64,000 nucleotides of DNA from Myxococcales bacterium (GTDB lineage: Bacteria; Myxococcota; UBA796; SXON01). A program made the position numbers and the translations under genes. Under the pieces are notes generated by a model. That model ran no database searches, was not told the origin of the DNA, and saw only the letters and a program-made list of their open reading frames with translations. Within the stretch, counting starts at the first letter, position 1. Each line of letters opens with the position of its first letter. This document shows, piece after piece, positions 1-64,000 of this stretch. The stretch is from NCBI GenBank assembly GCA_009692585.1, contig SHYX01000015.1:32145-96144 (forward strand), read 5' to 3'.

Positions 1-2
1 TC

Positions 3-47
3 GCCCAGAAGCTCGCCCGACGGGTGCGTGCCGCGGACGTGTTGTGA
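3..47 (+). CDS. C-terminal end of an upstream gene, possibly an ECF sigma factor
   Basis: Only the last 14 codons are present, ending in TGA at 45-47; the encoded tail is AQKLARRVRAADVL. The stop overlaps the ATG of the next gene by one base (TGATG), so the two are probably translationally coupled. The basic tail and the anti-sigma factor directly downstream fit the end of sigma-70 region 4 of an ECF factor. That identity is inferred from context; the fragment alone is too short to prove it. Confidence 0.4.
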   Translation, partial: AQKLARRVRAADVL

Positions 48-1036
48 TGGACGCTTTTTTTGCCAGAAATCGCCTCAGCGCCTACCTGGACGGTGAACTC
101 ACCGCTGCGGAGGCGCGGGACCTCGAAACGGCCGTCGCGCGCGATCCGGCGTTGCGCCAGGATCTCGATGAGCTCCGGCGAGCGGTCGATCTGCTACGGA
201 AAAGCGGAATCGTGGACCCGCCGCTGGGCTTCGCGGACCGGCTCGCCGCGCGCCTGGAGGCTGAGCCGATGCCGGTCGGGTGGCGACGGTGGGTGAGGCA
301 GCTCCGTCCGGAGGCGGTCATGCTTGCGGCTGCGGCCGCGATGGTGGTGGTCTACGTTGGGAATCGCGACGAACTCCCGAACCTGACCGTGCCGGTGGAG
401 ACGCCGGTGCTGGTCGGCAAGACCTTCGACAACGGGGCCGAGGCGGCCGTGCCGGAATCGGCTCCGGCCTCGGTCGCGGCGGCCCCCCCCCCGGCACTCG
501 AGGGCAAGGCCGCGGAAAAGCCGGCGGAGTACGCCTCGGCCGCCGCGGATGGGGTGCTCGGGAACGAGGGTCGCAAGCCGGCGTCGAAGACGCAGTCCCT
601 CGCCGAGCGCTTGCCGAGTCCGAAGAACGCCCAGGCGGGGGCCGAGCCGTGGCGGGCGAAGTGGGAGGTCGATCCGGAGCTCGACCAGGCGACCCCCCCC
701 CCGCAGGCCGCGCTGACGTCAGCCCAGTTCGTTTCGCCACCGCCCTTCCGCTACCGGATCGTGGCGCGGAACGACCTTGCGTTGAAGGAGCTCGCCCGCA
801 TCGCCGGCGAGCTGGGCGGGAAGCTTCAGGACTCGCGGGGTCGACCATTGGCGGCCTTCCACCTCGAGGCGGGAACGTCCAGCTCGGTTCGGGTGGCCGT
901 TCCGGCCCACAACGCCGCGCGGCTGGCGGAGCGCCTCCGCGAGCTGGGCACCGTCGATGCGCTCAAGGAGACCGGGAACCTGCTCGCCGACCCAAACGCC
1001 GACATTCCGGTTCAAGTGGAGCTCCAACTCCAGTAG
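47..1036 (+). CDS. Transmembrane anti-sigma factor-like protein
   Basis: The N-terminus (AYLDGELTAAEARDLE, then a run ending in ELRRAVDLL) resembles the sigma-binding helical domain of membrane anti-sigma factors. It lacks the HxxxCxxC zinc site of the ZAS type. One transmembrane helix lies near residues 91-106. A Pro/Ala-rich linker leads to a C-terminal domain (about residues 235-330) that may sense envelope signals. The ATG at 47 overlaps the preceding stop; a GTG one codon earlier is also possible. Two C10 tracts lie in the linker, so gain or loss of a single C would truncate the protein after its membrane anchor. Family membership is inferred from architecture and from the coupling to a probable sigma factor. 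Confidence 0.65.
   Translation: MDAFFARNRLSAYLDGELTAAEARDLETAVARDPALRQDLDELRRAVDLLRKSGIVDPPLGFADRLAARLEAEPMPVGWRRWVRQLRPEAVMLAAAAAMVVVYVGNRDELPNLTVPVETPVLVGKTFDNGAEAAVPESAPASVAAAPPPALEGKAAEKPAEYASAAADGVLGNEGRKPASKTQSLAERLPSPKNAQAGAEPWRAKWEVDPELDQATPPPQAALTSAQFVSPPPFRYRIVARNDLALKELARIAGELGGKLQDSRGRPLAAFHLEAGTSSSVRVAVPAHNAARLAERLRELGTVDALKETGNLLADPNADIPVQVELQLQ
483..492 (+). repeat. C10 homopolymer tract in the anti-sigma gene
   Basis: Ten consecutive C residues encode Pro codons in the linker. Tracts of this length are prone to slippage, either in the cell or during sequencing. Confidence 0.9.
693..702 (+). repeat. Second C10 homopolymer tract in the anti-sigma gene
   Basis: A second run of ten C residues lies 200 bases after the first, in the same gene and again encoding prolines. 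Two tracts of equal length in one linker may mark a contingency locus, or may simply reflect Pro codon use at high GC. Confidence 0.9.
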
Positions 1037-1114
1037 GGCGACGGTCGGCTCGGCCAGTGAGCACCGACCCAGCCGACGAGGGACGACCAAAAGAGCAGCG
1101 GCAATAGCATCATA

Positions 1115-1525
1115 TCAGGTGTGCAACCCCCGTAGGTCAGCCAACAGGTCCGCGAGCGGGAAGCCCTCGGCGTCGGCCGCCTCGACCAGGGTCTCATCCG
1201 CTCCTACCGCGCAGGCGGGGCAGCCGGGGAGTCCCCGGCTCGCGAAGATCCTGCCAACGCCGGGGTGGCGTGCGTGGGCGGCGTGGACCGTCATCTCGGC
1301 GCGGAACGGCCCCGGGTCGAGCAAATTCAGCGCGGCGGCCAGTGCGTCGTCAAGCGCATCAGTTCGGGAGATGAGCAAATCAAGCGCCTCCCGCACGGAT
1401 CGGCTCAGACCCCTCCGATCGAGCAGGTGCGCCGTGACGGCGCCCACGAGCCACTGGCGTACACGCTCCGCCTCGTCGGGGCGGGCCGCCGCCAGGCGGG
1501 ACATCAACTCGCGGGGGTCGCGCAC
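1115..1525 (-). CDS. Conserved-looking hypothetical protein with a C-terminal CxxC
   Basis: A 136-residue protein if translation begins at the GTG at 1525 (start sequence VRDPRELMSRLAAARP); an ATG at 1504 is the alternative. It is mostly helical and charged. Near the C-terminus is GLPGCPACAVGADETLVEA, with a CxxC pair that could bind metal or be redox active. It is divergent from tadA, with 68 bases between the starts. I recognise no family. The open frame reaches 1627, but that start would run through the tadA promoter, so a shorter start is preferred. Confidence 0.55.
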   Translation of the reverse strand: MRDPRELMSRLAAARPDEAERVRQWLVGAVTAHLLDRRGLSRSVREALDLLISRTDALDDALAAALNLLDPGPFRAEMTVHAAHARHPGVGRIFASRGLPGCPACAVGADETLVEAADAEGFPLADLLADLRGLHT

Positions 1526-1550
1526 GCCGCGCAGTGTAGCCCGGCGCCGG

Positions 1551-1579
1551 TTGACGATGGCCCGGTCGGGCCATAGACA
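1551..1579 (+). promoter_or_regulatory. Sigma-70-like promoter of tadA
   Basis: TTGACG at 1551-1556 and TAGACA at 1574-1579 are separated by exactly 17 bases, a good match to a housekeeping promoter. Transcription would start near 1586, just before the first GTG of tadA at 1594; the second GTG at 1603 would then have a slightly longer leader. Confidence 0.6.
1558..1573. promoter_or_regulatory. Perfect inverted repeat inside the tadA promoter spacer
   Basis: TGGCCCG-GT-CGGGCCA has two perfect 7-base arms around a 2-base centre and fills the spacer between the -35 and -10 boxes. A repressor bound there would block RNA polymerase. In GC-rich DNA such palindromes also arise by chance. Confidence 0.4.
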
Positions 1580-1593
1580 GGGGGCCTCGCGGG

Positions 1594-2094
1594 GTGACCT
1601 CCGTGCCTGGTTCTTTGAACATCCCAAATAATTCCTTTGAACGCGATGAATATTGGATGCGTCGGGCGTTGGTGGTGGCTGCTGAAGCCGCCACTCGCGG
1701 GGAAGTCCCGATCGGGGCCCTCGTGGTCTCCGGCGACGTCGAGTTGGCCGCGTGCGGAAACACCCGCGAGTCCGAGGCCGACCCGTGCGGTCACGCCGAA
1801 GTCAACGCGCTTCGGTTGGCGGCTCGGCGCCGGGGCGCTTGGCGCCTCGACGATGCCACGGTGTACGTCACCCTCGAGCCCTGCGCGATGTGCACGGGGG
1901 CGATGGTACTTGCGAGGGTTGCTCGCTGTGTTTTCGCAACGGCCGACCCCAAGGGCGGCTTCTGCGGCACGCTTGGCAACCTCGCCCAGCACCCGGGCCT
2001 CAACCATCACGTCGTGGTTGACTCCGGGGTGCTCCAAGCCGAGGCCGCCGAGCAACTCCGGTCCTTCTTCCGGTCGTTGCGTTCGAAGGATTGA
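1594..2094 (+). CDS. tadA: tRNA-specific adenosine deaminase TadA
   Basis: TadA deaminates adenosine 34 to inosine in tRNA-Arg(ACG). The protein has the zinc-dependent deaminase signature: CGHAEVNAL (His ligand and catalytic Glu, about residues 65-73) and EPCAMCTGA (two Cys ligands, about residues 94-102). The N-terminal DEYWMRRAL is the usual TadA start region, so translation must begin upstream of the ATG at 1657. GTG at 1594 or 1603 fits, with a G-rich stretch before it. Its length (166 aa) is normal. The order tadA, tRNA-Ser, SRP RNA, dnaX, recR is also familiar from Firmicutes. Confidence 0.95.
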   Translation: MTSVPGSLNIPNNSFERDEYWMRRALVVAAEAATRGEVPIGALVVSGDVELAACGNTRESEADPCGHAEVNALRLAARRRGAWRLDDATVYVTLEPCAMCTGAMVLARVARCVFATADPKGGFCGTLGNLAQHPGLNHHVVVDSGVLQAEAAEQLRSFFRSLRSKD

Positions 2095-2103
2095 CAGTTC
2101 TGC

Positions 2104-2191
2104 GGAAAGGTGGCCGAGTGGTTGAAGGCGACAGACTCGAAATCTGTTTTAGGTTTTCCTAACGTGGGTTCGAATCCCACCCTTTCCGCCA
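2104..2191 (+). tRNA. tRNA-Ser (anticodon CGA)
   Basis: The acceptor stem GGAAAGG (2104-2110) pairs with CCTTTCC (2181-2187), followed by G and an encoded CCA. The anticodon stem-loop ACAGA-CTCGAAA-TCTGT gives anticodon CGA, reading UCG. A long variable arm typical of class II tRNA-Ser follows. The T-arm is GTGGG-TTCGAAT-CCCAC. It starts 9 bases after the tadA stop and is probably cotranscribed. Confidence 0.97.
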
Positions 2192-2198
2192 CCTTTTT

Positions 2199-2288
2199 GG
2201 ACAGGTGGCCGAGTGGTTGAAGGCGCACGACTGGAAATCGTGTGTACCCTTAAAAGTACCGCGGGTTCGAATCCCGCCCTGTCCGCCA
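2199..2288 (+). tRNA. tRNA-Ser (anticodon GGA)
   Basis: The acceptor stem GGACAGG (2199-2205) pairs with CCTGTCC (2278-2284), followed by G and an encoded CCA. The anticodon stem-loop CACGA-CTGGAAA-TCGTG gives anticodon GGA, reading UCC and UCU. It has a long variable arm and the T-arm GCGGG-TTCGAAT-CCCGC. Only 7 bases separate it from the first tRNA-Ser, so the two are likely processed from one transcript. Confidence 0.97.
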
Positions 2289-2302
2289 TCACCCTTCGCG
2301 CT

Positions 2303-2413
2303 CGGAGGTGATGGTCGGGTCCCATGACCATGATCACGTGAACTCCGCCAGGTCCGAGAGGAAGCAACGGTAGCGCTGATCGTGGGGTGTGGGGTGCCCG
2401 GCCATCACCTCCG
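2303..2413 (+). ncRNA. ffs: Signal recognition particle RNA (4.5S-type)
   Basis: The ends form a perfect 12-base-pair stem, CGGAGGTGATGG (2303-2314) with CCATCACCTCCG (2402-2413). The centre holds the conserved Ffh-binding hairpin: CAGGTCC, a GAGA tetraloop, then GGAAGCA (about 2349-2366), closely matching the bacterial consensus with its GGAA loop. The length of about 111 nt fits the small bacterial SRP RNA, which binds Ffh for co-translational membrane targeting. It lies 14 bases after tRNA-Ser(GGA) and upstream of dnaX, as scr does in Bacillus. The exact 5' and 3' ends could extend a few bases. Confidence 0.93.
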
Positions 2414-2481
2414 CGCGTGCACGCGGCGAGGCGTCTCCCCCCGTTCGCGATCGCGTTAGCTCTGCTGTCTGGGGTGGTCGC

Positions 2482-3708
2482 GTGTCCGACGGGTATCTGG
2501 CCATCGCCCGCAAGTGGCGCCCGCACACGCTCGAAGAGATGGCGGGTCAGTCGCATGTGACCCGCACGCTCGGGAACGCGCTGGCCAGCGGTCGGCTTCA
2601 TCACGCGTTCTTGTTCACCGGGGCTCGCGGCGTCGGAAAGACCACCGCCGCTCGTGCGTTCGCCCGCTCGCTCAATTGCGTCGAAGGCGCCTCGCTCCAG
2701 CCCTGTGGTCAATGCGCGCCGTGTCGGGAGATCCCGCTCGGCACCAGCCCCGACGTCATCGAGGTCGACGGGGCCAGCAACAACTCCGTCGAAGACGTGC
2801 GCGACCTGCGGGATGGCATCCGCTACCTCCCCAACGCTGCCCGCTTCAAGATCTACATCATCGACGAAGTGCACATGTTGTCGAAGGGGGCGTTCAACGC
2901 CCTGCTCAAGACGCTCGAGGAGCCGCCGCCTCACGTGAAGTTCATCTTTGCGACCACGGAGGCGAACAAGATTCCGGACACCATCCTCAGCAGGGTGCAG
3001 CGCTTCGATTTCAAGCGGATTCCCCAGCCGGTGGTCGCGGAGCGCTTGCGACTCATCTGTGAGGCCGAAGGTGTGGAGATCAGCGACGGATCACTCCGCA
3101 TGATCGCTCGCGCCGGTGAGGGCTCCATGCGGGACAGCCAGAGCTTGTTGGATCAGGTGATCAGCTTCGGCGGGATGGCCCCGACGGACGTCCAGGTCGT
3201 GGACATTCTCGGCCTGGTCGATCGCCGCATGCTCTACGACATGCTGGAGGGGATGCTCGGTTCGGACGCGCCGCGCTGCCTCGACGCCATCGCGGAGGTG
3301 TACGAGCGTGGGTATGAAATCGGCCAGTTCACGAGCGAACTCCTCGAGCTGGTCCGCGACGCGGCGCTGGTCGCCCTGTCGGCCACGGCGGTGCGCCACA
3401 TGGACGCGCCGGAAGAGGAGCGGGAGCGCCTGGGTCGGGTCGCCGCCGGGGTGCCGGCAGAACAGCTGGCGCGCACGTTTCATGTGCTGCTCGAGGTTCA
3501 CGATCAGGTCGCACGCGCCTCGCGCCCCCGCATGGTCTTGGAGATGGCGGTGGCGCGGCTGGTGGCGATCCGCCCGGCCGAGGCGGTGGGCCCCCTGGTC
3601 GAGCGGCTCGCCGACCTCGAGCGACGTCTCCGGGGGGCAGGCGCGACTCCGCCTCGGCCCCGCGGCCGCGAACCCGGCGACGACCCGGAGGGTGAGAGGC
3701 GAGGGTGA
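2482..3708 (+). CDS. dnaX: DNA polymerase III gamma-type clamp-loader subunit
   Basis: An AAA+ clamp-loader ATPase that helps place the sliding clamp on DNA. Visible are Walker A GARGVGKTTAARAF (about residues 45-58), the zinc site around CGQCAPC, VDGASNNSVEDVR, Walker B IIDEVHML and the SRC-type region (here ILSRVQRF). The GTG at 2482 gives the typical start VSDGYLAIARKWRP, with a GGGGTGG stretch just upstream. Upstream in-frame starts lie in the SRP RNA. At 408 aa it is the size of gamma rather than tau. The tau-like remainder is in the next frame, overlapping by GTGA. Confidence 0.93.
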   Translation: MSDGYLAIARKWRPHTLEEMAGQSHVTRTLGNALASGRLHHAFLFTGARGVGKTTAARAFARSLNCVEGASLQPCGQCAPCREIPLGTSPDVIEVDGASNNSVEDVRDLRDGIRYLPNAARFKIYIIDEVHMLSKGAFNALLKTLEEPPPHVKFIFATTEANKIPDTILSRVQRFDFKRIPQPVVAERLRLICEAEGVEISDGSLRMIARAGEGSMRDSQSLLDQVISFGGMAPTDVQVVDILGLVDRRMLYDMLEGMLGSDAPRCLDAIAEVYERGYEIGQFTSELLELVRDAALVALSATAVRHMDAPEEERERLGRVAAGVPAEQLARTFHVLLEVHDQVARASRPRMVLEMAVARLVAIRPAEAVGPLVERLADLERRLRGAGATPPRPRGREPGDDPEGERRG

Positions 3709-4319
3709 GCAGGACGGGACTGCCCCCGCTGCCCGTCGCCTCGGCGATACCGGTTGCCGCGCTCGCCTCAGCGGAACCTGCAGCGGCGCTCCCTCCCCCC
3801 CCGTCACTCCCTGCCGCAGCGCCGGTCACCCCCGAGCGCGCGGCGCCCCCTCCGGTGGCAACGGCGCCGCCGGTAGAGCCGCAGCCGCTGGACGCCACCT
3901 GGGCTCGGGTGCTGGCCGCGCTCCCCGCTTCCGAGCGGGTGGCGGTCCACGATGTGGCACTTCCGCTCTCTGTCGGCGACGGCACTTTTCGGATTGGGGT
4001 GCGCAAGGAACTCTGGCGGGCACGGGTGCGCGACCAGCTCGCGCGCGTCGACCTCGCCGCGATCCTGCCCGGTCTTCGTCGGGTCGACGTGGTGGTGGTG
4101 AAGGAGGCGGGGAGCACCGGGCGTGAGGTCATCAGCGCCGCTGACCTCGAACGTCGGGCGCTGGCCCGGGCGGCGGCCGAAACGTCGGAGCCCCTCCGTC
4201 GCCTGATGGCGATGTTCGACGCCGAGTTGGAGGAGGTGACGCCGACGGTGTCGCCGGGCGCCGACGACGTGCCCGGGGTGGTCGAGGATGGGCCCGACGA
4301 TTCCCCGGCGGTCCGCTGA
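3705..4319 (+). CDS. Tau-like C-terminal part of DnaX in a separate frame
   Basis: 204 aa: a Pro/Ala-rich linker (about residues 5-62), then a small alpha/beta domain (LDATWARVLAALPASE to VDVVVVKEAG) and an acidic tail. The position, linker and domain match the part of tau that lies beyond gamma. The GTG at 3705 overlaps the dnaX stop (GTGA) and follows a possible ribosome site GAGAGG (3694-3699). The frame is -1 to dnaX and is closed by a TGA at 3693-3695. One extra G in the GGG at 3703-3705 would fuse the two frames. The domain also resembles DciA/DUF721. So it may be a genuine split gene or an indel; I cannot decide from the sequence. Confidence 0.7.
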   Translation: MSRTGLPPLPVASAIPVAALASAEPAAALPPPPSLPAAAPVTPERAAPPPVATAPPVEPQPLDATWARVLAALPASERVAVHDVALPLSVGDGTFRIGVRKELWRARVRDQLARVDLAAILPGLRRVDVVVVKEAGSTGREVISAADLERRALARAAAETSEPLRRLMAMFDAELEEVTPTVSPGADDVPGVVEDGPDDSPAVR

Positions 4320-4900
4320 TGGATGCCCTTCGTCGGGCGGTCGCGCAGCTGGCCCGGTTCCCCGGCGTCGGCGAAAAGACGGCGCAGCGCTACGCCTACT
4401 GGTTGTTGCGGCAGCCGCCCGAGGTGGCGGATGCGCTCGCCGATGCGATCCGCGCCCTTCGGATCGGCATCCGCGAGTGCGAGACGTGCTGCGACCTCAC
4501 CGACACCAGCCCGTGCCGTCGCTGCGGGGACATCCGTCGTGACCAAACAATACTCTGCGTCGTCGAGCGGCCCCAGGACATCGCGGTCATCGACGGGTCA
4601 GGGGAATTTCGGGGGCGGTACCACGTGCTGCACGGCGCCCTGTCGCCGCTGGATGGGGTCGGACCCGCCCAGCTCCGGCTCCGCGAGCTCGTCACCCGGC
4701 TACCGGGGCTGACCGAGGTGATCCTGGCCACGGATCCGGATGTCGAAGGCGATACGACGGCCTTGTACGTGGCCAATCTGCTCAAGCCGCTGGGTGTGAA
4801 GGTGACGAGGCTGGCCCATGGTGTCAGCGTGGGGACCGCGATCGAGTACGCCGACCGCGTGTCACTGGCGCGTGCCCTGGAGGGGCGTCGCGAGCTGTAA
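4319..4900 (+). CDS. recR: Recombination mediator protein RecR
   Basis: RecR works with RecF/RecO to load RecA at gaps. The protein has an N-terminal helix-hairpin-helix (ARFPGVGEKTAQRYA), a four-cysteine zinc finger (CETCC...CRRC, about residues 54-69) and a Toprim domain (VVERPQDIAVID, ATDPDVEGDTTA). Length is 193 aa, normal for the family. Its ATG overlaps the stop of the preceding frame (TGATG). No ybaB/ebfC gene lies between dnaX and recR, unlike in many bacteria. It ends 7 bases before the convergent uvrB stop. Confidence 0.95.
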   Translation: MDALRRAVAQLARFPGVGEKTAQRYAYWLLRQPPEVADALADAIRALRIGIRECETCCDLTDTSPCRRCGDIRRDQTILCVVERPQDIAVIDGSGEFRGRYHVLHGALSPLDGVGPAQLRLRELVTRLPGLTEVILATDPDVEGDTTALYVANLLKPLGVKVTRLAHGVSVGTAIEYADRVSLARALEGRREL

Positions 4901-4907
4901 CTGCGGG

Positions 4908-6905
4908 TCATCCGGCGGTGATGAGCAGCTCCTCCAGACCTCGCACGCGGTCACGGAGCTCGGCTGCGCGCTCGAAATCAAGCCGGGCGGCGGCGGCCCG
5001 CATCTCCGACCGCAGGCGTTGAATCGTCATCGGGAGCGCTTCCAGCGTGATTTCGGGAAGCTCCGCGGCGTCTTCTTTGTCTTTTGGCACCTTGACGTAG
5101 TCGGCGTCCAGGATCGCGGCGAGCGGCGAGTCGAAGCTCTTGATGATGGTGGTGGGGGTGATCCCGTGCGTGTCGTTGTACGCGACCTGCTTGACACGCC
5201 GCCGCTCGGTCTCCCCAATGGCGCGTTGCATCGACGGGGTGATCTTGTCCGCGTACAAGGTGACCCGGCCCTCGACGTTGCGCGCCGCCCGGCCGATGGT
5301 CTGGATGAGCGACGTGCCGCTGCGCAAGAAGCCCTCCTTGTCGGCGTCCATCACGCAGACCAGGGCCACTTCGGGGAGGTCCAGCCCCTCTCGCAGCAGA
5401 TTGATGCCGACCAGCACGTCGAAGCCGCCCTGGCGCAGTTCGCGCAGGATCTGCATGCGCTCGAGGGTGTCGATGTCGCTGTGCAGGTACTTCACCCGCA
5501 CCCCCAGCTCGCGATAATAGTCTGTGAGTTCCTGGGCCATTCGCTTGGTCAGGGTGGTGACCAGCACCCGCCAGCCAGCGGCGACGACGGCGCGGATCTG
5601 GGCCAGGCAGTCATCGACCTGATGGGTGGCGGGGCGTACGTCGACCACCGGGTCCAGGAGCCCCGTCGGCCGGATCACCTGTTCCGCGACGACGCCGTAG
5701 GCTTTTTCCAGCTCGTACCTGGCAGGGGTGGCGCTGACATAGACCGCGCGGTCGATGCGTGCTTCGAACTCGGCGAAGGTGAGCGGGCGGTTGTCGAGCG
5801 CTGACGGGAGCCGAAAGCCGAACTTGACCAGGGTTTCTTTGCGGTTTCGGTCGCCGTGGTACATTCCTCCGACCTGGGGCACCGAGGCGTGGCTTTCGTC
5901 GATCACGATGAGCCATTCCGATGGGAAGTACTCCAACAACGTGGGCGGAGGATCGCCCGGGGGGCGGCCCGTCAGGTGTTTGCTGTAGTTCTCGATGCCG
6001 CTGCAGAAGCCCATCTGCTCGATCATCTCGAGGTCGAAGCTGGTGCGCTGTTCCAGGCGCTGCGCTTCGAGGAGCAGCCCCGCAGCCCGGAGTTCGGTCA
6101 GGCGCTGCAGCAGCTCTGCCCGGATCGTCGCGATGGCCCGGTCAAGCTTCTCACGGGGGGTGACGTAGTGACTCGCCGGGTAGATACATACCTTCTCGAG
6201 GATCGCCAGCCGGGTGCCGCGCAGCGGGTCGAAGACGCGGAGCGCCTCGATCTCGTCGCCGAACAGCTCGATCCGGATCGCGCGCTCGTTCTCGTGGGCG
6301 GGCACGACCTCGACGACGTCGCCGCGCACCCGAAAGGTTCCACGATGAAGATCGGCGTCATTCCTATGATATTGTAGTTCTACCAGTCGGGCCAGCAGGT
6401 CCTTGCGCCGGACGGTCTGCCCGGGCACCAACTGCAAGAGCATGCCGTCGTACGCCTCTGGAGAACCGAGACCGTAGATGCAGGACACACTCGCGACGAT
6501 GATGACGTCGTTGCGCTCGAGGAGCGATCGGGTTGCCGCGTGCCGGAGCTTGTCGATATGGTCGTTGATGAGACTATCTTTTTCGATATAGGTGTCCGAA
6601 GACGGGATGTACGCCTCGGGCTGGTAGTAGTCGAAATAGGAGACGAAGTACTCCACGGCGTTGTCGGGGAACAGCGACTTCATCTCGCCATACAGCTGCG
6701 CCGCCAGCGTCTTGTTGTGCGCCAGAAGCAGGGTGGGCCGGTTCCACTGGGCGATGACGTTGGCCATCGTGAACGTCTTGCCGGTACCGGTAGCTCCGAG
6801 CAGGACCTGGTGTTTGAGCCCCTGCTGAAGACCCGACACCAGCTGGGCGATGGCGGCGGGCTGATCGCCGGCCGGCACGTACTCGCTGGCGAGCTTGAAG
6901 GGCAC
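4908..6905 (-). CDS. uvrB: Excinuclease ABC subunit UvrB
   Basis: The damage-verifying helicase of nucleotide excision repair. Visible are Walker [13 protein letters not shown] (about residues 38-49), the beta-hairpin region [14 protein letters not shown], the VIDESH box, helicase motif VI (QTIGRAARN) and a C-terminal UVR motif (about residues 625-660) that contacts UvrC. Length is 665 aa, normal for the family. The start [15 protein letters not shown] is typical. It lies 44 bases downstream of the lipoprotein gene on the same strand. Confidence 0.97.
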
Positions 6906-6949
6906 GGGCCGGTCCTAACCCGCAGCCAGAACGCAAGTTCAGTGCCGAG

Positions 6950-8098
6950 TCACGGCACGGTGTACCGGGCGCCGTCGCTGAGTACGATTCCATAGAAGCT
7001 GCCGCGGTCACCGGCTTCAGAGATGTAGAGGTGGTCGGCGGCGTTGGACCCGTGGAGGATGCGCCAGACCGTCTGAAACTCCCCTGCCGATGCGGTCACG
7101 TAGAACTCGGGCCGGGCGTCGTCGGAGGCGTCCACGGCGAGCATGAACGGCTGCCAGTCCTCGTCGCTCCACTGGTCCTGCATCTGCCACGAGGTCGTCG
7201 CGATGTCGAATTTCACGACCCCGTAGGACCCGACGTTGAAGTCGTACGCGGGCGCGTACCAGTTCCCGTCGTCCCCGTGGGCGCCACTCAAGGTGTAGAT
7301 GGCGGGCGCTTCGAAGTCGGGCATCAACTGGAACACGAATCCTTCGTCCGGGTGGTAGGTCGCGAAGCCGCCGTAGATGTCGAAGACACCGACCGTTCCG
7401 GTGAGGGGGTCGGACGCCAGCCCGAGCCCATAGAATTCCTCTTCGGCGTTCCACTCTGCCAGCTGGGTGAAGGTGCCGTCGCGGGTGACGGTCGCCAGCT
7501 GGTTGCCGAAGACGACATAGATCGTCCCGTCTGGGGTGACGGTGACGCCGTAGGGTGGAAACTCGTACACCTCGGTGTCGCTGAAGTCCGCGAACTGGGT
7601 GCAGTTGCCTTTGCCGTCGACGTGGGCCAGGTAGGCGAGGCTGTCGTTGACGATCCACTGGTCGGCGACCTGGGCGCCCTCGCTCACCACATGGTCGAGG
7701 AAGAAGGGCGCGCAGGGCGCGACGGAGAGATCGGCTTCGATTCGGCCGATGGTGTCGAAGGTGAGCAGGTGGCCCGCCCCGGTTGACTCCACCCACGCGA
7801 CCTCGAGGCCGGCGAAGTTCTCGTCCACCTTGCCGTCGCAGTCGTTGTCGACATCGTCGCTGTCGTCCTCGCCCCGAGCGGGAGAGACGCGGGGGTTGGC
7901 GTCGTCACAGTCCCCCTGTTCGGGCGAGAAGCCGTCGTCATCCTGGTCGGCGTCGCTGTCTTCGGTGTCGTCGACGCTGGTGTCGATGCCGCCGTTTCCG
8001 GAGTCGCCGGCGGTGTCCTTGTTGCCGGCGCCGAAGCCGGTGTTGACCTCGTCGCAAGCGGCGAGAAGGCAGAATACCGGAATCAAGCGCAGGGTCAT
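6950..8098 (-). CDS. Lipoprotein with one MopE-type acidic motif
   Basis: The ATG at 8098 gives [15 protein letters not shown], a lipoprotein signal with lipobox LAAC; longer in-frame starts would bury this signal. An acidic Thr/Asp linker follows, then one MopE-like motif ([18 protein letters not shown] and [15 protein letters not shown], about residues 45-95). The remainder, about 285 residues, has repeated strand-turn units such as [14 protein letters not shown] and [10 protein letters not shown], suggesting a beta-propeller. A calcium- or metal-binding envelope protein is likely; the ligand is unknown. It is divergent from the Nudix gene across 25 bases. Confidence 0.75.
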
Positions 8099-8123
8099 CC
8101 GGGCAGTATATCTTTGCGGCACC

Positions 8124-8669
8124 ATGCTCCGCGCGCCTCCGGTACGGTCCATTCTCCGACGCTTCGTCCCCGCCGACGCCACCGAGGCGAGCCACCGGGA
8201 GTCCATGCTCGAGCTGGCCGACGGCCCGGGGGACGCCTTCGCGCGCGACCACTTCGTTCCTGGTCATTTCACGGCCAGCGCGTTCGTCCTGTCCCCGGAT
8301 GGTCAGGCGCTCCTGCTCATCTTCCACGAGAAGTTTCGCCGCTGGTTGCAGCCCGGCGGTCACGTCGAGCGTCAGGACGCCGATCTTCTCGCGGCGGCGC
8401 TCCGGGAAGTGGAGGAAGAGGCGGGGCTTTCGGCCGTCGAGGTGCTCGGCGATGGCGCTTTCGACCTCGACGTGCACGAGATCCCGGCGCGGAAGGGCGA
8501 TCCCGCCCATCGGCACTTCGACGTTCGGGTGCTGCTGCAGGCACGCACGCGAACGTTCGCCGCCGGGTCGGACGCGCTGGCGGCCCGATGGGTGCCCCTG
8601 GACGCGGTGCACGAGGTCGAAACGGACGAGTCGGTGCTGCGCGCGGTCCGCAAGCTCCGTTCGCGATAA
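8124..8669 (+). CDS. Nudix family hydrolase
   Basis: 181 aa. Nudix enzymes cleave nucleoside diphosphates linked to another group X. The box reads [20 protein letters not shown] and then EEAGL (about residues 76-100). It has one residue more than the standard spacing between the Gly and the REUxEE part, a variant seen in a known subgroup. The ATG at 8124 gives a plausible start [14 protein letters not shown]. The substrate cannot be told. lpxD begins 8 bases downstream. Confidence 0.88.
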
Positions 8670-8677
8670 CGAACCGG

Positions 8678-9592
8678 ATGGTCCGCTTCGCCGAGCCTCT
8701 CCGGGCCTCCGAGATCGCGACGAGAGTGATCGGGGTACTCCACGGGCCCGACCCGCTTCTGGTGGGCGTAGCCGCGCTTTCGGAGGCGGGTGCCAACGAT
8801 CTCGCCTATCACGACCGGGGGCCGGTCCCCGACTGCGGAGCCGTCTTGTGCCGCGTCGCCCTCGCGGGTCGTTCGAGCATCGTCGTCGCCGACCCCCTCG
8901 CGGCGATGGCGAGCTTCCTGCACGGCGCGTTTCCCGAGGCGCCGATGGAACCCGGCGCCCCGGCGATCCACCCAACGGCCCGCATCCACCCCACCGTGGT
9001 GGTCCACCCGGGCGTGGTGGTGGCGGCCGGCGTGGTGGTGGGTCTGGGGTCGGTGCTGTACCCCAACGTGGTGCTTTACCGGGGCACCTCGGTGGGCAAA
9101 CACGTTCGCATCCACGCCGGTGCGGTGATCGGGGCGGACGGATTTCGCTTCCATGCCACCCCATCGGGGTTGATCAAGGTTCCTCATGTCGGCGGCGTGG
9201 TCATCGACGACGACGTCGAGATTGGGGCGAACACCTGCGTCGACCGCGGGATGCTCGGGGACACGCGCATCGGGCGTGGCGCGAAAATCGACAACGCGGT
9301 GCAGATCGGGCACAACTGCGTGGTCGGGGAGGGGGCGGTCCTGGTCGCCCAGGTCGGGCTCGCCGGCTCGGTGACCATCGGGGCGGGCGCGGTGTTGGCG
9401 GGGCAGGTGGGCGTGAAGGACCACGTGAACATCGGGGCCGGCGCCCGCATCGGCGCCCGCTCGGCGGTGCACGGAGACGTCCCTGCCGGAGAAACCTGGC
9501 TCGGCGAGCCTGCCCGTCCGGTGCGGGAGGCGATGCGGATCTACGCAGCGCTGCGATATCTGCCCGAGTTGGTGCGCGCCCTGCGTCGATAG
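8678..9592 (+). CDS. lpxD: UDP-3-O-acylglucosamine N-acyltransferase-like LpxD
   Basis: LpxD adds the N-linked acyl chain in lipid A synthesis. The 304-residue protein has an N-terminal uridine-binding-like domain, then a left-handed beta-helix of hexapeptide repeats (for example [20 protein letters not shown]). It also carries the signature region GADGFRF and the catalytic-His region [13 protein letters not shown], and ends in a C-terminal helix. The length is a little shorter than E. coli LpxD (341). No other lpx gene is near, so a related sugar N-acyltransferase role is possible. The ATG at 8678 is the first start after the Nudix stop. Confidence 0.85.
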
Positions 9593-9600
9593 CGCGCTTT

Positions 9601-11115
9601 GTGGCGTCTCATCGTCACTCGCGCGTTACCTTGGTCGCCCCACCAGGGTCCTTCTTGGCACCCTCCGCTCCCCGGTCCCTCCCCTCCGTCGCTGTTCCCG
9701 CCTCCGACCAGGGTCCTGCCCGTCGGCACTGGACGGCGTTGACCATCGCGGTGGCGTGGGAGCTCGCCAGGGCGGTCTCTCGGGTGCGGCCGGCGCTGCT
9801 CGCGGCGGCGCGAGAGCACGCGGCATGGCGAATCCCCGCCGAGGCGAGTCTGGCCGACACCGAGGCCATCGCGATCCTGGCGACCCGCGAGTTCATCGCG
9901 CGCCGTTCGGCACAGTACCGGCGGTGGCAAGCTGATCCGGATCTGGACGTGCTTCCCGACCCGCGTTGGCGGCAGGCCGTGGTCGAGACGGCGACGCCGC
10001 TGCACGAGGCCGTCTTCCGCCTTCACTACGGCGACGGCGTCCCGCTCGAGGAGCTTCCGTCGCGACTGAGGATCGACCTGAGTTGGCTGCGGCCCGCCCG
10101 CGAGGCGGTCCGCGAGTTGGTCAAAGTCATTGTGGCAGAGGACGGAGTGGCGACCAACGGCTGGGAGCCCGCCCGCGTCGATCGCCTCGTGACTCGCGTC
10201 GCGCTGGCCGCTGCCGATCGTTGTCCGGGACCGGGCGGGCTCGCCACCGAGAGCGGCCGTGCCCACGGGGAGTCATGCCCGCGATGCGGGCGGGCGTTGC
10301 GCCTGATCCGCGAGGGGGTGATCTCGCCGGGAGACCTCTTCGCGCCCGACGGACCGGTTCCGCCGGCCAACACCATGCTCACGCTGGTCCACCTCCATCC
10401 CGACGCCCGCACCCACGCGCGCGCCCTGGTCCTCGCGTTGCCGTCGGCGGTCCGCGTCGCGGACGACCAGTTCGTCTACGTCCACGACGCCACCTCCGAC
10501 GCCGCCCTGCACGAGCTCTGCGAAAGCGCGACGCCCGCGCGCTCGCACCTGCGCATCGTCCGGGGCTCGGTGCCCGGGCGGATCGTGGACGGCGTGCTGG
10601 TCGGTCGGGCGTTCGAGAGCCTCCACGACGCGGTCCAACTTCTTCCGTGGGGTGAGGTACGGGGAGTGGAGCCGTTGCCGGAGCCCCTGCCCGCGGCGCC
10701 TTCGGCGGCGCGGTGGTGGGCGGTGGCTGGATTGGTCGGGATCCTGGCGCTGGGAGCCGCGGTTCTGGCGACCCAGACCGCGGGCCCCGGCCGGGCGTGG
10801 ACCGTCGAGGCGTCACGGGACTCGACTGGCGTGGTCTTCGAGGTGGCGGACGGGGCCTTCGTCGACGTGCTCGCGGTGGCGCCGCAGCATGCCGAAGTCC
10901 TCTTCCACAGTGCGGATCCCGCCGACAAGGCCGTCCTGGCGACCAGCGACGGGCGGTACCGGCAGGCGTTGGACGGACGTCCGATCTTGATCATCGCGGC
11001 GGGCGCGCCGCTGGACGACACGGCCGCAGTCGTGGCCGCAGCGCTCGACGTCGACGACGTGCGCGTCCGATTGCGCAGCCGGTATCCAGAGGCGGCGATC
11101 GTCATCGTCCGGTAG
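9601..11115 (+). CDS. Membrane protein with sigma-region-4-like segment, function unknown
   Basis: 504 aa from a GTG 8 bases after lpxD. About residues 130-172 (AVFRLHYGDGVPLEELPSRL and following) resemble the helix-turn-helix of sigma-70 region 4. A CPRC pair lies near residue 226. One transmembrane helix lies near residues 371-392 (GLVGILALGAAVLATQ), followed by a C-terminal domain of about 110 residues, probably outside the cytoplasm. This layout suggests a membrane-tethered regulator or a degenerate sigma factor. I recognise no named family; the sigma similarity is by eye only. Confidence 0.6.
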   Translation: MASHRHSRVTLVAPPGSFLAPSAPRSLPSVAVPASDQGPARRHWTALTIAVAWELARAVSRVRPALLAAAREHAAWRIPAEASLADTEAIAILATREFIARRSAQYRRWQADPDLDVLPDPRWRQAVVETATPLHEAVFRLHYGDGVPLEELPSRLRIDLSWLRPAREAVRELVKVIVAEDGVATNGWEPARVDRLVTRVALAAADRCPGPGGLATESGRAHGESCPRCGRALRLIREGVISPGDLFAPDGPVPPANTMLTLVHLHPDARTHARALVLALPSAVRVADDQFVYVHDATSDAALHELCESATPARSHLRIVRGSVPGRIVDGVLVGRAFESLHDAVQLLPWGEVRGVEPLPEPLPAAPSAARWWAVAGLVGILALGAAVLATQTAGPGRAWTVEASRDSTGVVFEVADGAFVDVLAVAPQHAEVLFHSADPADKAVLATSDGRYRQALDGRPILIIAAGAPLDDTAAVVAAALDVDDVRVRLRSRYPEAAIVIVR

Positions 11116-11133
11116 GCTTGATACGCGGGTAAA

Positions 11134-11586
11134 ATGGCCGTGACCCCGCTCGACATCCTCCAGCACCAGTTCGGCGCGGCGCGGCGCGGCGGCTACGAGC
11201 CGACCGAGGTGCACGCCTTCCTTGACACCGTGCGGGAGGCTCTCGAGGCGAGCCTGAGGGAGAACCTCAAGCTCCGCGAGGCCCTGCTCGAGCGCGACCG
11301 TGAGGTGGCGGGCCTGCGTGGGGAGTCGGGCGAGATCAAAGAAGCGCTGGTCCTCGCACGGCGATTGGCGGTGGACATGGACAACCACGCTCGTCGCGAG
11401 GCGGACATCATCGTCGGGGAGGCACGCCTGGAAGCCGAGCAGATCCTCGCCGCAACCCGGGACGAGGAGCGGCTGTTGCAAGAGCACCTCATGCGCCTGC
11501 GCACCTCGCGCACCCACCACCTCTCCCAGATGCGTGCGTTCATCCATGCACAGGGCCGCATTCTCGACGAGCTGGACCGTGAGTAG
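11134..11586 (+). CDS. DivIVA-domain coiled-coil protein
   Basis: 150 aa. The N-terminus (MAVTPLDILQHQFGAARRGG and YEPTEVHAFLDTVRE) matches the DivIVA membrane-binding start. A long coiled coil to the end follows (about residues 30-150). DivIVA proteins mark cell poles or septa and recruit division or polar-growth factors. The partner is unknown here. The following PHP gene starts inside its last codons, suggesting cotranslation. Confidence 0.85.
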   Translation: MAVTPLDILQHQFGAARRGGYEPTEVHAFLDTVREALEASLRENLKLREALLERDREVAGLRGESGEIKEALVLARRLAVDMDNHARREADIIVGEARLEAEQILAATRDEERLLQEHLMRLRTSRTHHLSQMRAFIHAQGRILDELDRE

Positions 11587-12376
11587 TCCGGTTCGACTCG
11601 ATCTCCACGTGCACAGCGATCGTTCGGACGGGAAGTTCCCGGTGGATGAGGTCCTCCGGCGCGCGGCGTCGGCGAAGCTCGACGTGCTCGCCATCGCCGA
11701 TCACGACCTTTGTCCCGCGCGGCCGGCCGGCACCGCCCCGATCGAGGGCCACCCCGTCCGCGTGCTGGCGGCCGCCGAGGTTTCAGGGGTGCACGACGGG
11801 AAAGAGCTTCATCTTCTTGTCTACTTCCGCGGCCAGCCGCCGATCGAGGCCGTCGACTTCCTGCGCGGGCGTTGTCAGGCTCGTGCGGCGCGATTCGACC
11901 AGGCGGCCCGACGGTTGGGCCTCCCCGATACCGCGGACGCCGACGCGCTCGCCGGAAAGAGATCCTTGACCCGACATCACCTTGCCCAGGCGCTCACCCG
12001 CGCCGGCGTGGTCGCCAGGCAGTCGGACGCCTGGCGCCATCTTGGTCGCGACGTCGTACCGCTGATCGAGTTCAGCTACCTCGACGCGATCCGGCGCGCG
12101 CGGAGCTGGGGTGCGCTCACGAGTTGGGCACACCCGGCCTTGGCCGACGCGAATCTCTATTTGGACGCCTTCGTCAGGGCCGGACTTGAGGGAGTCGAGG
12201 CCTCGCGGCCCGGACTGGATCGCCCCACCCGAAACGGGCTGCGGCGCCTGGCCAAAAAACACGACATCCTGGTCAGCGGCGGCTCTGACTGGCACGGATG
12301 GTGGCCGGGGAACCTGGGTGACTTCCGCTTCGACGACGAACACGCGCGGCGGTTCATCGAGCACCTGGACGCGTGA
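11579..12376 (+). CDS. PHP-domain phosphoesterase
   Basis: 265 aa with the metal-binding motifs of the PHP family: DLHVHSDRSDG (about residues 8-18), IADHD (about 41-45), a central AHP, and GSDWHG near residue 240. Related enzymes act on 3',5'-nucleotide bisphosphates or short RNAs; the substrate here is unknown. The GTG start at 11579 lies within the end of the DivIVA gene, and its stop overlaps the GTG of the next gene (GTGA). Confidence 0.85.
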   Translation: MSSPVRLDLHVHSDRSDGKFPVDEVLRRAASAKLDVLAIADHDLCPARPAGTAPIEGHPVRVLAAAEVSGVHDGKELHLLVYFRGQPPIEAVDFLRGRCQARAARFDQAARRLGLPDTADADALAGKRSLTRHHLAQALTRAGVVARQSDAWRHLGRDVVPLIEFSYLDAIRRARSWGALTSWAHPALADANLYLDAFVRAGLEGVEASRPGLDRPTRNGLRRLAKKHDILVSGGSDWHGWWPGNLGDFRFDDEHARRFIEHLDA

Positions 12377-13179
12377 GCGCGCGGCCGCTGGTGGTCTTCG
12401 GCGGCGGCGCGCTGGGCGGGGCTGTGGCCAGGCTCGCGGCCAGCCGTGGGGCCTCGGTTACCGTCGCGTCGCGACACCCCGGAGAGCATGTCGGCTGGTG
12501 GCGCCGGGTGCGCGTGGGCGGGGAGGCGTCGTTGGGCTGGTTGCCGGCCCAGGCCGACGTGGTGATTGCCGTGGGTCCGGGGGCCGGAGAGCGTGCCGCT
12601 GAGACCTGGGGACCGGCCTTCGCCGCGTGGTTGGCCCGCCTGCGGAGCCTCCGACCGGCGCGAGTGGTCCTCGCGGGGCCGGCTGGGCTCGTCGGGGGCG
12701 GCATCGAACACTTCGACCGGTGTGCACGTGCCGTTCGGCAACAGGGCGTAGCCGTGGTTCGCCTGCCCGCGCTTCTGGCCACCGAACGCGGCTGGGCTGG
12801 CGAGCTGGCCGCGGCGCTCCGTCGGGGGCAGGCCCCGCGACTGAGCGCTCGGCTACCCGGCGCCCGTGCGCTCGTCGTCGAGGATGCAGCGCGCGCCGTG
12901 CTCGCGGAGCTTGCCGGCCACGCCGACGTGATGCTCAGCGGTCCGGCCCCGGTCACCGCCGAGGAGGTCATCCGCGCGTTGGAGGTCCGCTACGGGGCTT
13001 CGACGCGGCCGCGCCTGTTCGGCACGGGCGTGGCTCGCGAGGTGCGCGAGCGGCTGCGGGCCCAAGAGCACCTCGATGACTCCTGGGATGACGCACGCTA
13101 CGGACCGCGGACGACGCTGGCCACCTGGGTCGAGCGCCAACCCGGACCACGGCGACGCCGGGGCGAGTCGGGCGCCTGA
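12373..13179 (+). CDS. NAD(P)-binding Rossmann-fold protein
   Basis: 268 aa. The N-terminal VVFGGGALGGAVARLAASRG has the GxGxxG-type dinucleotide loop, and VTVASRHP follows as the second strand. The family of nucleoside-diphosphate-sugar epimerase-like or NAD(P)H-binding proteins is likely, but no catalytic YxxxK is visible. It is coupled to the PHP gene by GTGA, so the two may share a pathway. Confidence 0.7.
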   Translation: MSARPLVVFGGGALGGAVARLAASRGASVTVASRHPGEHVGWWRRVRVGGEASLGWLPAQADVVIAVGPGAGERAAETWGPAFAAWLARLRSLRPARVVLAGPAGLVGGGIEHFDRCARAVRQQGVAVVRLPALLATERGWAGELAAALRRGQAPRLSARLPGARALVVEDAARAVLAELAGHADVMLSGPAPVTAEEVIRALEVRYGASTRPRLFGTGVAREVRERLRAQEHLDDSWDDARYGPRTTLATWVERQPGPRRRRGESGA

Positions 13180-13233
13180 ATCTCGCTTCACTTTTGGCCT
13201 CGTTGCGTTAATCGGCCCGACCCGGGAGCCGTC

Positions 13234-13551
13234 ATGGCCGAGACCGCCGAGTTCTTCGACACCTACATGCCCCAGAAGTTGGTCGACAAGCCCGACCTCA
13301 TCAAGACCAACGCCATTTTCCGATTCGACGTAGCCGGTGCCGGGAACTGGGTGATCGACCTCAAGAACCCTCCGGGAGCCGTGCGCGCGGTCGATGCCGA
13401 TGAGCCCGCGGATTGTGTGATCACCGTGGCCAAGGCCGACTGGGAAAAAGTCCTGGACAACCCTGGTCTCGCTATGCAGCTCTTTATGACCGGCAAGCTG
13501 AAGGCAAGCAACATCGGCCTCGCGATGGCGCTCCAGAAGATCCTGGGCTGA
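13234..13551 (+). CDS. SCP2 sterol-transfer domain protein
   Basis: 105 aa forming a single SCP2-like lipid-binding domain. Visible are the FRFDVAGAGNWVIDL strand pair, DCVITVAKADWEKVL, and the C-terminal MQLFMTGKLKASNIGLAMAL typical of the family. It binds lipids or acyl-CoA in a hydrophobic tunnel. GGGAG upstream of the ATG is a good ribosome site. It is probably monocistronic and converges on the ferritin-like gene. Confidence 0.88.
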   Translation: MAETAEFFDTYMPQKLVDKPDLIKTNAIFRFDVAGAGNWVIDLKNPPGAVRAVDADEPADCVITVAKADWEKVLDNPGLAMQLFMTGKLKASNIGLAMALQKILG

Positions 13552-13573
13552 TCAGAGTGGCGCGCCGGCGGTA

Positions 13574-14056
13574 TCAGGCCGTCGCGCTCGCCCAACGCTT
13601 TTCCGCGCTCGCCAACAGGTCCCGATGGGCGCGGTCCTCCTCCGCCATCTTCTGGAGCAGGTCCCCAAACTCTGGGAAGACCTTGAAGAACTGGATGCGC
13701 CCGTGCAGCTCTGCCGAGTGTTCTTCCACCCATCGGGCCAGTTGCAGCGCGCGACCGATGGTCACGCCCTCTCGCTCGGCGCCCTCCCGCGCCGCGCGTA
13801 CCTCGGCGAGGAATATCCGTGCTTCATCCTCCTCGACCTCGAACTTCTGCACACCCATCTCAGGCATGCCCGCCAAGGCGGACTGGTGGATGCGGATGCT
13901 GGCGGCGTGGTAGCGCTCCGCCTCGGCGTAGTTCATCCAGAAGTAGACCAGCTCGCGCCGGTGCGAGAACCGTTTGGCGAAAACTTCGTATAGAGCGGCA
14001 CACTCGAGTTCGATGGCCACTGCCACTTCGAGCACATCCTTCCAGGTCGACGCCAT
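13574..14056 (-). CDS. Ferritin/rubrerythrin-like four-helix protein
   Basis: 160 aa, all-helical. Glu/His pairs are placed as in diiron proteins: IELECAALYEVFAKRF (about residues 15-30), NYAEAERYHAASIR (about 42-55), WVEEHSAELHGR and MAEEDRAHRDLL near the C-terminus. This suggests a carboxylate-bridged diiron centre used in iron handling or oxidative-stress defence. No rubredoxin Cys domain is present. It lies downstream of the GMC dehydrogenase genes on the same strand, 51 bases apart. Confidence 0.75.
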   Translation of the reverse strand: MASTWKDVLEVAVAIELECAALYEVFAKRFSHRRELVYFWMNYAEAERYHAASIRIHQSALAGMPEMGVQKFEVEEDEARIFLAEVRAAREGAEREGVTIGRALQLARWVEEHSAELHGRIQFFKVFPEFGDLLQKMAEEDRAHRDLLASAEKRWASATA

Positions 14057-14107
14057 CGCTCCCTCCGGGTCCAGGTCAGTGTAACGCCGGTCGGGGCGGG
14101 TCGCGCT

Positions 14108-15625
14108 TCAGGTCTCGGCGAGGATGCCGTCCGCCACGACGTCCGACAGCGCGTAGATGGTGAGCTGCGGGTTGACGCCGGATGCCGTGGGAAACAGGCT
14201 CCCGTCGGCGACGTAGAGGTTGTGGTAGGCCCACATCCGCCCCGTCGGCGAGACCGCGCCGACCGCCGGACTGTGCGCCATGCGCGCTGTACCCATCTGG
14301 TGGAAACAGAAGAGGGCCACCTCGCCGGGGCCCCAGCCCACATCGTCGAGCTTTCGCAGCTCTTTGGTCGAGCGGATCATTGTGAGGTGACTGTGGCCGG
14401 TGATTGCGGCGCTCGCCCCGGCCGCCAACCAGGCTTCGGCGCACCGTGCCGCGCCTTCCTTCAGGCGCCAGGCGTCCTCTTTGGCGAGGCTCCAGCGAAT
14501 CGACGGGCGGCCCTTCCCGACCGCGATGCTTCCGGGGACGGTGTCGCGCAAGAGCAGGCCCGCGGCGGAGAATTCGTTGTACCGATGGAGCATCTCCTGG
14601 CGCTCCCAGCCGAGCCCAGGGAAGATGGTCGCGGTGATGCCGGGCGGGGCGCCGATCCCTTCGATGAGCACGCCCGTAGGGTGGCCGCGAAGGACGTCGG
14701 AGAACTCTGAGATGTAATAGCCTTGTTTGATCCCTTCGTAGTTAGCGATGCGCTCGCCAGGGTACCAGCCGCAGACGGGGGAGCCAGGGTGGGTCCAGAA
14801 GTTCTGGCCTAGGTGTCCGGACGGGTCGTCAACGCCGGATGACAACAGCAGGTAGGGCGTGTGAATCGCCCCTCCGCTCACCACGATCACGTCGGCATCG
14901 ATGCGGAAGGTGCCGCGGGGCTGCCGCGCTTCGTCCAGGAGCGTTCCCTCAACGGCGATGGCGCGACCAGCCTCGGTGATCACCCGATCGACCCGCGCGT
15001 CGGTGAGCAGGGTGGCGCCGGACGCGGTGGCCAAGGGCACGAAGGTGATCGCGGCCGATTGTTTGGCGTTGTAGCTGCATCCGAGGTCGCAGAAGCCGCT
15101 GCCGTAGCAGTCCTTGGCGTTGCGGTGGAAGGTGTCGCCTTCCCAGCCCAGGGCTTCGGTCCCGCGGCGGAGCTTGTCGTTGTTCAGGTTGAGGTTCTCG
15201 ACCGGCAGCTTTCGGACGTGGAGGATCTCCTCGATCTTCTCGAAGCGGGGCCTCATCTTCTCGGGTGTGAGCTCCGGCAGGCCGAAGCGAGCGACCCAGT
15301 CGTACAACAGGCGCTCTGGGGTGCGGAAGCAGTCGAGGTAGTTCACCACCGAGCTGCCGCCGACCACGCGGCCGTGCAACATCGCCATCGAGCCGTCGTC
15401 GGTCGTTCGCAGCCCCGCCTCTTGGTACAGCTTCCGCATCATCTCGCCTTCCCGCTGCGAGAATTCGGCGGCGGAGATGTACGAGCCAGCATCGATCATC
15501 ACCACGTCGCGCCCAGCCTCCGCCATCCGCTTGGCGACGGTGCTGCCGCCGGGGCCGGTCCCGACGACGACGACTTGAGCCCTGCGCGCAAAAGGTGTCG
15601 CGACGGTGCTGCCGGAGAGTCTCAT
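14108..15625 (-). CDS. GMC-family FAD-dependent dehydrogenase
   Basis: 505 aa from the ATG at 15625. The FAD-binding motif VVVGTGPGGSTVAKRMAEAG is at the N-terminus (about residues 17-36), GRVVGGSSVVN follows, and the C-terminal signature FHQMGTARM and then NLYVADGSLFPTASGVNPQ is complete. GMC enzymes oxidise alcohols, sugars or sterols. Its start overlaps the stop of the preceding small exported protein (ATGA), as in gluconate-dehydrogenase-type complexes. No cytochrome subunit is adjacent. Confidence 0.9.
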   Translation of the reverse strand: MRLSGSTVATPFARRAQVVVVGTGPGGSTVAKRMAEAGRDVVMIDAGSYISAAEFSQREGEMMRKLYQEAGLRTTDDGSMAMLHGRVVGGSSVVNYLDCFRTPERLLYDWVARFGLPELTPEKMRPRFEKIEEILHVRKLPVENLNLNNDKLRRGTEALGWEGDTFHRNAKDCYGSGFCDLGCSYNAKQSAAITFVPLATASGATLLTDARVDRVITEAGRAIAVEGTLLDEARQPRGTFRIDADVIVVSGGAIHTPYLLLSSGVDDPSGHLGQNFWTHPGSPVCGWYPGERIANYEGIKQGYYISEFSDVLRGHPTGVLIEGIGAPPGITATIFPGLGWERQEMLHRYNEFSAAGLLLRDTVPGSIAVGKGRPSIRWSLAKEDAWRLKEGAARCAEAWLAAGASAAITGHSHLTMIRSTKELRKLDDVGWGPGEVALFCFHQMGTARMAHSPAVGAVSPTGRMWAYHNLYVADGSLFPTASGVNPQLTIYALSDVVADGILAET

Positions 15626-16143
15626 TCGGGCTCTCCGAAGCGCAGCGGGTGGATCGGCAGCAAATGCCGACCTAGCCATGGACCCGGGTAGGCGATGTCG
15701 GCGTAGACGGTCTCGTCCGTGTAGCAATGGGAAAGCACCAACTGGCGCAGCGCCTGGCCGATCTGCCGACGGAATGGCACCCGGCTGTGGAGCCAGTCGT
15801 TCAGAGCGGCGCCCTGCTGGGCCTCAGAGAGGGTGACAAACGGATGCACCGTCGGGACGAGCGCACGCGAGAGCAGGTCGAAGGTGCTGGGCAGCGACGA
15901 CAGGAGCGCCTGCTGGCTTTCGTCCAGGAAACCGAGGGTCTCCGACAGGCTGGTTCGCAGGGACAGCGCGTCGGCGCCGGGGCCGTAGAGCACACGCGCC
16001 AGGGCCCCGATGACGTCCAGGTCGTCGTCACCGAAGCGCGCCTTGGGCGGTGGCAGGGCGGCCCGGAGCGGCACCGGCACGAGGAGCACCGCCGAGGAGG
16101 CGGCGAGCGCCAGCAGGGTTCGGCGGGTGACAGGCGAGGCCAC
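15622..16143 (-). CDS. Gluconate 2-dehydrogenase subunit 3-like exported protein
   Basis: 173 aa beginning MASPVTRRTLLALAASSAVL, a Tat- or Sec-type signal. The mature part (FGDDDLDVIGALARVLYGPG, later a conserved WLGRHLLPIHPLRFGEP end) resembles the small subunit that accompanies GMC dehydrogenases and helps export them. It overlaps the GMC gene by ATGA. Subunit identity is inferred from size, signal and neighbour. Confidence 0.7.
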   Translation of the reverse strand: MASPVTRRTLLALAASSAVLLVPVPLRAALPPPKARFGDDDLDVIGALARVLYGPGADALSLRTSLSETLGFLDESQQALLSSLPSTFDLLSRALVPTVHPFVTLSEAQQGAALNDWLHSRVPFRRQIGQALRQLVLSHCYTDETVYADIAYPGPWLGRHLLPIHPLRFGEPE

Positions 16144-16175
16144 CTTCGTGGACTATCGCGGCGCGAGCCCAGCGC

Positions 16176-17822
16176 TCAGCTTTGGCGGCGGCGCATCCAC
16201 GTACCTACGGCGCCGAGCACGGCGAGTCCGGGCACGAGGAAGAAGGAGAGCAGGCCCGCCACGGTGGCGCCGACGATATCTACGGTGATTTTCCCCTTCT
16301 TGCCCTCGTCGGCCCGGATGGTGATCGCCTTTTCGTCGCCGCGGGACCACCCGAGCGCGTTCAGGGCCAGGTCGCCGTTGAGGCCGTAGGTGGCCAGGAC
16401 GTTGGTCGCGAAGGTGGCGCTGCCGAGGATGACCACGCGGCCACCGGCCTTGTCGGCCAACTCGGGCGGGGGCTCTGCGGGGACCAGCACCGGCGCCCCG
16501 TCGATCACCGGCGTGATCGGCAGGGACGCGCGGCGCACCGAGACCGCCGCGGGTTCGTTGATCTCGACGGCGACCGCCAACGGCACGTTCTCAGCGCGCT
16601 CCTCGGCGTCCGCCTGCGCGGGAATCGTCGGATCGCGCAGCGAGTTGACTTCGGCCCAGCTGCCGTCGCCGGCGTTCATGAGCTCGAACACCGAGATGCC
16701 GTCGATGGCGGGACCCGCGGCGACGCTCCGCGCTGCGGGAAGGCCGACAAGCCCCTTGAGTTTGTCGGTGATCGCGTGCGGCTCGAAGCTGTCGCCCACC
16801 AGGCCGATCGACGTCGACCCCATGTCCATGAGCTGGCGCATCGGCGCCAGCACGATGTCGTCGCCCACCACGACGCCGTAGCGGCTCATGTCGGCCGCGG
16901 TCTGGGGGGTCAACGTCGGTTCCAGCATCACCACCAGCCGCCCACCGGCGGTGACGTACTCGGCGAGCCGATCCAGCTCGCTCGGCAGCAGGTCGGTGCG
17001 GGGGCCCGGGAGCACGACGGCCTCACAGGTCTCCGGCGTGGGCTGCTCCTTGAGCAACTCCACGGCGCGGATGGTGTAGTTCTGCTTGGCGAGCTTCCCG
17101 AACACCACACCCATGCCCTCGGGCCCGGAGTTGTCGTTGACGTCGGCTTCGCCGTGGCCGGTGACCGCGCAGACGGTGTGGGTGGTGTCGGAGGTGACCT
17201 TGATCAGGGCGTTGGTGAGCTCTTCTTCGCCGAATCCCGAGGTGATGCGCTCTTCGGTGGCGCCGGCCCGGACGATCACGGTTCCGTACTGCGAGGTGAT
17301 TCCCTCCTTGGTGACGGCCATGATGTCGGTGAACGGGTCGTGGTAGCTGACCGAGATGAAGGTGCTCTCGTCGGTGTAGCCCTCCACCAGCTCCTTGAAA
17401 TTGCTCTCCTCCGCGGTGCCCGCGGGGAAGAAGACCACCATGTCGACGGCGCGGTCGAGGCCCCGGGCGGTCTGTAACGATTGATCGGCCAGTGAGAACT
17501 GCTTGCTTGCCGTGAAGTCCCACTTCTTGTCGTAGCGGTGGCCGACCACGTTGGCGGCGATGGCGATGCACATGCCCACCAGCAGGAGGAGGCCGGCGGT
17601 GAAGCTGCGCCCCACCGTCTGGTCGTTGCCCAGGGTCGACAGCGAACCCCAATCCAGGAACAGCCACGCCGCGACAAGGAGCGCGCTGAGGCCGCCAACG
17701 GCATGGAACCAGCCCGGAACGTCCGGGAGCTGGACGACCTGGGTGAGCACCAGGTAGCCGAAGAACCAGGCGAACAGCCCGAAGACCCCGAGGACCGCGA
17801 AAAACCATCCGAGAGCGCGCAT
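16176..17822 (-). CDS. GldG-type auxiliary protein of an ABC system
   Basis: About 548 aa from the ATG at 17822 (MRALGWFFAVLG), 2 bases after the permease stop; an earlier GTG at 17834 would overlap it. Three N-terminal transmembrane helices, a large periplasmic domain (SLADQSLQTARGLDRAVDMV, later VVLPGPRTDLLPSELDRLAE) and one C-terminal helix give the GldG/DUF-type layout. In Bacteroidota, GldA/F/G serve gliding and secretion; in other phyla the triad is widespread and its cargo is unknown. Confidence 0.82.
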   Translation of the reverse strand: MRALGWFFAVLGVFGLFAWFFGYLVLTQVVQLPDVPGWFHAVGGLSALLVAAWLFLDWGSLSTLGNDQTVGRSFTAGLLLLVGMCIAIAANVVGHRYDKKWDFTASKQFSLADQSLQTARGLDRAVDMVVFFPAGTAEESNFKELVEGYTDESTFISVSYHDPFTDIMAVTKEGITSQYGTVIVRAGATEERITSGFGEEELTNALIKVTSDTTHTVCAVTGHGEADVNDNSGPEGMGVVFGKLAKQNYTIRAVELLKEQPTPETCEAVVLPGPRTDLLPSELDRLAEYVTAGGRLVVMLEPTLTPQTAADMSRYGVVVGDDIVLAPMRQLMDMGSTSIGLVGDSFEPHAITDKLKGLVGLPAARSVAAGPAIDGISVFELMNAGDGSWAEVNSLRDPTIPAQADAEERAENVPLAVAVEINEPAAVSVRRASLPITPVIDGAPVLVPAEPPPELADKAGGRVVILGSATFATNVLATYGLNGDLALNALGWSRGDEKAITIRADEGKKGKITVDIVGATVAGLLSFFLVPGLAVLGAVGTWMRRRQS

Positions 17823-17824
17823 CG

Positions 17825-18577
17825 TTACCGCCACCGGAGTGCTTCCACCCGTTGGGTGGTCGCGAAGATGAAGAACAGGATCACCGAGATGAAGTACACC
17901 GCGTCATTGAGGTGGAGCACCCCGCGGCTCATCGTCTCGAAGTGGGACAACATCGAGATGTGGGTGACGATCGTGGAGAGCGAGCCCTCCTTGAGGATGC
18001 CACCGAGCCAGCCCACGATCCACATCGAGAGGCTCAAGGAGAACGAAGACGCGAGCGCCACGAGCTGGTTGTCAGTCATCGACGAGGCGAACAGCCCCAC
18101 GGCGACAAAGACCCCCATCAAGACGGTGAAGCCGGCGTAGCAGGAGAGCATCACGCCCCAGTCCGGGTCGCCCATCCAGTACAACATCCCCGGAACGTAC
18201 GCGGTCGTCGCGATCATCAACATCACAAAACCGAAGGCGCCGAAGTATTTTCCCAGCGCGATCTGTAGCGAGCTGATGGGCGAGGTGAGGAGCAGCTCGA
18301 CGCTGCGCTCGCGCCGATCCTGCGCGATCGAGCCCATCGTGACGGCCGGGACGAGCAGCAGCCCGATGACCGTGAGGTTGCCGAAGAAGCCCTGCACCAT
18401 CTGCTCGGTGACGCCGTCTTCCATTCCAAGCTGCATGGCCTGGCTGGCGTAGCCCCAGAGCGTGAGATTGAAGAAAAGCGCGGCGATCAGCGTGAAGACC
18501 ACCAGGCATATCCACCCGATCGGTCCGGTGAGGTAGCCGCCAAGCTCTCGTTTTGCGATGAAGAGGATCGGTTTCAT
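17825..18577 (-). CDS. GldF-type ABC-2 permease
   Basis: 250 aa with about six transmembrane helices, starting MKPILFIAKRELGGYLTGPI. The segment SIAQDRRERSVELLLTSPIS is the conserved loop of ABC-2 export permeases. It overlaps the ATPase gene by 4 bases and is followed at 2 bases by the GldG-type gene, so the three form one operon. Confidence 0.88.
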   Translation of the reverse strand: MKPILFIAKRELGGYLTGPIGWICLVVFTLIAALFFNLTLWGYASQAMQLGMEDGVTEQMVQGFFGNLTVIGLLLVPAVTMGSIAQDRRERSVELLLTSPISSLQIALGKYFGAFGFVMLMIATTAYVPGMLYWMGDPDWGVMLSCYAGFTVLMGVFVAVGLFASSMTDNQLVALASSFSLSLSMWIVGWLGGILKEGSLSTIVTHISMLSHFETMSRGVLHLNDAVYFISVILFFIFATTQRVEALRWR

Positions 18578-19470
18578 GCCTTGGCCTCAGCGCTCATGAG
18601 GCGCAGGTACACTTCCTCGAGGTGTTCTTTCCCGTCGAGCGCCAGGAGTCCGAAGGGTACGGCAGCGGCCGCGACTTCGGCCCGGACGTCGCGAGCGGTG
18701 CGCAAGGTGAACACTGGCCCGGCCTGCTCGACCGCCACGACGCCGTCGACGGCCGCCAAGGCGGCCTGAGCGCCGTCGGGGCGTGCCAGTTCGATGCGCA
18801 CCATCCGGGTGGTGCCGGCGATGGTCCCCAGGTCGTCCTGCGCGAGAATCCGTCCCTTGCCGATGAAGATCACCCGGTTGCAGATCGCCTCGATCTCCCC
18901 GAGCACGTGCGTGGACAGGATGATCGTGCGATCGCCCGCGGCGAGGGTCCGGATGAGCTCGCGGATCTCGACGCGTTGGGCCGGATCGAGGCCGGAGGTG
19001 GGCTCGTCGAGCACCAGGACCTTGGGGTCGTGGACGAGGGCCTGGGCGAGGCCGACGCGTTGCCGGTAGCCCTTGGACAGATGGTCGATGAGGCGGTGAG
19101 CCACATCGGTCAGCCCGACCCGGGAGAGCGCGAGGTCCGTAGCCGCGGTGGTGTCCGGAACGCGCTTGAGCGCGGCGGCATAGCTGACGTAGGAGCGCAC
19201 GGACATGTTGGTGTAGAGCGGCGGCACCTCCGGGCTGTACCCGAGCATCGCCTGGACGGTGCGTGGATCCTCCGCGACATCGACGCCATCGACCTTCGCG
19301 GTGCCCGACGACGCCCCCAGGGAGCCGGCGATGACGCGCATCGTGGTGCTCTTGCCGGCGCCGTTGGGTCCGAGGAAACCAACGACCTCGCCCTTTTTGA
19401 CCACGAACGACACGTCGTCGATGGCGGTGTTGGCGCCGTAGCGCTTCGTAAGGCCTTGTACCTCGATCAT
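18574..19470 (-). CDS. ABC transporter ATPase, GldA-type
   Basis: 298 aa from the ATG at 19470. Walker A GPNGAGKSTTMR (about residues 37-48), signature LSKGYRQRVGLAQAL, Walker B VLVLDEPTSGLD and the H-loop STHVLGE are all present. The C-terminal domain of about 80 residues is as in drug- and gliding-type ATPases. It is the first gene of the leftward triad and is divergent from the MopE-repeat gene across 139 bases. Confidence 0.92.
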   Translation of the reverse strand: MIEVQGLTKRYGANTAIDDVSFVVKKGEVVGFLGPNGAGKSTTMRVIAGSLGASSGTAKVDGVDVAEDPRTVQAMLGYSPEVPPLYTNMSVRSYVSYAAALKRVPDTTAATDLALSRVGLTDVAHRLIDHLSKGYRQRVGLAQALVHDPKVLVLDEPTSGLDPAQRVEIRELIRTLAAGDRTIILSTHVLGEIEAICNRVIFIGKGRILAQDDLGTIAGTTRMVRIELARPDGAQAALAAVDGVVAVEQAGPVFTLRTARDVRAEVAAAAVPFGLLALDGKEHLEEVYLRLMSAEAKA

Positions 19471-19562
19471 GCTGTAGCCATGCCCGGTTCGGAGGGGGCG
19501 GGCCCTAACCAGCCAGCGCGGGTGCGTCGACCTTGCCGCCCGTCGCCGACGGTGATTCACAT

Positions 19563-19590
19563 TTCGTGACCGGGTCGGCTGCGATAGACT
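19563..19590 (+). promoter_or_regulatory. Possible promoter of the MopE/cytochrome/oxidase genes
   Basis: TTCGTG (19563-19568) and TAGACT (19585-19590) are 16 bases apart, upstream of the ATG at 19610. The -35 match is weak. The rest of the 139-base divergent region shows no clear operator. Confidence 0.3.
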
Positions 19591-19609
19591 GTGGTGCCCA
19601 GGGTCGTGT

Positions 19610-22600
19610 ATGCGTCACGTCGCCACCACTCTCCTCGTCTTGCTCGTCTCGGGCTGCGGGTCCACGTGGACCGGCGTCGACGGCGACGGCGATGGCTTCA
19701 CCCTCGCCCAGGGGGACTGTGATGACGGCCCGGATGGCGGAGGCGTCGGCCCCGAGGCAACCGAGGTCTGGTACGACGGGGTGGATCAGGATTGCGACGG
19801 CAATGACGCCGACCAGGATCTGGACGGGGAGCCCGCGCTCTTGGCGGGGGGCCTGGACTGTTGGGACGATCCCACGAGCATCCCCGCCGAATTCTCCGCG
19901 CTCAACGGGCTGGTCCAGCCCGAGGCCGGGGACGTGCTCCCGGGTGCGCCGGAGGTGTACTATGACGGGGTCGACCAGGACTGCGACGGCGCGGACGACT
20001 TCGACCAGGACGGGGACGGCTTCGCCTCCACCGCGTGGGTAGAGACGCGCACCGAGCTGCCGGTCGAGGATTGCTATGACGCGGTGACGCAGGTGTACCC
20101 GGAACTCTGGCCCGACTGCGTGGTCGAAGCCAATCGGGTGGTCGAGACCCCGTTGTCTCCGGCCGCGGTATTCCCGGACGCGTCGGACACCTGGTACGAC
20201 GGAACCGATGCCAACTGCGACGGGGACGATGACTTCGACAAGGACGGCGACACCTTTGCCGTGTGCGCGGAGTGTGACGACGACGACCCGACGGTGTTTC
20301 CCAACGACGCGGTGGAGCTCTGGTACAACCACCTCGACGAAAATTGCGACGGCAACGACGCCGATCAGGATGGCGACGGGTACGTGGTGGCCGGCTACGT
20401 CGAGGCCGACCCCGGGAATCCGATCCACGTCGAGGGCGCGTATGGCGTCGACGACTGCTGGGATGATCCGGCCGACATCCCGCGCGGCTACGACGCCATC
20501 AACGGCATGGCCCAGCCGAGCGCGGCCGCGGTTCATCCCGACGCCATCGAGACCTGGTACGACGGGGTCGACGAAGACTGCGCCAGTGACGACGACTTCG
20601 ATCAGGATGGCGACGGCGACCCCGCCGAGACCGAACCCAATCGGAGCGGCTTGTTCGGCTCGGACTGCAACGACCTCGACGGGACGATCTACAGCGACGC
20701 GCCGGAGACGTGGTACGACGGCACCGACTCCGACTGCGACGGCGGGTCGGACTACGATCAGGACGCCGATGGGTACGACTCGGCGGCCTACAGCTACGGC
20801 ACGAGCGACGACTGTGACGACACCAAGTCCGAGGTGCACCCGTCGACGGCCGGTGACTTCGTCAACGAGGACTGCGCCACCACCTACGATGATGACTGCG
20901 ACGGCGACACCAACGATGACGACGCCGAGTCCTGTGTCGAACACTACGACGACGCCGACGTCGACGGCTACGGCGACGTCACCGATTCCCGCTGTCTGTG
21001 CACCGACGACGGCACCTACACCACCACCGGCGTCACCACGAGCAACGACGATTGCGACGACACCCGCGCCGCGGTGAACCCGGCCGTCACCATTGAGAAT
21101 TGCGGCACCAGCTACGATGACGACTGCGACGCGGTCACCAACGAGCAGAACGGCACGTCCTGCACCACCTACTACCTGGACGCCGACGGCGACAGCTACG
21201 GCACGACCACCTCGCAGTGTTGGTGTTCCGGGTACGGCACCTACGACGCCAGCAACGACGACGATTGCGACGACACGCGCGCCGCGGTGAGCCCGGCGGT
21301 GACCAACGAGAACTGCTCCACTAGCTACGACGACGACTGCGACGGAGTCACCAACGAGCAGAACGGCTCGTCGTGCACCACCTACTATTACGACGGTGAC
21401 AACGACGCCTTCGGCAACGCCAGCCTCTCCCAGTGCTGGTGCTCCACCTCTGGCAGTTACGACGTGACCAACGACGACGACTGCGACGACGCCGATGCCA
21501 CGACCTTCCCGGGTGTGGCCGAAGAAGACAGCACCACGGCGTGCATGAGCGACGCGGACGGCGACGGGTTCGGCGACACGACGGCCCCATCCGGCGGCAC
21601 CGCTGGGACCGACTGCGACGACGCCCGGTCCGGCGTCAACCCCGATGGCACCGAAACCTGTGGCACCGCGTACGACGACGACTGCGACAGCTCCACCAAC
21701 GACACCGGTGCGGTGGGGTGCACCACCTACTACTACGACGGGGACAACGACACCTACGGTAAATCCACGCTGTCGCAGTGCACCTGCACGACCTCGGGCA
21801 GCTACGACGTCACCAACAGCACCGACTGCGACGACAGCGACGCCGACACCTTCCCCGGCGCCGCCAGCGTCGAATCGGTCACCTCGTGCCGCAACGACGA
21901 CGACAACGACGGGTACGGCGACACCACCGTGACCAGCGGGGTCACTGCCGGCACCGACTGCGACGACACCCGTAGCGCGGTGAACACCGCCGCGACCGAG
22001 ACCTGCTCCACCACCTACGACGACGACTGCGACAGCTCCACCAACGACGTCGGCGCCACGGGGTGCACGACCTACTACTACGACGGCGACAACGACGGCT
22101 ACGCCATCACCACGTCGTCACAGTGCACCTGCACGAGCAGCGGCAATTACGACATCACCGGCACCACCTCTGCCAACGACGACTGCGACGACACCGACGA
22201 CGAGATCAGCCCTGGCGATCCGGAGCTGTGCACGACCACGGCCGACGATGACTGCGATGGCGGCACCAACGACGTCGGCGCCACCGGGTGCACCACCTAC
22301 TTCTACGACGGCGATGCCGATGGGTACGGCATCACGACGTCGTCGCAGTGCACCTGCACGAGCTCCGGGCTCTACACGGTCGCCGGGGTGACCAGCGCCA
22401 ACGACGACTGCGACGACACCCTGGCGGCCGTGAGCCCCGGCGACGCCGAGGTGTGCGCGACCACCTACGACGACGACTGCGACGGGTCCAGCAACGAAGT
22501 CGACGCCTCCGACTGCACCACCTACTACTACGACGCCGACTCCGACGGCTATGGGCTCCTCACCACGTCCCAGTGCGCCTGCGCCAGCAGCGGCAGCTAC

Positions 22601-23839
22601 ACCGTCACGGGCACCACGTCCGCCAACGACGACTGCGACGACACCCGCGCCACGGTGAGCCCCGCCGATCTGGAGGTCTGTTCCACCACCTACGACGACG
22701 ACTGTGACGGCTCCAGCAACGAGGTGGGCGCCTCGGACTGCACCACCTACTACTACGACGGCGACAGTGACGGCTACGGCCTGCTCACCACCACTCAGTG
22801 CGCGTGCGGCAGCAGCGGCAGCTACACGGTGACCGGCGTCACCGCCGCCAACGACGATTGCGATGACACCCGTGCGGCGGTGAGCCCCGCCGATCCCGAG
22901 GTCTGCTCCACGACCTACGACGACGACTGCGACGGCTCCAGCAACGAGGCCGGCGCCGCGGATTGCACGACCTACTACTACGATGGCGACAACGACACCT
23001 ACGGCGATGCCAACCTGTCCACGTGCACCTGCGCCACCACCGGCAGCTACGACACTACGGACGCCACCGATTGTGACGACGCGGTGGCGACCACCTACCC
23101 AGGAGCAGCCGACACCTTCGCGACCAACGACGGGGTGGACAACGACTGCGACGAGTTCATCGACGAAACGGGGGTCGCCTACGGCGACATCGTGATCACC
23201 GAGTTCTTCGGCGGCAACCTGACCGCGACCTATGACTGGGTCGAGATCTACAACAACTCGGGGGACACGATCTCTCTGGCCAACTGGACCATGGATCTCT
23301 GTCACGACGCGGACTCCGGTGTGGCGGCGCCCTACGTTTCCGGCGACTGCAGCTCCTGGGTGACGGTGACCTTCCCCAGCTCGGCGACGGTCGCGGACGA
23401 CAGCTACTACGTGGTCTGCGACATTCTCACCAGCTTCACGACCGCCACCGACTGCGACCTGGTCCTGACCAGCTACGATTCGCCCGCCTACACCACGTCC
23501 ACCGACCTGGAAAACATGGTTGGCGGGGTCGAGGTCGCGCTCGACGGAACGCTCATCGACAGCGTCTTCTGGTGGCAGGACAATGGGAACGACGACTGGC
23601 CGGCGGACGGCAGCACGACCGTCACCTCGCAGCTCACCTCGATCCAACTCGACCTCGACACCATCACCGCCGTCACTCCCGATCCGGCCGACGCCAACGA
23701 TGACTACTCGACCTCCACGAGCAATCCCTACCTCGACGATGTGTGGTGCACCTCCGAGGACGCGCTCGTCAGCAACGATTGGGCGAGCCTGTACACCATC
23801 GTGGGCACCCCGGGCGCGGTCAACGTGGACTGTCCGTAA
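19610..23839 (+). CDS. Giant MopE-repeat lipoprotein with C-terminal lamin-tail-like domain
   Basis: 1409 aa. MRHVATTLLVLLVSGC is a lipoprotein signal (lipobox VSGC). Residues about 20-390 hold irregular MopE-type units built on WYDGVDQDCDGN-like motifs. Residues about 440-1165 hold nine Cys-rich repeats (CTTYYYDGDNDGYG, SQCTCTSSGNY, NDDCDDT), 70-115 residues apart and exactly 75 residues apart in the last four. The end (about 1190-1405; GDIVITEFFGG, DWVEIYNNSGDTISLANW) resembles a lamin-tail domain. Asp, Asn and Cys dominate, implying a calcium- or copper-binding, disulfide-stabilised surface protein. MopE of Methylococcus, which shares the motif type, binds copper. The ligand here is unknown. 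Confidence 0.85.
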   Translation: MRHVATTLLVLLVSGCGSTWTGVDGDGDGFTLAQGDCDDGPDGGGVGPEATEVWYDGVDQDCDGNDADQDLDGEPALLAGGLDCWDDPTSIPAEFSALNGLVQPEAGDVLPGAPEVYYDGVDQDCDGADDFDQDGDGFASTAWVETRTELPVEDCYDAVTQVYPELWPDCVVEANRVVETPLSPAAVFPDASDTWYDGTDANCDGDDDFDKDGDTFAVCAECDDDDPTVFPNDAVELWYNHLDENCDGNDADQDGDGYVVAGYVEADPGNPIHVEGAYGVDDCWDDPADIPRGYDAINGMAQPSAAAVHPDAIETWYDGVDEDCASDDDFDQDGDGDPAETEPNRSGLFGSDCNDLDGTIYSDAPETWYDGTDSDCDGGSDYDQDADGYDSAAYSYGTSDDCDDTKSEVHPSTAGDFVNEDCATTYDDDCDGDTNDDDAESCVEHYDDADVDGYGDVTDSRCLCTDDGTYTTTGVTTSNDDCDDTRAAVNPAVTIENCGTSYDDDCDAVTNEQNGTSCTTYYLDADGDSYGTTTSQCWCSGYGTYDASNDDDCDDTRAAVSPAVTNENCSTSYDDDCDGVTNEQNGSSCTTYYYDGDNDAFGNASLSQCWCSTSGSYDVTNDDDCDDADATTFPGVAEEDSTTACMSDADGDGFGDTTAPSGGTAGTDCDDARSGVNPDGTETCGTAYDDDCDSSTNDTGAVGCTTYYYDGDNDTYGKSTLSQCTCTTSGSYDVTNSTDCDDSDADTFPGAASVESVTSCRNDDDNDGYGDTTVTSGVTAGTDCDDTRSAVNTAATETCSTTYDDDCDSSTNDVGATGCTTYYYDGDNDGYAITTSSQCTCTSSGNYDITGTTSANDDCDDTDDEISPGDPELCTTTADDDCDGGTNDVGATGCTTYFYDGDADGYGITTSSQCTCTSSGLYTVAGVTSANDDCDDTLAAVSPGDAEVCATTYDDDCDGSSNEVDASDCTTYYYDADSDGYGLLTTSQCACASSGSYTVTGTTSANDDCDDTRATVSPADLEVCSTTYDDDCDGSSNEVGASDCTTYYYDGDSDGYGLLTTTQCACGSSGSYTVTGVTAANDDCDDTRAAVSPADPEVCSTTYDDDCDGSSNEAGAADCTTYYYDGDNDTYGDANLSTCTCATTGSYDTTDATDCDDAVATTYPGAADTFATNDGVDNDCDEFIDETGVAYGDIVITEFFGGNLTATYDWVEIYNNSGDTISLANWTMDLCHDADSGVAAPYVSGDCSSWVTVTFPSSATVADDSYYVVCDILTSFTTATDCDLVLTSYDSPAYTTSTDLENMVGGVEVALDGTLIDSVFWWQDNGNDDWPADGSTTVTSQLTSIQLDLDTITAVTPDPADANDDYSTSTSNPYLDDVWCTSEDALVSNDWASLYTIVGTPGAVNVDCP
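20920..23090 (+). repeat. Nine tandem Cys/Asp-rich coding repeats
   Basis: The TGCACCACCTAC-like unit start recurs at about 21161, 21374, 21719, 22063, 22288, 22513, 22738 and 22963; a more diverged first copy lies near 20935. The last four starts are exactly 225 bases apart and highly similar, indicating recent duplication. The unit carries about six Cys codons. Confidence 0.85.
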
Positions 23840-23851
23840 TAGCAGGTGGGG

Positions 23852-26470
23852 ATGCGGCTGCTCTTGTCACTCCTGCTGGTCGGTTGCGGCTCCTCATGGC
23901 TCACCCAGGATCTCGATGGTGACGGGTGGTCCGCGGCCGAGGGCGATTGTTTCGACAACCCCGACCAGGACGCCAACGGCATCGCGGCGGCGGACATCCA
24001 CCCCGGCGGCTCCAACGAGACCTGGTACGACGGCGTGGACCAGAACTGCGATGGTGCCGACGACTACGACAAGGACGCCGACGGGCACGCCGCCGCCGAG
24101 TTCCTCGACGGAGACGATTGTTGGGACGACCCGGCGGCGGCGCCGACGGCGTTTCTGGCGCTGAGCGGCTTCTACCAGCCCCTGGCGCGCGAAGTTCACC
24201 CGGGCGCCGCGGAGACCTGGTACGACGGCGTCGACGAGAACTGTGATGCCCGCTCCGATTTCGATCAGGATGGCGACGCGGTCGACACGATGTGGCATGT
24301 GCAGGGCGGCGGTGGGGTGGGCGACGACTGCTTCGACGGCGAGGCAGATCCGTTCGACAACCCGGCGCTGGCCGCTCCGCAGAACGTGAACCCCGACGCG
24401 GTGGAGACCTGGTACGACGGCACGGACGCCAACTGTGACGGCGCGGACGACTACGACCAGGACGCGGACGGGTGGGCGGTCGACGAGGAATGCGACGACC
24501 TGGACCCGGACATCTACCCGAACGATGCCGCCGAGACCTGGTACGACGGGGTCGACAGCAACTGCGATGGCCACAGCGACTACGACCAGGACGAGGACGG
24601 GTACGACTCGGCCGCCTACGCCGGCGATGACTGCAATGACGACCCGGCCACCCCTGGCTCGGGGCGGGATGGCCAGAGCGTCGACGCCGCGGACATGCAC
24701 CCAGGCGCACGGGACGGGGCGTACGACGAAATCGACGCCGATTGTGCCGGGGACAGCGACTTCGACGCCGATGGCGACGGGCAGGACGCCGCGGACGTGG
24801 CCGACGAAGCTGGGCTCTTCGGCTCCGATTGCGATGACGATGACGGCACGGTCTACGCCGGCGCCGCCGAGGTCTGGTACGACGCGGTCGACGCCGACTG
24901 CTCGGGCGGCAGCGACTTCGATCAGGATGGCGACGGTTTTGACTCCGCCGCCTACGGGTACGGCAGCTCGGACGACTGCGACGACGCCAGCTCCGCGGTG
25001 CACCCGAGCACCGACGACGATCCTGCGGCCGAGGACTGCGCGACCGTGGCCGACGATGATTGCACCGGCACCGACAACGACCAGGATGCCGTCGGCTGCG
25101 TGGAGTATTTCCGCGACGGCGATGCCGACAGCTACGGCAAGCTCACCGATTCCGCCTGCTTCTGCGAGGAGTCGGGCGCCTACGCCGTGACCGGTGTCAC
25201 CGCTGCCAACGCCGACTGCAACGACGCCAGATTCACGGTGAATCCGGGTGTCGCGCTCGAGGACTGCGACACGGCCGACGACGATGATTGCGACGGCGAC
25301 ACCAACGAGCTCGGCGGCGACAACTGCGAGGATTGGTACGGTGACGCGGATGTGGACGGGTACGGCGTCGGTACCGCGGCGTGTTATTGCTCCGCGACCG
25401 CCGCCTTCTCCTCCTCACGGGACGACGACTGCGACGACGCGGACAGCACGGTCCATCCCGGCGGGGCGGAGACCTGCGATCTGCAGGACGAAGACTGCGA
25501 CGGCAGCGTCGACGAGGGCGTCACCCACTACTATGCCGACACCGACGGCGACCTGTACGGGGACGACACCACGGAGACGTGCGCCTCAGGCGGTGGTCGC
25601 GTCGCGACCGGTGGCGACTGTGATGACGGCGACGAGCGTGTCTACCCCGGTGCACCAGAGCTGTGTGACGAGCAGCAGAACGATTGTGATGCCGCGAGCT
25701 GGAGCCCGACGGACGAGGACGGCACCGTGTCCTACACCACGACGGCCGGCCTGTGGACGAGCGTCACCTCCGCCTGGGCCGCGGGTACGAGCTCGTCGAT
25801 CGCCTCGATCTCCTTGGCGTCGAGCGGGACCTATCAGGTGTGCCCGGGAATCTGGTACGTGGCGCTGGTCGCCGCCGGCGGGGATGACGTGGAGGTGGTC
25901 GGACCGTATGGGGCGGCCGACACCACGCTGGACCGGAACGGGACCTTGGGGCCGCTCTTGTCGGTCACCGACAGCTCGGTTTCGATGCAGGGCCTCACCT
26001 TGACCGGGGGCACCGGTCAGCTCGGTGGTACGTCCCGGTACGGTGGGGCGGCCTTGTCGTACGCGACCACGTCAACGTCAGTCGCGAGCGTGGCGTTGGT
26101 CGACTGCGAAGTCACCGGAAACAGCGCGACCTACGGCGGTGGGCTCGCCGCCTACAACTACGGTGAAATCACCCTGACCGACACCGCGGTGTTCGACAAC
26201 ACCGCGACCAACGGCGGGGGCCTGTTTGTGCAGCGCGGCGCCGTGGTCTCGAGCGGTGGAGGCGTTCACGACAACACGTCGTCGGGCGAAGGTGGCGGCG
26301 CCTACTTCTCGACGAATCAAGGTTCGCTGACGGTCACCGGTGGGGACTGGTCCACCAACAGCCCCGACGATGCGGCCGGGGCCAGCGGCGGGTTCGGGAC
26401 CGAGGCCGATGCGTCCTACGGCAGTTCGGCCGACTTCTCCTGTGCAGGGAACACCGGGTGTACGCCGTAG
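23852..26470 (+). CDS. MopE-repeat lipoprotein with C-terminal beta-helix
   Basis: 872 aa from the ATG at 23852 (MRLLLSLLLVGC, lipobox LVGC), preceded by AGGTGGGG. A paralogue of the previous gene: MopE-type units with TWYDGVDQNCDGA-like motifs fill about residues 20-390, and more Cys-rich YGD-type units run to about 620. Instead of a lamin-tail domain it ends in a right-handed beta-helix-like region (VALVDCEVTGNSATYGGGLA, then AVFDNTATNGGGLFVQ). The start lies 12 bases after the preceding stop and the end overlaps the cytochrome gene. Confidence 0.85.
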   Translation: MRLLLSLLLVGCGSSWLTQDLDGDGWSAAEGDCFDNPDQDANGIAAADIHPGGSNETWYDGVDQNCDGADDYDKDADGHAAAEFLDGDDCWDDPAAAPTAFLALSGFYQPLAREVHPGAAETWYDGVDENCDARSDFDQDGDAVDTMWHVQGGGGVGDDCFDGEADPFDNPALAAPQNVNPDAVETWYDGTDANCDGADDYDQDADGWAVDEECDDLDPDIYPNDAAETWYDGVDSNCDGHSDYDQDEDGYDSAAYAGDDCNDDPATPGSGRDGQSVDAADMHPGARDGAYDEIDADCAGDSDFDADGDGQDAADVADEAGLFGSDCDDDDGTVYAGAAEVWYDAVDADCSGGSDFDQDGDGFDSAAYGYGSSDDCDDASSAVHPSTDDDPAAEDCATVADDDCTGTDNDQDAVGCVEYFRDGDADSYGKLTDSACFCEESGAYAVTGVTAANADCNDARFTVNPGVALEDCDTADDDDCDGDTNELGGDNCEDWYGDADVDGYGVGTAACYCSATAAFSSSRDDDCDDADSTVHPGGAETCDLQDEDCDGSVDEGVTHYYADTDGDLYGDDTTETCASGGGRVATGGDCDDGDERVYPGAPELCDEQQNDCDAASWSPTDEDGTVSYTTTAGLWTSVTSAWAAGTSSSIASISLASSGTYQVCPGIWYVALVAAGGDDVEVVGPYGAADTTLDRNGTLGPLLSVTDSSVSMQGLTLTGGTGQLGGTSRYGGAALSYATTSTSVASVALVDCEVTGNSATYGGGLAAYNYGEITLTDTAVFDNTATNGGGLFVQRGAVVSSGGGVHDNTSSGEGGGAYFSTNQGSLTVTGGDWSTNSPDDAAGASGGFGTEADASYGSSADFSCAGNTGCTP

Positions 26471-28479
26471 CCGTTGTCGTCTTCGGCCTGGGTTGCCAGA
26501 CGGCGGGGACCTCGTCGCCGGTTGCCGGCGTGCCCGCCGCCGCCGACACCGGCCATAGCGGCCTGGCCGTCCCTGTCGAGGTCCGGGTCACCGTCACCCT
26601 CGACGGCGTGCCCATCCAGGGAGCGTCGGTGCTCCAGGCCGGAACCGAGACCCGCTACGAGACCGACGCCAGCGGCGTGGTGGACGTCCCGATCGATGGG
26701 ACCATCGACGGTGATCTGTGGGTGGCCGCCAGCTTCCCGAGCGCGTGGAACGCGGGTGCGGCGGTGAAGGGGGCCTCGTCGGTGACCATCGGGCTCACGA
26801 CGTTCGACCCCGCCGACAATCCCGACTACACCTTCGCTGATCCCGGGATCGACGCCACCGCCGACTCCAACGCCACCCAGTGCAGCCATTGCCATCTGTC
26901 TCTCCACCGGGGATGGGCGGCGAGCCCCCATGCAGCGTCCGCGCGCAATCCCGTGGTCCACGCGGTCTATCAGGGCTTCGATCGGGACGTTCCCGACGTC
27001 GCATCCTGCGAGGCGCGCGGCGGAAGCTGGGAGCCGGCGGTCGAGCCCGGGACCTCGCTGGCGATCGACGCGTGCCACGTCGCGGAGGCGGTGAGCGGCG
27101 CTGGCGGGTGCGCGGACTGCCATGCGCCCGGTATCGGCGGGGCCGACCTCGCTGGACACGAGCTGCTCGAAGCGACCGGACTCGCGTACCAAAACGGCGT
27201 GCATTGCGACGTCTGCCACAAGGTCGAGTCGGTCGATGTCGGCGAGGCCGCGGGTGTCGCGGGTTGGCTCAACGTGCTGCGCCCCAGCGATCCTTCCCCC
27301 TCCCGCCTGCTCGGGCCCTTCCACCCTCTGCAGTTCGGGCCCTACATCGACGTGCTCCACCCCTTGATGGGGGGTGTGCAACGGGAACATCTCCACAGCG
27401 CGGATTTCTGCGGGGGCTGCCACCAGCTCGATCAGGGCGTGCTCGTAGAGGGTGTCGAGCTTGATTGGTTGCGCTGGCCGGACGGCACGTTGCCGGTTCA
27501 GAGCACCTGGGCCGAGTGGGAGGACGGCCCGATGAACCCGGCGGCGCCCTGCCAGAGCTGTCACATGCCCCCGCTCCCGGGCGCGGGCAATTCCGCCGAT
27601 CTCGGCAACGAGTTCGACCTGCTTCCGGGCGTCGCGACCGGCTGGTACCGTGCACCCGGCGCCGTACGGGCCCACTCCTGGGTAGGGCCGCGGCAACCGG
27701 AAAGCGGCATGCTCGAGCTTGCCGCGCTGCTCCAGGTCGAGACCGAGCTGACCGACGGCGAGCTGGTGGCGACGGTCGTCGTACAGAATTCCGGTCCCGG
27801 GCACGCGCTGCCAACCGGTGAATCGCTACGCAATCTTGTCCTTCGTGTGGATGCAGCTTGCGATGGAGCGCCGCTTCGTGCCACGGGCGGAGACGTCGTG
27901 CCGGTCTGGGGTGGAGTCGATGGGGTGCGGACGCTGCCGGCCGAGCTGTTGGTGGTGGTTGGCGCCGCCGCGGGCGACCGGCTCCGGCTGCTGGCAACGG
28001 TGGGTTGGGTGGAGTACCAAGGTTTCGGTGCGTTCGGGGATGGGCGGTTCTCGGCGGCAGAGAAGGGTCTTCCCGACTATGCGTTCGTCGGGGACGCCGA
28101 GGTCCTGGCGGTGGACGCCGAGGGTCGGGTGACGCTCGATCACCCGGAGTGGGTGGCGTCGGCGGACACCGCCTTCTGGGTCCGGGCCGCGGGCGTTTCG
28201 GAGGTGGGTGCCGTCGGCGGCCTGCCGGGCTTCGGGTTCGCCCGGGTTCTCGTCGGGGATGACGGTGAGCGCATGGTGCCGCACCACCTCGCGGTGGACG
28301 TCGAGAGTGACAACCGCCTCTTGCCGACGGATTCGTTCACCACCGAGCACCGCTTCGAGGTCGCGTGTGCGTCCCCCACGGTGACCGCGACGCTTCGTTA
28401 CCGCGCGGTCCCCTGGGGGCAGGCGCAGCGGTACGGCTGGGTGGTCGAGGACCGGGTGATGGCGACGGTGACAAGATGA
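26458..28479 (+). CDS. Pentaheme c-type cytochrome lipoprotein
   Basis: 673 aa from a GTG that overlaps the preceding gene by 13 bases. MYAVAVVVFGLGC is a short lipoprotein-like signal. An Ig/Cna-like domain (about residues 40-110) precedes five CxxCH heme motifs: CSHCH (142), CADCH (218), CDVCH (250), CGGCH (318) and CQSCH (365). A beta-rich C-terminal domain of about 250 residues follows. The arrangement resembles multiheme cytochromes of the c554/NrfB-like superfamily. Electron transfer at the outer membrane or periplasm is likely. The multicopper oxidase start overlaps its stop by ATGA, so the two may work together. Confidence 0.88.
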   Translation: MYAVAVVVFGLGCQTAGTSSPVAGVPAAADTGHSGLAVPVEVRVTVTLDGVPIQGASVLQAGTETRYETDASGVVDVPIDGTIDGDLWVAASFPSAWNAGAAVKGASSVTIGLTTFDPADNPDYTFADPGIDATADSNATQCSHCHLSLHRGWAASPHAASARNPVVHAVYQGFDRDVPDVASCEARGGSWEPAVEPGTSLAIDACHVAEAVSGAGGCADCHAPGIGGADLAGHELLEATGLAYQNGVHCDVCHKVESVDVGEAAGVAGWLNVLRPSDPSPSRLLGPFHPLQFGPYIDVLHPLMGGVQREHLHSADFCGGCHQLDQGVLVEGVELDWLRWPDGTLPVQSTWAEWEDGPMNPAAPCQSCHMPPLPGAGNSADLGNEFDLLPGVATGWYRAPGAVRAHSWVGPRQPESGMLELAALLQVETELTDGELVATVVVQNSGPGHALPTGESLRNLVLRVDAACDGAPLRATGGDVVPVWGGVDGVRTLPAELLVVVGAAAGDRLRLLATVGWVEYQGFGAFGDGRFSAAEKGLPDYAFVGDAEVLAVDAEGRVTLDHPEWVASADTAFWVRAAGVSEVGAVGGLPGFGFARVLVGDDGERMVPHHLAVDVESDNRLLPTDSFTTEHRFEVACASPTVTATLRYRAVPWGQAQRYGWVVEDRVMATVTR

Positions 28480-29837
28480 TCCTGGCCCTCCTCGGCTGTG
28501 TGGAGCCGGACGTCGCTGACGACGCCCACCCCTTCCTGGCGGACACGGCCGCCGAACCGGGAGATCAGGGTCCGACGGTGCTGCCCTTCCCTGTGGACGC
28601 GAAGGACCTCGATGAGGCGGAGGGGCGCGTTCGGTTCGCCCTTGCCGCGCAGCTCACGACGCATGACGTCGGCGGGGTGACGATCGCGGGGTACGGCTAC
28701 GACGGGCTGACGCCGGGTCCGGTGCTGCGCGCCCGGGTGGGCGACGAGGTGACGGTCGAGTTGCACAACGCGCTGGCGGCGGCGACCACCCTCCACTGGC
28801 ACGGGATGCACGTGCCAAACGCGATGGATGGGGTGGAGCGCGTCCAGGCACCCATCCTGCCGGGTGCGAAGTTCACCTACCGCTACACCGCGACGAGCTC
28901 CGGCACGTTCTGGATCCACCCTCACGTCGACACCGACCGGCAGGTCGACCTCGGTTTGTACGCCGTCGTCGTGGTGACAGCGCCGGCCGAGCCCGTGTCC
29001 GCTCACGACGTGGTGCTGGTCTTCGATGCCTGGGCAGAAGTCGAATCGGGCCTGGGAGCCGTCGACGATCACACGCCTCCCGACCCGGGGACACAGGTGT
29101 GGACCGTCAACGGGGCGGTGAGCCCGGTCTGGACTCTGGAGCCGGCCGCGACCGCGCGAGTACGCCTGCTCAACGCCTCGAACACCAGCTTTCTATCGCT
29201 GAACTGGCCGGGCGCCCGACTGCTCGCCACCGACCAGGGGCTGGCGGCGGCTCCCGGGCTCGTCGACGGGCTGGTGTTGGCGCCCGGGGATCGTGCGGAG
29301 GTCGAGGTCCTTGCCGGACAAGGGACGGTCCCGGTGACCACGTCGATGTGGTCGGCGGCCGGAGGCGCCAGCTACGGCGATCCCCGGACCCTCTTGACGG
29401 TCGTGGGTGGCGACGGCGAGCCCGGCCAACCGCTCGCCTTCTCGTTCTCCGGGGCCGCGCCGTCGACGGATCCCGGGCGCACGGATGTGCTCTACACTTT
29501 TGCGGGCGGGGCGCCCGGCGAGGACTGGCTCATCAACGGCGAGGCCTGGCCTGACGTGACCGCGACCCACGTCGCGCTCGATGCGGACGTGATCATCGAG
29601 GTGCGTAACCTCAGCGCTACCAGCCACCCCTTCCACCTGCACGGCCATCGCTTCGAGGTCCTGTCGGTCGACGGTGTGTCCCCGGCAAGCCAGCGCCACG
29701 AAGACACCATCGACGTGCCCATCCGCGCCGCGGTCCGCCTTCGGCTGATGGCGGACAACCCGGGGGCATGGCTGGTGCACTGCCACCTGCTTGGCCACGA
29801 GGAGGGGGGGATGATGACCGAGTTGGTCGTGGAGTAG
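28476..29837 (+). CDS. Three-domain multicopper oxidase, lipoprotein-type
   Basis: 453 aa from the ATG at 28476 (MILALLGC; the Cys at residue 8 would be lipidated). All copper motifs are intact: HWHG (residue 107), HPH (148), HPFHLHGH (384-391) and HCHLLGHEEGGM (435-446), the last with the Cys, His and axial Met of type-1 copper. Laccase-like enzymes couple oxidation of phenols, Cu(I), Fe(II) or Mn(II) to O2 reduction. The substrate is unknown; no Met-rich CueO-type insert is evident. The cytochrome gene directly upstream makes an electron-transfer partnership plausible. Confidence 0.92.
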   Translation: MILALLGCVEPDVADDAHPFLADTAAEPGDQGPTVLPFPVDAKDLDEAEGRVRFALAAQLTTHDVGGVTIAGYGYDGLTPGPVLRARVGDEVTVELHNALAAATTLHWHGMHVPNAMDGVERVQAPILPGAKFTYRYTATSSGTFWIHPHVDTDRQVDLGLYAVVVVTAPAEPVSAHDVVLVFDAWAEVESGLGAVDDHTPPDPGTQVWTVNGAVSPVWTLEPAATARVRLLNASNTSFLSLNWPGARLLATDQGLAAAPGLVDGLVLAPGDRAEVEVLAGQGTVPVTTSMWSAAGGASYGDPRTLLTVVGGDGEPGQPLAFSFSGAAPSTDPGRTDVLYTFAGGAPGEDWLINGEAWPDVTATHVALDADVIIEVRNLSATSHPFHLHGHRFEVLSVDGVSPASQRHEDTIDVPIRAAVRLRLMADNPGAWLVHCHLLGHEEGGMMTELVVE

Positions 29838-29869
29838 GCCGGGCTGGTCCGGGTGGCGTGAACACGACC

Positions 29870-30724
29870 TCAGCGCGGCCCTTCCATCAGATAGGCGGCG
29901 ATCTCCACGCCGAAGTTCATCGGCCAATGACCGAGGAACGCCGGGAGGAAGCTGCGACAGCGCAGGCAGACCACCGCCAACAGCGCGCTGCCCACGAAGG
30001 AGGAGAGCATCTCGATCTCGGGCTTGCCCCGGTGCAGCAGAAAGTAGCCGAGGCTGACATACAGGATCGCGGCGCGTTTGCCGTGGGTTCTGGCGATCGC
30101 GAACAGTCCGACGCCGTGCCAGAAGAACTCCTCCCCGAACAGGCAGACCCCGCGCAGGAGTTGGACGGCCAGGAGTTGCCCGAAGTCGGCGCGCGCGGCC
30201 ACGTCCTGCGGGTAGTACGCGCGGAGGCTGGGCAGCAGCGCCACCGCAAGGAATGAGGCGGGTACGATGATCGCGGCGGCGATGGCCACCTTGGGTCCCC
30301 ACCAGCGCCAGTCGCCCAGGCCGATTCCGTAGTCGTCGGCGCGCACGTCGGACGCCATCCAGGCGGCCACCGAGACCACCGCGGCGAGCACCAACGGCGG
30401 GAAGAAACGAGCCGGGTCGTCCTCCGCCCAGCTCTTGCCCTCGCCGGCCAACTTCGCCGCCCACCACGGGGCGGCGACCAGCACCGACACCAGGATGGCG
30501 GCGCCCGCGAGCGCGCCACGCCGCCGCGTGGCCCCCCAGGCTGCGAGGAACGCCAGCGGAATGAACAGGTAGATGGCGTCGTATCCCGCCGCCAACATCC
30601 GGCCGGTGCGGGGCAGGAGCTTCCAATCGCAGAAGCAGCACCACGCCATCATCGTTGCCGGGAGCCAGCCGGCGAGCAGGGCGCCGGGGTCGAATTCGGC
30701 GACAAACGCACGCAGGCGAGACAT
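29870..30724 (-). CDS. CPBP-family (CAAX-like) intramembrane protein
   Basis: 284 aa with about eight transmembrane helices. The motif GEEFFWHGV (about residues 196-204) matches the EExxxR motif of CPBP proteases except that the Arg is His. FLLHRGKPE and LGHWPMNF follow in the positions of the later motifs, keeping a His in each. An intact glutamic intramembrane protease is likely but not certain. It converges on the multicopper oxidase gene with 32 bases between. Confidence 0.75.
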   Translation of the reverse strand: MSRLRAFVAEFDPGALLAGWLPATMMAWCCFCDWKLLPRTGRMLAAGYDAIYLFIPLAFLAAWGATRRRGALAGAAILVSVLVAAPWWAAKLAGEGKSWAEDDPARFFPPLVLAAVVSVAAWMASDVRADDYGIGLGDWRWWGPKVAIAAAIIVPASFLAVALLPSLRAYYPQDVAARADFGQLLAVQLLRGVCLFGEEFFWHGVGLFAIARTHGKRAAILYVSLGYFLLHRGKPEIEMLSSFVGSALLAVVCLRCRSFLPAFLGHWPMNFGVEIAAYLMEGPR

Positions 30725-30774
30725 GGGCGTCCGCCTACCCTGCGGATCGCCGTCGGGCCGTGTTAGGATAGGTC

Positions 30775-31698
30775 ATGTCTGCGATTTCGCTGTACGAGGT
30801 GTCGCCGCGCGACGGCCTGCAGAACGAAGCGGGCGTGGTCTCGACCGAGGCCAAGGCCCAACTGATCGCGCAGCTTGTGGGTGCCGGGGTCACCGACATC
30901 GAGGTGACGAGCTTCGTTCGCCCGGGCTGGATCCCCCAACTTTCCGACGCGGTCGAACTCGTGCGCGGCCTGCCGACGCGCGACGGCGTGCGGTACTGGG
31001 GGCTCGTCCCCAACCGGGTCGGGCTGGAACGGGCGCTCGAAGGCGGAATCCGACACGTGGCGACCTTTCTCAGCGCCAGCGAGACCCACAACAAGCGGAA
31101 CGTGAATCGGACGGTGCGGGAGAGCCTCGCCGGCATCGAAGAGGTCATCGCGGTCGCAAGGGACGAGGGCGTTTCGGTCCGGGGGTACATCTCCACGGTG
31201 TTCGGTTGCCCCTACGAGGGTCGCGTGCCCTTCGAGCAGACGCTGCGCATCGTCGAGCGCCTCTTCGCTGCGGGGGCCGACATGATCGCGCTCGGCGACA
31301 CCACCGGGATGGGGGATCCTCGGCTGGTGCGCGAGGTCCTCACCCGGCTGTACGCCGCTGGCGTCTCGCCCGAAAAGGTGGCCCTCCACCTGCACGACAC
31401 GCGGGGCACGGCGCTTGCCAACGCCCTGGCCGGCTGGGAGATGGGCGTTCGGCAGTTCGACGGGGCGGTGGGCGGCATGGGGGGGTGCCCGTACGCGCCG
31501 GGCGCGAGCGGCAACGCCGCGTCGGAGGATCTGGTCCACACCTTCCACGCCATGGGCGTGGACACCGGGGTCGACCTTGACCGGCTGGCCGCCGCGGGCT
31601 GTTTCGCGGAATCCCTGGTCGGCCGTGAGCTGCCGGGGCGGTACCATCTGTACTGGAAGGGGGCGCGGCAGCGCTCGGCGTCGGCGCGCACGGCGTAG
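30775..31698 (+). CDS. Hydroxymethylglutaryl-CoA lyase-type aldolase
   Basis: 307 aa TIM-barrel enzyme. VSPRDGLQNE is the N-terminal signature, ISTVFGCPYEG and GDTTGMGDP follow, and LHLHDTRGTALAN carries the metal-binding HxH. The flexible-loop motif GGMGGCPYAPGASGN holds the catalytic Cys. It cleaves HMG-CoA to acetoacetate and acetyl-CoA in leucine breakdown. AGGA lies 6 bases before the ATG. No other leucine-degradation gene is adjacent. Confidence 0.92.
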   Translation: MSAISLYEVSPRDGLQNEAGVVSTEAKAQLIAQLVGAGVTDIEVTSFVRPGWIPQLSDAVELVRGLPTRDGVRYWGLVPNRVGLERALEGGIRHVATFLSASETHNKRNVNRTVRESLAGIEEVIAVARDEGVSVRGYISTVFGCPYEGRVPFEQTLRIVERLFAAGADMIALGDTTGMGDPRLVREVLTRLYAAGVSPEKVALHLHDTRGTALANALAGWEMGVRQFDGAVGGMGGCPYAPGASGNAASEDLVHTFHAMGVDTGVDLDRLAAAGCFAESLVGRELPGRYHLYWKGARQRSASARTA

Positions 31699-31702
31699 CC
31701 GG

Positions 31703-32461
31703 ATGCCCCGTAGCTTCCTCAAGATCATCGCGGGTTCACGACAGGGACTCAACGTGCCGTTGCCGGTGGTCGAAGCGCTGACCATCGGCCGCAAGCATGG
31801 AGAGCTGCTGCTGGACGACCCGCTCACCTCCGGGCGCCATTGTCAGGTGCAGGCGCGAGGTTCGGAGTGGGTGTTGACCGATCTGGGCAGCACCAACGGG
31901 ACGATGGTGGACGGACGCCTGGTGCACGAGGCGGTCCTCAAGGCCGGCAGCGAGATCCAGATCGGCGGCACGCGCCTGGTCCTGTTCGTCGGCACGGGAG
32001 ACGAACCTGCCGCGGCGGAGGACAAACCCGGCGCGGGAGAGACCAGCGCGAACCAGCCCGACCTCGCCTGGCTGCTCGACGAAGAGCTGATCGAGCTCGC
32101 GGGTGGGGGCGAACGGACGCGCTCGCCGGCCGATGTGATTGGGCAGGAGCTTCGCCTGCCGCCCGGCCTCAACGCGCTGGTCGAGGTGGTGGCGGGGCAG
32201 GATACCGGCAAGATATTTAGGTTTACCCGCGGAAATGTCAATATCGGTCGTCGCAGCGGCGAGGTGCCCCTGTCCGACGGGGAAGTCAGCCGTCGCCACA
32301 GCGTCATCGAAGTCTTCGGTCGCGACATGATCTTCCTGCGTGACCTCGGCAGCACCAACGGCACCTACCACAACGGCCGGCGGGCGATCGTGGCTCGGCT
32401 GCGCTCCGGGGATACGGTCGGGATCGGCAAGACCGTGTTGAAGCTCCAGGTCACGCGTTAG
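31703..32461 (+). CDS. Protein with two FHA domains
   Basis: 252 aa from the ATG at 31703, 4 bases after the lyase stop. The first FHA domain (about residues 5-90: TIGRKHGELLLDD, SGRHCQV, TDLGSTNGTMVDG) and the second (about 160-250: NIGRRSGEVPLSD, SRRHSVIE, RDLGSTNGTYHNG) both keep the Gly-Arg, Ser, His and Asn residues that bind phosphothreonine. The linker is acidic. It is probably a scaffold in Ser/Thr kinase signalling; no kinase is in the window. Confidence 0.9.
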   Translation: MPRSFLKIIAGSRQGLNVPLPVVEALTIGRKHGELLLDDPLTSGRHCQVQARGSEWVLTDLGSTNGTMVDGRLVHEAVLKAGSEIQIGGTRLVLFVGTGDEPAAAEDKPGAGETSANQPDLAWLLDEELIELAGGGERTRSPADVIGQELRLPPGLNALVEVVAGQDTGKIFRFTRGNVNIGRRSGEVPLSDGEVSRRHSVIEVFGRDMIFLRDLGSTNGTYHNGRRAIVARLRSGDTVGIGKTVLKLQVTR

Positions 32462-32483
32462 CTCCCACCCCGCGGGAGAACGC

Positions 32484-33749
32484 GTGCAGTTCAGTGAATT
32501 CGGCCTCGACGCCCGGCTGCTTGTCGCCGTCGACGAGCTCAAGTACACCTCCCCCACGCCGATCCAGGCCCAGGCCATCCCTCCGGCCTTGCTTGGTCGC
32601 GACGTGATCGCGGCGGCCATGACGGGAAGTGGCAAGACGGCGGCCTTTCTCCTGCCGATCCTCCACCGCATCCTCCAGGCCCCGAAGCTGGGCACACGGC
32701 TGTTGGTGCTCACGCCGACGCGGGAGTTGTGCGTGCAGATCCACGAGGCGTGCGTCGGCTTCGGCGCGCACGCCGGCATTTCCTGTGCTCCGGTGTATGG
32801 CGGCGTGGGACTGGGCCCGCAGGAGGACGCCATGCGGCGGGGGGTCACCGTACTCGTCGCGACGCCCGGACGTCTGCTCGATCACCTGTCGCGACCGTAC
32901 GGCCACCTCGATCACCTCGACTTCCTCGTGGTCGACGAGGCCGATCGCATGCTCGACATGGGATTTTTACCCGACGTGCGTCGTGTTCTCGCGCGGCTGC
33001 CGAAAAAGCGGCAGACGATGTTCTTCTCCGCGACCCTTCCGCCCGAAGTTCGTGCGCTCAGCAAGGAGATCCTGAGCGATGCGGTGGCGATCAACGTGGA
33101 GCGGAAGTCGCTGCCGGCGACCGGCGTCTCCCAGGCGGTGTTCGCGGTCCATGGCGGGGCCAAGAACGCGCTGCTGGTCGCTCTGCTCGGCCGCAACGAG
33201 ATCGGCAGCGTGATCGTGTTCACCCGCACCAAGGCGCGCTGCAACCGCCTGGCCGACTTCCTGGAGGCGCGTGGGATCCCGAACGTTCGCATCCACGGCA
33301 ATCGCACCCAGGGGCAGCGGTCGGCGGCGATGGCGGACTTCAAGGCGGCGAAGGTGCGGGTGTTGTGCGCCACGGACGTGGTGGCGCGCGGCATCGACAT
33401 CCAGGCGCTGGATCACGTGGTAAACTACGATGTTCCTCATGTTCCCGGCGACTACATCCACCGCGTGGGCCGCACCGCGCGGGCGGAGGCGGTGGGAGAG
33501 GCGTTCACGTTCGTGTCGCCGGAGGAGGAGGCCGAGCTCAAGGCGATCGAGAAGGCCATTGGTGCCAAGATCGAGCGCCGCCCCCTGCCGGACTTTGACT
33601 TCACGCCGAAGCCGAAGCGCCCGCCGGAGCCCCGCAAGGCGGACGAGCGCGCCCTGGCCCAGCAGCGCGCCGCCCGCGCCGGGAAGAAGAAATCCCCGGA
33701 GGTGACGACGTGGGGGCGCTCGGATGGCGGGGGGCGTGGGGGCCGATAG
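32484..33749 (+). CDS. DEAD-box RNA helicase (RhlE-like)
   Basis: 421 aa with the full set of motifs: Q motif (PTPIQAQAIPP), AAAMTGSGKTAAF, PTREL, VDEADRMLDMGF, SATLP, VIVFTRTK, ATDVVARGIDI and HRVGRTAR. The C-terminal tail (about residues 365-421) is basic and Gly-rich, as in RNA-binding tails. It unwinds short RNA duplexes in ribosome assembly or RNA decay. The GTG start at 32484 follows CGGGAG. Confidence 0.93.
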   Translation: MQFSEFGLDARLLVAVDELKYTSPTPIQAQAIPPALLGRDVIAAAMTGSGKTAAFLLPILHRILQAPKLGTRLLVLTPTRELCVQIHEACVGFGAHAGISCAPVYGGVGLGPQEDAMRRGVTVLVATPGRLLDHLSRPYGHLDHLDFLVVDEADRMLDMGFLPDVRRVLARLPKKRQTMFFSATLPPEVRALSKEILSDAVAINVERKSLPATGVSQAVFAVHGGAKNALLVALLGRNEIGSVIVFTRTKARCNRLADFLEARGIPNVRIHGNRTQGQRSAAMADFKAAKVRVLCATDVVARGIDIQALDHVVNYDVPHVPGDYIHRVGRTARAEAVGEAFTFVSPEEEAELKAIEKAIGAKIERRPLPDFDFTPKPKRPPEPRKADERALAQQRAARAGKKKSPEVTTWGRSDGGGRGGR

Positions 33750-35601
33750 CCGCGTGACGTCGTGCCTGCCTGGGCTGATGGCGGGGGCGTTGCTGCTCGC
33801 CGCGTGTTCCCCGATCGAGGTGTTGAGTCCGCCCGACGGGGCGTCGATTCGGGTGCCGTGGGTGCCGCTGGTGGTGGGGGCGTCGGACCGATTTGCGGGG
33901 GGCAGCGCCGAAGTGCTGCTGGATGGAAGCCCGTTTCCCGATCCGTTGTTGCTGATGAGGTTGGGCGAGGAGACCGGCGCCCATCTCCTGGCTACCCTCG
34001 ATGCGACCTCGCTGACCGAAGGCGAGCACCGGATTCGGGTCCGCTGGACGTCGATCGGCGGCGAGGTCGCTGAGACCGAGAGCCGCTTCGAGGTGGACCG
34101 CCCGGCGGCCCGGGTGCGCTTCGAGGTGGACGACGGCGAGGGCCGGCCGACCGCCGCCCGGGTGCTGGTGCGCGACGGCGCCGGGCCGGTGCTGTTGTCC
34201 GGGCCGGCCCCACGCGCCTCGGAGCCGCAGGGACGATTCAAGAGCTGGTCGTCGGTGCTGGTGACCGACGGGGCCGGCGTGGTGGACCTCGACCCCGGCA
34301 GCTACACCTTCGTGGCGGTTCGTGGGCTCCGCGAAGACGTCGACGTGCAACTCGTCGAGGTCTCCGGCGACATGACGGTGTTGATGTCCGTCCCGACCGT
34401 CGTCGCGACCCCCGACGATGTCCTGGCGGATCTTCACGTCCACACAGGCAGGAGTCGCGACAGTTTCATCCCGGATGCGGTGCGATTCCAATCGCTTCTG
34501 GCAGCGGGGATCGATGTCGCGGTGATCACGGACCACCACGAGGCCAACGACGTGGCCGCCCAGCTCGCGCAGGTCAGCGTCGCCGACGGCGCCGTTCGCC
34601 TGGTCACCGGGGTCGAGGTGAAGATCGATGCGGACGGAACGTCGCTCGGCCATTTCAACAGCTTTCCGCTGCTTCCGGCCGAGCTCCCCGAAGCGCTCGA
34701 CTCGCCCGACGTGGCGCTGTACCTCGATACCTATGGCGCCCTCTCGAGCGCGCCGATCACGCAGCTCAACCACCCCCGTGGCATCCAATTCGACACGGAC
34801 GAAGAGCGCAACGAAGAGGCCCACGCGCTGTTCACGTTGGTGGGCTTCGATCGGACGCTCCCGCTGACCGATCCGGTCAACACCTGGCTCTTGGCCCCGC
34901 GGTCGGGCACGGGGACCCGCGCCCTCGACTTCGATGCCTTGGAGATCACCAACCGGTTTTCGCGGTCCGGGCACCTGGCGGTCCGGGCAGATTGGTTCGC
35001 GTTGATGAACCAGGGGTTCTTCCTGACCGGCACCGGGAACAGCGATTCGCATGCGCTGGAGGTGGAGCGCGCTGGCTTCCCCGACAACCTGGTCCGCGTC
35101 CGGCCCCCCGCGCCGGGTGAACCGCTGGATGCGGACGCCTTCGTTTCCGCCATTCGTGCCGGGCATGTCACCGTTTCCACGGGGCCTGTACTGGACTTGG
35201 AGGTCTACGCCGCCGATGGGCGGGCGGGGGGCCCAGGGGACCTCCTGGTGGGCGGCTCGGGCTGGGTGGCGCGGCTGCACGTCCGCGCGGCCGCGTGGGT
35301 GCCTTGTCCGGCCCTTCGGCTGGTCGTCAACGGCGAGGTGGTCTTCGAGGCGCTGCTTCCGGCGAGGCACGACACCCTCCTGGACCAGACGGTGGAGCTG
35401 CCGCTGGCGCTTGGGGCCGACGCCTGGGTCCTGGCCGAGGCCGGCACCCCGATCGGCGTGATGGAGTCGGGCGTGTCGGTGGACTGGCCCGCGCCGTGGG
35501 CGTGGATCTTGCCGGAGTACGAGCCGCTCGCGTTCACCAACCCGGTGCGCGTGGATGTCGACGGGGACGGCCTGTTCACCGCGCCAGGGCTGCCCCGCTG
35601 A
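33724..35601 (+). CDS. PHP-domain metal-dependent hydrolase, lipoprotein
   Basis: Up to 625 aa. The signal ends in MAGALLLAAC (lipobox LAAC). The ATG at 33724 overlaps the helicase gene by 26 bases; the GTG at 33754 is an alternative. An N-terminal beta-rich region (about residues 30-230) precedes a CehA/McbA-type PHP domain: ADLHVHTGRSRD, ITDHHEAND, QLNHPRG and GTGNSDSH. The C-terminal part is again beta-rich. It probably hydrolyses phosphoesters or carbamates in the periplasm. The substrate is unknown. Confidence 0.85.
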   Translation: MAGGVGADSRVTSCLPGLMAGALLLAACSPIEVLSPPDGASIRVPWVPLVVGASDRFAGGSAEVLLDGSPFPDPLLLMRLGEETGAHLLATLDATSLTEGEHRIRVRWTSIGGEVAETESRFEVDRPAARVRFEVDDGEGRPTAARVLVRDGAGPVLLSGPAPRASEPQGRFKSWSSVLVTDGAGVVDLDPGSYTFVAVRGLREDVDVQLVEVSGDMTVLMSVPTVVATPDDVLADLHVHTGRSRDSFIPDAVRFQSLLAAGIDVAVITDHHEANDVAAQLAQVSVADGAVRLVTGVEVKIDADGTSLGHFNSFPLLPAELPEALDSPDVALYLDTYGALSSAPITQLNHPRGIQFDTDEERNEEAHALFTLVGFDRTLPLTDPVNTWLLAPRSGTGTRALDFDALEITNRFSRSGHLAVRADWFALMNQGFFLTGTGNSDSHALEVERAGFPDNLVRVRPPAPGEPLDADAFVSAIRAGHVTVSTGPVLDLEVYAADGRAGGPGDLLVGGSGWVARLHVRAAAWVPCPALRLVVNGEVVFEALLPARHDTLLDQTVELPLALGADAWVLAEAGTPIGVMESGVSVDWPAPWAWILPEYEPLAFTNPVRVDVDGDGLFTAPGLPR

Positions 35602-35615
35602 GTGGGTGATTTCGG

Positions 35616-35631
35616 GGCCCCGGGAGGGGCC
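35616..35631. terminator. Possible hairpin between convergent genes
   Basis: GGCCCC-GGGA-GGGGCC forms a 6-base-pair GC stem between the PHP lipoprotein and the leftward pilus operon. There is no U-run, so termination efficiency is doubtful. Confidence 0.3.
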
Positions 35632-35665
35632 GGCGACGGCGTGAGGGCGCGCCCGCCTGCTTCAG

Positions 35666-36607
35666 CTACACCTGCACCTTGACGATTTTCCGGATCAGCA
35701 GCCCCCCGATCACCTGGAGGGTCAGCATCACAAAGATGAAGGCCCAGCCCAGAGCCGTGGTCCAAAGCCGAGCGATCAGCACCGGGTCGATGACCCAGAG
35801 CGCGCCGGCGAGCACGAAGGGCATGAACACGATGATCACGCCCTGGGAAACGCCCTGCGCGGTCAAGGATTTGACCTTTCCCGCCACTTTCTTGCGTTCG
35901 CGGATGGTGTTGGCCACGGTGTCGAAGGTCTCGGCTAGGTTCCCGCCCGACTGCCGGAGGATGTTGATGCTGGTGACGATGATCTGCACGTCTTCGGTGC
36001 CGATGCGCTTTTCGAGGCCGATCAGCGCGTCCTCGAGCGGCACGCCAAGGCGCTGCTGGTTCAGCGTGAGCGCGAACTCCTGGCTGATGGGGTTCGGCAG
36101 CTCCTCGCGCACCATGTCCATGCTCTGGAGCAACGAAAGTCCGGACTTCAATCCGTTCGACATGAACGCGAGGGCGTCCAGGAGCTGATCCTCGAAGAGG
36201 TCGATGCGCCGTTGCCACATCCACTCGACCACCGACCGGGGCAGGCGATAGCCGGTCGGGAGGCCGAAGGGGCCCGCAACGAGCACGCTCACCACCAGGG
36301 CACGAATCACATGATAACCTGGGTGATCCCAGGGTAATCCGCTGGTGAGGAACAGTCCGAGCGCGCCGAAGACCAGCACGCTGGTCACGATGCTCAACAG
36401 GCACAGTGGCACAGAAATCTCAAGGAACATTCTGTCGAACTCGGCTTGCATCCACCGGACGTAGCCGTGGGTCATGTCGTCGAAGATGGCCCACGCGGTC
36501 GGCGCGGAAAAGTAGCCGACCCCAGCCCAGGCCACGAGCGACACCCCGAGGGCGGCGAGACGGCCCAGGGTGAGTCCATCCCAGAACTGAGGAAGCAGCT
36601 CGAACAT
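35666..36607 (-). CDS. Tad pilus inner-membrane platform protein (TadB/TadC-type)
   Basis: 313 aa from the ATG at 36607, which overlaps the fusion ATPase stop by one base. The GspF-type domain (EDQLLDALAFMSNGLKSGLS, about residues 130-245) lies between N-terminal helices and two C-terminal transmembrane helices. Tad systems usually have two such proteins, TadB and TadC. Only this one is here, so the other is elsewhere or dispensable. It is the last gene of the operon. Confidence 0.85.
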   Translation of the reverse strand: MFELLPQFWDGLTLGRLAALGVSLVAWAGVGYFSAPTAWAIFDDMTHGYVRWMQAEFDRMFLEISVPLCLLSIVTSVLVFGALGLFLTSGLPWDHPGYHVIRALVVSVLVAGPFGLPTGYRLPRSVVEWMWQRRIDLFEDQLLDALAFMSNGLKSGLSLLQSMDMVREELPNPISQEFALTLNQQRLGVPLEDALIGLEKRIGTEDVQIIVTSINILRQSGGNLAETFDTVANTIRERKKVAGKVKSLTAQGVSQGVIIVFMPFVLAGALWVIDPVLIARLWTTALGWAFIFVMLTLQVIGGLLIRKIVKVQV

Positions 36608-38805
36608 CAGGCTCGGCCGCGCGGCGTGGTCGCCTGTCCGGGCGCGGCGAAGATGCCCCGAGGAACCTCGATGCCGAGCTCGCCCAGCTTGGACACGAAC
36701 TTCGGCACGAAGCCGGTGGGTCCGAAGCTCCCGATCACCTTCCGCTGGGCGTCGACGCCGGTCTGCTTGAAGGCGAAGCACTCCTGCATGGTGATGGTCT
36801 GCGCTTCCATCCCGGAGATCTCGCATACGGAGAGGATCCGTCGGCTGCCGTCGCTGAGTCGCGACACCTGCACGATGATGTTGATCGCGCTCGCGATCTG
36901 CTCACGGATGGCGCGTGACGGAAGATCGAGACCGGCAAACATCACCAACGTTTCCAGACGTGCCAACGCGTCGCGCGGGGTGTTGGCGTGGACCGTGGTG
37001 AGGGAGCCATCGTGACCGGTGTTCATTGCCTGGAGCATGTCCACGGCTTCGGCGCCACGACATTCCCCGACCACGATGCGATCCGGTCGCATTCGCAAGG
37101 AGTTCTTCACCAAGTCGCGGATCTTGACCTCGCCGACGCCCTCGATGTTTGCTGGTCGCGACTCAAGGCGTACGACGTGCGGCTGCCGGAGCTGGAGCTC
37201 GGCGGCGTCCTCGATGGTGACGATACGGTCATCCTCTGGGATGAAACTGGAGAGTACGTTGAGAAGTGTGGTCTTTCCGGAGCCCGTGCCTCCGGAGATC
37301 ACGATGTTGAGCCTGGCCTGCACGCATGCACGCAGCAGGTCGGCCAGATCGTGGGTGAGGCTGCCGAAGCGGACCAGGTCGTCCACCTTGAGCGGTTCGC
37401 GCGCGAACTTTCGGATGGTGATGCTGGGACCGTCGATCGCCAGCGGCGGAATGATGGCGTTGACGCGGCTTCCGTCGGCCAGGCGGGCGTCCACCATCGG
37501 CGACTTCTCGTCGATGCGGCGCCCCAGCGGGGTCACGATGCGCTCGATCACCGCCATCAGCTGAGCGTCGTCGGTGAAGGTGTACTCGGTCTTCCGGAGC
37601 TTCCCGTTGATTTCCGCGAACACGTTGTCGCGACCGTTGACCATGATCTCGGTGACGCGCTCGTCGGCGAGCAGATCTTCGAGCGCGCCGAGCCCCAGGG
37701 CCTCGTCGCAGACCTCCTTCACGATGCGGCGTCGTTCGTTGCGGTCGGTGACGCTGGCCCCCTCTTCATCGAGCACCTTGGCCACGGCGGCCTCGGCGCG
37801 CTCGCGCAGCAACTTGTCCCGGTCGGGCCGCCCCCCCACCTCGCGATCCAGCCGCTTGAGATCCAGGACGTCCGGCAGGCGCTTGTGGATGAGCATCTTG
37901 AGGCGCGTGCGGTTGTCCATCTCCTTGGCCGAGCGGCCGGACTTGCCGCCACCACGGGCCTTGAGGAACCCCTCGATGGCCTTGTCCTGCTCCTGCGTCA
38001 CCTCGACGCCACGATGTTGGTCCACCGTCTGACCGCGTCCGCGTTCGACGGCCGCCAATTGGTCCAGGATGCCCTTCTCGACGAGCTGACGGACCAGTTC
38101 GTCGTAGGTGCGCGACAGGGCGGCGCGGGGCGCGTCCATCACGAACGGTGCGGCCTTGAGCGCGGCGTCCAGCGTGAGGGCGTCGTCTTTGGGCAGGACC
38201 ACCAGCGCCGCGCGCCCCAGGCGCACGGCGACGGCCTCTCGCGGGAGGGGGCCCGCGGCGTCGTGGGCGTTGACCACGAACTTTATCAGCGCTTGGGGGA
38301 AGTGGAGGGTCTGCAGGTGCTCGGCGAACTGGCGCGTCGCCGCCAACGACGTGGGGCTCGCCGTCGCGACCAGGAAGATGCCCGAGGCCCGCTCCATCGC
38401 CACGATGTTCGCCGGGTCCACGCCGGCGCCGGCGTCGATGACGACGTAGTCGCAGAGCGGACCCGCGAGGTCGAGCACCTTGCGGATGCCCTCTGGCGGT
38501 ACTTTCCGGGCCGCTTGCGGGTTCGCCGCCAGGGGCAGCACGCCTACCCCCGTGCCGTGGGCTTGGATGTACGGCCCGAAGCTCGCTGGCGTCAGCTGGT
38601 CCACGTAGGGCAGGAACTCCGCGATCGTGCGCGCGTCGGGGATGCCCAGGAGCGCCGCCACATCGCCGACGCCGCTGACGTCGAGGTCGACGATCATCAC
38701 GCGGGTGCGGGTCTCCTTCAGCAGGGACAGCGCAATATTCACGGCAAAGCTTGTTTTTCCAACGCCGTCGCGCGCGCCGCCGACGACGACGAAACGGCAG
38801 GCCAT
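36607..38805 (-). CDS. CpaE-CpaF (TadZ-TadA) fusion ATPase
   Basis: 732 aa. Residues about 1-260 form a MinD/CpaE-like domain: variant Walker A GGARDGVGKTS, then IVDLDVSGVGD and DYVVIDAGAGVDP. Residues about 295-720 form a complete CpaF secretion ATPase: Walker A GGTGSGKTTLLN (about 505), IVTIEDAAELQL, GECRGAEAVDMLQAMNTGHD and TTVHANTPRDAL. The polar-localising protein and the pilus motor are normally separate genes. It lies 1 base from the secretin stop and overlaps the platform gene. Confidence 0.93.
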   Translation of the reverse strand: MACRFVVVGGARDGVGKTSFAVNIALSLLKETRTRVMIVDLDVSGVGDVAALLGIPDARTIAEFLPYVDQLTPASFGPYIQAHGTGVGVLPLAANPQAARKVPPEGIRKVLDLAGPLCDYVVIDAGAGVDPANIVAMERASGIFLVATASPTSLAATRQFAEHLQTLHFPQALIKFVVNAHDAAGPLPREAVAVRLGRAALVVLPKDDALTLDAALKAAPFVMDAPRAALSRTYDELVRQLVEKGILDQLAAVERGRGQTVDQHRGVEVTQEQDKAIEGFLKARGGGKSGRSAKEMDNRTRLKMLIHKRLPDVLDLKRLDREVGGRPDRDKLLRERAEAAVAKVLDEEGASVTDRNERRRIVKEVCDEALGLGALEDLLADERVTEIMVNGRDNVFAEINGKLRKTEYTFTDDAQLMAVIERIVTPLGRRIDEKSPMVDARLADGSRVNAIIPPLAIDGPSITIRKFAREPLKVDDLVRFGSLTHDLADLLRACVQARLNIVISGGTGSGKTTLLNVLSSFIPEDDRIVTIEDAAELQLRQPHVVRLESRPANIEGVGEVKIRDLVKNSLRMRPDRIVVGECRGAEAVDMLQAMNTGHDGSLTTVHANTPRDALARLETLVMFAGLDLPSRAIREQIASAINIIVQVSRLSDGSRRILSVCEISGMEAQTITMQECFAFKQTGVDAQRKVIGSFGPTGFVPKFVSKLGELGIEVPRGIFAAPGQATTPRGRA

Positions 38806-38806
38806 C

Positions 38807-40246
38807 TTACTGCCGGACCTCAGAGAGATTGAACTTCTCCTGGATCTCCTTGTTGGCCGTCGTGCTCGATTCGTGAATCTGCGGCGTCACGAAGACCAGG
38901 AACTGCGACTTGGACTTCTTGTAGTCCTTCGACCGGTACAGCGTGAACACCGAGTCGGGCAGGCTGATGCCATCGGGGAGCTTGTTGTAGTTGACCCGGT
39001 CGCTGACCCGCTCCAGCCCGCCGATGACGATGCTCTCCCCAGCGCGACAGAACTGGGCGGTGGTGATCTCGGACTGGTCGACGCTCTGGAAACCGCTGGG
39101 AGCCACCTCTCCGAGCGAGCTGACCTCGACCTTGATCTGCATGTCCACGTTGCTGCCTGCGGCGTACGGGGTCACGTCCATCTTGATCCCGACGTCGATG
39201 AACTCGATGACCTTCTGGCCGTTGTCGTTGAAGACGAACGGGACCTTGCTCCCGGAGAAGATGTGGGCGGTCTCGCCGCTTTTCACCGAAATGGTCGGGT
39301 TCTCGAGCACCCGCACGTAGCCCGTGCTCCGCGCTTGCTGGAGCTTCGGCAAGAGCCCGGTGATCTCGGCGGTGGCCGCGCCGGTGATGTCGCTCCAGCC
39401 GCTGCCGTCGTTGGTGGCGCCCAGCTCGAACACCACGCCCGGCGAGCTCAGCGGCGTCCACTCGATGTTCCACTGATCCTCGAGCGATTTCGTCAGCTCG
39501 ACGAAGTGCACGACCAGCACGATCGTCGGCGCATCTCCGGGCACTCGTTCGACCGCACGCACCTCCAGGACATTGATCACGTCGGGGTAGTAGGCGCGCG
39601 CGATGGCCTCGGCCCGCTTGCTGGCGGAGTCGCTGTGCACCACGCCCTCGAGCATGATCTTGCGGCTGACCAGGCGCACGTTCACCCCTGGCGTGCCGAT
39701 CTCCTTCTGGATCATGGCGGCCAGCAGCCGCTGCGACACTGGCGATAATGTCACCATCGACTCGACCAGCTGCTCTTTGTCGTCGAGCTCCTGGACGCGC
39801 CGAATCTCCTCGTCCAGGCTCACCTCGCCCTGGATGTAGATACGGTCGTTGATGATCTTGAAGGAGAGTCCTTCGATATCATCGAGGAGCACCTTCACGT
39901 TCTTCATCACCTTGGCCAGATTGGCGGGGATGATCGTCACCTCGAATTCATCGCGCCGCACGCCCTTGGTGTCGTATATTATAACGTTTGTAGTTCCAAC
40001 TTCGCGGCCGGCAAGCAGGAGTTGGCGCTCGTCGCGGAGTGGAACGACCTTGAGTACCTCGCTGCTGCCGACGCTGACGTCGCCAAAGGCGTACGGCACG
40101 TCGACTGCGGCCTGGTTGTTGAGCACCACGACCTGGTCCGGGATGGCCGCGTCCGCGAAGGCGAACCCCGGTGTGAGCGTCAGGACGCAAGCGGCGGCCG
40201 CGCTGAGCGCGTGGGTGAGCACGAGCGCTCCGACGCGGGCCCGCAT
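38807..40246 (-). CDS. cpaC: CpaC/RcpA-type secretin
   Basis: 479 aa with an N-terminal signal (VLTHALSAAAACVLTLTPGF) and an N-domain with pilus-secretin start (VVLNNQAAVDVPYAFGDVSV). A BON-like segment and the C-terminal secretin domain (VRVLENPTISVKSGETAHIF, ITTAQFCRAGESIVIGGL) follow. It forms the outer-membrane pore of the Tad pilus. Its ATG overlaps the CpaB stop (TGATG). Confidence 0.92.
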   Translation of the reverse strand: MRARVGALVLTHALSAAAACVLTLTPGFAFADAAIPDQVVVLNNQAAVDVPYAFGDVSVGSSEVLKVVPLRDERQLLLAGREVGTTNVIIYDTKGVRRDEFEVTIIPANLAKVMKNVKVLLDDIEGLSFKIINDRIYIQGEVSLDEEIRRVQELDDKEQLVESMVTLSPVSQRLLAAMIQKEIGTPGVNVRLVSRKIMLEGVVHSDSASKRAEAIARAYYPDVINVLEVRAVERVPGDAPTIVLVVHFVELTKSLEDQWNIEWTPLSSPGVVFELGATNDGSGWSDITGAATAEITGLLPKLQQARSTGYVRVLENPTISVKSGETAHIFSGSKVPFVFNDNGQKVIEFIDVGIKMDVTPYAAGSNVDMQIKVEVSSLGEVAPSGFQSVDQSEITTAQFCRAGESIVIGGLERVSDRVNYNKLPDGISLPDSVFTLYRSKDYKKSKSQFLVFVTPQIHESSTTANKEIQEKFNLSEVRQ

Positions 40247-41079
40247 CAGTTGCCTCCTTCGATGAGGCGGTAGCTGGGTCGCGGCTTGTACCGGACCTGT
40301 TCGGGGATCCCCAGCGTCGACTGCACGGTCGCCGGCACGAGCTGGGTGGTGCCCTCGGATTCGTAGAGCGAGCGCAAGATCAGGGTGAGGTTGCCGAGCT
40401 CCTGGGCCATCGCCAGACGTTGCGCCTCCATCGGAATCACCGCGACGGTGATCGTGGCGCGGCTCATCAGACTTTCCGACGGGCCGGGGGGCGCGTCTTC
40501 GGCGATCGCGTCGACCCCCTCGGGCGGCAGCGTGCGCACTTGCCGCGCGGTGATGGTGCCAATGTCGTCGACCACGCTGAGAACCTGAATGTCCTGCATG
40601 ATGGTGACGGTGCGGAGATCGCTCTTCTCACCGGTGCCGAAATCGAAACTACCGAGGATATCCACGTGATTGCCGGCCTTGACGTGGCCGCCCACTGCGT
40701 TGAACACATCGACCGCAAGGGCCAGCGCCCGCGTGCCCTTGGGAATATAGAAGGCCAGCCCCGCATCGTCGGCAGTGACGAGTTTTGTAGCTACAACCTG
40801 CTCTCCTGCGAAGATCGGCACGGAGGTGATCTGGCCGATCACGTCGTCGACCTTGGACAAGGCCTTTGGCTGTTGCCACTTCCTCGGCACCTCGACCAAC
40901 TGAACCATCGTCTCGTCGAGGCGGATGCTCGGCGGGATGTCCCTGGTGGCAACCAGGGTGGTCAGGGGCTCTGAGTCGTACAGGAGCGAGGCTTCTCGTG
41001 ACGCCACGTACTGGCACTGGGCGAAGGTGGCCACGATGGCGACCACGAGCGAGATGACGAGACCGCGGACGTTGTTCAT
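40246..41079 (-). CDS. cpaB: Flp pilus assembly protein CpaB/RcpC
   Basis: 277 aa. One N-terminal transmembrane segment (GLVISLVVAIVATFAQCQYV), then a SAF domain (LVATRDIPPSIRLDETMVQL) and the RcpC domain (GTRALALAVDVFNAVGGHVK, GNHVDILGSF). It supports the secretin. It lies 12 bases from the upstream prepilin gene stop and overlaps cpaC. Confidence 0.9.
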   Translation of the reverse strand: MNNVRGLVISLVVAIVATFAQCQYVASREASLLYDSEPLTTLVATRDIPPSIRLDETMVQLVEVPRKWQQPKALSKVDDVIGQITSVPIFAGEQVVATKLVTADDAGLAFYIPKGTRALALAVDVFNAVGGHVKAGNHVDILGSFDFGTGEKSDLRTVTIMQDIQVLSVVDDIGTITARQVRTLPPEGVDAIAEDAPPGPSESLMSRATITVAVIPMEAQRLAMAQELGNLTLILRSLYESEGTTQLVPATVQSTLGIPEQVRYKPRPSYRLIEGGN

Positions 41080-41091
41080 GGCCGCGCGAGT

Positions 41092-41280
41092 CTACCTCAT
41101 GTCGCCGCTGCCGTTGGTCTCCCCCTGCTGGTAAAGTCGACCGAGGTCGTCATCCAGGCCGTCGATTCCCTGTCGGAAGCTGGGGATGAACGCGTATGCA
41201 GCCAGGGCGAGTCCCACGCTGAGGACCGACACCAACAACATCCACTCGACGGTCGACTGGCCACGGCGCATGCGTTCCAT
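41092..41280 (-). CDS. Flp-like prepilin 1 (62 aa)
   Basis: MERMRRGQSTVEWMLLVSVL has the class III leader: a short basic leader, Gly at -1, and Glu at +5 of the hydrophobic segment. Prepilin peptidase would cut after the Gly. The mature part is about 55 residues. Its ATG directly abuts the peptidase stop. It may be the major pilin or a minor pseudopilin. Confidence 0.8.
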   Translation of the reverse strand: MERMRRGQSTVEWMLLVSVLSVGLALAAYAFIPSFRQGIDGLDDDLGRLYQQGETNGSGDMR

Positions 41281-41808
41281 CTACCAGAGATCGGGCCAGG
41301 GGTGGAGGCGCGCCACCACGATTCCGGCGGCGATGACCGGACCGAAAGGCACTACCGTCGTCTTGGCATCCCACTCGGACATGAAGGTCTTCATCGGTTG
41401 TCGGCGCACCACCGCCCGGATCAGCGCGGCGCAGAAGCGGAGGAAGTGCCCGAGTCTGCCCTTGACGGCCAGCACGACCAGGGCGAAGGGAAAGTTGAAC
41501 AGGAACCCGATCAACATGCCGCGGAGGATCAGTTCGGGTCCGCCGACCGCGCCGGCCGCCATCACCAACTTCACGTCCCCAGGACGGTACGCGCCGCCGA
41601 ACTTCCAGAGCACCACGCCCAGCCCCAGCGCGGCCACCAGACCCGCGGCGCCGTCCCACCAGTGCGGCGCGGCGATCGGCGCGAGGATCACCCCCGCGAC
41701 CATCGCCGGAAAGGTAAGCCAGTTCTTGATCTTTCCCGTGGTGATGTCGGTGTAGCAGGCGACGCCGAGCAAGGCGGCCATCACGACATCGCGCGCGTCC
41801 CAGGCCAT
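41281..41808 (-). CDS. Prepilin peptidase, TadV/CpaA-type
   Basis: 175 aa with about five transmembrane helices. The catalytic Asp residues of A24 peptidases are present: ACYTDITTGKIKNW and YRPGDVKLVMAAG. It lacks the N-terminal methylase half of PilD, as TadV does. It lies between prepilin genes and probably processes them. Confidence 0.88.
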   Translation of the reverse strand: MAWDARDVVMAALLGVACYTDITTGKIKNWLTFPAMVAGVILAPIAAPHWWDGAAGLVAALGLGVVLWKFGGAYRPGDVKLVMAAGAVGGPELILRGMLIGFLFNFPFALVVLAVKGRLGHFLRFCAALIRAVVRRQPMKTFMSEWDAKTTVVPFGPVIAAGIVVARLHPWPDLW

Positions 41809-41814
41809 GCTGCC

Positions 41815-41970
41815 CTACGGGTACGGCATCTGGACGGTGCGGCGGACCGTGTCGAACCCACCCGACACACCCTCGGTTAGGAGCGTCCACACTGCGGCGA
41901 GACCCACCACCAGGACGCTGACGGTGAGCATGTACTCCACGAGCGATTGACCACGACGTAGCCGGGTCAT
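41815..41970 (-). CDS. Flp-like prepilin 2 (51 aa)
   Basis: Starting at the ATG at 41970, MTRLRRGQSLVEYMLTVSVL is a class III leader with Gly at -1 and Glu at +5. The mature pilin is about 45 residues. Its ATG overlaps the stop of prepilin 3 (ATGA). The longer frame starting at 42066 runs through prepilin 3 and is rejected. Confidence 0.8.
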   Translation of the reverse strand: MTRLRRGQSLVEYMLTVSVLVVGLAAVWTLLTEGVSGGFDTVRRTVQMPYP

Positions 41971-42143
41971 TCCTCCACCCACTCGACGATCCGATCGAAC
42001 ATCGCGGTCTCCTGGAAGCGCATGGACACGTCGTTGACCAGGGGCAGTAACCGATCGAACTGCCACCAGCAGAGTCCCAGCAGCGCCAGCATGACTGCGG
42101 TGAAACGGAGCATTCCTTCGACGCTGCTTTGCCCCCGCTGCAT
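41967..42143 (-). CDS. Flp-like prepilin 3 (58 aa)
   Basis: A short gene that is easily missed. MQRGQSSVEGMLRFTAVMLA has the same Arg-Gly-Gln-Ser leader, with Gly at -1 and Glu at +5, and a hydrophobic helix (VMLALLGLCWW). The mature part continues to a charged end RIVEWVEE. It starts 3 bases after the ThiS-like stop and ends overlapping prepilin 2. Three near-identical leaders in a row make it convincing. Confidence 0.75.
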   Translation of the reverse strand: MQRGQSSVEGMLRFTAVMLALLGLCWWQFDRLLPLVNDVSMRFQETAMFDRIVEWVEE

Positions 42144-42146
42144 CGG

Positions 42147-42344
42147 TCAGCCCCCCCCTACGGCGCGGATGATCTCGACGGTGTCGCCGTCGTGGACGCC
42201 GCGATCGTGCTGTGAGCGAGGCACCACCTCGCCGTTGTGGGCAATGGCGACGGCGTCGGGGTGGGCGCCGACAAGCTGCACCAAGGCCACGAGGGTCAGT
42301 CCCTCGGGTAGCTCGCGGTCCAGGCCGTTGACCCGAAGGCGCAT
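42147..42344 (-). CDS. ThiS/MoaD-like sulfur-carrier protein
   Basis: 65 aa ubiquitin-like protein: MRLRVNGLDRELPEGLTLVA, then VAIAHNGEVVPRSQHD, VHDGDTVEIIRAVGGG. The Gly-Gly C-terminus would be thiocarboxylated for sulfur transfer in thiamine or cofactor synthesis. No thiG, thiF or moaE is here. Its ATG overlaps the pilT stop (TGATG) and prepilin 3 starts 3 bases after it, so it sits inside the pilus operon. A C8 tract lies at its 3' end. Confidence 0.8.
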   Translation of the reverse strand: MRLRVNGLDRELPEGLTLVALVQLVGAHPDAVAIAHNGEVVPRSQHDRGVHDGDTVEIIRAVGGG

Positions 42345-43435
42345 CAGCGCGCCGGTAAGCCCGGGCGGGCCGGGTTGTTCAACGGTACGTCATCGAAGAG
42401 CTTGGGATCATTGGCAAGCTGCATGGCGGCCTCCCGGGTGATCTTCTTCGTCATGGCGAGATCCTTGAGCGCCATCCCCATGGTCTGTTGGCCGTCTGCG
42501 CGCCCGGCCTGCATCATGCTCGGAATCTGAAAGAGCTTGTTCTCCCGAATTAAATTCCGGATCGCTGCGGTGACGATCATGATCTCCTGGGCGGCGACGC
42601 GCCCGGGCTCGAAGGTCTTTCTGACGAGCGCTTGGGTGACCACGGCCATCAACGAGCTCGCGAGCATGGTGCGGATCTGCTGCTGAGCCTCGTGCGGGAA
42701 GGCGTCGATCAGCCGGTCGACCGTTTCGGGCGCGGAGTTGGTGTGTAGCGTACCGAAGACGAGGTGTCCGGTCTCGGCGGCGGTGATCGCGAGGCTGATC
42801 GTCTCGAGGTCACGCATCTCGCCGAGCAGGATGACGTCCGGGTCCTCACGAAGGGCGCTGCGCAAGGCGGCGGAGAAGGACTTGGTGTCGGTGCCGACCT
42901 CGCGTTGGTTGACGAGCGACCTCCGCGGCTGATGGACGAACTCGATGGGATCCTCGATGGTGAGGATGTGCTCGGCCCGCGTGCGGTTGATGTGGTCGAC
43001 CAACGCCGCCAGGGTCGTGGATTTCCCTGAGCCGGTCGGCCCGGTCAGCAGCACCAGACCGCGCTTGAAGCTGACGATGCGGTGGAAGATCGGCGGCAGT
43101 CCCAGCTCCTCCATGGTCAGGATGCGTGAGGGAATCTGCCGCATCGCGACGCCGATGCCGCGCGACTGGGTGAACACGTTGACCCGGAAGCGGGCCAGGC
43201 CCTTGAACGCCACCGCAAAGTCCGTCTCGAGGTTGTTTTCGAAGGCGATGCGCTGTTTTTCGGGCATCATCGAGTAGGCCAGCCGCTTGGCGTCGTCGGG
43301 CGTCAGCGGCGGCACGTCCATCCGGATGACTTCGCCGTCCTTCCGCACGGCCGGACGCTCGCCCGCGCCGAAATGAACGTCGCTGGCTCTGCTGTCGATC
43401 GCGGCTTTGAGCAGCTCATGAATCCGGATGGCCAT
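42344..43435 (-). CDS. pilT: PilT-type twitching ATPase
   Basis: 363 aa from the ATG at 43435. The motifs are those of PilT retraction ATPases: GPTGSGKSTTLAALVDHIN (about residues 127-145), the Asp box ILTIEDPIEF, ALREDPDVILLGEMRDLETI, and the His box FGTLHTNSAPETVDRLIDAF. PilT normally serves type IVa pili; here it is the first gene of a Tad-type operon. It is divergent from the asparagine synthetase homologue, 86 bases apart. Confidence 0.9.
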   Translation of the reverse strand: MAIRIHELLKAAIDSRASDVHFGAGERPAVRKDGEVIRMDVPPLTPDDAKRLAYSMMPEKQRIAFENNLETDFAVAFKGLARFRVNVFTQSRGIGVAMRQIPSRILTMEELGLPPIFHRIVSFKRGLVLLTGPTGSGKSTTLAALVDHINRTRAEHILTIEDPIEFVHQPRRSLVNQREVGTDTKSFSAALRSALREDPDVILLGEMRDLETISLAITAAETGHLVFGTLHTNSAPETVDRLIDAFPHEAQQQIRTMLASSLMAVVTQALVRKTFEPGRVAAQEIMIVTAAIRNLIRENKLFQIPSMMQAGRADGQQTMGMALKDLAMTKKITREAAMQLANDPKLFDDVPLNNPARPGLPAR

Positions 43436-43521
43436 CGGGTCCCGGGTCGGCCGGCGAGTATCGCACGGCCAGGGACTTGGCATCGCCCCCTTGACGCTCC
43501 GCACGATAAAGGTGCGAGGAC

Positions 43522-45282
43522 ATGGGCGGCATCAGCGGCATTGTACGAGCGGACGGGAACCTCGACCCCGACGAGGAGGCGGCGCTGGGACCGGGGCACC
43601 GCTTCGAGGCCGGCGGCGTCGGGCTCGTGGCGCGGCCGCGAAGCACCCTCGCGATGGACGATGGCGCGGTCGTCCTGGTCGCGGGGCACTTCGATCGTGC
43701 GCCCACCACCGGGCAGAGTGCGGCCGACATCGTCTTGGAGGGCTGGCGGCGCCAGGGGATCGGGGTGTTCGATCGGGTCGAAGGGGCGTGGGTGGCGGTG
43801 ATCTGGGACCGCCGCGCCAGGACCCTCGACATCGTGCGCGATCCATTTGGAGTTCGCCGCTGTTTCTGGACCCTTCACCGCGGTCGGTTCGCTTTCGCGT
43901 CGTCGATCCGTCGGCTCCTGGACGCTCCCGGGGTCAGCCGGGAGTTGGCCAGGGAAAACCTCGCTGAATATCTGTCGTTCCGCTACGTTCACGCGCCTCG
44001 GACGCTGCTGCGCGATGTGTCGGCCCTGCCCGCCGGCCACCGCCTGTCGTGGGCGCCCGGGCAGAATCCCGTCGTCGAACCCTGGTTCCGCGTCAAGCAT
44101 GCCTTGCCGTACAGTCCGGCGCCGGACGACGCCGAGACGCTGGCCGAACTCGAGCGGCGGATGTTCCGCGCCGTTGCCGCTCGAGCGAGCGGCCGGGAGC
44201 GGATCGGGGTCTTTCTGAGCGGCGGGCTCGACAGCAGCGCCATCACCTGGATCGCCTCGCGGCTTGGTCCCGTCAGCACGTTCACCGTCGGTGTGCAGGA
44301 CGGCGACGACGACGAGACCCCCTACGCAGGTCGTGTGGCCACCATTCTCCGCTCCAACCACGAGGTCGTGCGCGTGGGTCCGGATGACCTCCTGAGCGCG
44401 TTTGAGGCCATGGTGGGGGCATCCGACGCCCCGGTGACCGATCCTGCCGCCATCCCGCAGTTCGTTCTAGCGCGACGCGCCCGGGAGACGGTCGACGTCG
44501 TGCTCTGTGGGGACGGTGGCGACGAGATTTTCGGGGGGCGCAGCGTCGGCCTGCTGGCCTCTCAGGTGCGATTGAGCGCCTGGGTGCGTCGCCTTCCGGG
44601 AGCGGGGCGCCGCCTGGCTTCGTTCGCCTTCGGCGACAGGCGTCCTGAGTTCGGAGACGAGCACGTTCCGTTCGGTCTCGCGCGCGTCGTGGGGGGGGGC
44701 GTGGCCTTCGATGCCACCGCTCGGGCGGGCCTGATGCGCGACCCCGGCTGGGTTCGTGCTGGCATCCGGCGCGCCTGCCTGGAGCCGTTCTACCGCGAGA
44801 TCGTGAGCGACCCGGTCAACGAGATGCTCCATGCCTACCGGCGCGGACGGATGCCGGAGGACGCGCTCTCGCGCACCGGCGCGGTGGCGCTGCTGGCCGA
44901 CATCGGCGTGCGCCCGCCGCTGCTCGACCGGGACCTGGTCGCCTTCTGTGCCAGCCTCCCCGGACCGTGGAAGGTGCGTCCGGGGCTGGCGGGCTCGGTG
45001 ACGAAGTGGCCGCTGCGTGAGCTGCTCCGACCGGTGTTGACGCGCTCGCTGGTCCAGCGGCCGAAGCGGGTATTGCCGGGCCCGTGGCGTCGGTGGTTCG
45101 AGGGGCCCCTGGCGCCGTTTCTGGCGGAGCGCGTCGAGCGTCTGGCGGAGGATCCGCTCCGTTTGTTCGTGCCCAACGCGGTCCGCGCGCTGGTGCCGCG
45201 TGTTCACGAGCCCGGCGTCGCCGAGCGGCTGTGGACGCTCATCTTCCTGGACGCGTGGATACGGGATGTCGGCGCCCAGTAG
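43522..45282 (+). CDS. Asparagine synthetase homologue lacking the glutaminase cysteine
   Basis: 586 aa. The N-terminal Ntn glutaminase domain begins MGGISGIV where active enzymes have Met-Cys-Gly-Ile; the nucleophilic Cys is absent. GCGAGGA upstream supports this start. The synthetase domain is intact: PP-loop FLSGGLDSSAITW (about residue 231), CGDGGDEIFGG, and RPPLLDRDLVAF. Such proteins can be ammonia-dependent synthetases or have been recruited to form other amide or lactam bonds, as in beta-lactam synthetase and lasso cyclases. A G9 tract lies at 44691-44699. Two small frames follow. Confidence 0.85.
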   Translation: MGGISGIVRADGNLDPDEEAALGPGHRFEAGGVGLVARPRSTLAMDDGAVVLVAGHFDRAPTTGQSAADIVLEGWRRQGIGVFDRVEGAWVAVIWDRRARTLDIVRDPFGVRRCFWTLHRGRFAFASSIRRLLDAPGVSRELARENLAEYLSFRYVHAPRTLLRDVSALPAGHRLSWAPGQNPVVEPWFRVKHALPYSPAPDDAETLAELERRMFRAVAARASGRERIGVFLSGGLDSSAITWIASRLGPVSTFTVGVQDGDDDETPYAGRVATILRSNHEVVRVGPDDLLSAFEAMVGASDAPVTDPAAIPQFVLARRARETVDVVLCGDGGDEIFGGRSVGLLASQVRLSAWVRRLPGAGRRLASFAFGDRRPEFGDEHVPFGLARVVGGGVAFDATARAGLMRDPGWVRAGIRRACLEPFYREIVSDPVNEMLHAYRRGRMPEDALSRTGAVALLADIGVRPPLLDRDLVAFCASLPGPWKVRPGLAGSVTKWPLRELLRPVLTRSLVQRPKRVLPGPWRRWFEGPLAPFLAERVERLAEDPLRLFVPNAVRALVPRVHEPGVAERLWTLIFLDAWIRDVGAQ

Positions 45283-45529
45283 ACCGGTTCTCGCGGCGCT
45301 CTTGTCCTACGTCGTCGGCGTGCTCGCGCTCCTGTTGGCGAGCCTCCCGGGCGGCCGTGGAGAGCTGGTCTTTCCGCTGGACGCCGCCTGCATCACAGCT
45401 GTCGTTGCCGAGGGCGACGTCGTGCAGATCATCGACGACGACGATCTCGTGGATGCCCCCGGGGTGACCGCAACCTCACGCTTCGGCGGGGCCGGGTACG
45501 TCGAGACTGATCGGCGCTCGGCGCCGTGA
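45266..45529 (+). CDS. Small exported or membrane protein of unknown function
   Basis: 87 aa from the ATG at 45266, overlapping the end of the synthetase gene by 17 bases. It starts MSAPSRPVLAALLSYVVGVL, a signal or membrane helix, and continues to an acidic segment (QIIDDDDLVDAPG). I recognise no family. The overlap suggests translation coupled to the synthetase homologue. Confidence 0.5.
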   Translation: MSAPSRPVLAALLSYVVGVLALLLASLPGGRGELVFPLDAACITAVVAEGDVVQIIDDDDLVDAPGVTATSRFGGAGYVETDRRSAP

Positions 45530-45619
45530 TTGGATTCCGGCGATCAGGGGTTCCAATGCTTCTTCTGTCTCTCGCTGCCTGCACCGTCCCGCCCCGCGTG
45601 AGCGCCGACAAATCCTCGG

Positions 45620-46902
<1,283 letters not shown>

Positions 46903-46903
<1 letters not shown>

Positions 46904-48102
46904 TACCAACCCCCGTCCATGGAGAAGTGTCCGCCGAAGGCACCGATGTCGTTGCGACTCCCATCGATGTCCTCGTAGTCCCACTCGTCAACCCCCGCGT
47001 CCTGTAGCGGCGAGCCGCTGTTGAGGTGGTAGTCGCCGTTTGCGGCATCCACCATGTCCGGGTCACCGTCGATGTTGCCGTCCAACCCGACCAGGATGTT
47101 GCCGGTGCAACTGGCGGTGGTGTCGACGAAAGCATTGTTGCGGATGGTCGCCGTCGCTGCGTCGTGACTGATGGCGCAGGTGGTGTTCATGAACACGCTG
47201 TTTTCGACCACCGGAGTGCCCGGCGTCTCGGCGAACGCGGTGAAGCTGAAGCTTCCCCCGTCGATCACCGAGTTCCGGATGAGGGCGCCTCCGTAGGTGG
47301 CGGCGTAGCTGCCCTCCAACACCGTGTTGACCAGCGCGATCAGGTCCTCGGGGTGGTCGTCTTCGTTGACGGTCGACACGTTCCCGCGCAGGGAGGAGCG
47401 GGTGATGGTGCCGGTGGTGTGTTCCCCCGCGAGCGCGTATCCGCCGCGACCGCAGGTGATGGTGGACTGGTCGATCTGCGCGTACCCGTGGCCGGTGTAG
47501 ACCGCGTAGCTGCCACGATCGCAGTCGAGCGTGATGCCGTTGGCCTGGAGCGACCCGCGTGACATGTAGATGCCGGCCGTGCTCTGGGTGTTGTTCTCGA
47601 AGACGACGTCTTGCAGTTCCATGTCGGCGGCGCTGCCGAAGACCGAGTACGCGCCGGTGGTGTCGGTGATGGTGACGTCCTCGACGTGGAGCGAAGCGAA
47701 CACCACCCAGAAGGCGGCGTCGCGCGCGTTTTTTACGGTGAACCCGACGAAGCCGGTCTCGGCCGTCTCCGCAGAGGTGGCGCTCACCGCGTAGCCGCGC
47801 TGCCCGGCGTCGAGGGTCGTCGCGCCCTTGCCGTCCCGGCTGGAGATCCACAGCGACTTTCCGCCGTAGTCGAGCGTCTCCTCGTAGGTGCCGGCCCCGA
47901 CGAGGATCCAGTCGCCGTCGGCCGCGCCACGGATGGCGTCGCCGATCGAGGTGAAATCGCCGCTTCCATCGGTTTCCACGGTCCAGTCGGCGACGCCCCA
48001 CGGCGACACGGCCTGCTCCCCGGTGAACGGGGGCTCGCGGGAAGCGTCGAAGGGGAGGGACACAGCAGCGCAGCCGCCCAGGACCAACAGTATGGAGTTC
48101 AC
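46903..48102 (-). CDS. Beta-helix lipoprotein, paralogue of the next gene
   Basis: 399 aa from the GTG at 48102, chosen because GAGAGGA lies 6 bases upstream and the sequence VNSILLVLGGCAAVSLPF then forms a lipoprotein signal. The mature part starts with DWTVETDGSGDFTSIGDAIR and forms a parallel beta-helix of imperfect units. It ends in SGSPLQDAGVDEWDYED and DGSRNDIGAFGG, matching the paralogue downstream. The frame is open to 48234, but no signal fits that start. Confidence 0.78.
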
Positions 48103-48206
48103 GGCGTTCCTCTCAAAGGGATGGGTAGTGTACGTGGTTGCGGACTGATCGGGAAGCGGGATCGGAGGGGTTCCAGCTGAAGTGCACCGGCTCCCCAACA
48201 CGGAAG

Positions 48207-48416
48207 CTATTCGGAGGTGTCGGTCGACTCGCACACATAGCTGAGCAACGCCGCCTCACATTCGTCCTGCAGGTCGGCGTCGGCCTCGGCGTAGACCGCG
48301 TCGCAGTCCTCGCAAGCGGTCGAGTCCTCGCAGTCACAAACCGCGGCGCAATAGTCGCCGCAGGGGTCCTCGGAGGCGACGAAGCCAAAACACGCGGCGA
48401 GCAACAGCACGAACAT
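48207..48416 (-). CDS. Small Cys-rich lipoprotein
   Basis: 69 aa from the ATG at 48416. MFVLLLAAC is a short lipoprotein signal. The mature part is acidic with seven further Cys (DPCGDYCAAVCDCEDSTACE, CDAVYAEADADLQDECEA, YVCES), so three or more disulfides or metal binding are possible. I recognise no family. It follows the FHA gene by 32 bases. Confidence 0.6.
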   Translation of the reverse strand: MFVLLLAACFGFVASEDPCGDYCAAVCDCEDSTACEDCDAVYAEADADLQDECEAALLSYVCESTDTSE

Positions 48417-48448
48417 GGGGGCAGTGTACGGCGGCGCGAAACCGGGCG

Positions 48449-49162
48449 CTACTTGTCGTCCTCGTAACGGAACACGCTGTCGCCGACGTGGAAGCGGTCC
48501 TTGTGGCGCAGGCGGGCCCTCGTCGTCGCTTTGTCGTTGACCTTCAGGGGCACCCACCAGGCCGTCTTCCGGATGGCGTGTCCCGTGCCATCCCAGCTTA
48601 TCTCGGCCGCGCTCCCCCACAGGAACCAGCCGTTGATCCCAACCATGGCCGAGCTGTCCCCGAAGCTGAGCGTGCGATCCTCCGGGTGCCAGAAGCGGGA
48701 GGGCTCACGAACCAGGACCACCCGGGCCTGCTCCACCAGCCGGCTCTGGTTCTGCATCGCCCTGAGCGCGTCTTTGCTGAGCACGAAGGTGTCGTCGTTG
48801 GTGACCTCGGCGAGTCGCGGTTCGTACCTGGGCATGTACCGGACGCTGCGCCCCTTGTAGAATTCCTCGGCACGGGAGTCGCCGAGGAGGACCAGCGAGA
48901 ATTTTCCGACCTTGAGTTCGTCCTTCGGATTGAGCTTCGCCTGTAGCACCACGTTCCCATTGACGGTGGTGCCGTTGCCCGAGCCCAGATCCTCCAGCGT
49001 CACGGTCTGCCCCTTCACGGAGATTTTGGCGTGGTGTCGGCTGACAGAGACATTTGGGAGGCTGATCTGAGCGTCGTTGTCGCGTCCGATGACGTAGTCG
49101 CCGTCCTTGAGTTCGAAGATCTGGCCGCGGGCGGCGGCCCCGGAGATGAGGAATCGCGGCAT
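48449..49162 (-). CDS. FHA-domain protein
   Basis: 237 aa. The N-terminal FHA domain (about residues 20-95) has YVIGRDNDAQISLPN, SVSRHHAKIS and EDLGSGNGTTVNG, keeping the phosphothreonine-binding residues. A second half of about 140 residues is of unknown fold and may be a degenerate FHA domain (LSFGDSSAMVGINGWFLWG). Its ATG directly abuts the stop of the DUF2779 gene upstream. Confidence 0.85.
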   Translation of the reverse strand: MPRFLISGAAARGQIFELKDGDYVIGRDNDAQISLPNVSVSRHHAKISVKGQTVTLEDLGSGNGTTVNGNVVLQAKLNPKDELKVGKFSLVLLGDSRAEEFYKGRSVRYMPRYEPRLAEVTNDDTFVLSKDALRAMQNQSRLVEQARVVLVREPSRFWHPEDRTLSFGDSSAMVGINGWFLWGSAAEISWDGTGHAIRKTAWWVPLKVNDKATTRARLRHKDRFHVGDSVFRYEDDK

Positions 49163-50602
49163 CTACCCTCCGGCGCGGGCGATCAGAGCGTCGCGGATCC
49201 GCAGCATCGCGAAGGTATCCCGTGCGCAGTAGGCCAGCAGGTCCGACCGAATGCCGAGACGTTCCTCGGCCGGCAACTCCGGCCGGATCATCCGCAGCCA
49301 CGCCTGCGCCGCGCTCGCTCCGTCGGTGATGGCCAGATCGGCGTATCCGAGATCCGGGCAGATGGCGGGAAACGTGGCCTTGATCGAGAAGCTGCCGTCG
49401 AGATCGGGGTGATAGTAGTGGTCGCGCACGATGGGAAGCAGGTCCACGATGCGGTTGACCAGCCCCTCGAGGTCCCCCCACCACTCCGGAAGTCGGTCGC
49501 GCAACGAGCGGAGCGTGGTGGCCTCGTAGTTGCTGTACACGATGATGCTGCCCTCGGTACCGGCGGCCGCGACCAGACTCTGGACGAACGCAGCGCGGGA
49601 ATCGCTGTCCTCGGCATGCAGAAACTCCGCGTGCTCGACGCGCCCGTCCCGGTGCTGCACGTGCATCGACCACTGCGTGGGGATCTGTTGAAAGGGTGTG
49701 GTGCCCTCCCATCGTGGGACCGCGGGTTGGCACGCCTCGAAATCCAGAAAGCGGAGCGGCCAGCCGACGTTGGCCAGGGCGGGGGCCAGGCCCAGCCCGA
49801 TGTATTCCCTGCCGTGGACGAGGGACCAGACGGCGTGCCGCTGGCTGGCATTCATGCGCAGGTCAGGCGGAATGTGCCGGATGTCGCTGACGCCGAGCTC
49901 GCGAAGGTCGTGAAGCAGGCGGCCGGCCCGTGGGAGGCGCGCCACCGAGTAGGCACCGGCACCGGCCGGGGCGCAGTGGGCGCGGAACGGGCATTCGCGC
50001 GGGCGTGAGCATTGCGCACCCGGCGCGATCGACGGCTCGGTGGGACTGTCTCGCCGCGCGAGCGCCGCCTCGGCGTCCGCGAACGACCGCGCGGGCACGT
50101 TCACGGTCACGAAAAGTGCTCCATCGTCGAGCGCGCCAGCCCGAACGTACTCGCCGTCCAGGTGGAGGAGGACCCGCCCCACGATCGGCACGCCTGCACG
50201 CTCCGCCACCCAGGCGACGGCGGCGACGTCGAGCTCGTGGGCCTCGCCCACGCTGCTGGCGCTCCGTGCCTCGACCACCACGAACCCGCCAGCGCTGCGG
50301 GCGAGGATCGCGGCGCGGACCACGACGCCACTGGCCTCGAAGGTCGCGTCGTAGATACTCCCGACGTCGACATCGTTCACGAGGGTCCAGGTGAGCGCCA
50401 GGCGCTCGGCGAGGGGCAGCTTGGCGGAAACCAGACGCCCGCCGGGGTACCGGCGGCGGGCCGCGTCGCGGACGGCATCACGATCGTCGGCGCGGGGGTG
50501 GGTCGCGGGGAATGGTGCGGATTCTGAGGGGTGGTGCTGGAGCCAGGCGCGCCGTTCGCATTGAAACGCGGCGAGCAGGTCGGCGCGGCCGGGAACATCC
50601 AT
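49163..50602 (-). CDS. DUF2779-family protein (nuclease-like)
   Basis: 479 aa. The N-terminal half resembles PD-(D/E)XK nucleases of the Cas4/RecB type: LLAAFQCERRAWLQHH holds the first Cys, VVVEARSASSVGEAHELDV the catalytic region, and C-x6-C-x5-C (about residues 198-211) the last Cys ligands of an Fe-S-like cluster. The C-terminal half (about residues 280-479: LRFLDFEACQPAVP, IIVYSNYEATTLRSL, YCARDTFAMLRI) resembles a DEDD exonuclease fold. The function is not established for the family; DNA repair or defence are possible. Confidence 0.75.
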   Translation of the reverse strand: MDVPGRADLLAAFQCERRAWLQHHPSESAPFPATHPRADDRDAVRDAARRRYPGGRLVSAKLPLAERLALTWTLVNDVDVGSIYDATFEASGVVVRAAILARSAGGFVVVEARSASSVGEAHELDVAAVAWVAERAGVPIVGRVLLHLDGEYVRAGALDDGALFVTVNVPARSFADAEAALARRDSPTEPSIAPGAQCSRPRECPFRAHCAPAGAGAYSVARLPRAGRLLHDLRELGVSDIRHIPPDLRMNASQRHAVWSLVHGREYIGLGLAPALANVGWPLRFLDFEACQPAVPRWEGTTPFQQIPTQWSMHVQHRDGRVEHAEFLHAEDSDSRAAFVQSLVAAAGTEGSIIVYSNYEATTLRSLRDRLPEWWGDLEGLVNRIVDLLPIVRDHYYHPDLDGSFSIKATFPAICPDLGYADLAITDGASAAQAWLRMIRPELPAEERLGIRSDLLAYCARDTFAMLRIRDALIARAGG

Positions 50603-50640
50603 ACCTCGGAGCTAACCTGTCTGTTGGTTACGCTCCCGCG

Positions 50641-52551
50641 GTGCCTGCCCCGCTCTTCGTCCTCGGTGCTCCTCGCAGCGGCACCACCCTGCTGCGCGTC
50701 ATGCTCGCTGGCCATCCGGACTGTTTCTCGCCGCCGGAGATGGTCCTTGCCCCGTTCGCGACGATGGCGGAGCGTCGGTCGAAGCTCGATGAGCGCTTCT
50801 GGGAGAAAGGAGGCCTTCGTCGAGCGCTGATGGAGCTGCACGACGTCGGCGTCGACGAGGCGAAGGTGTTGGAGGCAGGGCTCATCACGCGGACGGTGCC
50901 CGAGGTCTACGCCTGGCTCCAGGCCCAGCTCGGGGGGCGGATCCTGGTCGACAAGTGTCCGCACCTCAGCGCCGACCTCCCGGCCTTGGAGCGGCTTGGC
51001 CGGTGGTTCCCGGACGCACGCTGGGTGTGGATCGTCCGGCACCCCGGGAGCGTGACCCGGAGCATCGAGAACATGCCGATGGCGGAGGTCATGCTCCAGG
51101 GATATGCGCCGGATGCTCGCGACATATGGATGTTCGCGAATCGAAACATCGGTGAGTTTTTCGCGGCGCTTCCCGAGGGGCGCAAGGGGCGAATCCGTTA
51201 CGAAGAGATGGTCCAGACTCCCCGCACCGCCATGGCAGCGCTCTGTCGCGACATCGGCCTGCCCTTCCACGAGGCCCTGCTGACGCCCTATGAGGGCGAA
51301 CGGATGCGCGAGGGTCCCAGCGGTGCACGAGCGGTCGGGGACCCCAACCTCGCCAGCCGAGGCCGCATCCAGAGCGAGCTGGCGACCTCGTGGCTGGAGG
51401 GCTTCGACCCGGCGAGCGTGTCGCCGGAGACGCACACCCTGGCTCGCGAGCTGGGCTACGATCTCGGCGCCCTCGACGCCCCTCCCATCACGCTGGTGTC
51501 GGCGGCGATGAGCGCCCTGTGGGACACCGCGCGGCGGCTGGAGGGAAACATGAGGATGCCGGCCGATCTCGACAATGTCGAGGGCCGGCGGTTCTTGCTG
51601 CGCATGCTCAGCGCCAGCATCGACCTGTTCGTCGAAGAGGGCGACGTCGACCACCCGCGCTTCCACCACGCCGAGGGACCGACGCGGAAGATGTTCGCCG
51701 ACAATCCGGATGCTGACTATTGGCGGGCGCCCATTCGCCTCGGCGGCGGGCGCCGCTATCGGCTGCACGGCCGGGTCCCGACCGGCACCACCTACGTCGG
51801 CGTGCTGCTGTACCGGAAGGGCGGCCAGGTGGGCGCCCACCGTCACGACACCGACTTTGTGGCCGCCGATGGCCGCTTCTCGGTCACCATCGGCAGCGAG
51901 CCCGACGTCGACATCCAGGGGCACGGCGATGAGATCGCGGTCATGGTCAGACAATACTTCACGGGCCGTCTCCGCCAGGAGCCGTTGGAACTGTCGATCG
52001 AGTTCGCCGGGGCCGCCGCCGCCCCGATCGTGGAGGCGCGGGCGCTGGCACGCTCGCTCGACCGCGCGAAGCGGAACCTGGAGGTGGTATTCGAACGCAC
52101 TCTGCAGACCTGGAAGATGGCCAGTCAGGGACTCTTGAATCGGTTCGTCGTCATGGAGGGCGCGGCGCTCTTTCCGACGCCCGACAACACCTACGTCGCG
52201 TGCTGGTACCGCTTTGGCGGGGACCAGGTGATGTTCGTGCGCGGGCGGGTGCCGAGGGCCAGGTATTGGAGCTTTTGCCTGTACAACGTATGGATGGAGA
52301 GCCTGGAGTACCGGCAGCATCGGGTGTCACTGAACCACGCCCAACTGCAGGTGGCGGAAGACGGGCGCTACGAGATCTGTCTGGCGCATCGGAATCCTCG
52401 GCATCCGAACTGGATTGATACCACCGGACACCTCGCCGGCTATGCCCTGGTCAGGGTCCTGCTCGCCGAGGAGCCGGTCGATGTCCCGACGATCGAGGTG
52501 ATCTACGAGAGCGAATGGCAGGCGCGGCGGGGCGCCATCATCGAGCCTTAG
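50641..52551 (+). CDS. Sulfotransferase with extra C-terminal domain
   Basis: 636 aa from the GTG at 50641. The 5'-phosphosulfate loop VLGAPRSGTTLLRVMLAGHP is at residues 6-25 and the 3'-phosphate region VWIVRHPGSVTRSIENM near 130-146, so the PAPS-binding half (about residues 1-290) is intact. The C-terminal half (about 300-636: YWRAPIRLGGGRRYRLHGRV, WIDTTGHLAGYALVRVLLAE) resembles DUF1214-type domains. I do not know this fusion. It is convergent with the TPR gene, overlapping by 4 bases. Confidence 0.8.
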   Translation: MPAPLFVLGAPRSGTTLLRVMLAGHPDCFSPPEMVLAPFATMAERRSKLDERFWEKGGLRRALMELHDVGVDEAKVLEAGLITRTVPEVYAWLQAQLGGRILVDKCPHLSADLPALERLGRWFPDARWVWIVRHPGSVTRSIENMPMAEVMLQGYAPDARDIWMFANRNIGEFFAALPEGRKGRIRYEEMVQTPRTAMAALCRDIGLPFHEALLTPYEGERMREGPSGARAVGDPNLASRGRIQSELATSWLEGFDPASVSPETHTLARELGYDLGALDAPPITLVSAAMSALWDTARRLEGNMRMPADLDNVEGRRFLLRMLSASIDLFVEEGDVDHPRFHHAEGPTRKMFADNPDADYWRAPIRLGGGRRYRLHGRVPTGTTYVGVLLYRKGGQVGAHRHDTDFVAADGRFSVTIGSEPDVDIQGHGDEIAVMVRQYFTGRLRQEPLELSIEFAGAAAAPIVEARALARSLDRAKRNLEVVFERTLQTWKMASQGLLNRFVVMEGAALFPTPDNTYVACWYRFGGDQVMFVRGRVPRARYWSFCLYNVWMESLEYRQHRVSLNHAQLQVAEDGRYEICLAHRNPRHPNWIDTTGHLAGYALVRVLLAEEPVDVPTIEVIYESEWQARRGAIIEP

Positions 52552-53714
52552 GGGAGGTATCCGCGACCGACCAGCAACATCGTCATCGGATGGGCGCCGC
52601 AAAAGCCCACCAACCGGCGTAGCAGGTCGTCGAGGGCGTCGACGCGCGCGCGCCCAAGGTCGACGTTGTAGGTGACGCCCTTGCCGCCGCGCTTGACGTC
52701 GGGGTCGCTGACGTAGTGAAAGCGGTGGGCGTCCCGGGTGCCGAAGGTGCCGTCGTAGCCGGCGCGGTACCAGTCCCCGATCAGCCCGTCGACCGCAGCG
52801 ACTCCCTCCGGGCGTTCGAAGAGCATGGAAATCGGGAGCTGATCCCAAGGGCACTGACTGGAGATGCGGAGTTCGAACGGGAGACCGCCCACCGCGAAAC
52901 AGACTGGCGCGCGTGCCAGCGCTTCGTAGTCGGCGACGGCGACGACCATCGGCTGGTCGCCCACCTGCCCGACCTCCGAGGTGGCGGGGTTGACCAGGTC
53001 CACGCGCACGGCGGCGTAGGGTCGCGCGCCCTCGGGGATCATCGGCACCACCCGCCCGTCGGGAGCACGCTTCATGCGGGCCGCCTCCGCAATCCAGCCA
53101 GCAGCCTCCTGTTCGGCGGCGTAGTGGTCGAACATCTCGACGTAGGATTCACGATGGGCGACGAGGAACTCGCGCGGCATGATGTTGTTGCCGGTGAAGC
53201 GGGCGACGGCCTCGACGTAGGCTGCGGCCCCCTCGATGAACGCGTCCTCGTCCAGGTTTTCACGGACAAAGGCGCGGAGCTCGTCGAGGCCTTCGGTCAG
53301 GCGGCCGCTCGCCAGCAGCAGGTGCCCCAGCCCCTGCCGCGCCCGCGGCTGGCCCGCCGAATCGGCCATGACCCGTCGGTACTGGGATTCAGCCTGATCC
53401 GGAGCGTCCAGATCTTCGTACGCGGCCGCCAGCGACAGCCTGAACCCATCACGCATGGTCGTGAGATGGTCACGCTCCGATGGCCGCTTCAGCACGAGCC
53501 CGTCTACGCGGGAGACGGCTTCCTCCAACAGCCGACAGGCCAGCTCGGGCTCGCCGAGTTGGAGGTGCACCACGCCGAGAGCCTGAAGCAGGTCGACCCG
53601 GTCGGGTGCCGCTTCCACCGCGCGGAGCAGCAGCTCCCGGGCGGCGCGCGGATCGTCACTCCGGAGCTTGGCGAGGGCTTCGTCGGCGAGAGCTTCGGGG
53701 GTCGGCTCGGACAT
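52548..53714 (-). CDS. TPR-repeat protein
   Basis: 388 aa. Residues about 5-165 hold TPR-like helices (ALGVVHLQLGEPELACRLLE, YEDLDAPDQAESQYRRVMAD, GLGHLLLASGRLTEGLDELR). The C-terminal 220 residues are unassigned. There is no signal peptide, so it is cytoplasmic. The convergent neighbour is a DUF1214-type fusion, but no functional link is proven. Confidence 0.7.
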   Translation of the reverse strand: MSEPTPEALADEALAKLRSDDPRAARELLLRAVEAAPDRVDLLQALGVVHLQLGEPELACRLLEEAVSRVDGLVLKRPSERDHLTTMRDGFRLSLAAAYEDLDAPDQAESQYRRVMADSAGQPRARQGLGHLLLASGRLTEGLDELRAFVRENLDEDAFIEGAAAYVEAVARFTGNNIMPREFLVAHRESYVEMFDHYAAEQEAAGWIAEAARMKRAPDGRVVPMIPEGARPYAAVRVDLVNPATSEVGQVGDQPMVVAVADYEALARAPVCFAVGGLPFELRISSQCPWDQLPISMLFERPEGVAAVDGLIGDWYRAGYDGTFGTRDAHRFHYVSDPDVKRGGKGVTYNVDLGRARVDALDDLLRRLVGFCGAHPMTMLLVGRGYLP

Positions 53715-53760
53715 CGGCCGAAGCTAACCGTACCTCCCCGAAGTTTGATACCCGGCGCAC

Positions 53761-54648
53761 ATGTCGACCGACGAACGTCCCAGCCAGCCCACCCGCCGCT
53801 CGGTGGTTCCCGCGCTGGAGGCGCGTCTCGACACCCATGTGGCCTGTCTCGACCATGGTTTTGTCCGCGTGGTCGATTACTTCGGAGACGATGCCGCCAT
53901 CGTGCAGGCCGCGCGGGTTTCGTACGGGGCGGGGACACGAAAAACGTCGGAGGATCGGCAGCTCATCCGCTACCTCATCCGCCATCGGCACACGACGCCG
54001 CTGGAGATGTGCGAAATCAAGTTCCACGTGAAGTTGCCCATCTTCGTCGCGCGGCAATGGATCCGGCACCGCACCGCGAACGTCAACGAGATCAGCGGCC
54101 GCTATTCGGTCTTCACCGACGAGTTCTATCTGCCGGAGGCGCACGAATTGGCCAGGCAGTCGACCAACAACAAACAGGGGCGCGGGGACCCGCTCAACGA
54201 GGAGGAGTCCGCCGAGGTGCGTGCGTGTATCGAGCGCGTCAGCCGGGGAGCGTACGCCGACTACGAGGCGCTGATTCATGAGAAGGGACTCGCCCGCGAG
54301 CTGGGACGGGCGGTGCTGCCGGTGAACTACTACACGGAGTGGTATTGGAAGATCGACCTTCATAATCTTCTTCACTTCCTGTCGCTGCGACTCGATCCGC
54401 ACGCCCAGTACGAGATTCGCGTATTCGCTGAGGCGATGGCGGGTTTCGTGCGCGACTGGGTCCCGATGGCATGGGAGGCGTTCGAGGACTATCGTCTGGG
54501 GTCGTTCAACCTGTCCAAGCAGATGATCGGGGTGATCACGCGGCGGATGGCCGGGGAGCCGGTCACGCAGAAGGACAGCGGGCTCAGCAAGCGGGAGTGG
54601 GAGGAGCTGTGGGCCGCGTTCGGCGGAGAGCCGACTCGGACCGACTGA
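53761..54648 (+). CDS. thyX: Flavin-dependent thymidylate synthase ThyX
   Basis: 295 aa. It makes dTMP from dUMP using FAD and methylene-tetrahydrofolate. The motif [15 protein letters not shown] (about residues 102-116) is the ThyX signature, and [19 protein letters not shown] and ILRQW-type context (here VARQWIRH) precede it. About 30 residues at the N-terminus precede the core. No thyA is in the window. It is divergent from the TPR gene across 46 bases. Confidence 0.95.
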
Positions 54649-54747
54649 CGCAGATTCGGATCGGATGATCGCCGTCGTGAACGGCCCCAACGAAGCCGGA
54701 CGGGTCGGGCACAGACGAGCGCCGAGCCGAATTAAAATCAGGCGGTA

Positions 54748-55584
54748 TCAGCTGGGGGCGCCCGCGAGCGGTTTGTAGAACTGCGCGGCGACCGCGGCGA
54801 CGAGCAGCAGCCCGCCGAACGTCGCGACGACGCACGGTCCGGTGGGTAGGTCGAGCCACAACGAGGCGACCATGCCGAGGGCGCTTCCCAGCGTTCCGAC
54901 GCCCCAACCTGCGAGGAGCCGGGCGTTCATCCCCCGGAGGAAGAGCGCGGCGATGACCGTCGGGATGACCAGGAATGAAAAGACGATGAGCACCCCGCCG
55001 ATCGACACCGAACTGGTGATCACCAGTCCAAAACTTAGGTAGAAGCAAAGGTCCCAGAAGGGCACGCTGATTCCCTGTCGCCGCGCTTCGTCGGGGTCGG
55101 TCGAAACCAGGAAGAACTGTCTCCGGAAGACGAAGTGAACAGCGCCCACGACCGCGTAGATGGCCGCGGTGCGCCCGATGTGCTCCCACGTCACGGTCAG
55201 CAGGTCGCGTGCGAGCAGCTCCCGAATCTCGTCGGCACCGTGGGGGAGCTGGTTGGCGACGAGGATGCTGACGGCGGAGGTCACTGCGTAGACGATCCCA
55301 ATGATCGCCTCGACCGGAACGCGGTCGGCGAGGGAGCGAGCCGCGGTGAACAAAAGCGCTCCGGCGCACGTGAACCCCAGCGAGATGAAGTACGCGGGGG
55401 CGGTGTCCGCCGCCATGCCCCAGAGGATCGCGAAGGTGGCGCCGAGCGCGGCGACCTGGGCAAGCGCCAGGTCGACGAAGATCACCCCGCGCGCGAGCAC
55501 GTGCAGCCCGAGGTACACGTGGATTCCGGTGAGCACCAGGCAGGCGACCAGCGCCGGAAGCATGAATTGCAGCATGATGGTCAT
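54748..55584 (-). CDS. Zinc/manganese-type ABC permease (ZnuB-like)
   Basis: 278 aa with about eight transmembrane helices. LARGVIFVDLALAQVAALGA and AYVISVGF-like segments, here AYFISLGFTCAG, and VFSFLVIPTVIAALF are typical of the ZnuB/MntB family. It starts 7 bases after the binding-protein gene. No ATPase gene is adjacent, so the pump must borrow one encoded elsewhere. Confidence 0.87.
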   Translation of the reverse strand: MTIMLQFMLPALVACLVLTGIHVYLGLHVLARGVIFVDLALAQVAALGATFAILWGMAADTAPAYFISLGFTCAGALLFTAARSLADRVPVEAIIGIVYAVTSAVSILVANQLPHGADEIRELLARDLLTVTWEHIGRTAAIYAVVGAVHFVFRRQFFLVSTDPDEARRQGISVPFWDLCFYLSFGLVITSSVSIGGVLIVFSFLVIPTVIAALFLRGMNARLLAGWGVGTLGSALGMVASLWLDLPTGPCVVATFGGLLLVAAVAAQFYKPLAGAPS

Positions 55585-55591
55585 CGACGGA

Positions 55592-56473
55592 TCAGCCCGC
55601 GACTTTCAGGACGATGCTGTCGAAGAGGTCGAAGTACGTCTCGATCCCGCTCTCGGCGCCCACCGACGTGGGGAGCTGGAGCACCCTGGCCCCGCTGAGC
55701 GTCGCGACGGGCCTGGCGTCGTCAGGGTTCTTGTAGGGTTCCACGAAGATCCACCGCGCCCCCGCGGCCTTGGCAGCCTGCCCGAGCTGGAGCGTGTGCG
55801 ACGGTGACGGAGGGATACCGGGTTTGGGCTCGACAAAGCCGATGATGTTGAGCCCGTACACGGTGCAGAAGTAGTCGAAGGTCGCGTGATACCCAACCAT
55901 GTTGGTGCCTCGGAGCGGGGCCATCTTCGCCGCCCACTGCGCCTGTTTGGTCGTGAGCTGCGCCTCGAAGGTCGCGAGATTCTTGGTGTAGTCGGCGGCA
56001 TGTGCGGGATCGATGGTCGACAAACGCCCCGCGATCACGCGCGCCATCTTCCTGCCGTTTTCCGGGTTGAGCCAATAATGAGGGTTGCCGCCGGGATGGA
56101 GATCGCCCCGGGAGCGGTCGATCGTGCCGGTCGGGACCTCGATTCTGGTGACGTAGCCAGAGAGATCCAGGTTGCCCGGACCTCCGGCCGCGATCTTCGG
56201 GTTGCGCGAGCCGGCTACGAGCCCGGGTAGCCACCCGATCTCTAGCTCCATCCCCACCGAAAGGACGAGATCGGCCTTGGAGAGCTTGACCATGAACGAG
56301 GGCTTGGCGTCGATGAAGTGAGGGTCGAGGTCGCCGCGGGCAATGTAGTCGGTGGTCACCGTCGACCCGCCGACCGCGTCGGTCAGGGCGGCGAGGTCCT
56401 GGGTCGTGGCCACCACGTTGACGGCGGCGCCCGCGGGGAGCGCGGCGAGCAACACTGAGAGGAGGAGAAGCAT
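55592..56473 (-). CDS. Zinc/manganese-type substrate-binding protein (ZnuA-like)
   Basis: 293 aa with signal MLLLLSVLLAALPAGAA. The metal-binding positions of cluster A-I proteins are visible: GDLDPHFIDAKPS (first His), GGNPHYWLNPENG (second His), VGYHATFDYFC (third His) and a C-terminal acidic ligand. It lacks a long His-rich loop. It lies 9 bases after the outer-membrane protein gene. Confidence 0.88.
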   Translation of the reverse strand: MLLLLSVLLAALPAGAAVNVVATTQDLAALTDAVGGSTVTTDYIARGDLDPHFIDAKPSFMVKLSKADLVLSVGMELEIGWLPGLVAGSRNPKIAAGGPGNLDLSGYVTRIEVPTGTIDRSRGDLHPGGNPHYWLNPENGRKMARVIAGRLSTIDPAHAADYTKNLATFEAQLTTKQAQWAAKMAPLRGTNMVGYHATFDYFCTVYGLNIIGFVEPKPGIPPSPSHTLQLGQAAKAAGARWIFVEPYKNPDDARPVATLSGARVLQLPTSVGAESGIETYFDLFDSIVLKVAG

Positions 56474-56482
56474 GGTGGACGC

Positions 56483-57586
56483 TCAGTAGGAGTGGGCGGG
56501 ATGAGCGCCGATGGTGAAGTTGAGCTGGCCGACCACCGAGTCGACCGTGTGGCCGGCGGGAGCCCATTGGCGCTGAGCCTGGACCCGGACTGCGGAGAAT
56601 TCGGTGGGGGCGTAGACGAAGATGGCCGTGGCCGCCTGAGCCTGATCGCTGTCGCGACCGGCGATTCCCAGGTAGTCGTACCGTCCCCCCAGCCACACCC
56701 GGGAGGTGAGCGAGTACTCAACCGTCGAGTACACGCCGCCCAGGGTTCGACCGCGCTCGCCGTCCCGGTCCAGGAACATCAGCTCGGACTGCCAGATCAG
56801 TCGATTCCGCTGTCGCGACCCGCGGCCGTGTGATTTCACCGTGATGTCGACACCACCGAGCTTGCTGAGGCCCTCGTCGTCGTTTTGGCCCGCGGCTCCA
56901 CTGACCCCGAGCTCGACCGACGTCTCGTAGGACAGCGCGAGGAGGTTCTTCCAATGTGCGAGGTAGCCGAAGCCCGCGGGCTTGCCGCTGTTGAAGAGCA
57001 CCGCGTGGCTGCCGCGATCGGCCGATACGAGGATCTCCGAGTACCACGGGGTCGGCAACAGAAACGCCGCGTTCACCCCGACGTCGTTGAGCCCCTCGCC
57101 GCCGAGGAGCGCCTGCCCGACGAGCGACTTGTCCACGGTCAAGAGCGCGTGGGTGTGCGTCAGGTTCTCCCTGCCGAAGCCCTCTTTGATCTTGCCGATC
57201 GTGATGGTCGTACGCGGAATCGAGACGAGCTGGACGTAGCCCTCCTCGACCTCGATGCCTTCGGTGCCGGGGACGGCGAGCACCACGTTCGCGTTGAAGT
57301 AGGGGTCGACCGCGGCGCGGAGCTGGAGTTCCATCTCCTGGACGTTGAGTCCGGTTCCGTAGCTCTCGCCGGCGCCCTCAAACGCCGGCTCTCCGGCTTC
57401 TCCGCCGAGATGTGGGTCGGCGAACGCGCCGTCATCCAGTTGGGCCCCGGCGATGAAAAGGCCGTTGAACGAGATCTGTGGATTGAGGGCTCCGAGGAAG
57501 GTCTGCACCGGAGCCGGCTCGGCCTCGGGGGGCCCAACGGGCTCCTGAGCGCCGGCTGTGGCGGTCAAAAACAAGGTGGTGAACAT
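56483..57586 (-). CDS. Outer-membrane beta-barrel-type protein
   Basis: 367 aa from the ATG at 57586 (MFTTLFLTATAGAQ signal; longer frame rejected). Alternating strands such as TTITIGKIKEGFGRENLTHT, VWLGGRYDYLG and the C-terminal VVGQLNFTIGAHPAHSY fit a porin-like barrel. Its position in front of the metal ABC genes suggests passage of the metal across the outer membrane. This is inferred from context. Confidence 0.75.
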   Translation of the reverse strand: MFTTLFLTATAGAQEPVGPPEAEPAPVQTFLGALNPQISFNGLFIAGAQLDDGAFADPHLGGEAGEPAFEGAGESYGTGLNVQEMELQLRAAVDPYFNANVVLAVPGTEGIEVEEGYVQLVSIPRTTITIGKIKEGFGRENLTHTHALLTVDKSLVGQALLGGEGLNDVGVNAAFLLPTPWYSEILVSADRGSHAVLFNSGKPAGFGYLAHWKNLLALSYETSVELGVSGAAGQNDDEGLSKLGGVDITVKSHGRGSRQRNRLIWQSELMFLDRDGERGRTLGGVYSTVEYSLTSRVWLGGRYDYLGIAGRDSDQAQAATAIFVYAPTEFSAVRVQAQRQWAPAGHTVDSVVGQLNFTIGAHPAHSY

Positions 57587-57672
57587 GAAAACGCCTTGCG
57601 ATTCGTGGGGATCGGGGGCGTGGCGGAGCACGCCAGGAGACCGCCGCGATCAGCGCGGCGGCGAGTGGGGGA

Positions 57673-58050
57673 TTAGCCCAGGCCTGGCGGAGAGGTTTTC
57701 GGGGCGTAGCCGAGGGGCGCGGGGAGTCGGGCGTCGACCGCTCCCGGTGAGACGTACGCCGTGTCGGCGGCTTCAGTGGACGTGGCGACCGCCCGTTCGG
57801 TCGCCACGGCGCTCGGTAGCGCGCTGGGTAGGGCACACGCCTCGTGGTCCGCCACCCCGCCTGGTGCCGCGGACACCGCCGCGGTCGCCGAGGCGGGCTC
57901 GGCGGTGCGGACGTCGATCGTCTCGCCGTGCTCGGGACAGACGACGTGCGCGACCGTGGCGTGGTGGAACTGGGCGACGGAGCCGACGAACATCCAGACA
58001 GCAGCGCTGAGCACGAGCAGCAGGCGAGGCCATCGACGGACGTGTCTCAC
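57673..58050 (-). CDS. Small exported protein near the metal-uptake genes
   Basis: 125 aa from a GTG whose bases overlap the stop of the GST-like frame (GTGA). An N-terminal helix (WPRLLLVLSAAVWMFVGSV) is followed by FHHATVAHVVCPEHGE and DHEACALP, with several His and two Cys that could bind metal. The C-terminal half is Ala/Pro-rich. It lies 86 bases before the outer-membrane protein gene, so it may be the first gene of the uptake operon. Confidence 0.6.
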   Translation of the reverse strand: MRHVRRWPRLLLVLSAAVWMFVGSVAQFHHATVAHVVCPEHGETIDVRTAEPASATAAVSAAPGGVADHEACALPSALPSAVATERAVATSTEAADTAYVSPGAVDARLPAPLGYAPKTSPPGLG

Positions 58051-58238
58051 GGCATCTTCGCCGCGAACGAGGGCCGCGCCGTCATCACCGGCATGCGCCG
58101 CCACGGATGCATCCTGGCGTATTCGTCGGCCCGCAGATCCACGCCTTGGAGGGTGTATTCCACTCCCTTTTCGACGAGCGCCGGTCGTGCTGACCAAGCG
58201 AACGTGGAGAGCGGAGAACCATAGAGGGTGAGGGTCAT
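58047..58238 (-). pseudogene. N-terminal fragment of a glutathione S-transferase
   Basis: 63 aa. MTLTLYGSPLSTFAWSARPA and then EYTLQGVDLRADEYARMHPW are typical of the GST thioredoxin-like domain, but the frame ends after RRMPVM with a non-GST tail. A +1-shifted frame just downstream reads DDGAALVRGEDAV, close to the next GST motif, which suggests a frameshift near 58090. No C-terminal helical domain follows. A short genuine gene cannot be ruled out because its stop overlaps the next start. Confidence 0.6.
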
Positions 58239-58299
58239 TCTCGGAAGCTACTAAGCGTGACCGGGTGTCACCGCCACCGGCGGGTGCTACCCTCCCGGA

Positions 58300-59409
58300 A
58301 TGTTCGCGGCATTTCTGGTGACGCAAGCCCTCGCCCTCCCGCTGCTCGTCGAGCGGTTCGACTCCGCGCCCGTGGGCTGGAAGGAGCGCGTCGCCTCGCA
58401 GGCCGGCGGCGGCCCCTCCAGCAAGTACGTGGTCGCCGACGGGGTGATCACCTTCACGGCCACGCCGCACACGAAGAAGTTCTTGTCGCTCGGCAAGCGC
58501 GTGGACCTTCGGGGTGTGGAATGGGTGGAGGTCACGGCGAAGTTGACGGCGGTCGGGGTCGAGGGCGCGGCCCCCGGCGCGATCTGCGGTGTGTTCCTGC
58601 GCTTCGACACCGGTCAGGTGGTCGCGACCCGGGAGTGCGCTCCGCGCCAGGACCGGGCGCCTCATCGACGCCACATCGCGGTTCCATCCGGCGCGCGGGA
58701 CATGGAGGTTGGCGTCTGGCTCGGCGCCGCGGGCACCCTCACCGTGGACGACATCGTCGTGGAGAGCGCCCCGCCCGATCTCAAGTCCCTGGGTCGCGGC
58801 CGCTTCCAGTACCACTGGGTCGGCAACGACGGCTTTCGCGAGGAGCAACTTGAGGCCAACGACGCCCGGTTTGCCGAGCTGGCGGCGTTCTTCGGCGTCC
58901 CCGCGACGCTGAGGCTGGACTACTGGAAGTACGCCGACGCCGCGACGATGGAGAACTTCACCGGTGACATGCGATCCTACATCGCGACGGATGCCGCCGT
59001 GCACACCCTCCTTCGCACCGATGTGCGCGCGATGATGGCGTCGCTCTCACGTGGGTGGGGCAACCCCGGCCCGCTCTTCTTCGAAGGACTGGCCGTACAC
59101 CTCGCCGGAGACTGGGAGGGTCGGGACCCTCGGCTCTCCACGCGGCAGGCGGTCAACGCCGGCACCGCGTCCACGCTCGCGGCGCTGCTCGAACCGGCCA
59201 GGTTCGCCGCGGAGCCGCCCGCGCGTGCCTACACCTACGCCGGCGCCTTGGTGTCGTGGCTGGTGGCGACCCGTGGCCCCGAGACCGTCAAGGCGTGTTT
59301 CGGGGCGGTTTCGGCGAGCGCCACGGTCGCGGCCAACGTCGCGGCGCTGGAAAAGGCCCTCGGCGCGCCGCTCAGCAAGGTTGAGGCCGATTTTCGGGCG
59401 TCGTTATGA
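58300..59409 (+). CDS. Secreted protein with degenerate peptidase-like domain
   Basis: 369 aa with signal MFAAFLVTQALALPLL. Residues about 20-150 are a beta-sandwich that may bind carbohydrate. The C-terminal half (about 180-369) resembles gluzincin-type peptidases: LFFEGLAVHLAGDW matches the downstream Glu helix, but the HExxH position reads AVHTLLRTD, without the Glu and second His. It is probably catalytically inactive. It overlaps the convergent fdhD by 6 bases. Confidence 0.65.
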   Translation: MFAAFLVTQALALPLLVERFDSAPVGWKERVASQAGGGPSSKYVVADGVITFTATPHTKKFLSLGKRVDLRGVEWVEVTAKLTAVGVEGAAPGAICGVFLRFDTGQVVATRECAPRQDRAPHRRHIAVPSGARDMEVGVWLGAAGTLTVDDIVVESAPPDLKSLGRGRFQYHWVGNDGFREEQLEANDARFAELAAFFGVPATLRLDYWKYADAATMENFTGDMRSYIATDAAVHTLLRTDVRAMMASLSRGWGNPGPLFFEGLAVHLAGDWEGRDPRLSTRQAVNAGTASTLAALLEPARFAAEPPARAYTYAGALVSWLVATRGPETVKACFGAVSASATVAANVAALEKALGAPLSKVEADFRASL

Positions 59410-60225
59410 CGGGGGGCCTCCATACCTGAGCAGACCGCGGGCGGCCCATCCGAACAGGGGCAGGCCCGCGTAGGCGGCTGCGTCCGCGGCCAACGAGGTC
59501 GCCGCCCCCAGGCACACCAACGCCCCGACGCCGGCCGCTGCCGCCTTCTGGACGATCTCGAAGCCGGCGCGGCTCGACACGATCAGGGCAAGTCCGTCGA
59601 ACTCGCCGTCGGCTCGGAGCACGCTGCCGAGCACCTTGTCCACCGCGTTGTGGCGGCCCACGTCCTCGCGGGCGCTGACCACCGTGCCCGCGCGATCGAA
59701 GAGCGCGGCCCCGTGGCAACCGCCAGTGGCCGCGAACCACGGCATCTGCGTCGGGAGGAGGGCCAGCACGGTTGCGAGCACCTGTGCCTCGGGAACCCAG
59801 GCGCTGCCTACCTTGCGGGGCCGCGGCATCCGATCGAGGGAGGCGATGCCGCAGATGCCGCAGCTCGACGTGGCGTACAGCGCGCGGTCGGCGCTGCGGG
59901 CGCGCGCCGCGGGCACGCCTTCGCGCAGGCGCACATCCACCACGTTGGCGCTGACCTGTGCCAGCGCCCGAACATCGTCCCAGCCGTCGACCACCCCCTC
60001 GGTCAAGAGGAACCCGGCCGCAAGGTCGAGATCCGCCCCCGGCGTGCGCATCGTCACCGCCGCGGCGATGCCCTCGATGCGCAGCTCGAGCGGCTCTTCG
60101 ACGATCACCTCGTCGTGCCCCGGGGCGCCGGCGCGGTCGACGGGCAGCGTGCGCAGGCCGGGGGTCACGCGGCGGTCATCCAAACCATCCACATGGGGTC
60201 TCCGGTCGGCGCGAGCGTATCGCAT
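59404..60225 (-). CDS. fdhD: Formate dehydrogenase accessory sulfurtransferase FdhD
   Basis: 273 aa (about 262 if it starts at the GTG at 60192). FdhD carries sulfur to the molybdenum cofactor of formate dehydrogenases. EEPLELRIEGIAAAVTMRTP, LAAGFLLTEGVV, the sulfur-carrying Cys loop SSCGICG (about residues 120-126) and ALFDRAGTVVSAREDVGRHN are all present. No formate dehydrogenase gene is in the window, so its client is elsewhere. Confidence 0.93.
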   Translation of the reverse strand: MRYARADRRPHVDGLDDRRVTPGLRTLPVDRAGAPGHDEVIVEEPLELRIEGIAAAVTMRTPGADLDLAAGFLLTEGVVDGWDDVRALAQVSANVVDVRLREGVPAARARSADRALYATSSCGICGIASLDRMPRPRKVGSAWVPEAQVLATVLALLPTQMPWFAATGGCHGAALFDRAGTVVSAREDVGRHNAVDKVLGSVLRADGEFDGLALIVSSRAGFEIVQKAAAAGVGALVCLGAATSLAADAAAYAGLPLFGWAARGLLRYGGPPS

Positions 60226-60256
60226 CCTGGCGCCCGCGAGTCGTTATGATCGCCCC

Positions 60257-61870
60257 GTGCGCTGCTTCGCCTTCCCGCTCCTGGTCCTCTTCGCCGGCTG
60301 CGACACGCCGACTGCGGCAGAGGAGCCGCCGTTCCTCCGCGGCGAGCAGCCAGCCTACGCCGCGCCGCCGCCCGTCCTCCGTCGGCTCACCTACAGCCAG
60401 TACGTGCACAGCATCGATGATCTTTTCGGACCGGGCCTGGTGTTGCCGGGCGAGTTGGAGCCGGACACACGAGCGGCGGGGCTCTACGCGGTCGGCGCGT
60501 CCCTCACCTCGATTTCGGCGCTCGGCGTCGACCGCTACGAGTCTGCCGCCTACGCGATCGCTGAGCAGGTACTCGCAGATCCTGCCCGTCGCGCCGCGCT
60601 GGTCGACTGCGTGCCGGTGTCGAGCGCCGACGTCGAGTGCGCCCGCGAGGTGCTCGCCGCGCTCGGCGAACGGGTGTGGCGTCGCCCGCCCACCGACGCC
60701 GAGCTCGACTCTCTCGTCCGTCTCACCACGACCGCCGGCACCACGCTGGACTCCTTCGACCTGGGTCTCAGCTTCGGGCTCGCCGCCCTGCTCCAGTCGC
60801 CCTATTTCCTCTTCCGGGTCGAGCTCGGCGAGGTCGCTCCGAGCGGCGGCTATCGGTATACGAGCGCGGAGATGGCCTCGCGGCTCTCGTATTTCCTCTG
60901 GGACGGTCCGCCGGACGAAACGTTGTTGGCGGCAGCGGAGCGGGGAGAGCTGGTCACGGACGCGGGCCTGCAGGCCGAGGTCGACCGGATGCTCGCGGAC
61001 GAACGCACGCACCGTGGCCTGCGCGCCTTCTTCGGCGACATGTTGCACCTCGACCAGCTCGACTCCCTCACCAAAGACCCGAATCTCTTCGTGTACATGA
61101 GCTCCGACCTGGGTCCCGCAGCACGCGAACAGACCCTCCAGGACATCGACGCCATCGTGCTGGAAGCCGATGTGGACTTCCGCACCTTCCTCACCTCGAG
61201 CGATACCCACATCGATCGCACCCTGGCGGCGCTGTACGACGTGCCGGCGCCGGTTCGCGAGGGCTTCGGGCTCACGACCCTGCCGATCGCCGGGGGGCGC
61301 CGCGGGTATCTCGGGCAGGCGAGCTTCCTGGCGCTGCAGGCGCACGCCACCTCCACGAGCGTCACGCTCCGCGGGCTGTACCTTCGCGAGGTCCTCCTCT
61401 GTCAGGAGATGCCCTCGCCTCCGGCGGGGCTCAACACGTCGATTCCCGCCGCGAACGACGAGCGCCCGACGATGCGCGACCGGGTGACCCAGCACCTCGA
61501 AGATCCCAGCTGCGCCGGTTGCCACCAGTTGATGGACCCCATCGGCCTCGGTTTTGAGCACTTCGACGGCGTCGGCCGGTGGCGCGACACCGAGAGCGGC
61601 CACCCGATCGACACCTCCGGCAGCGTCGACGGGGATGAGTTCGTCGACGCCTGGGGGCTGGGACAGGTTGTGGCGGACCACCTGTCGTTCGCGCCGTGTG
61701 TCAGCGACACCCTCCTGCGGTCGGCGGTCGGTCGCACGTTGGCGGACGACGAGCGGGCGTTGGCCGAGTGGCACGCCGATGGGCTGCACCAGGAAGGCTA
61801 CCGGCTGCGTTGGCTGTTTCGCGACATCGTGCTTGGCCCGGCCTTCCGGACCGCGGGGGTGGTCCAATGA
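60257..61870 (+). CDS. DUF1592/DUF1588-family c-type heme lipoprotein
   Basis: 537 aa from the GTG at 60257 (VRCFAFPLLVLFAGC, lipobox FAGC). The body has the multi-domain layout of DUF1587/1595/1592/1588/1585 proteins: RRLTYSQYVHSIDDLFG, YTSAEMASRLSYFLWDGPPD, HPIDTSGSVDGDEF. It carries a single CAGCH heme motif (about residue 423). These proteins occur in pairs with DUF1552 proteins, mainly in Planctomycetota and Myxococcota. Their function is unknown. Confidence 0.88.
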   Translation: MRCFAFPLLVLFAGCDTPTAAEEPPFLRGEQPAYAAPPPVLRRLTYSQYVHSIDDLFGPGLVLPGELEPDTRAAGLYAVGASLTSISALGVDRYESAAYAIAEQVLADPARRAALVDCVPVSSADVECAREVLAALGERVWRRPPTDAELDSLVRLTTTAGTTLDSFDLGLSFGLAALLQSPYFLFRVELGEVAPSGGYRYTSAEMASRLSYFLWDGPPDETLLAAAERGELVTDAGLQAEVDRMLADERTHRGLRAFFGDMLHLDQLDSLTKDPNLFVYMSSDLGPAAREQTLQDIDAIVLEADVDFRTFLTSSDTHIDRTLAALYDVPAPVREGFGLTTLPIAGGRRGYLGQASFLALQAHATSTSVTLRGLYLREVLLCQEMPSPPAGLNTSIPAANDERPTMRDRVTQHLEDPSCAGCHQLMDPIGLGFEHFDGVGRWRDTESGHPIDTSGSVDGDEFVDAWGLGQVVADHLSFAPCVSDTLLRSAVGRTLADDERALAEWHADGLHQEGYRLRWLFRDIVLGPAFRTAGVVQ

Positions 61871-63237
61871 CCGGACGCGTTCGCGGGGTGGGGCCGGCGC
61901 GACGGCTCGCGGCGGCGGTGGCGCCATCGCGGCGTGGGTTTCTGCGCGGTGTCCTCCAGGGCAGCGCGGTCTTCGTCGGTCTGCCGCTGTTTGGGCGCGC
62001 CTTCAACGGAAATGGCACCGCGCTGGCCTGCGGTGGCGTCATCCCCAAACGTTTCGGCATCTTCTTCTGGGGCAACGGGAATCGACCGGAGCGATGGATT
62101 CCGGCCACCGACGGTGACTCTTGGGAGCTCTCCGAGGCGCTGCTGCCGCTGGTCAACGTCAAAGCGAAGCTGTCGGTGGTCACCGGACTGTCGGTCAAGG
62201 TTCCGAATCTGCTGCCGCACACCTCGGGCGCAGCGGGGCTGTTGTCCGGGATGACGCCGCTCTCTGACGATGGCGTCGAGAGCTTCGCCGGCCCGACCAT
62301 CGACCAGATCATCGCCGGTGAAGTCGGAGGCGACACGCCGTACGCCTCGTTGCAGACGGCCGCGAGTGACTGCTCCGGCGAGTCGTGGAACGGCGTGAAC
62401 AGCCGGAATCCGCCCGAGACCGACCCCTACGCCCTCTACGAACGTTTGTTCGGTCCGACCTTCCGCCTGCCCGGCGAGGAGGGGCTCGTTGACCCGACTC
62501 TCGGTCTCCGGCGAAGTGTTCTCGATAGCGTCATCGGGGACATCACCACCCTGCAGGGCCGTCTCGGCGCCGCGGACAAGGCGCGCCTGGACCAGCACCT
62601 CACCGGCGTTCGCGAGCTGGAGGAGCGATTGGCCCGTCTCGAGGAGGACCCGCCGTCGTTGGAGAGCTGCGGCCGTCCAGCGTTCGAGCCCGAGGCCAGC
62701 TATCCGGACATCGAGGGTCGGCCGCAGCTCTCGGCCCGCAGTCGGATCGTCAGCGACATGTTGGCGATGGCGCTGGCCTGCGATCAGACCCGGGTATTCG
62801 GGCACTACGTGACCGATCCGGTCGCCAATCCGCTGTTTCCCGGTGCCACGGCGGGTCACCACAACCTCACCCACGACGAAGGTGGCGATCAGCCCGAGGT
62901 GCACGCGATCACGGTACAGATCGTGGCCGAGTTGGCCTACCTCCTGGAGCGCCTGGATGAGGTCCCGGAGGCCGGTGGCACGCTGCTGGACAACTGTTGT
63001 GTGCTCGCCTGTAGCGAAGTCGGTCTGGGTCAGACCCACAGCATCGACGATGTGCCGATCGTGGTCGCCGGCGGCCTCTGCGGCACCTTGCGCACCGGCA
63101 TCCACCACCGCAGCTACACCGGAGACAACTCGGCGATGTTGATGCTCAGCATCCTGCGCGGCATGGACATCCTCGCGCCCAGCTTCGGGGCGGACGACGC
63201 CTACACCGAGGACGGGTTGTCGGAGATCGAGGTCTAG
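61867..63237 (+). CDS. DUF1552-family protein with Tat-type signal
   Basis: 456 aa. The ATG overlaps the preceding stop (ATGA). PSRRGFLRGVLQGSAVFVG (about residues 20-38) is a twin-arginine signal. The body (RFGIFFWGNGNRPERWIP, MTPLSDDGVES, VFGHYVTDPV) is typical of DUF1552. Together with the heme partner it is exported and may act on polymers or alcohols. The function is not established. Confidence 0.88.
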   Translation: MTGRVRGVGPARRLAAAVAPSRRGFLRGVLQGSAVFVGLPLFGRAFNGNGTALACGGVIPKRFGIFFWGNGNRPERWIPATDGDSWELSEALLPLVNVKAKLSVVTGLSVKVPNLLPHTSGAAGLLSGMTPLSDDGVESFAGPTIDQIIAGEVGGDTPYASLQTAASDCSGESWNGVNSRNPPETDPYALYERLFGPTFRLPGEEGLVDPTLGLRRSVLDSVIGDITTLQGRLGAADKARLDQHLTGVRELEERLARLEEDPPSLESCGRPAFEPEASYPDIEGRPQLSARSRIVSDMLAMALACDQTRVFGHYVTDPVANPLFPGATAGHHNLTHDEGGDQPEVHAITVQIVAELAYLLERLDEVPEAGGTLLDNCCVLACSEVGLGQTHSIDDVPIVVAGGLCGTLRTGIHHRSYTGDNSAMLMLSILRGMDILAPSFGADDAYTEDGLSEIEV

Positions 63238-63243
63238 TTGGGT

Positions 63244-63855
63244 CTAGTTGCGGAGCGCGCGAGCCAGCGCGTCGTTGACCGAGGCGCCATCGGCGCCGTC
63301 GATGCGGGCGAGCGCGAGGCCGTGGATCATCGAGGCGAGGTAGCAGGCACGCTCGCGGTCTCCGCCCGGTCGTCCGAGGCGGCGGGTGCGTACCCGCACT
63401 GCGTCCTCCAAGGCACGACGCGGGGACGCCACGGTGAGCATGCCGTGGAAGCCCCGCACCCCGGTGCCCGGCGCGTGCCACCCCTCGCCGGACAAGAGGC
63501 GGTAGAGGTTGGCGTTTGCGGAGGCGAACGCGACCCAGCGGCCCGCGACGTCAGCCACGGGAACCCGGTGCGTCGGCGCCATCGCCGTTTCGTCCCGTAG
63601 TTTCTCGAGTACGGATTCCGCGACCGCGGCGCGCATGCCCGCGAGGTTTCCGAACTGTCGGACCAGCGAGGTTGCGCTGACGCCGAGGTCGCGCGCGAGG
63701 CCGCGGAGCGAGAGCTCGCAGGGTCCGCGCCCGGTGACGATCTGGCGGCCGCGCGCGAGGGCCGAGGCCCGCAGATCGCCGTGGTGGTAGCGACGCTTGC
63801 GGTACCAGCGGTCCGCGATGGGGAGGGTGACGGGAGAGGGGGGGGTGGTGTCCAC
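63244..63855 (-). CDS. TetR-family regulator
   Basis: 203 aa from a GTG. YHHGDLRASALARGRQIVTG (about residues 23-42) starts the helix-turn-helix, and LSLRGLARDLGVSATSLVRQ (about 48-67) carries the DNA-recognition helix. The rest is an all-helical ligand domain. It is convergent with the DUF1552 gene, 6 bases apart. A palindrome starts 4 bases upstream of its start codon, suggesting autoregulation. Confidence 0.88.
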   Translation of the reverse strand: MDTTPPSPVTLPIADRWYRKRRYHHGDLRASALARGRQIVTGRGPCELSLRGLARDLGVSATSLVRQFGNLAGMRAAVAESVLEKLRDETAMAPTHRVPVADVAGRWVAFASANANLYRLLSGEGWHAPGTGVRGFHGMLTVASPRRALEDAVRVRTRRLGRPGGDRERACYLASMIHGLALARIDGADGASVNDALARALRN

Positions 63856-63858
63856 GGC

Positions 63859-63883
63859 CCCATAGTAGCATCGCTATCATGGG
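63859..63883. promoter_or_regulatory. 25-bp palindrome, probable TetR operator
   Basis: Arms CCCAT-2-TAGC and GCTA-2-ATGGG flank a 3-base centre ATC, so 9 of 11 positions per arm are symmetric. It lies 3 bases upstream of the TetR start codon and faces a rightward partial gene. Length and symmetry fit a TetR dimer site. Confidence 0.65.
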
Positions 63884-63927
63884 TGTGCAAAGGGCACGGG
63901 GTACTGCTCCCTGCGGCGCCGTCCTCC

Positions 63928-64000
63928 GTGGCGCGCACCATCGGGCTCGTGGTGCTCGCGGTGTGCGCACGCTACGATCCCGTCGTGCCGGTTGCTGCCA
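63928..64000 (+). CDS. Start of a possible exported protein, cut by the window end
   Basis: 24 codons from the GTG at 63928 give VARTIGLVVLAVCARYDPVV, which could be a signal sequence. No stop is reached. It is divergent from the TetR gene and would be its natural target. Too little is present to assign a family. Confidence 0.3.
   Translation, partial: MARTIGLVVLAVCARYDPVVPVAA

Follow-up and report, generated by a model that had tools for sequence, protein, structure and literature searches.

A pentahaem cytochrome and a multicopper oxidase form a conserved, translationally coupled gene pair in many myxobacteria and their relatives

Background

Small molecules or metal ions usually serve multicopper oxidases (MCOs) as electron donors. 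Arrangements in which an MCO gene shares an operon or cluster with a gene for a putative c-type cytochrome have been described, namely mofABC (mofA-mofC) of Leptothrix and ompB (GSU1394)-GSU1397 of Geobacter (PMC5566968). The copper-responsive curA operon of M. xanthus (CuoA, CorSR, CopA, MXAN_3414) brings together an MCO, a copper ATPase and a c-type cytochrome (PMC3707914). In Methylococcus capsulatus (MopE/SACCP) and Methylomicrobium album (CorA/CorB), the gene for a copper-binding surface protein shares a transcript with that for a c-type haem protein (PMC3912023). In MopE, Cu(I) is bound by Kyn130/His132/His203, and the Asp-rich N-terminal stretch of this protein is considered as possibly contributing to a weaker Cu(II) site, as reported in PMC3423442. 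For the cuprous oxidase CueO, the ligands of the substrate copper are given as Met355, Asp360, Asp439 and Met441 (PMC6155172). Among multihaem cytochromes, the pentahaem c552 of Thermochromatium tepidum is described as having no clear function, with a role in sulfur metabolism suggested (structure cited in PMC11976967), and the literature links its fold with ExtKL and a cytochrome nanowire.

In this study, we report the analysis of a four-gene locus that encodes two MopE-repeat proteins, a pentahaem cytochrome and an MCO. A sequence-only reading of this DNA had held that no system with such a set was described. That view has to be narrowed, as MCO-cytochrome c clusters (PMC5566968), the combination of MCO, copper ATPase and cytochrome, and mopE with a c-type peroxidase (PMC3912023) are already known from the published accounts; no account of the cytochrome-MCO pair itself was found in open-licence PMC papers on MCOs with multihaem or pentahaem cytochromes, on mofA/mofC or on Myxococcota.

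Methods

The window is the whole stretch of DNA analysed, 64,000 nucleotides long, and all positions refer to it. GTDB species genomes were searched with a cytochrome alignment of 24 rows (A1), which yielded 71 loci. The presence of a downstream MCO was evaluable at 54 of these; left out were one locus without a recognised cytochrome ORF, seven in which the cytochrome is cut by a contig end, and nine in which no MCO was seen and fewer than 1300 bases follow the cytochrome. Genes of relatives were called with a simple ORF/GC3 caller, which places them on the wrong strand at times (e.g. at L009, L010 and L073); for this reason the cytochrome and MCO genes of relatives were located by phmmer or tblastn. 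For the analysis of exclusivity, 140 genomes were drawn evenly from the phylum of the Enhygromyxa genome (G018).

Results and discussion

Organisation of the locus

Four genes on the forward strand, designated A to D, are bounded upstream by a divergent ABC-transporter ATPase gene (18574..19560, reverse strand, with a true start likely at about 19470) and downstream by a convergent CAAX-protease-family gene (29870..30724, reverse strand). Gene A (19610..23839) encodes a MopE-repeat (PF11617) protein of 1409 aa with a C-terminal lamin-tail domain, and gene B (23846..26470, starting at GTG 23846 or ATG 23852) a MopE-repeat protein of 874 aa with a C-terminal Gly-rich region. These are followed by gene C (26458..28479), for a pentahaem c-type cytochrome of 673 aa, and gene D (28476..29837), for a three-domain laccase-type MCO of 453 aa. 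A gap of 6 bp separates A from B, while B and C overlap by 13 bp and C and D by 4 bp. The four ORFs, their order, strand and near contacts agree with the sequence-only reading, as do the five CxxCH motifs of C and the full set of copper motifs in D. Of the lipoprotein-type signals that it proposed on all four proteins, A and C have lipobox-like starts; in D, the seven residues before Cys-8, none of them charged, are shorter than a textbook lipoprotein signal.

The ABC gene also flanks an A-like gene at L002, L004, L006, L075 and L076, being divergent from it at the last two as in the window, and a CAAX-protease-family gene adjoins the A-D unit at L001, L002, L006, L009, L010 and L048. A consensus scan for promoters and terminators of the A-D unit found none above the shuffled level.

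Conservation of the cytochrome-oxidase pair

The 71 loci belong mostly to metagenome-assembled genomes (Myxococcota, Myxococcales, Deltaproteobacteria or Proteobacteria) and to one isolate, Enhygromyxa salina SWB007, a cultured strain that carries the pair (L020). An MCO gene lies directly downstream of the cytochrome gene at 37 of the 54 evaluable loci and is absent from 17. Every one of the 37 pairs has an in-frame overlap of four bases (NTGA) between the stop of the cytochrome gene and the start of the MCO gene, and the same junction is present in two pairs from a later genome search (L077 and L078), giving 39 of 39. In the window this junction reads ATGA (28476..28479, forward strand), the start codon of D lying on the stop codon of C. 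Since the NTGA overlap is present in every pair, the start of D is most likely ATG 28476 rather than GTG 28365. Distances among the C and D proteins are correlated (r 0.83, 36 pairs), to a degree that was reached by none of 2000 permutations and that shared ancestry alone gives; when the closest clade is removed, r is 0.72 (30 pairs).

Within the sample of 140 genomes, the cytochrome was found at E 1e-40 in 20, with at most 8 candidates scored per genome, and some match to the MCO alignment A3 at the same threshold in 52, with at most 11 candidates scored per genome. Matches to A3 of at least 532 bits occurred in 14 genomes, all 14 adjacent to the cytochrome, and the other MCOs among the matches listed scored at most 383 bits; the rows of A3 are paired MCOs, which biases its scores towards such proteins, and the MCOs of G086 and G116 lie outside A3 and still pair. 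Among the matches listed for the 140 genomes, no member of this MCO subfamily lay away from the cytochrome.

The reverse does not hold. Six cytochrome-bearing genomes are without a paired MCO, although in two of these (G021/L023 and G024/L027) the cytochrome stands at a contig end. Eight of the 17 evaluable loci without an MCO fall in one deep clade, whose three other rows are unjudgeable, and nine are scattered. Second cytochrome copies also occur beside the pair, as in G116 (L078 with an MCO, L079 without) and G005 (L005 with, L011 without). A single loss or gain of the MCO was ruled out, as the tree calls for 9 changes. The cytochrome without an MCO at 17 of 54 loci therefore has at least one other use. 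At L078, a CCP_MauG gene is located directly upstream of the cytochrome.

These solitary cytochromes, and the frequency with which genes of bacterial operons overlap by 4 bp, would fit C and D being co-translated for economy and acting as independent envelope redox or stress proteins that exchange no electrons. We regard this as quite improbable, given that an identical junction is kept across deep divergence and that, in the sample, the MCO subfamily keeps to the cytochrome. C and D are thus a conserved, translationally coupled pair across many myxobacteria and their relatives.

The two redox proteins

Gene C carries exactly five CxxCH motifs (CSHCH, CADCH, CDVCH, CGGCH and CQSCH). Residues 38-120 form a carboxypeptidase-regulatory-like domain, and residues 123-673 share the fold of the T. 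tepidum c552 structure (PDB 5ze8) across the haem and C-terminal domains, with 24% identity in the structural alignment. The five proximal His are invariant in 47 of 47 sequences; as candidate distal ligands, four non-proximal His are invariant in all 47 and two more are present in 45 and 44. Fusions of the cytochrome to other domains were also considered and rejected, as the long cytochrome ORFs of L044 and L049 yield no second Pfam domain.

Gene D encodes, as do CueO and the Thermus laccase, three cupredoxin domains with complete T1/T2/T3 sites. The motifs HxHG, HPH, HPxHxHG and HCHxxxHxxxxM are complete in all 38 paired MCOs (the window and 37 relatives), and the 12 copper ligands are invariant in an MCO alignment of 36 rows. 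In the predicted fold (pLDDT 89.6) the three domains span the full length of the protein, the best structural match being the Thermus laccase (2xu9 and 6wcn, TM 0.78-0.80), and the Pfam models Cu-oxidase_3 and Cu-oxidase_2 score above cut-off. Unlike CueO, the paired MCOs have no Met-rich segment, each of the 38 holding 3 to 12 Met past residue 40. The position of CueO Asp439, four before the T1 His, is Ser in 38/38, and that of Met441, two before the T1 His, is Thr in 27, Ser in 7, Val in 3 and Ala in 1. No NCBIfam model reached its cut-off on D, the CueO equivalog model scoring 153 bits against a cut-off of 525. On the strength of the replaced substrate-copper residues, D was rejected as a CueO-type cuprous oxidase. 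As judged from its sequence, D appears to have no evident CueO-type metal site, which would leave room for a protein electron donor.

Metal-pump genes near the pair

Heavy-metal RND genes were counted in the flanks of 41 loci, hand-picked from the 71 and including all seven with a cluster-6 RND gene. Six were seen (L019, L022, L025, L031, L043 and L046, those of L022 and L046 being assigned by coordinates) against 0.24 expected from the at least 103 genes above the TIGR00914 cut-off in the 41 genomes (about 2.5 per genome, by hand count among the matches listed). The expectation becomes 0.35 if 150 genes are assumed instead of 103, and 0.38 to 0.55 across all 70 loci. When only loci with a visible MCO are taken, RND genes were present at 4 of 36 against 0.22 expected. 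The contigs of L019 and L022 stop short of the position where an MCO would be visible, and L031 and L046 are sister lineages. TIGR00914 spans CzcA as well as CusA types; the TM4 motif that we take to be CusA-like was seen, by eye, only at L019, L022 and L025.

The gene order at L019 is CusA, a CsoR-type repressor (72 bits with the RicR model, below its cut-off of 175), a CopA-type ATPase (603 bits with TIGR01511, above its cut-off of 397), the cytochrome and the contig end. At L038 a CusB-type adaptor, an RND gene (663 bits, below the cut-off of 701 and so not counted) and a DUF3347 gene (24.9 bits, just below the cut-off of 25.5) precede the cytochrome and the MCO. Plastocyanin-like genes were observed within the flanks of L016 and L017. 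In the window itself, no copper-efflux or similar metal genes were found among the 26 ORFs scanned with Pfam, about half of those called.

These neighbours bear on a second reading of D, namely that Cu(I) or phenols are its direct substrates, as for a metallo-oxidase or laccase with the task of CueO or CuoA, and that C serves only to take up electrons from D or to relay them on its behalf, as might occur under a shortage of O2. The metal pumps of the relatives, the complete copper sites of D and the copper operon of M. xanthus, where CuoA is accompanied by CopA and a cbb3-III-like cytochrome (PMC3707914), are in its favour. It is nonetheless rather unlikely in view of the missing Met-rich segment, the substrate-copper residues replaced throughout and the low score with the CueO model; moreover, electrons leaving T1 for C would run uphill if C is of low potential like c552.

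The MopE-repeat genes

Genes A and B share with MopE and CorA the PF11617 repeat feature, with 11 such stretches in A and 6 in B by Pfam scan. Asp abounds in their acidic repeats, while His and Met are scarce, with 7 and 5 of these, respectively, in the 1409 aa of A and 10 and 4 in the 874 aa of B. The repeats probably bind Ca2+, as suggested by their Asp pattern. A sequence search of the PDB gave no relative of A at E 0.01. The alignment of B with the MopE* structure 2vov covers residues 1-45 only, an Asp-rich repeat that lies outside the Cu(I) site (PMC3423442). The statement of the sequence-only reading that MopE-type motifs bind copper is therefore inaccurate as it was worded, and its ranking of A and B among the largest metal-binding-repeat proteins does not set them apart, as 12 of 15 genomes, the closest included, each hold at least 150 scored PF11617 matches. 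Unscored first-look candidates number 432 to 978 per genome in the eight genomes that carry the whole quartet, and only 9 matches are present in the Enhygromyxa genome. A and B are members of a separate, very common surface-protein family, hugely expanded in the clade of the window, and caution is due before PF11617 repeats are taken to be copper-binding.

Full-length B orthologues (59-86% identical) were found in 10 of 13 genomes searched, and eight adjoin C-D (G001-G004, G006, G009, G010 and G038; in the last three an extra MopE gene separates B from the A-like gene). Eight relatives in addition to the window thus retain the order A-like, B, C, D; their B and C genes overlap or abut, which makes co-transcription likely in this clade. 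Away from C-D, B is full-length in G005 (L072) and G011 (L073) and partial in G007 (L074); at L073, A and B are neighbours, and neither C nor D follows before the contig end 6.8 kb further. Conversely, a MopE-like ORF ends at the cytochrome start in 10 of the 29 pairs with at least 1.5 kb of upstream DNA (the eight quartets, L012 and L028) and is absent from 19. A-B is therefore a neighbour module not bound to C-D, and an ancient four-gene A-B-C-D unit is ruled out.

The search for conserved co-occurrence of the four genes that the earlier reading had suggested thus supports C-D as a unit and does not support a four-part system. The same division applies to the surface complex it had put forward, in which MopE repeats capture a metal, presumably copper, and hand metal or electrons on to C and D. 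The conserved order in eight relatives, the likely co-transcription there and the upstream MopE-like ORFs of L012 and L028 speak for such a four-part complex, but it is improbable considering how often either half occurs without the other and that the repeats are poor in His and Met, those of B aligning with MopE only outside its Cu(I) site. What endures of it is the passage of electrons from C to D, which we consider the most natural reading.

Proposed function

We propose, with a probability of roughly one half for the reading as a whole, that C-D is a dedicated redox unit in which electrons pass from C to D and on to O2 outside the inner membrane, with a role in copper handling where the pair sits among metal-export genes, and with A-B as a separate module. 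In the lipobox-bearing cytochrome, electrons would travel along the five haems and on to the type-1 copper of D, which would reduce O2 to water. A haem chain that we infer to be of low potential, feeding a high-potential T1 copper, would for that reason direct electrons to O2. Candidate donors in the relatives with copper operons are Cu(I) or a reduced envelope pool, and among metal-export genes the pair would most likely keep envelope copper as the less toxic Cu(II). A-B, an Asp-rich surface module that in the clade of the window has come to form the 5' half of this run of genes, may scaffold or display C-D and would not be needed for it. More tentatively, C-D may represent a haem-fed MCO in the stricter sense of an envelope O2 reductase with a pentahaem c552-fold cytochrome as its dedicated donor, that is, an electron exit without a haem-copper or bd oxidase. 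The pair offers a defined two-gene system in which to ask whether multihaem wires feed copper oxidases.

Comparison with described systems

The partners encoded with the MCOs of the mofABC and ompB clusters differ from those seen here, being the MofB isomerase and SCO1/SenC in the account given by PMC5566968. The same paper places OmpB in the outer membrane and assigns it a fibronectin domain as well as Fe(III)-binding motifs, a description that sets it apart from D, a compact laccase type. In the curA operon, as presented in PMC3707914, the MCO (3420) and the cytochrome (3414) are non-adjacent, unlike C and D, and MXAN_3414 is annotated as of the cbb3 subunit III type rather than the pentahaem c552 type. 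The haem partner of MopE and CorA is a di-haem peroxidase, in contrast to the pentahaem C, and the description of these systems in PMC3912023 mentions no MCO. No di-haem peroxidase is present in the four-gene unit of the window, where C has five CxxCH and the flanking genes are those of the ABC transporter and the CAAX-protease family, and neither A nor B matches in sequence the region of MopE in which the Cu(I) site lies. With T. tepidum c552 and the PHC/ExtKL pentahaem family, ExtKL being likened by description, C has in common five CxxCH motifs and the fold; unlike c552, it begins with a lipobox-like sequence, carries a carboxypeptidase-regulatory-like domain as an N-terminal addition and is coupled to an MCO partner. 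The C-D pair may provide a handle on the purpose of the pentahaem c552 fold.

Early first Cys in some of the paired oxidases, and other genes of the window

In 17 of the 38 multicopper oxidases (MCOs) paired with a cytochrome, counting that of the window and those of 37 relatives, the first Cys was located at position 12 or earlier and was not preceded by Lys or Arg. The MCO of the window is one of them: its gene most likely begins at 28476 on the + strand, which gives the N-terminus MILALLGC (window:28476-28499). The stretch before the first Cys in these 17 proteins is much shorter than textbook lipoprotein signals. This may reflect an ultra-short signal specific to the lineage, or else a start codon that went unrecognised.

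The window also carries Flp/Tad pilus-type genes (window:36607-41808), comprising a ParA-like and T2SSE ATPase in a single ORF, a secretin, RcpC/CpaB and a prepilin peptidase. Genes for a ZnuA-type zinc-binding protein and an ABC-3 permease are located at window:54748-56473, and a DUF1552 (HXXSHH) protein gene, with an ORF containing one CxxCH before it, at window:59636-63237.

Variation among the relatives

The subclade of L009, L010 and L048 has a further MopE-repeat gene, about 1060 aa long, between the A-like gene and B, the counterparts of the two giant MopE-repeat genes of the window. The record titles of L004, L013, L028 and L053 name Klebsiella pneumoniae or Bifidobacterium breve; these records are probably mislabelled MAGs, since their cytochromes cluster with sequences from MAGs of Myxococcota or Deltaproteobacteria.

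Cytochromes of the deep clade without an MCO (L051, L054, L056, L058, L062, L063, L068 and L070) have recurrent neighbours of their own. In L054, L058 and L063 the cytochrome has a GntR-like gene (recognised by eye) and an MFS gene (assigned by Pfam in L054 alone) nearby, and in L054, L058 and L062 a GMC oxidoreductase cluster. Immediately 5' of the cytochrome, a c-type cytochrome-like gene was found in L051, L056, L062, L068 and L070 (Pfam match in L068 only, and weak).

At L024, an FtrD-like (PF10080) gene occupies the place of the MCO (L024:2065-2751), overlapping the cytochrome by 4 bp (GTGA); after it comes another small gene, whose product starts with a lipobox-like sequence. At L078, a CCP_MauG di-haem peroxidase gene (L078:9962-11188, minus strand) is located directly upstream of the paired cytochrome, and a gene for a TSP3-repeat/AhpC-like protein lies beyond it on the upstream side; this arrangement is reminiscent of the mopE-SACCP pairing.
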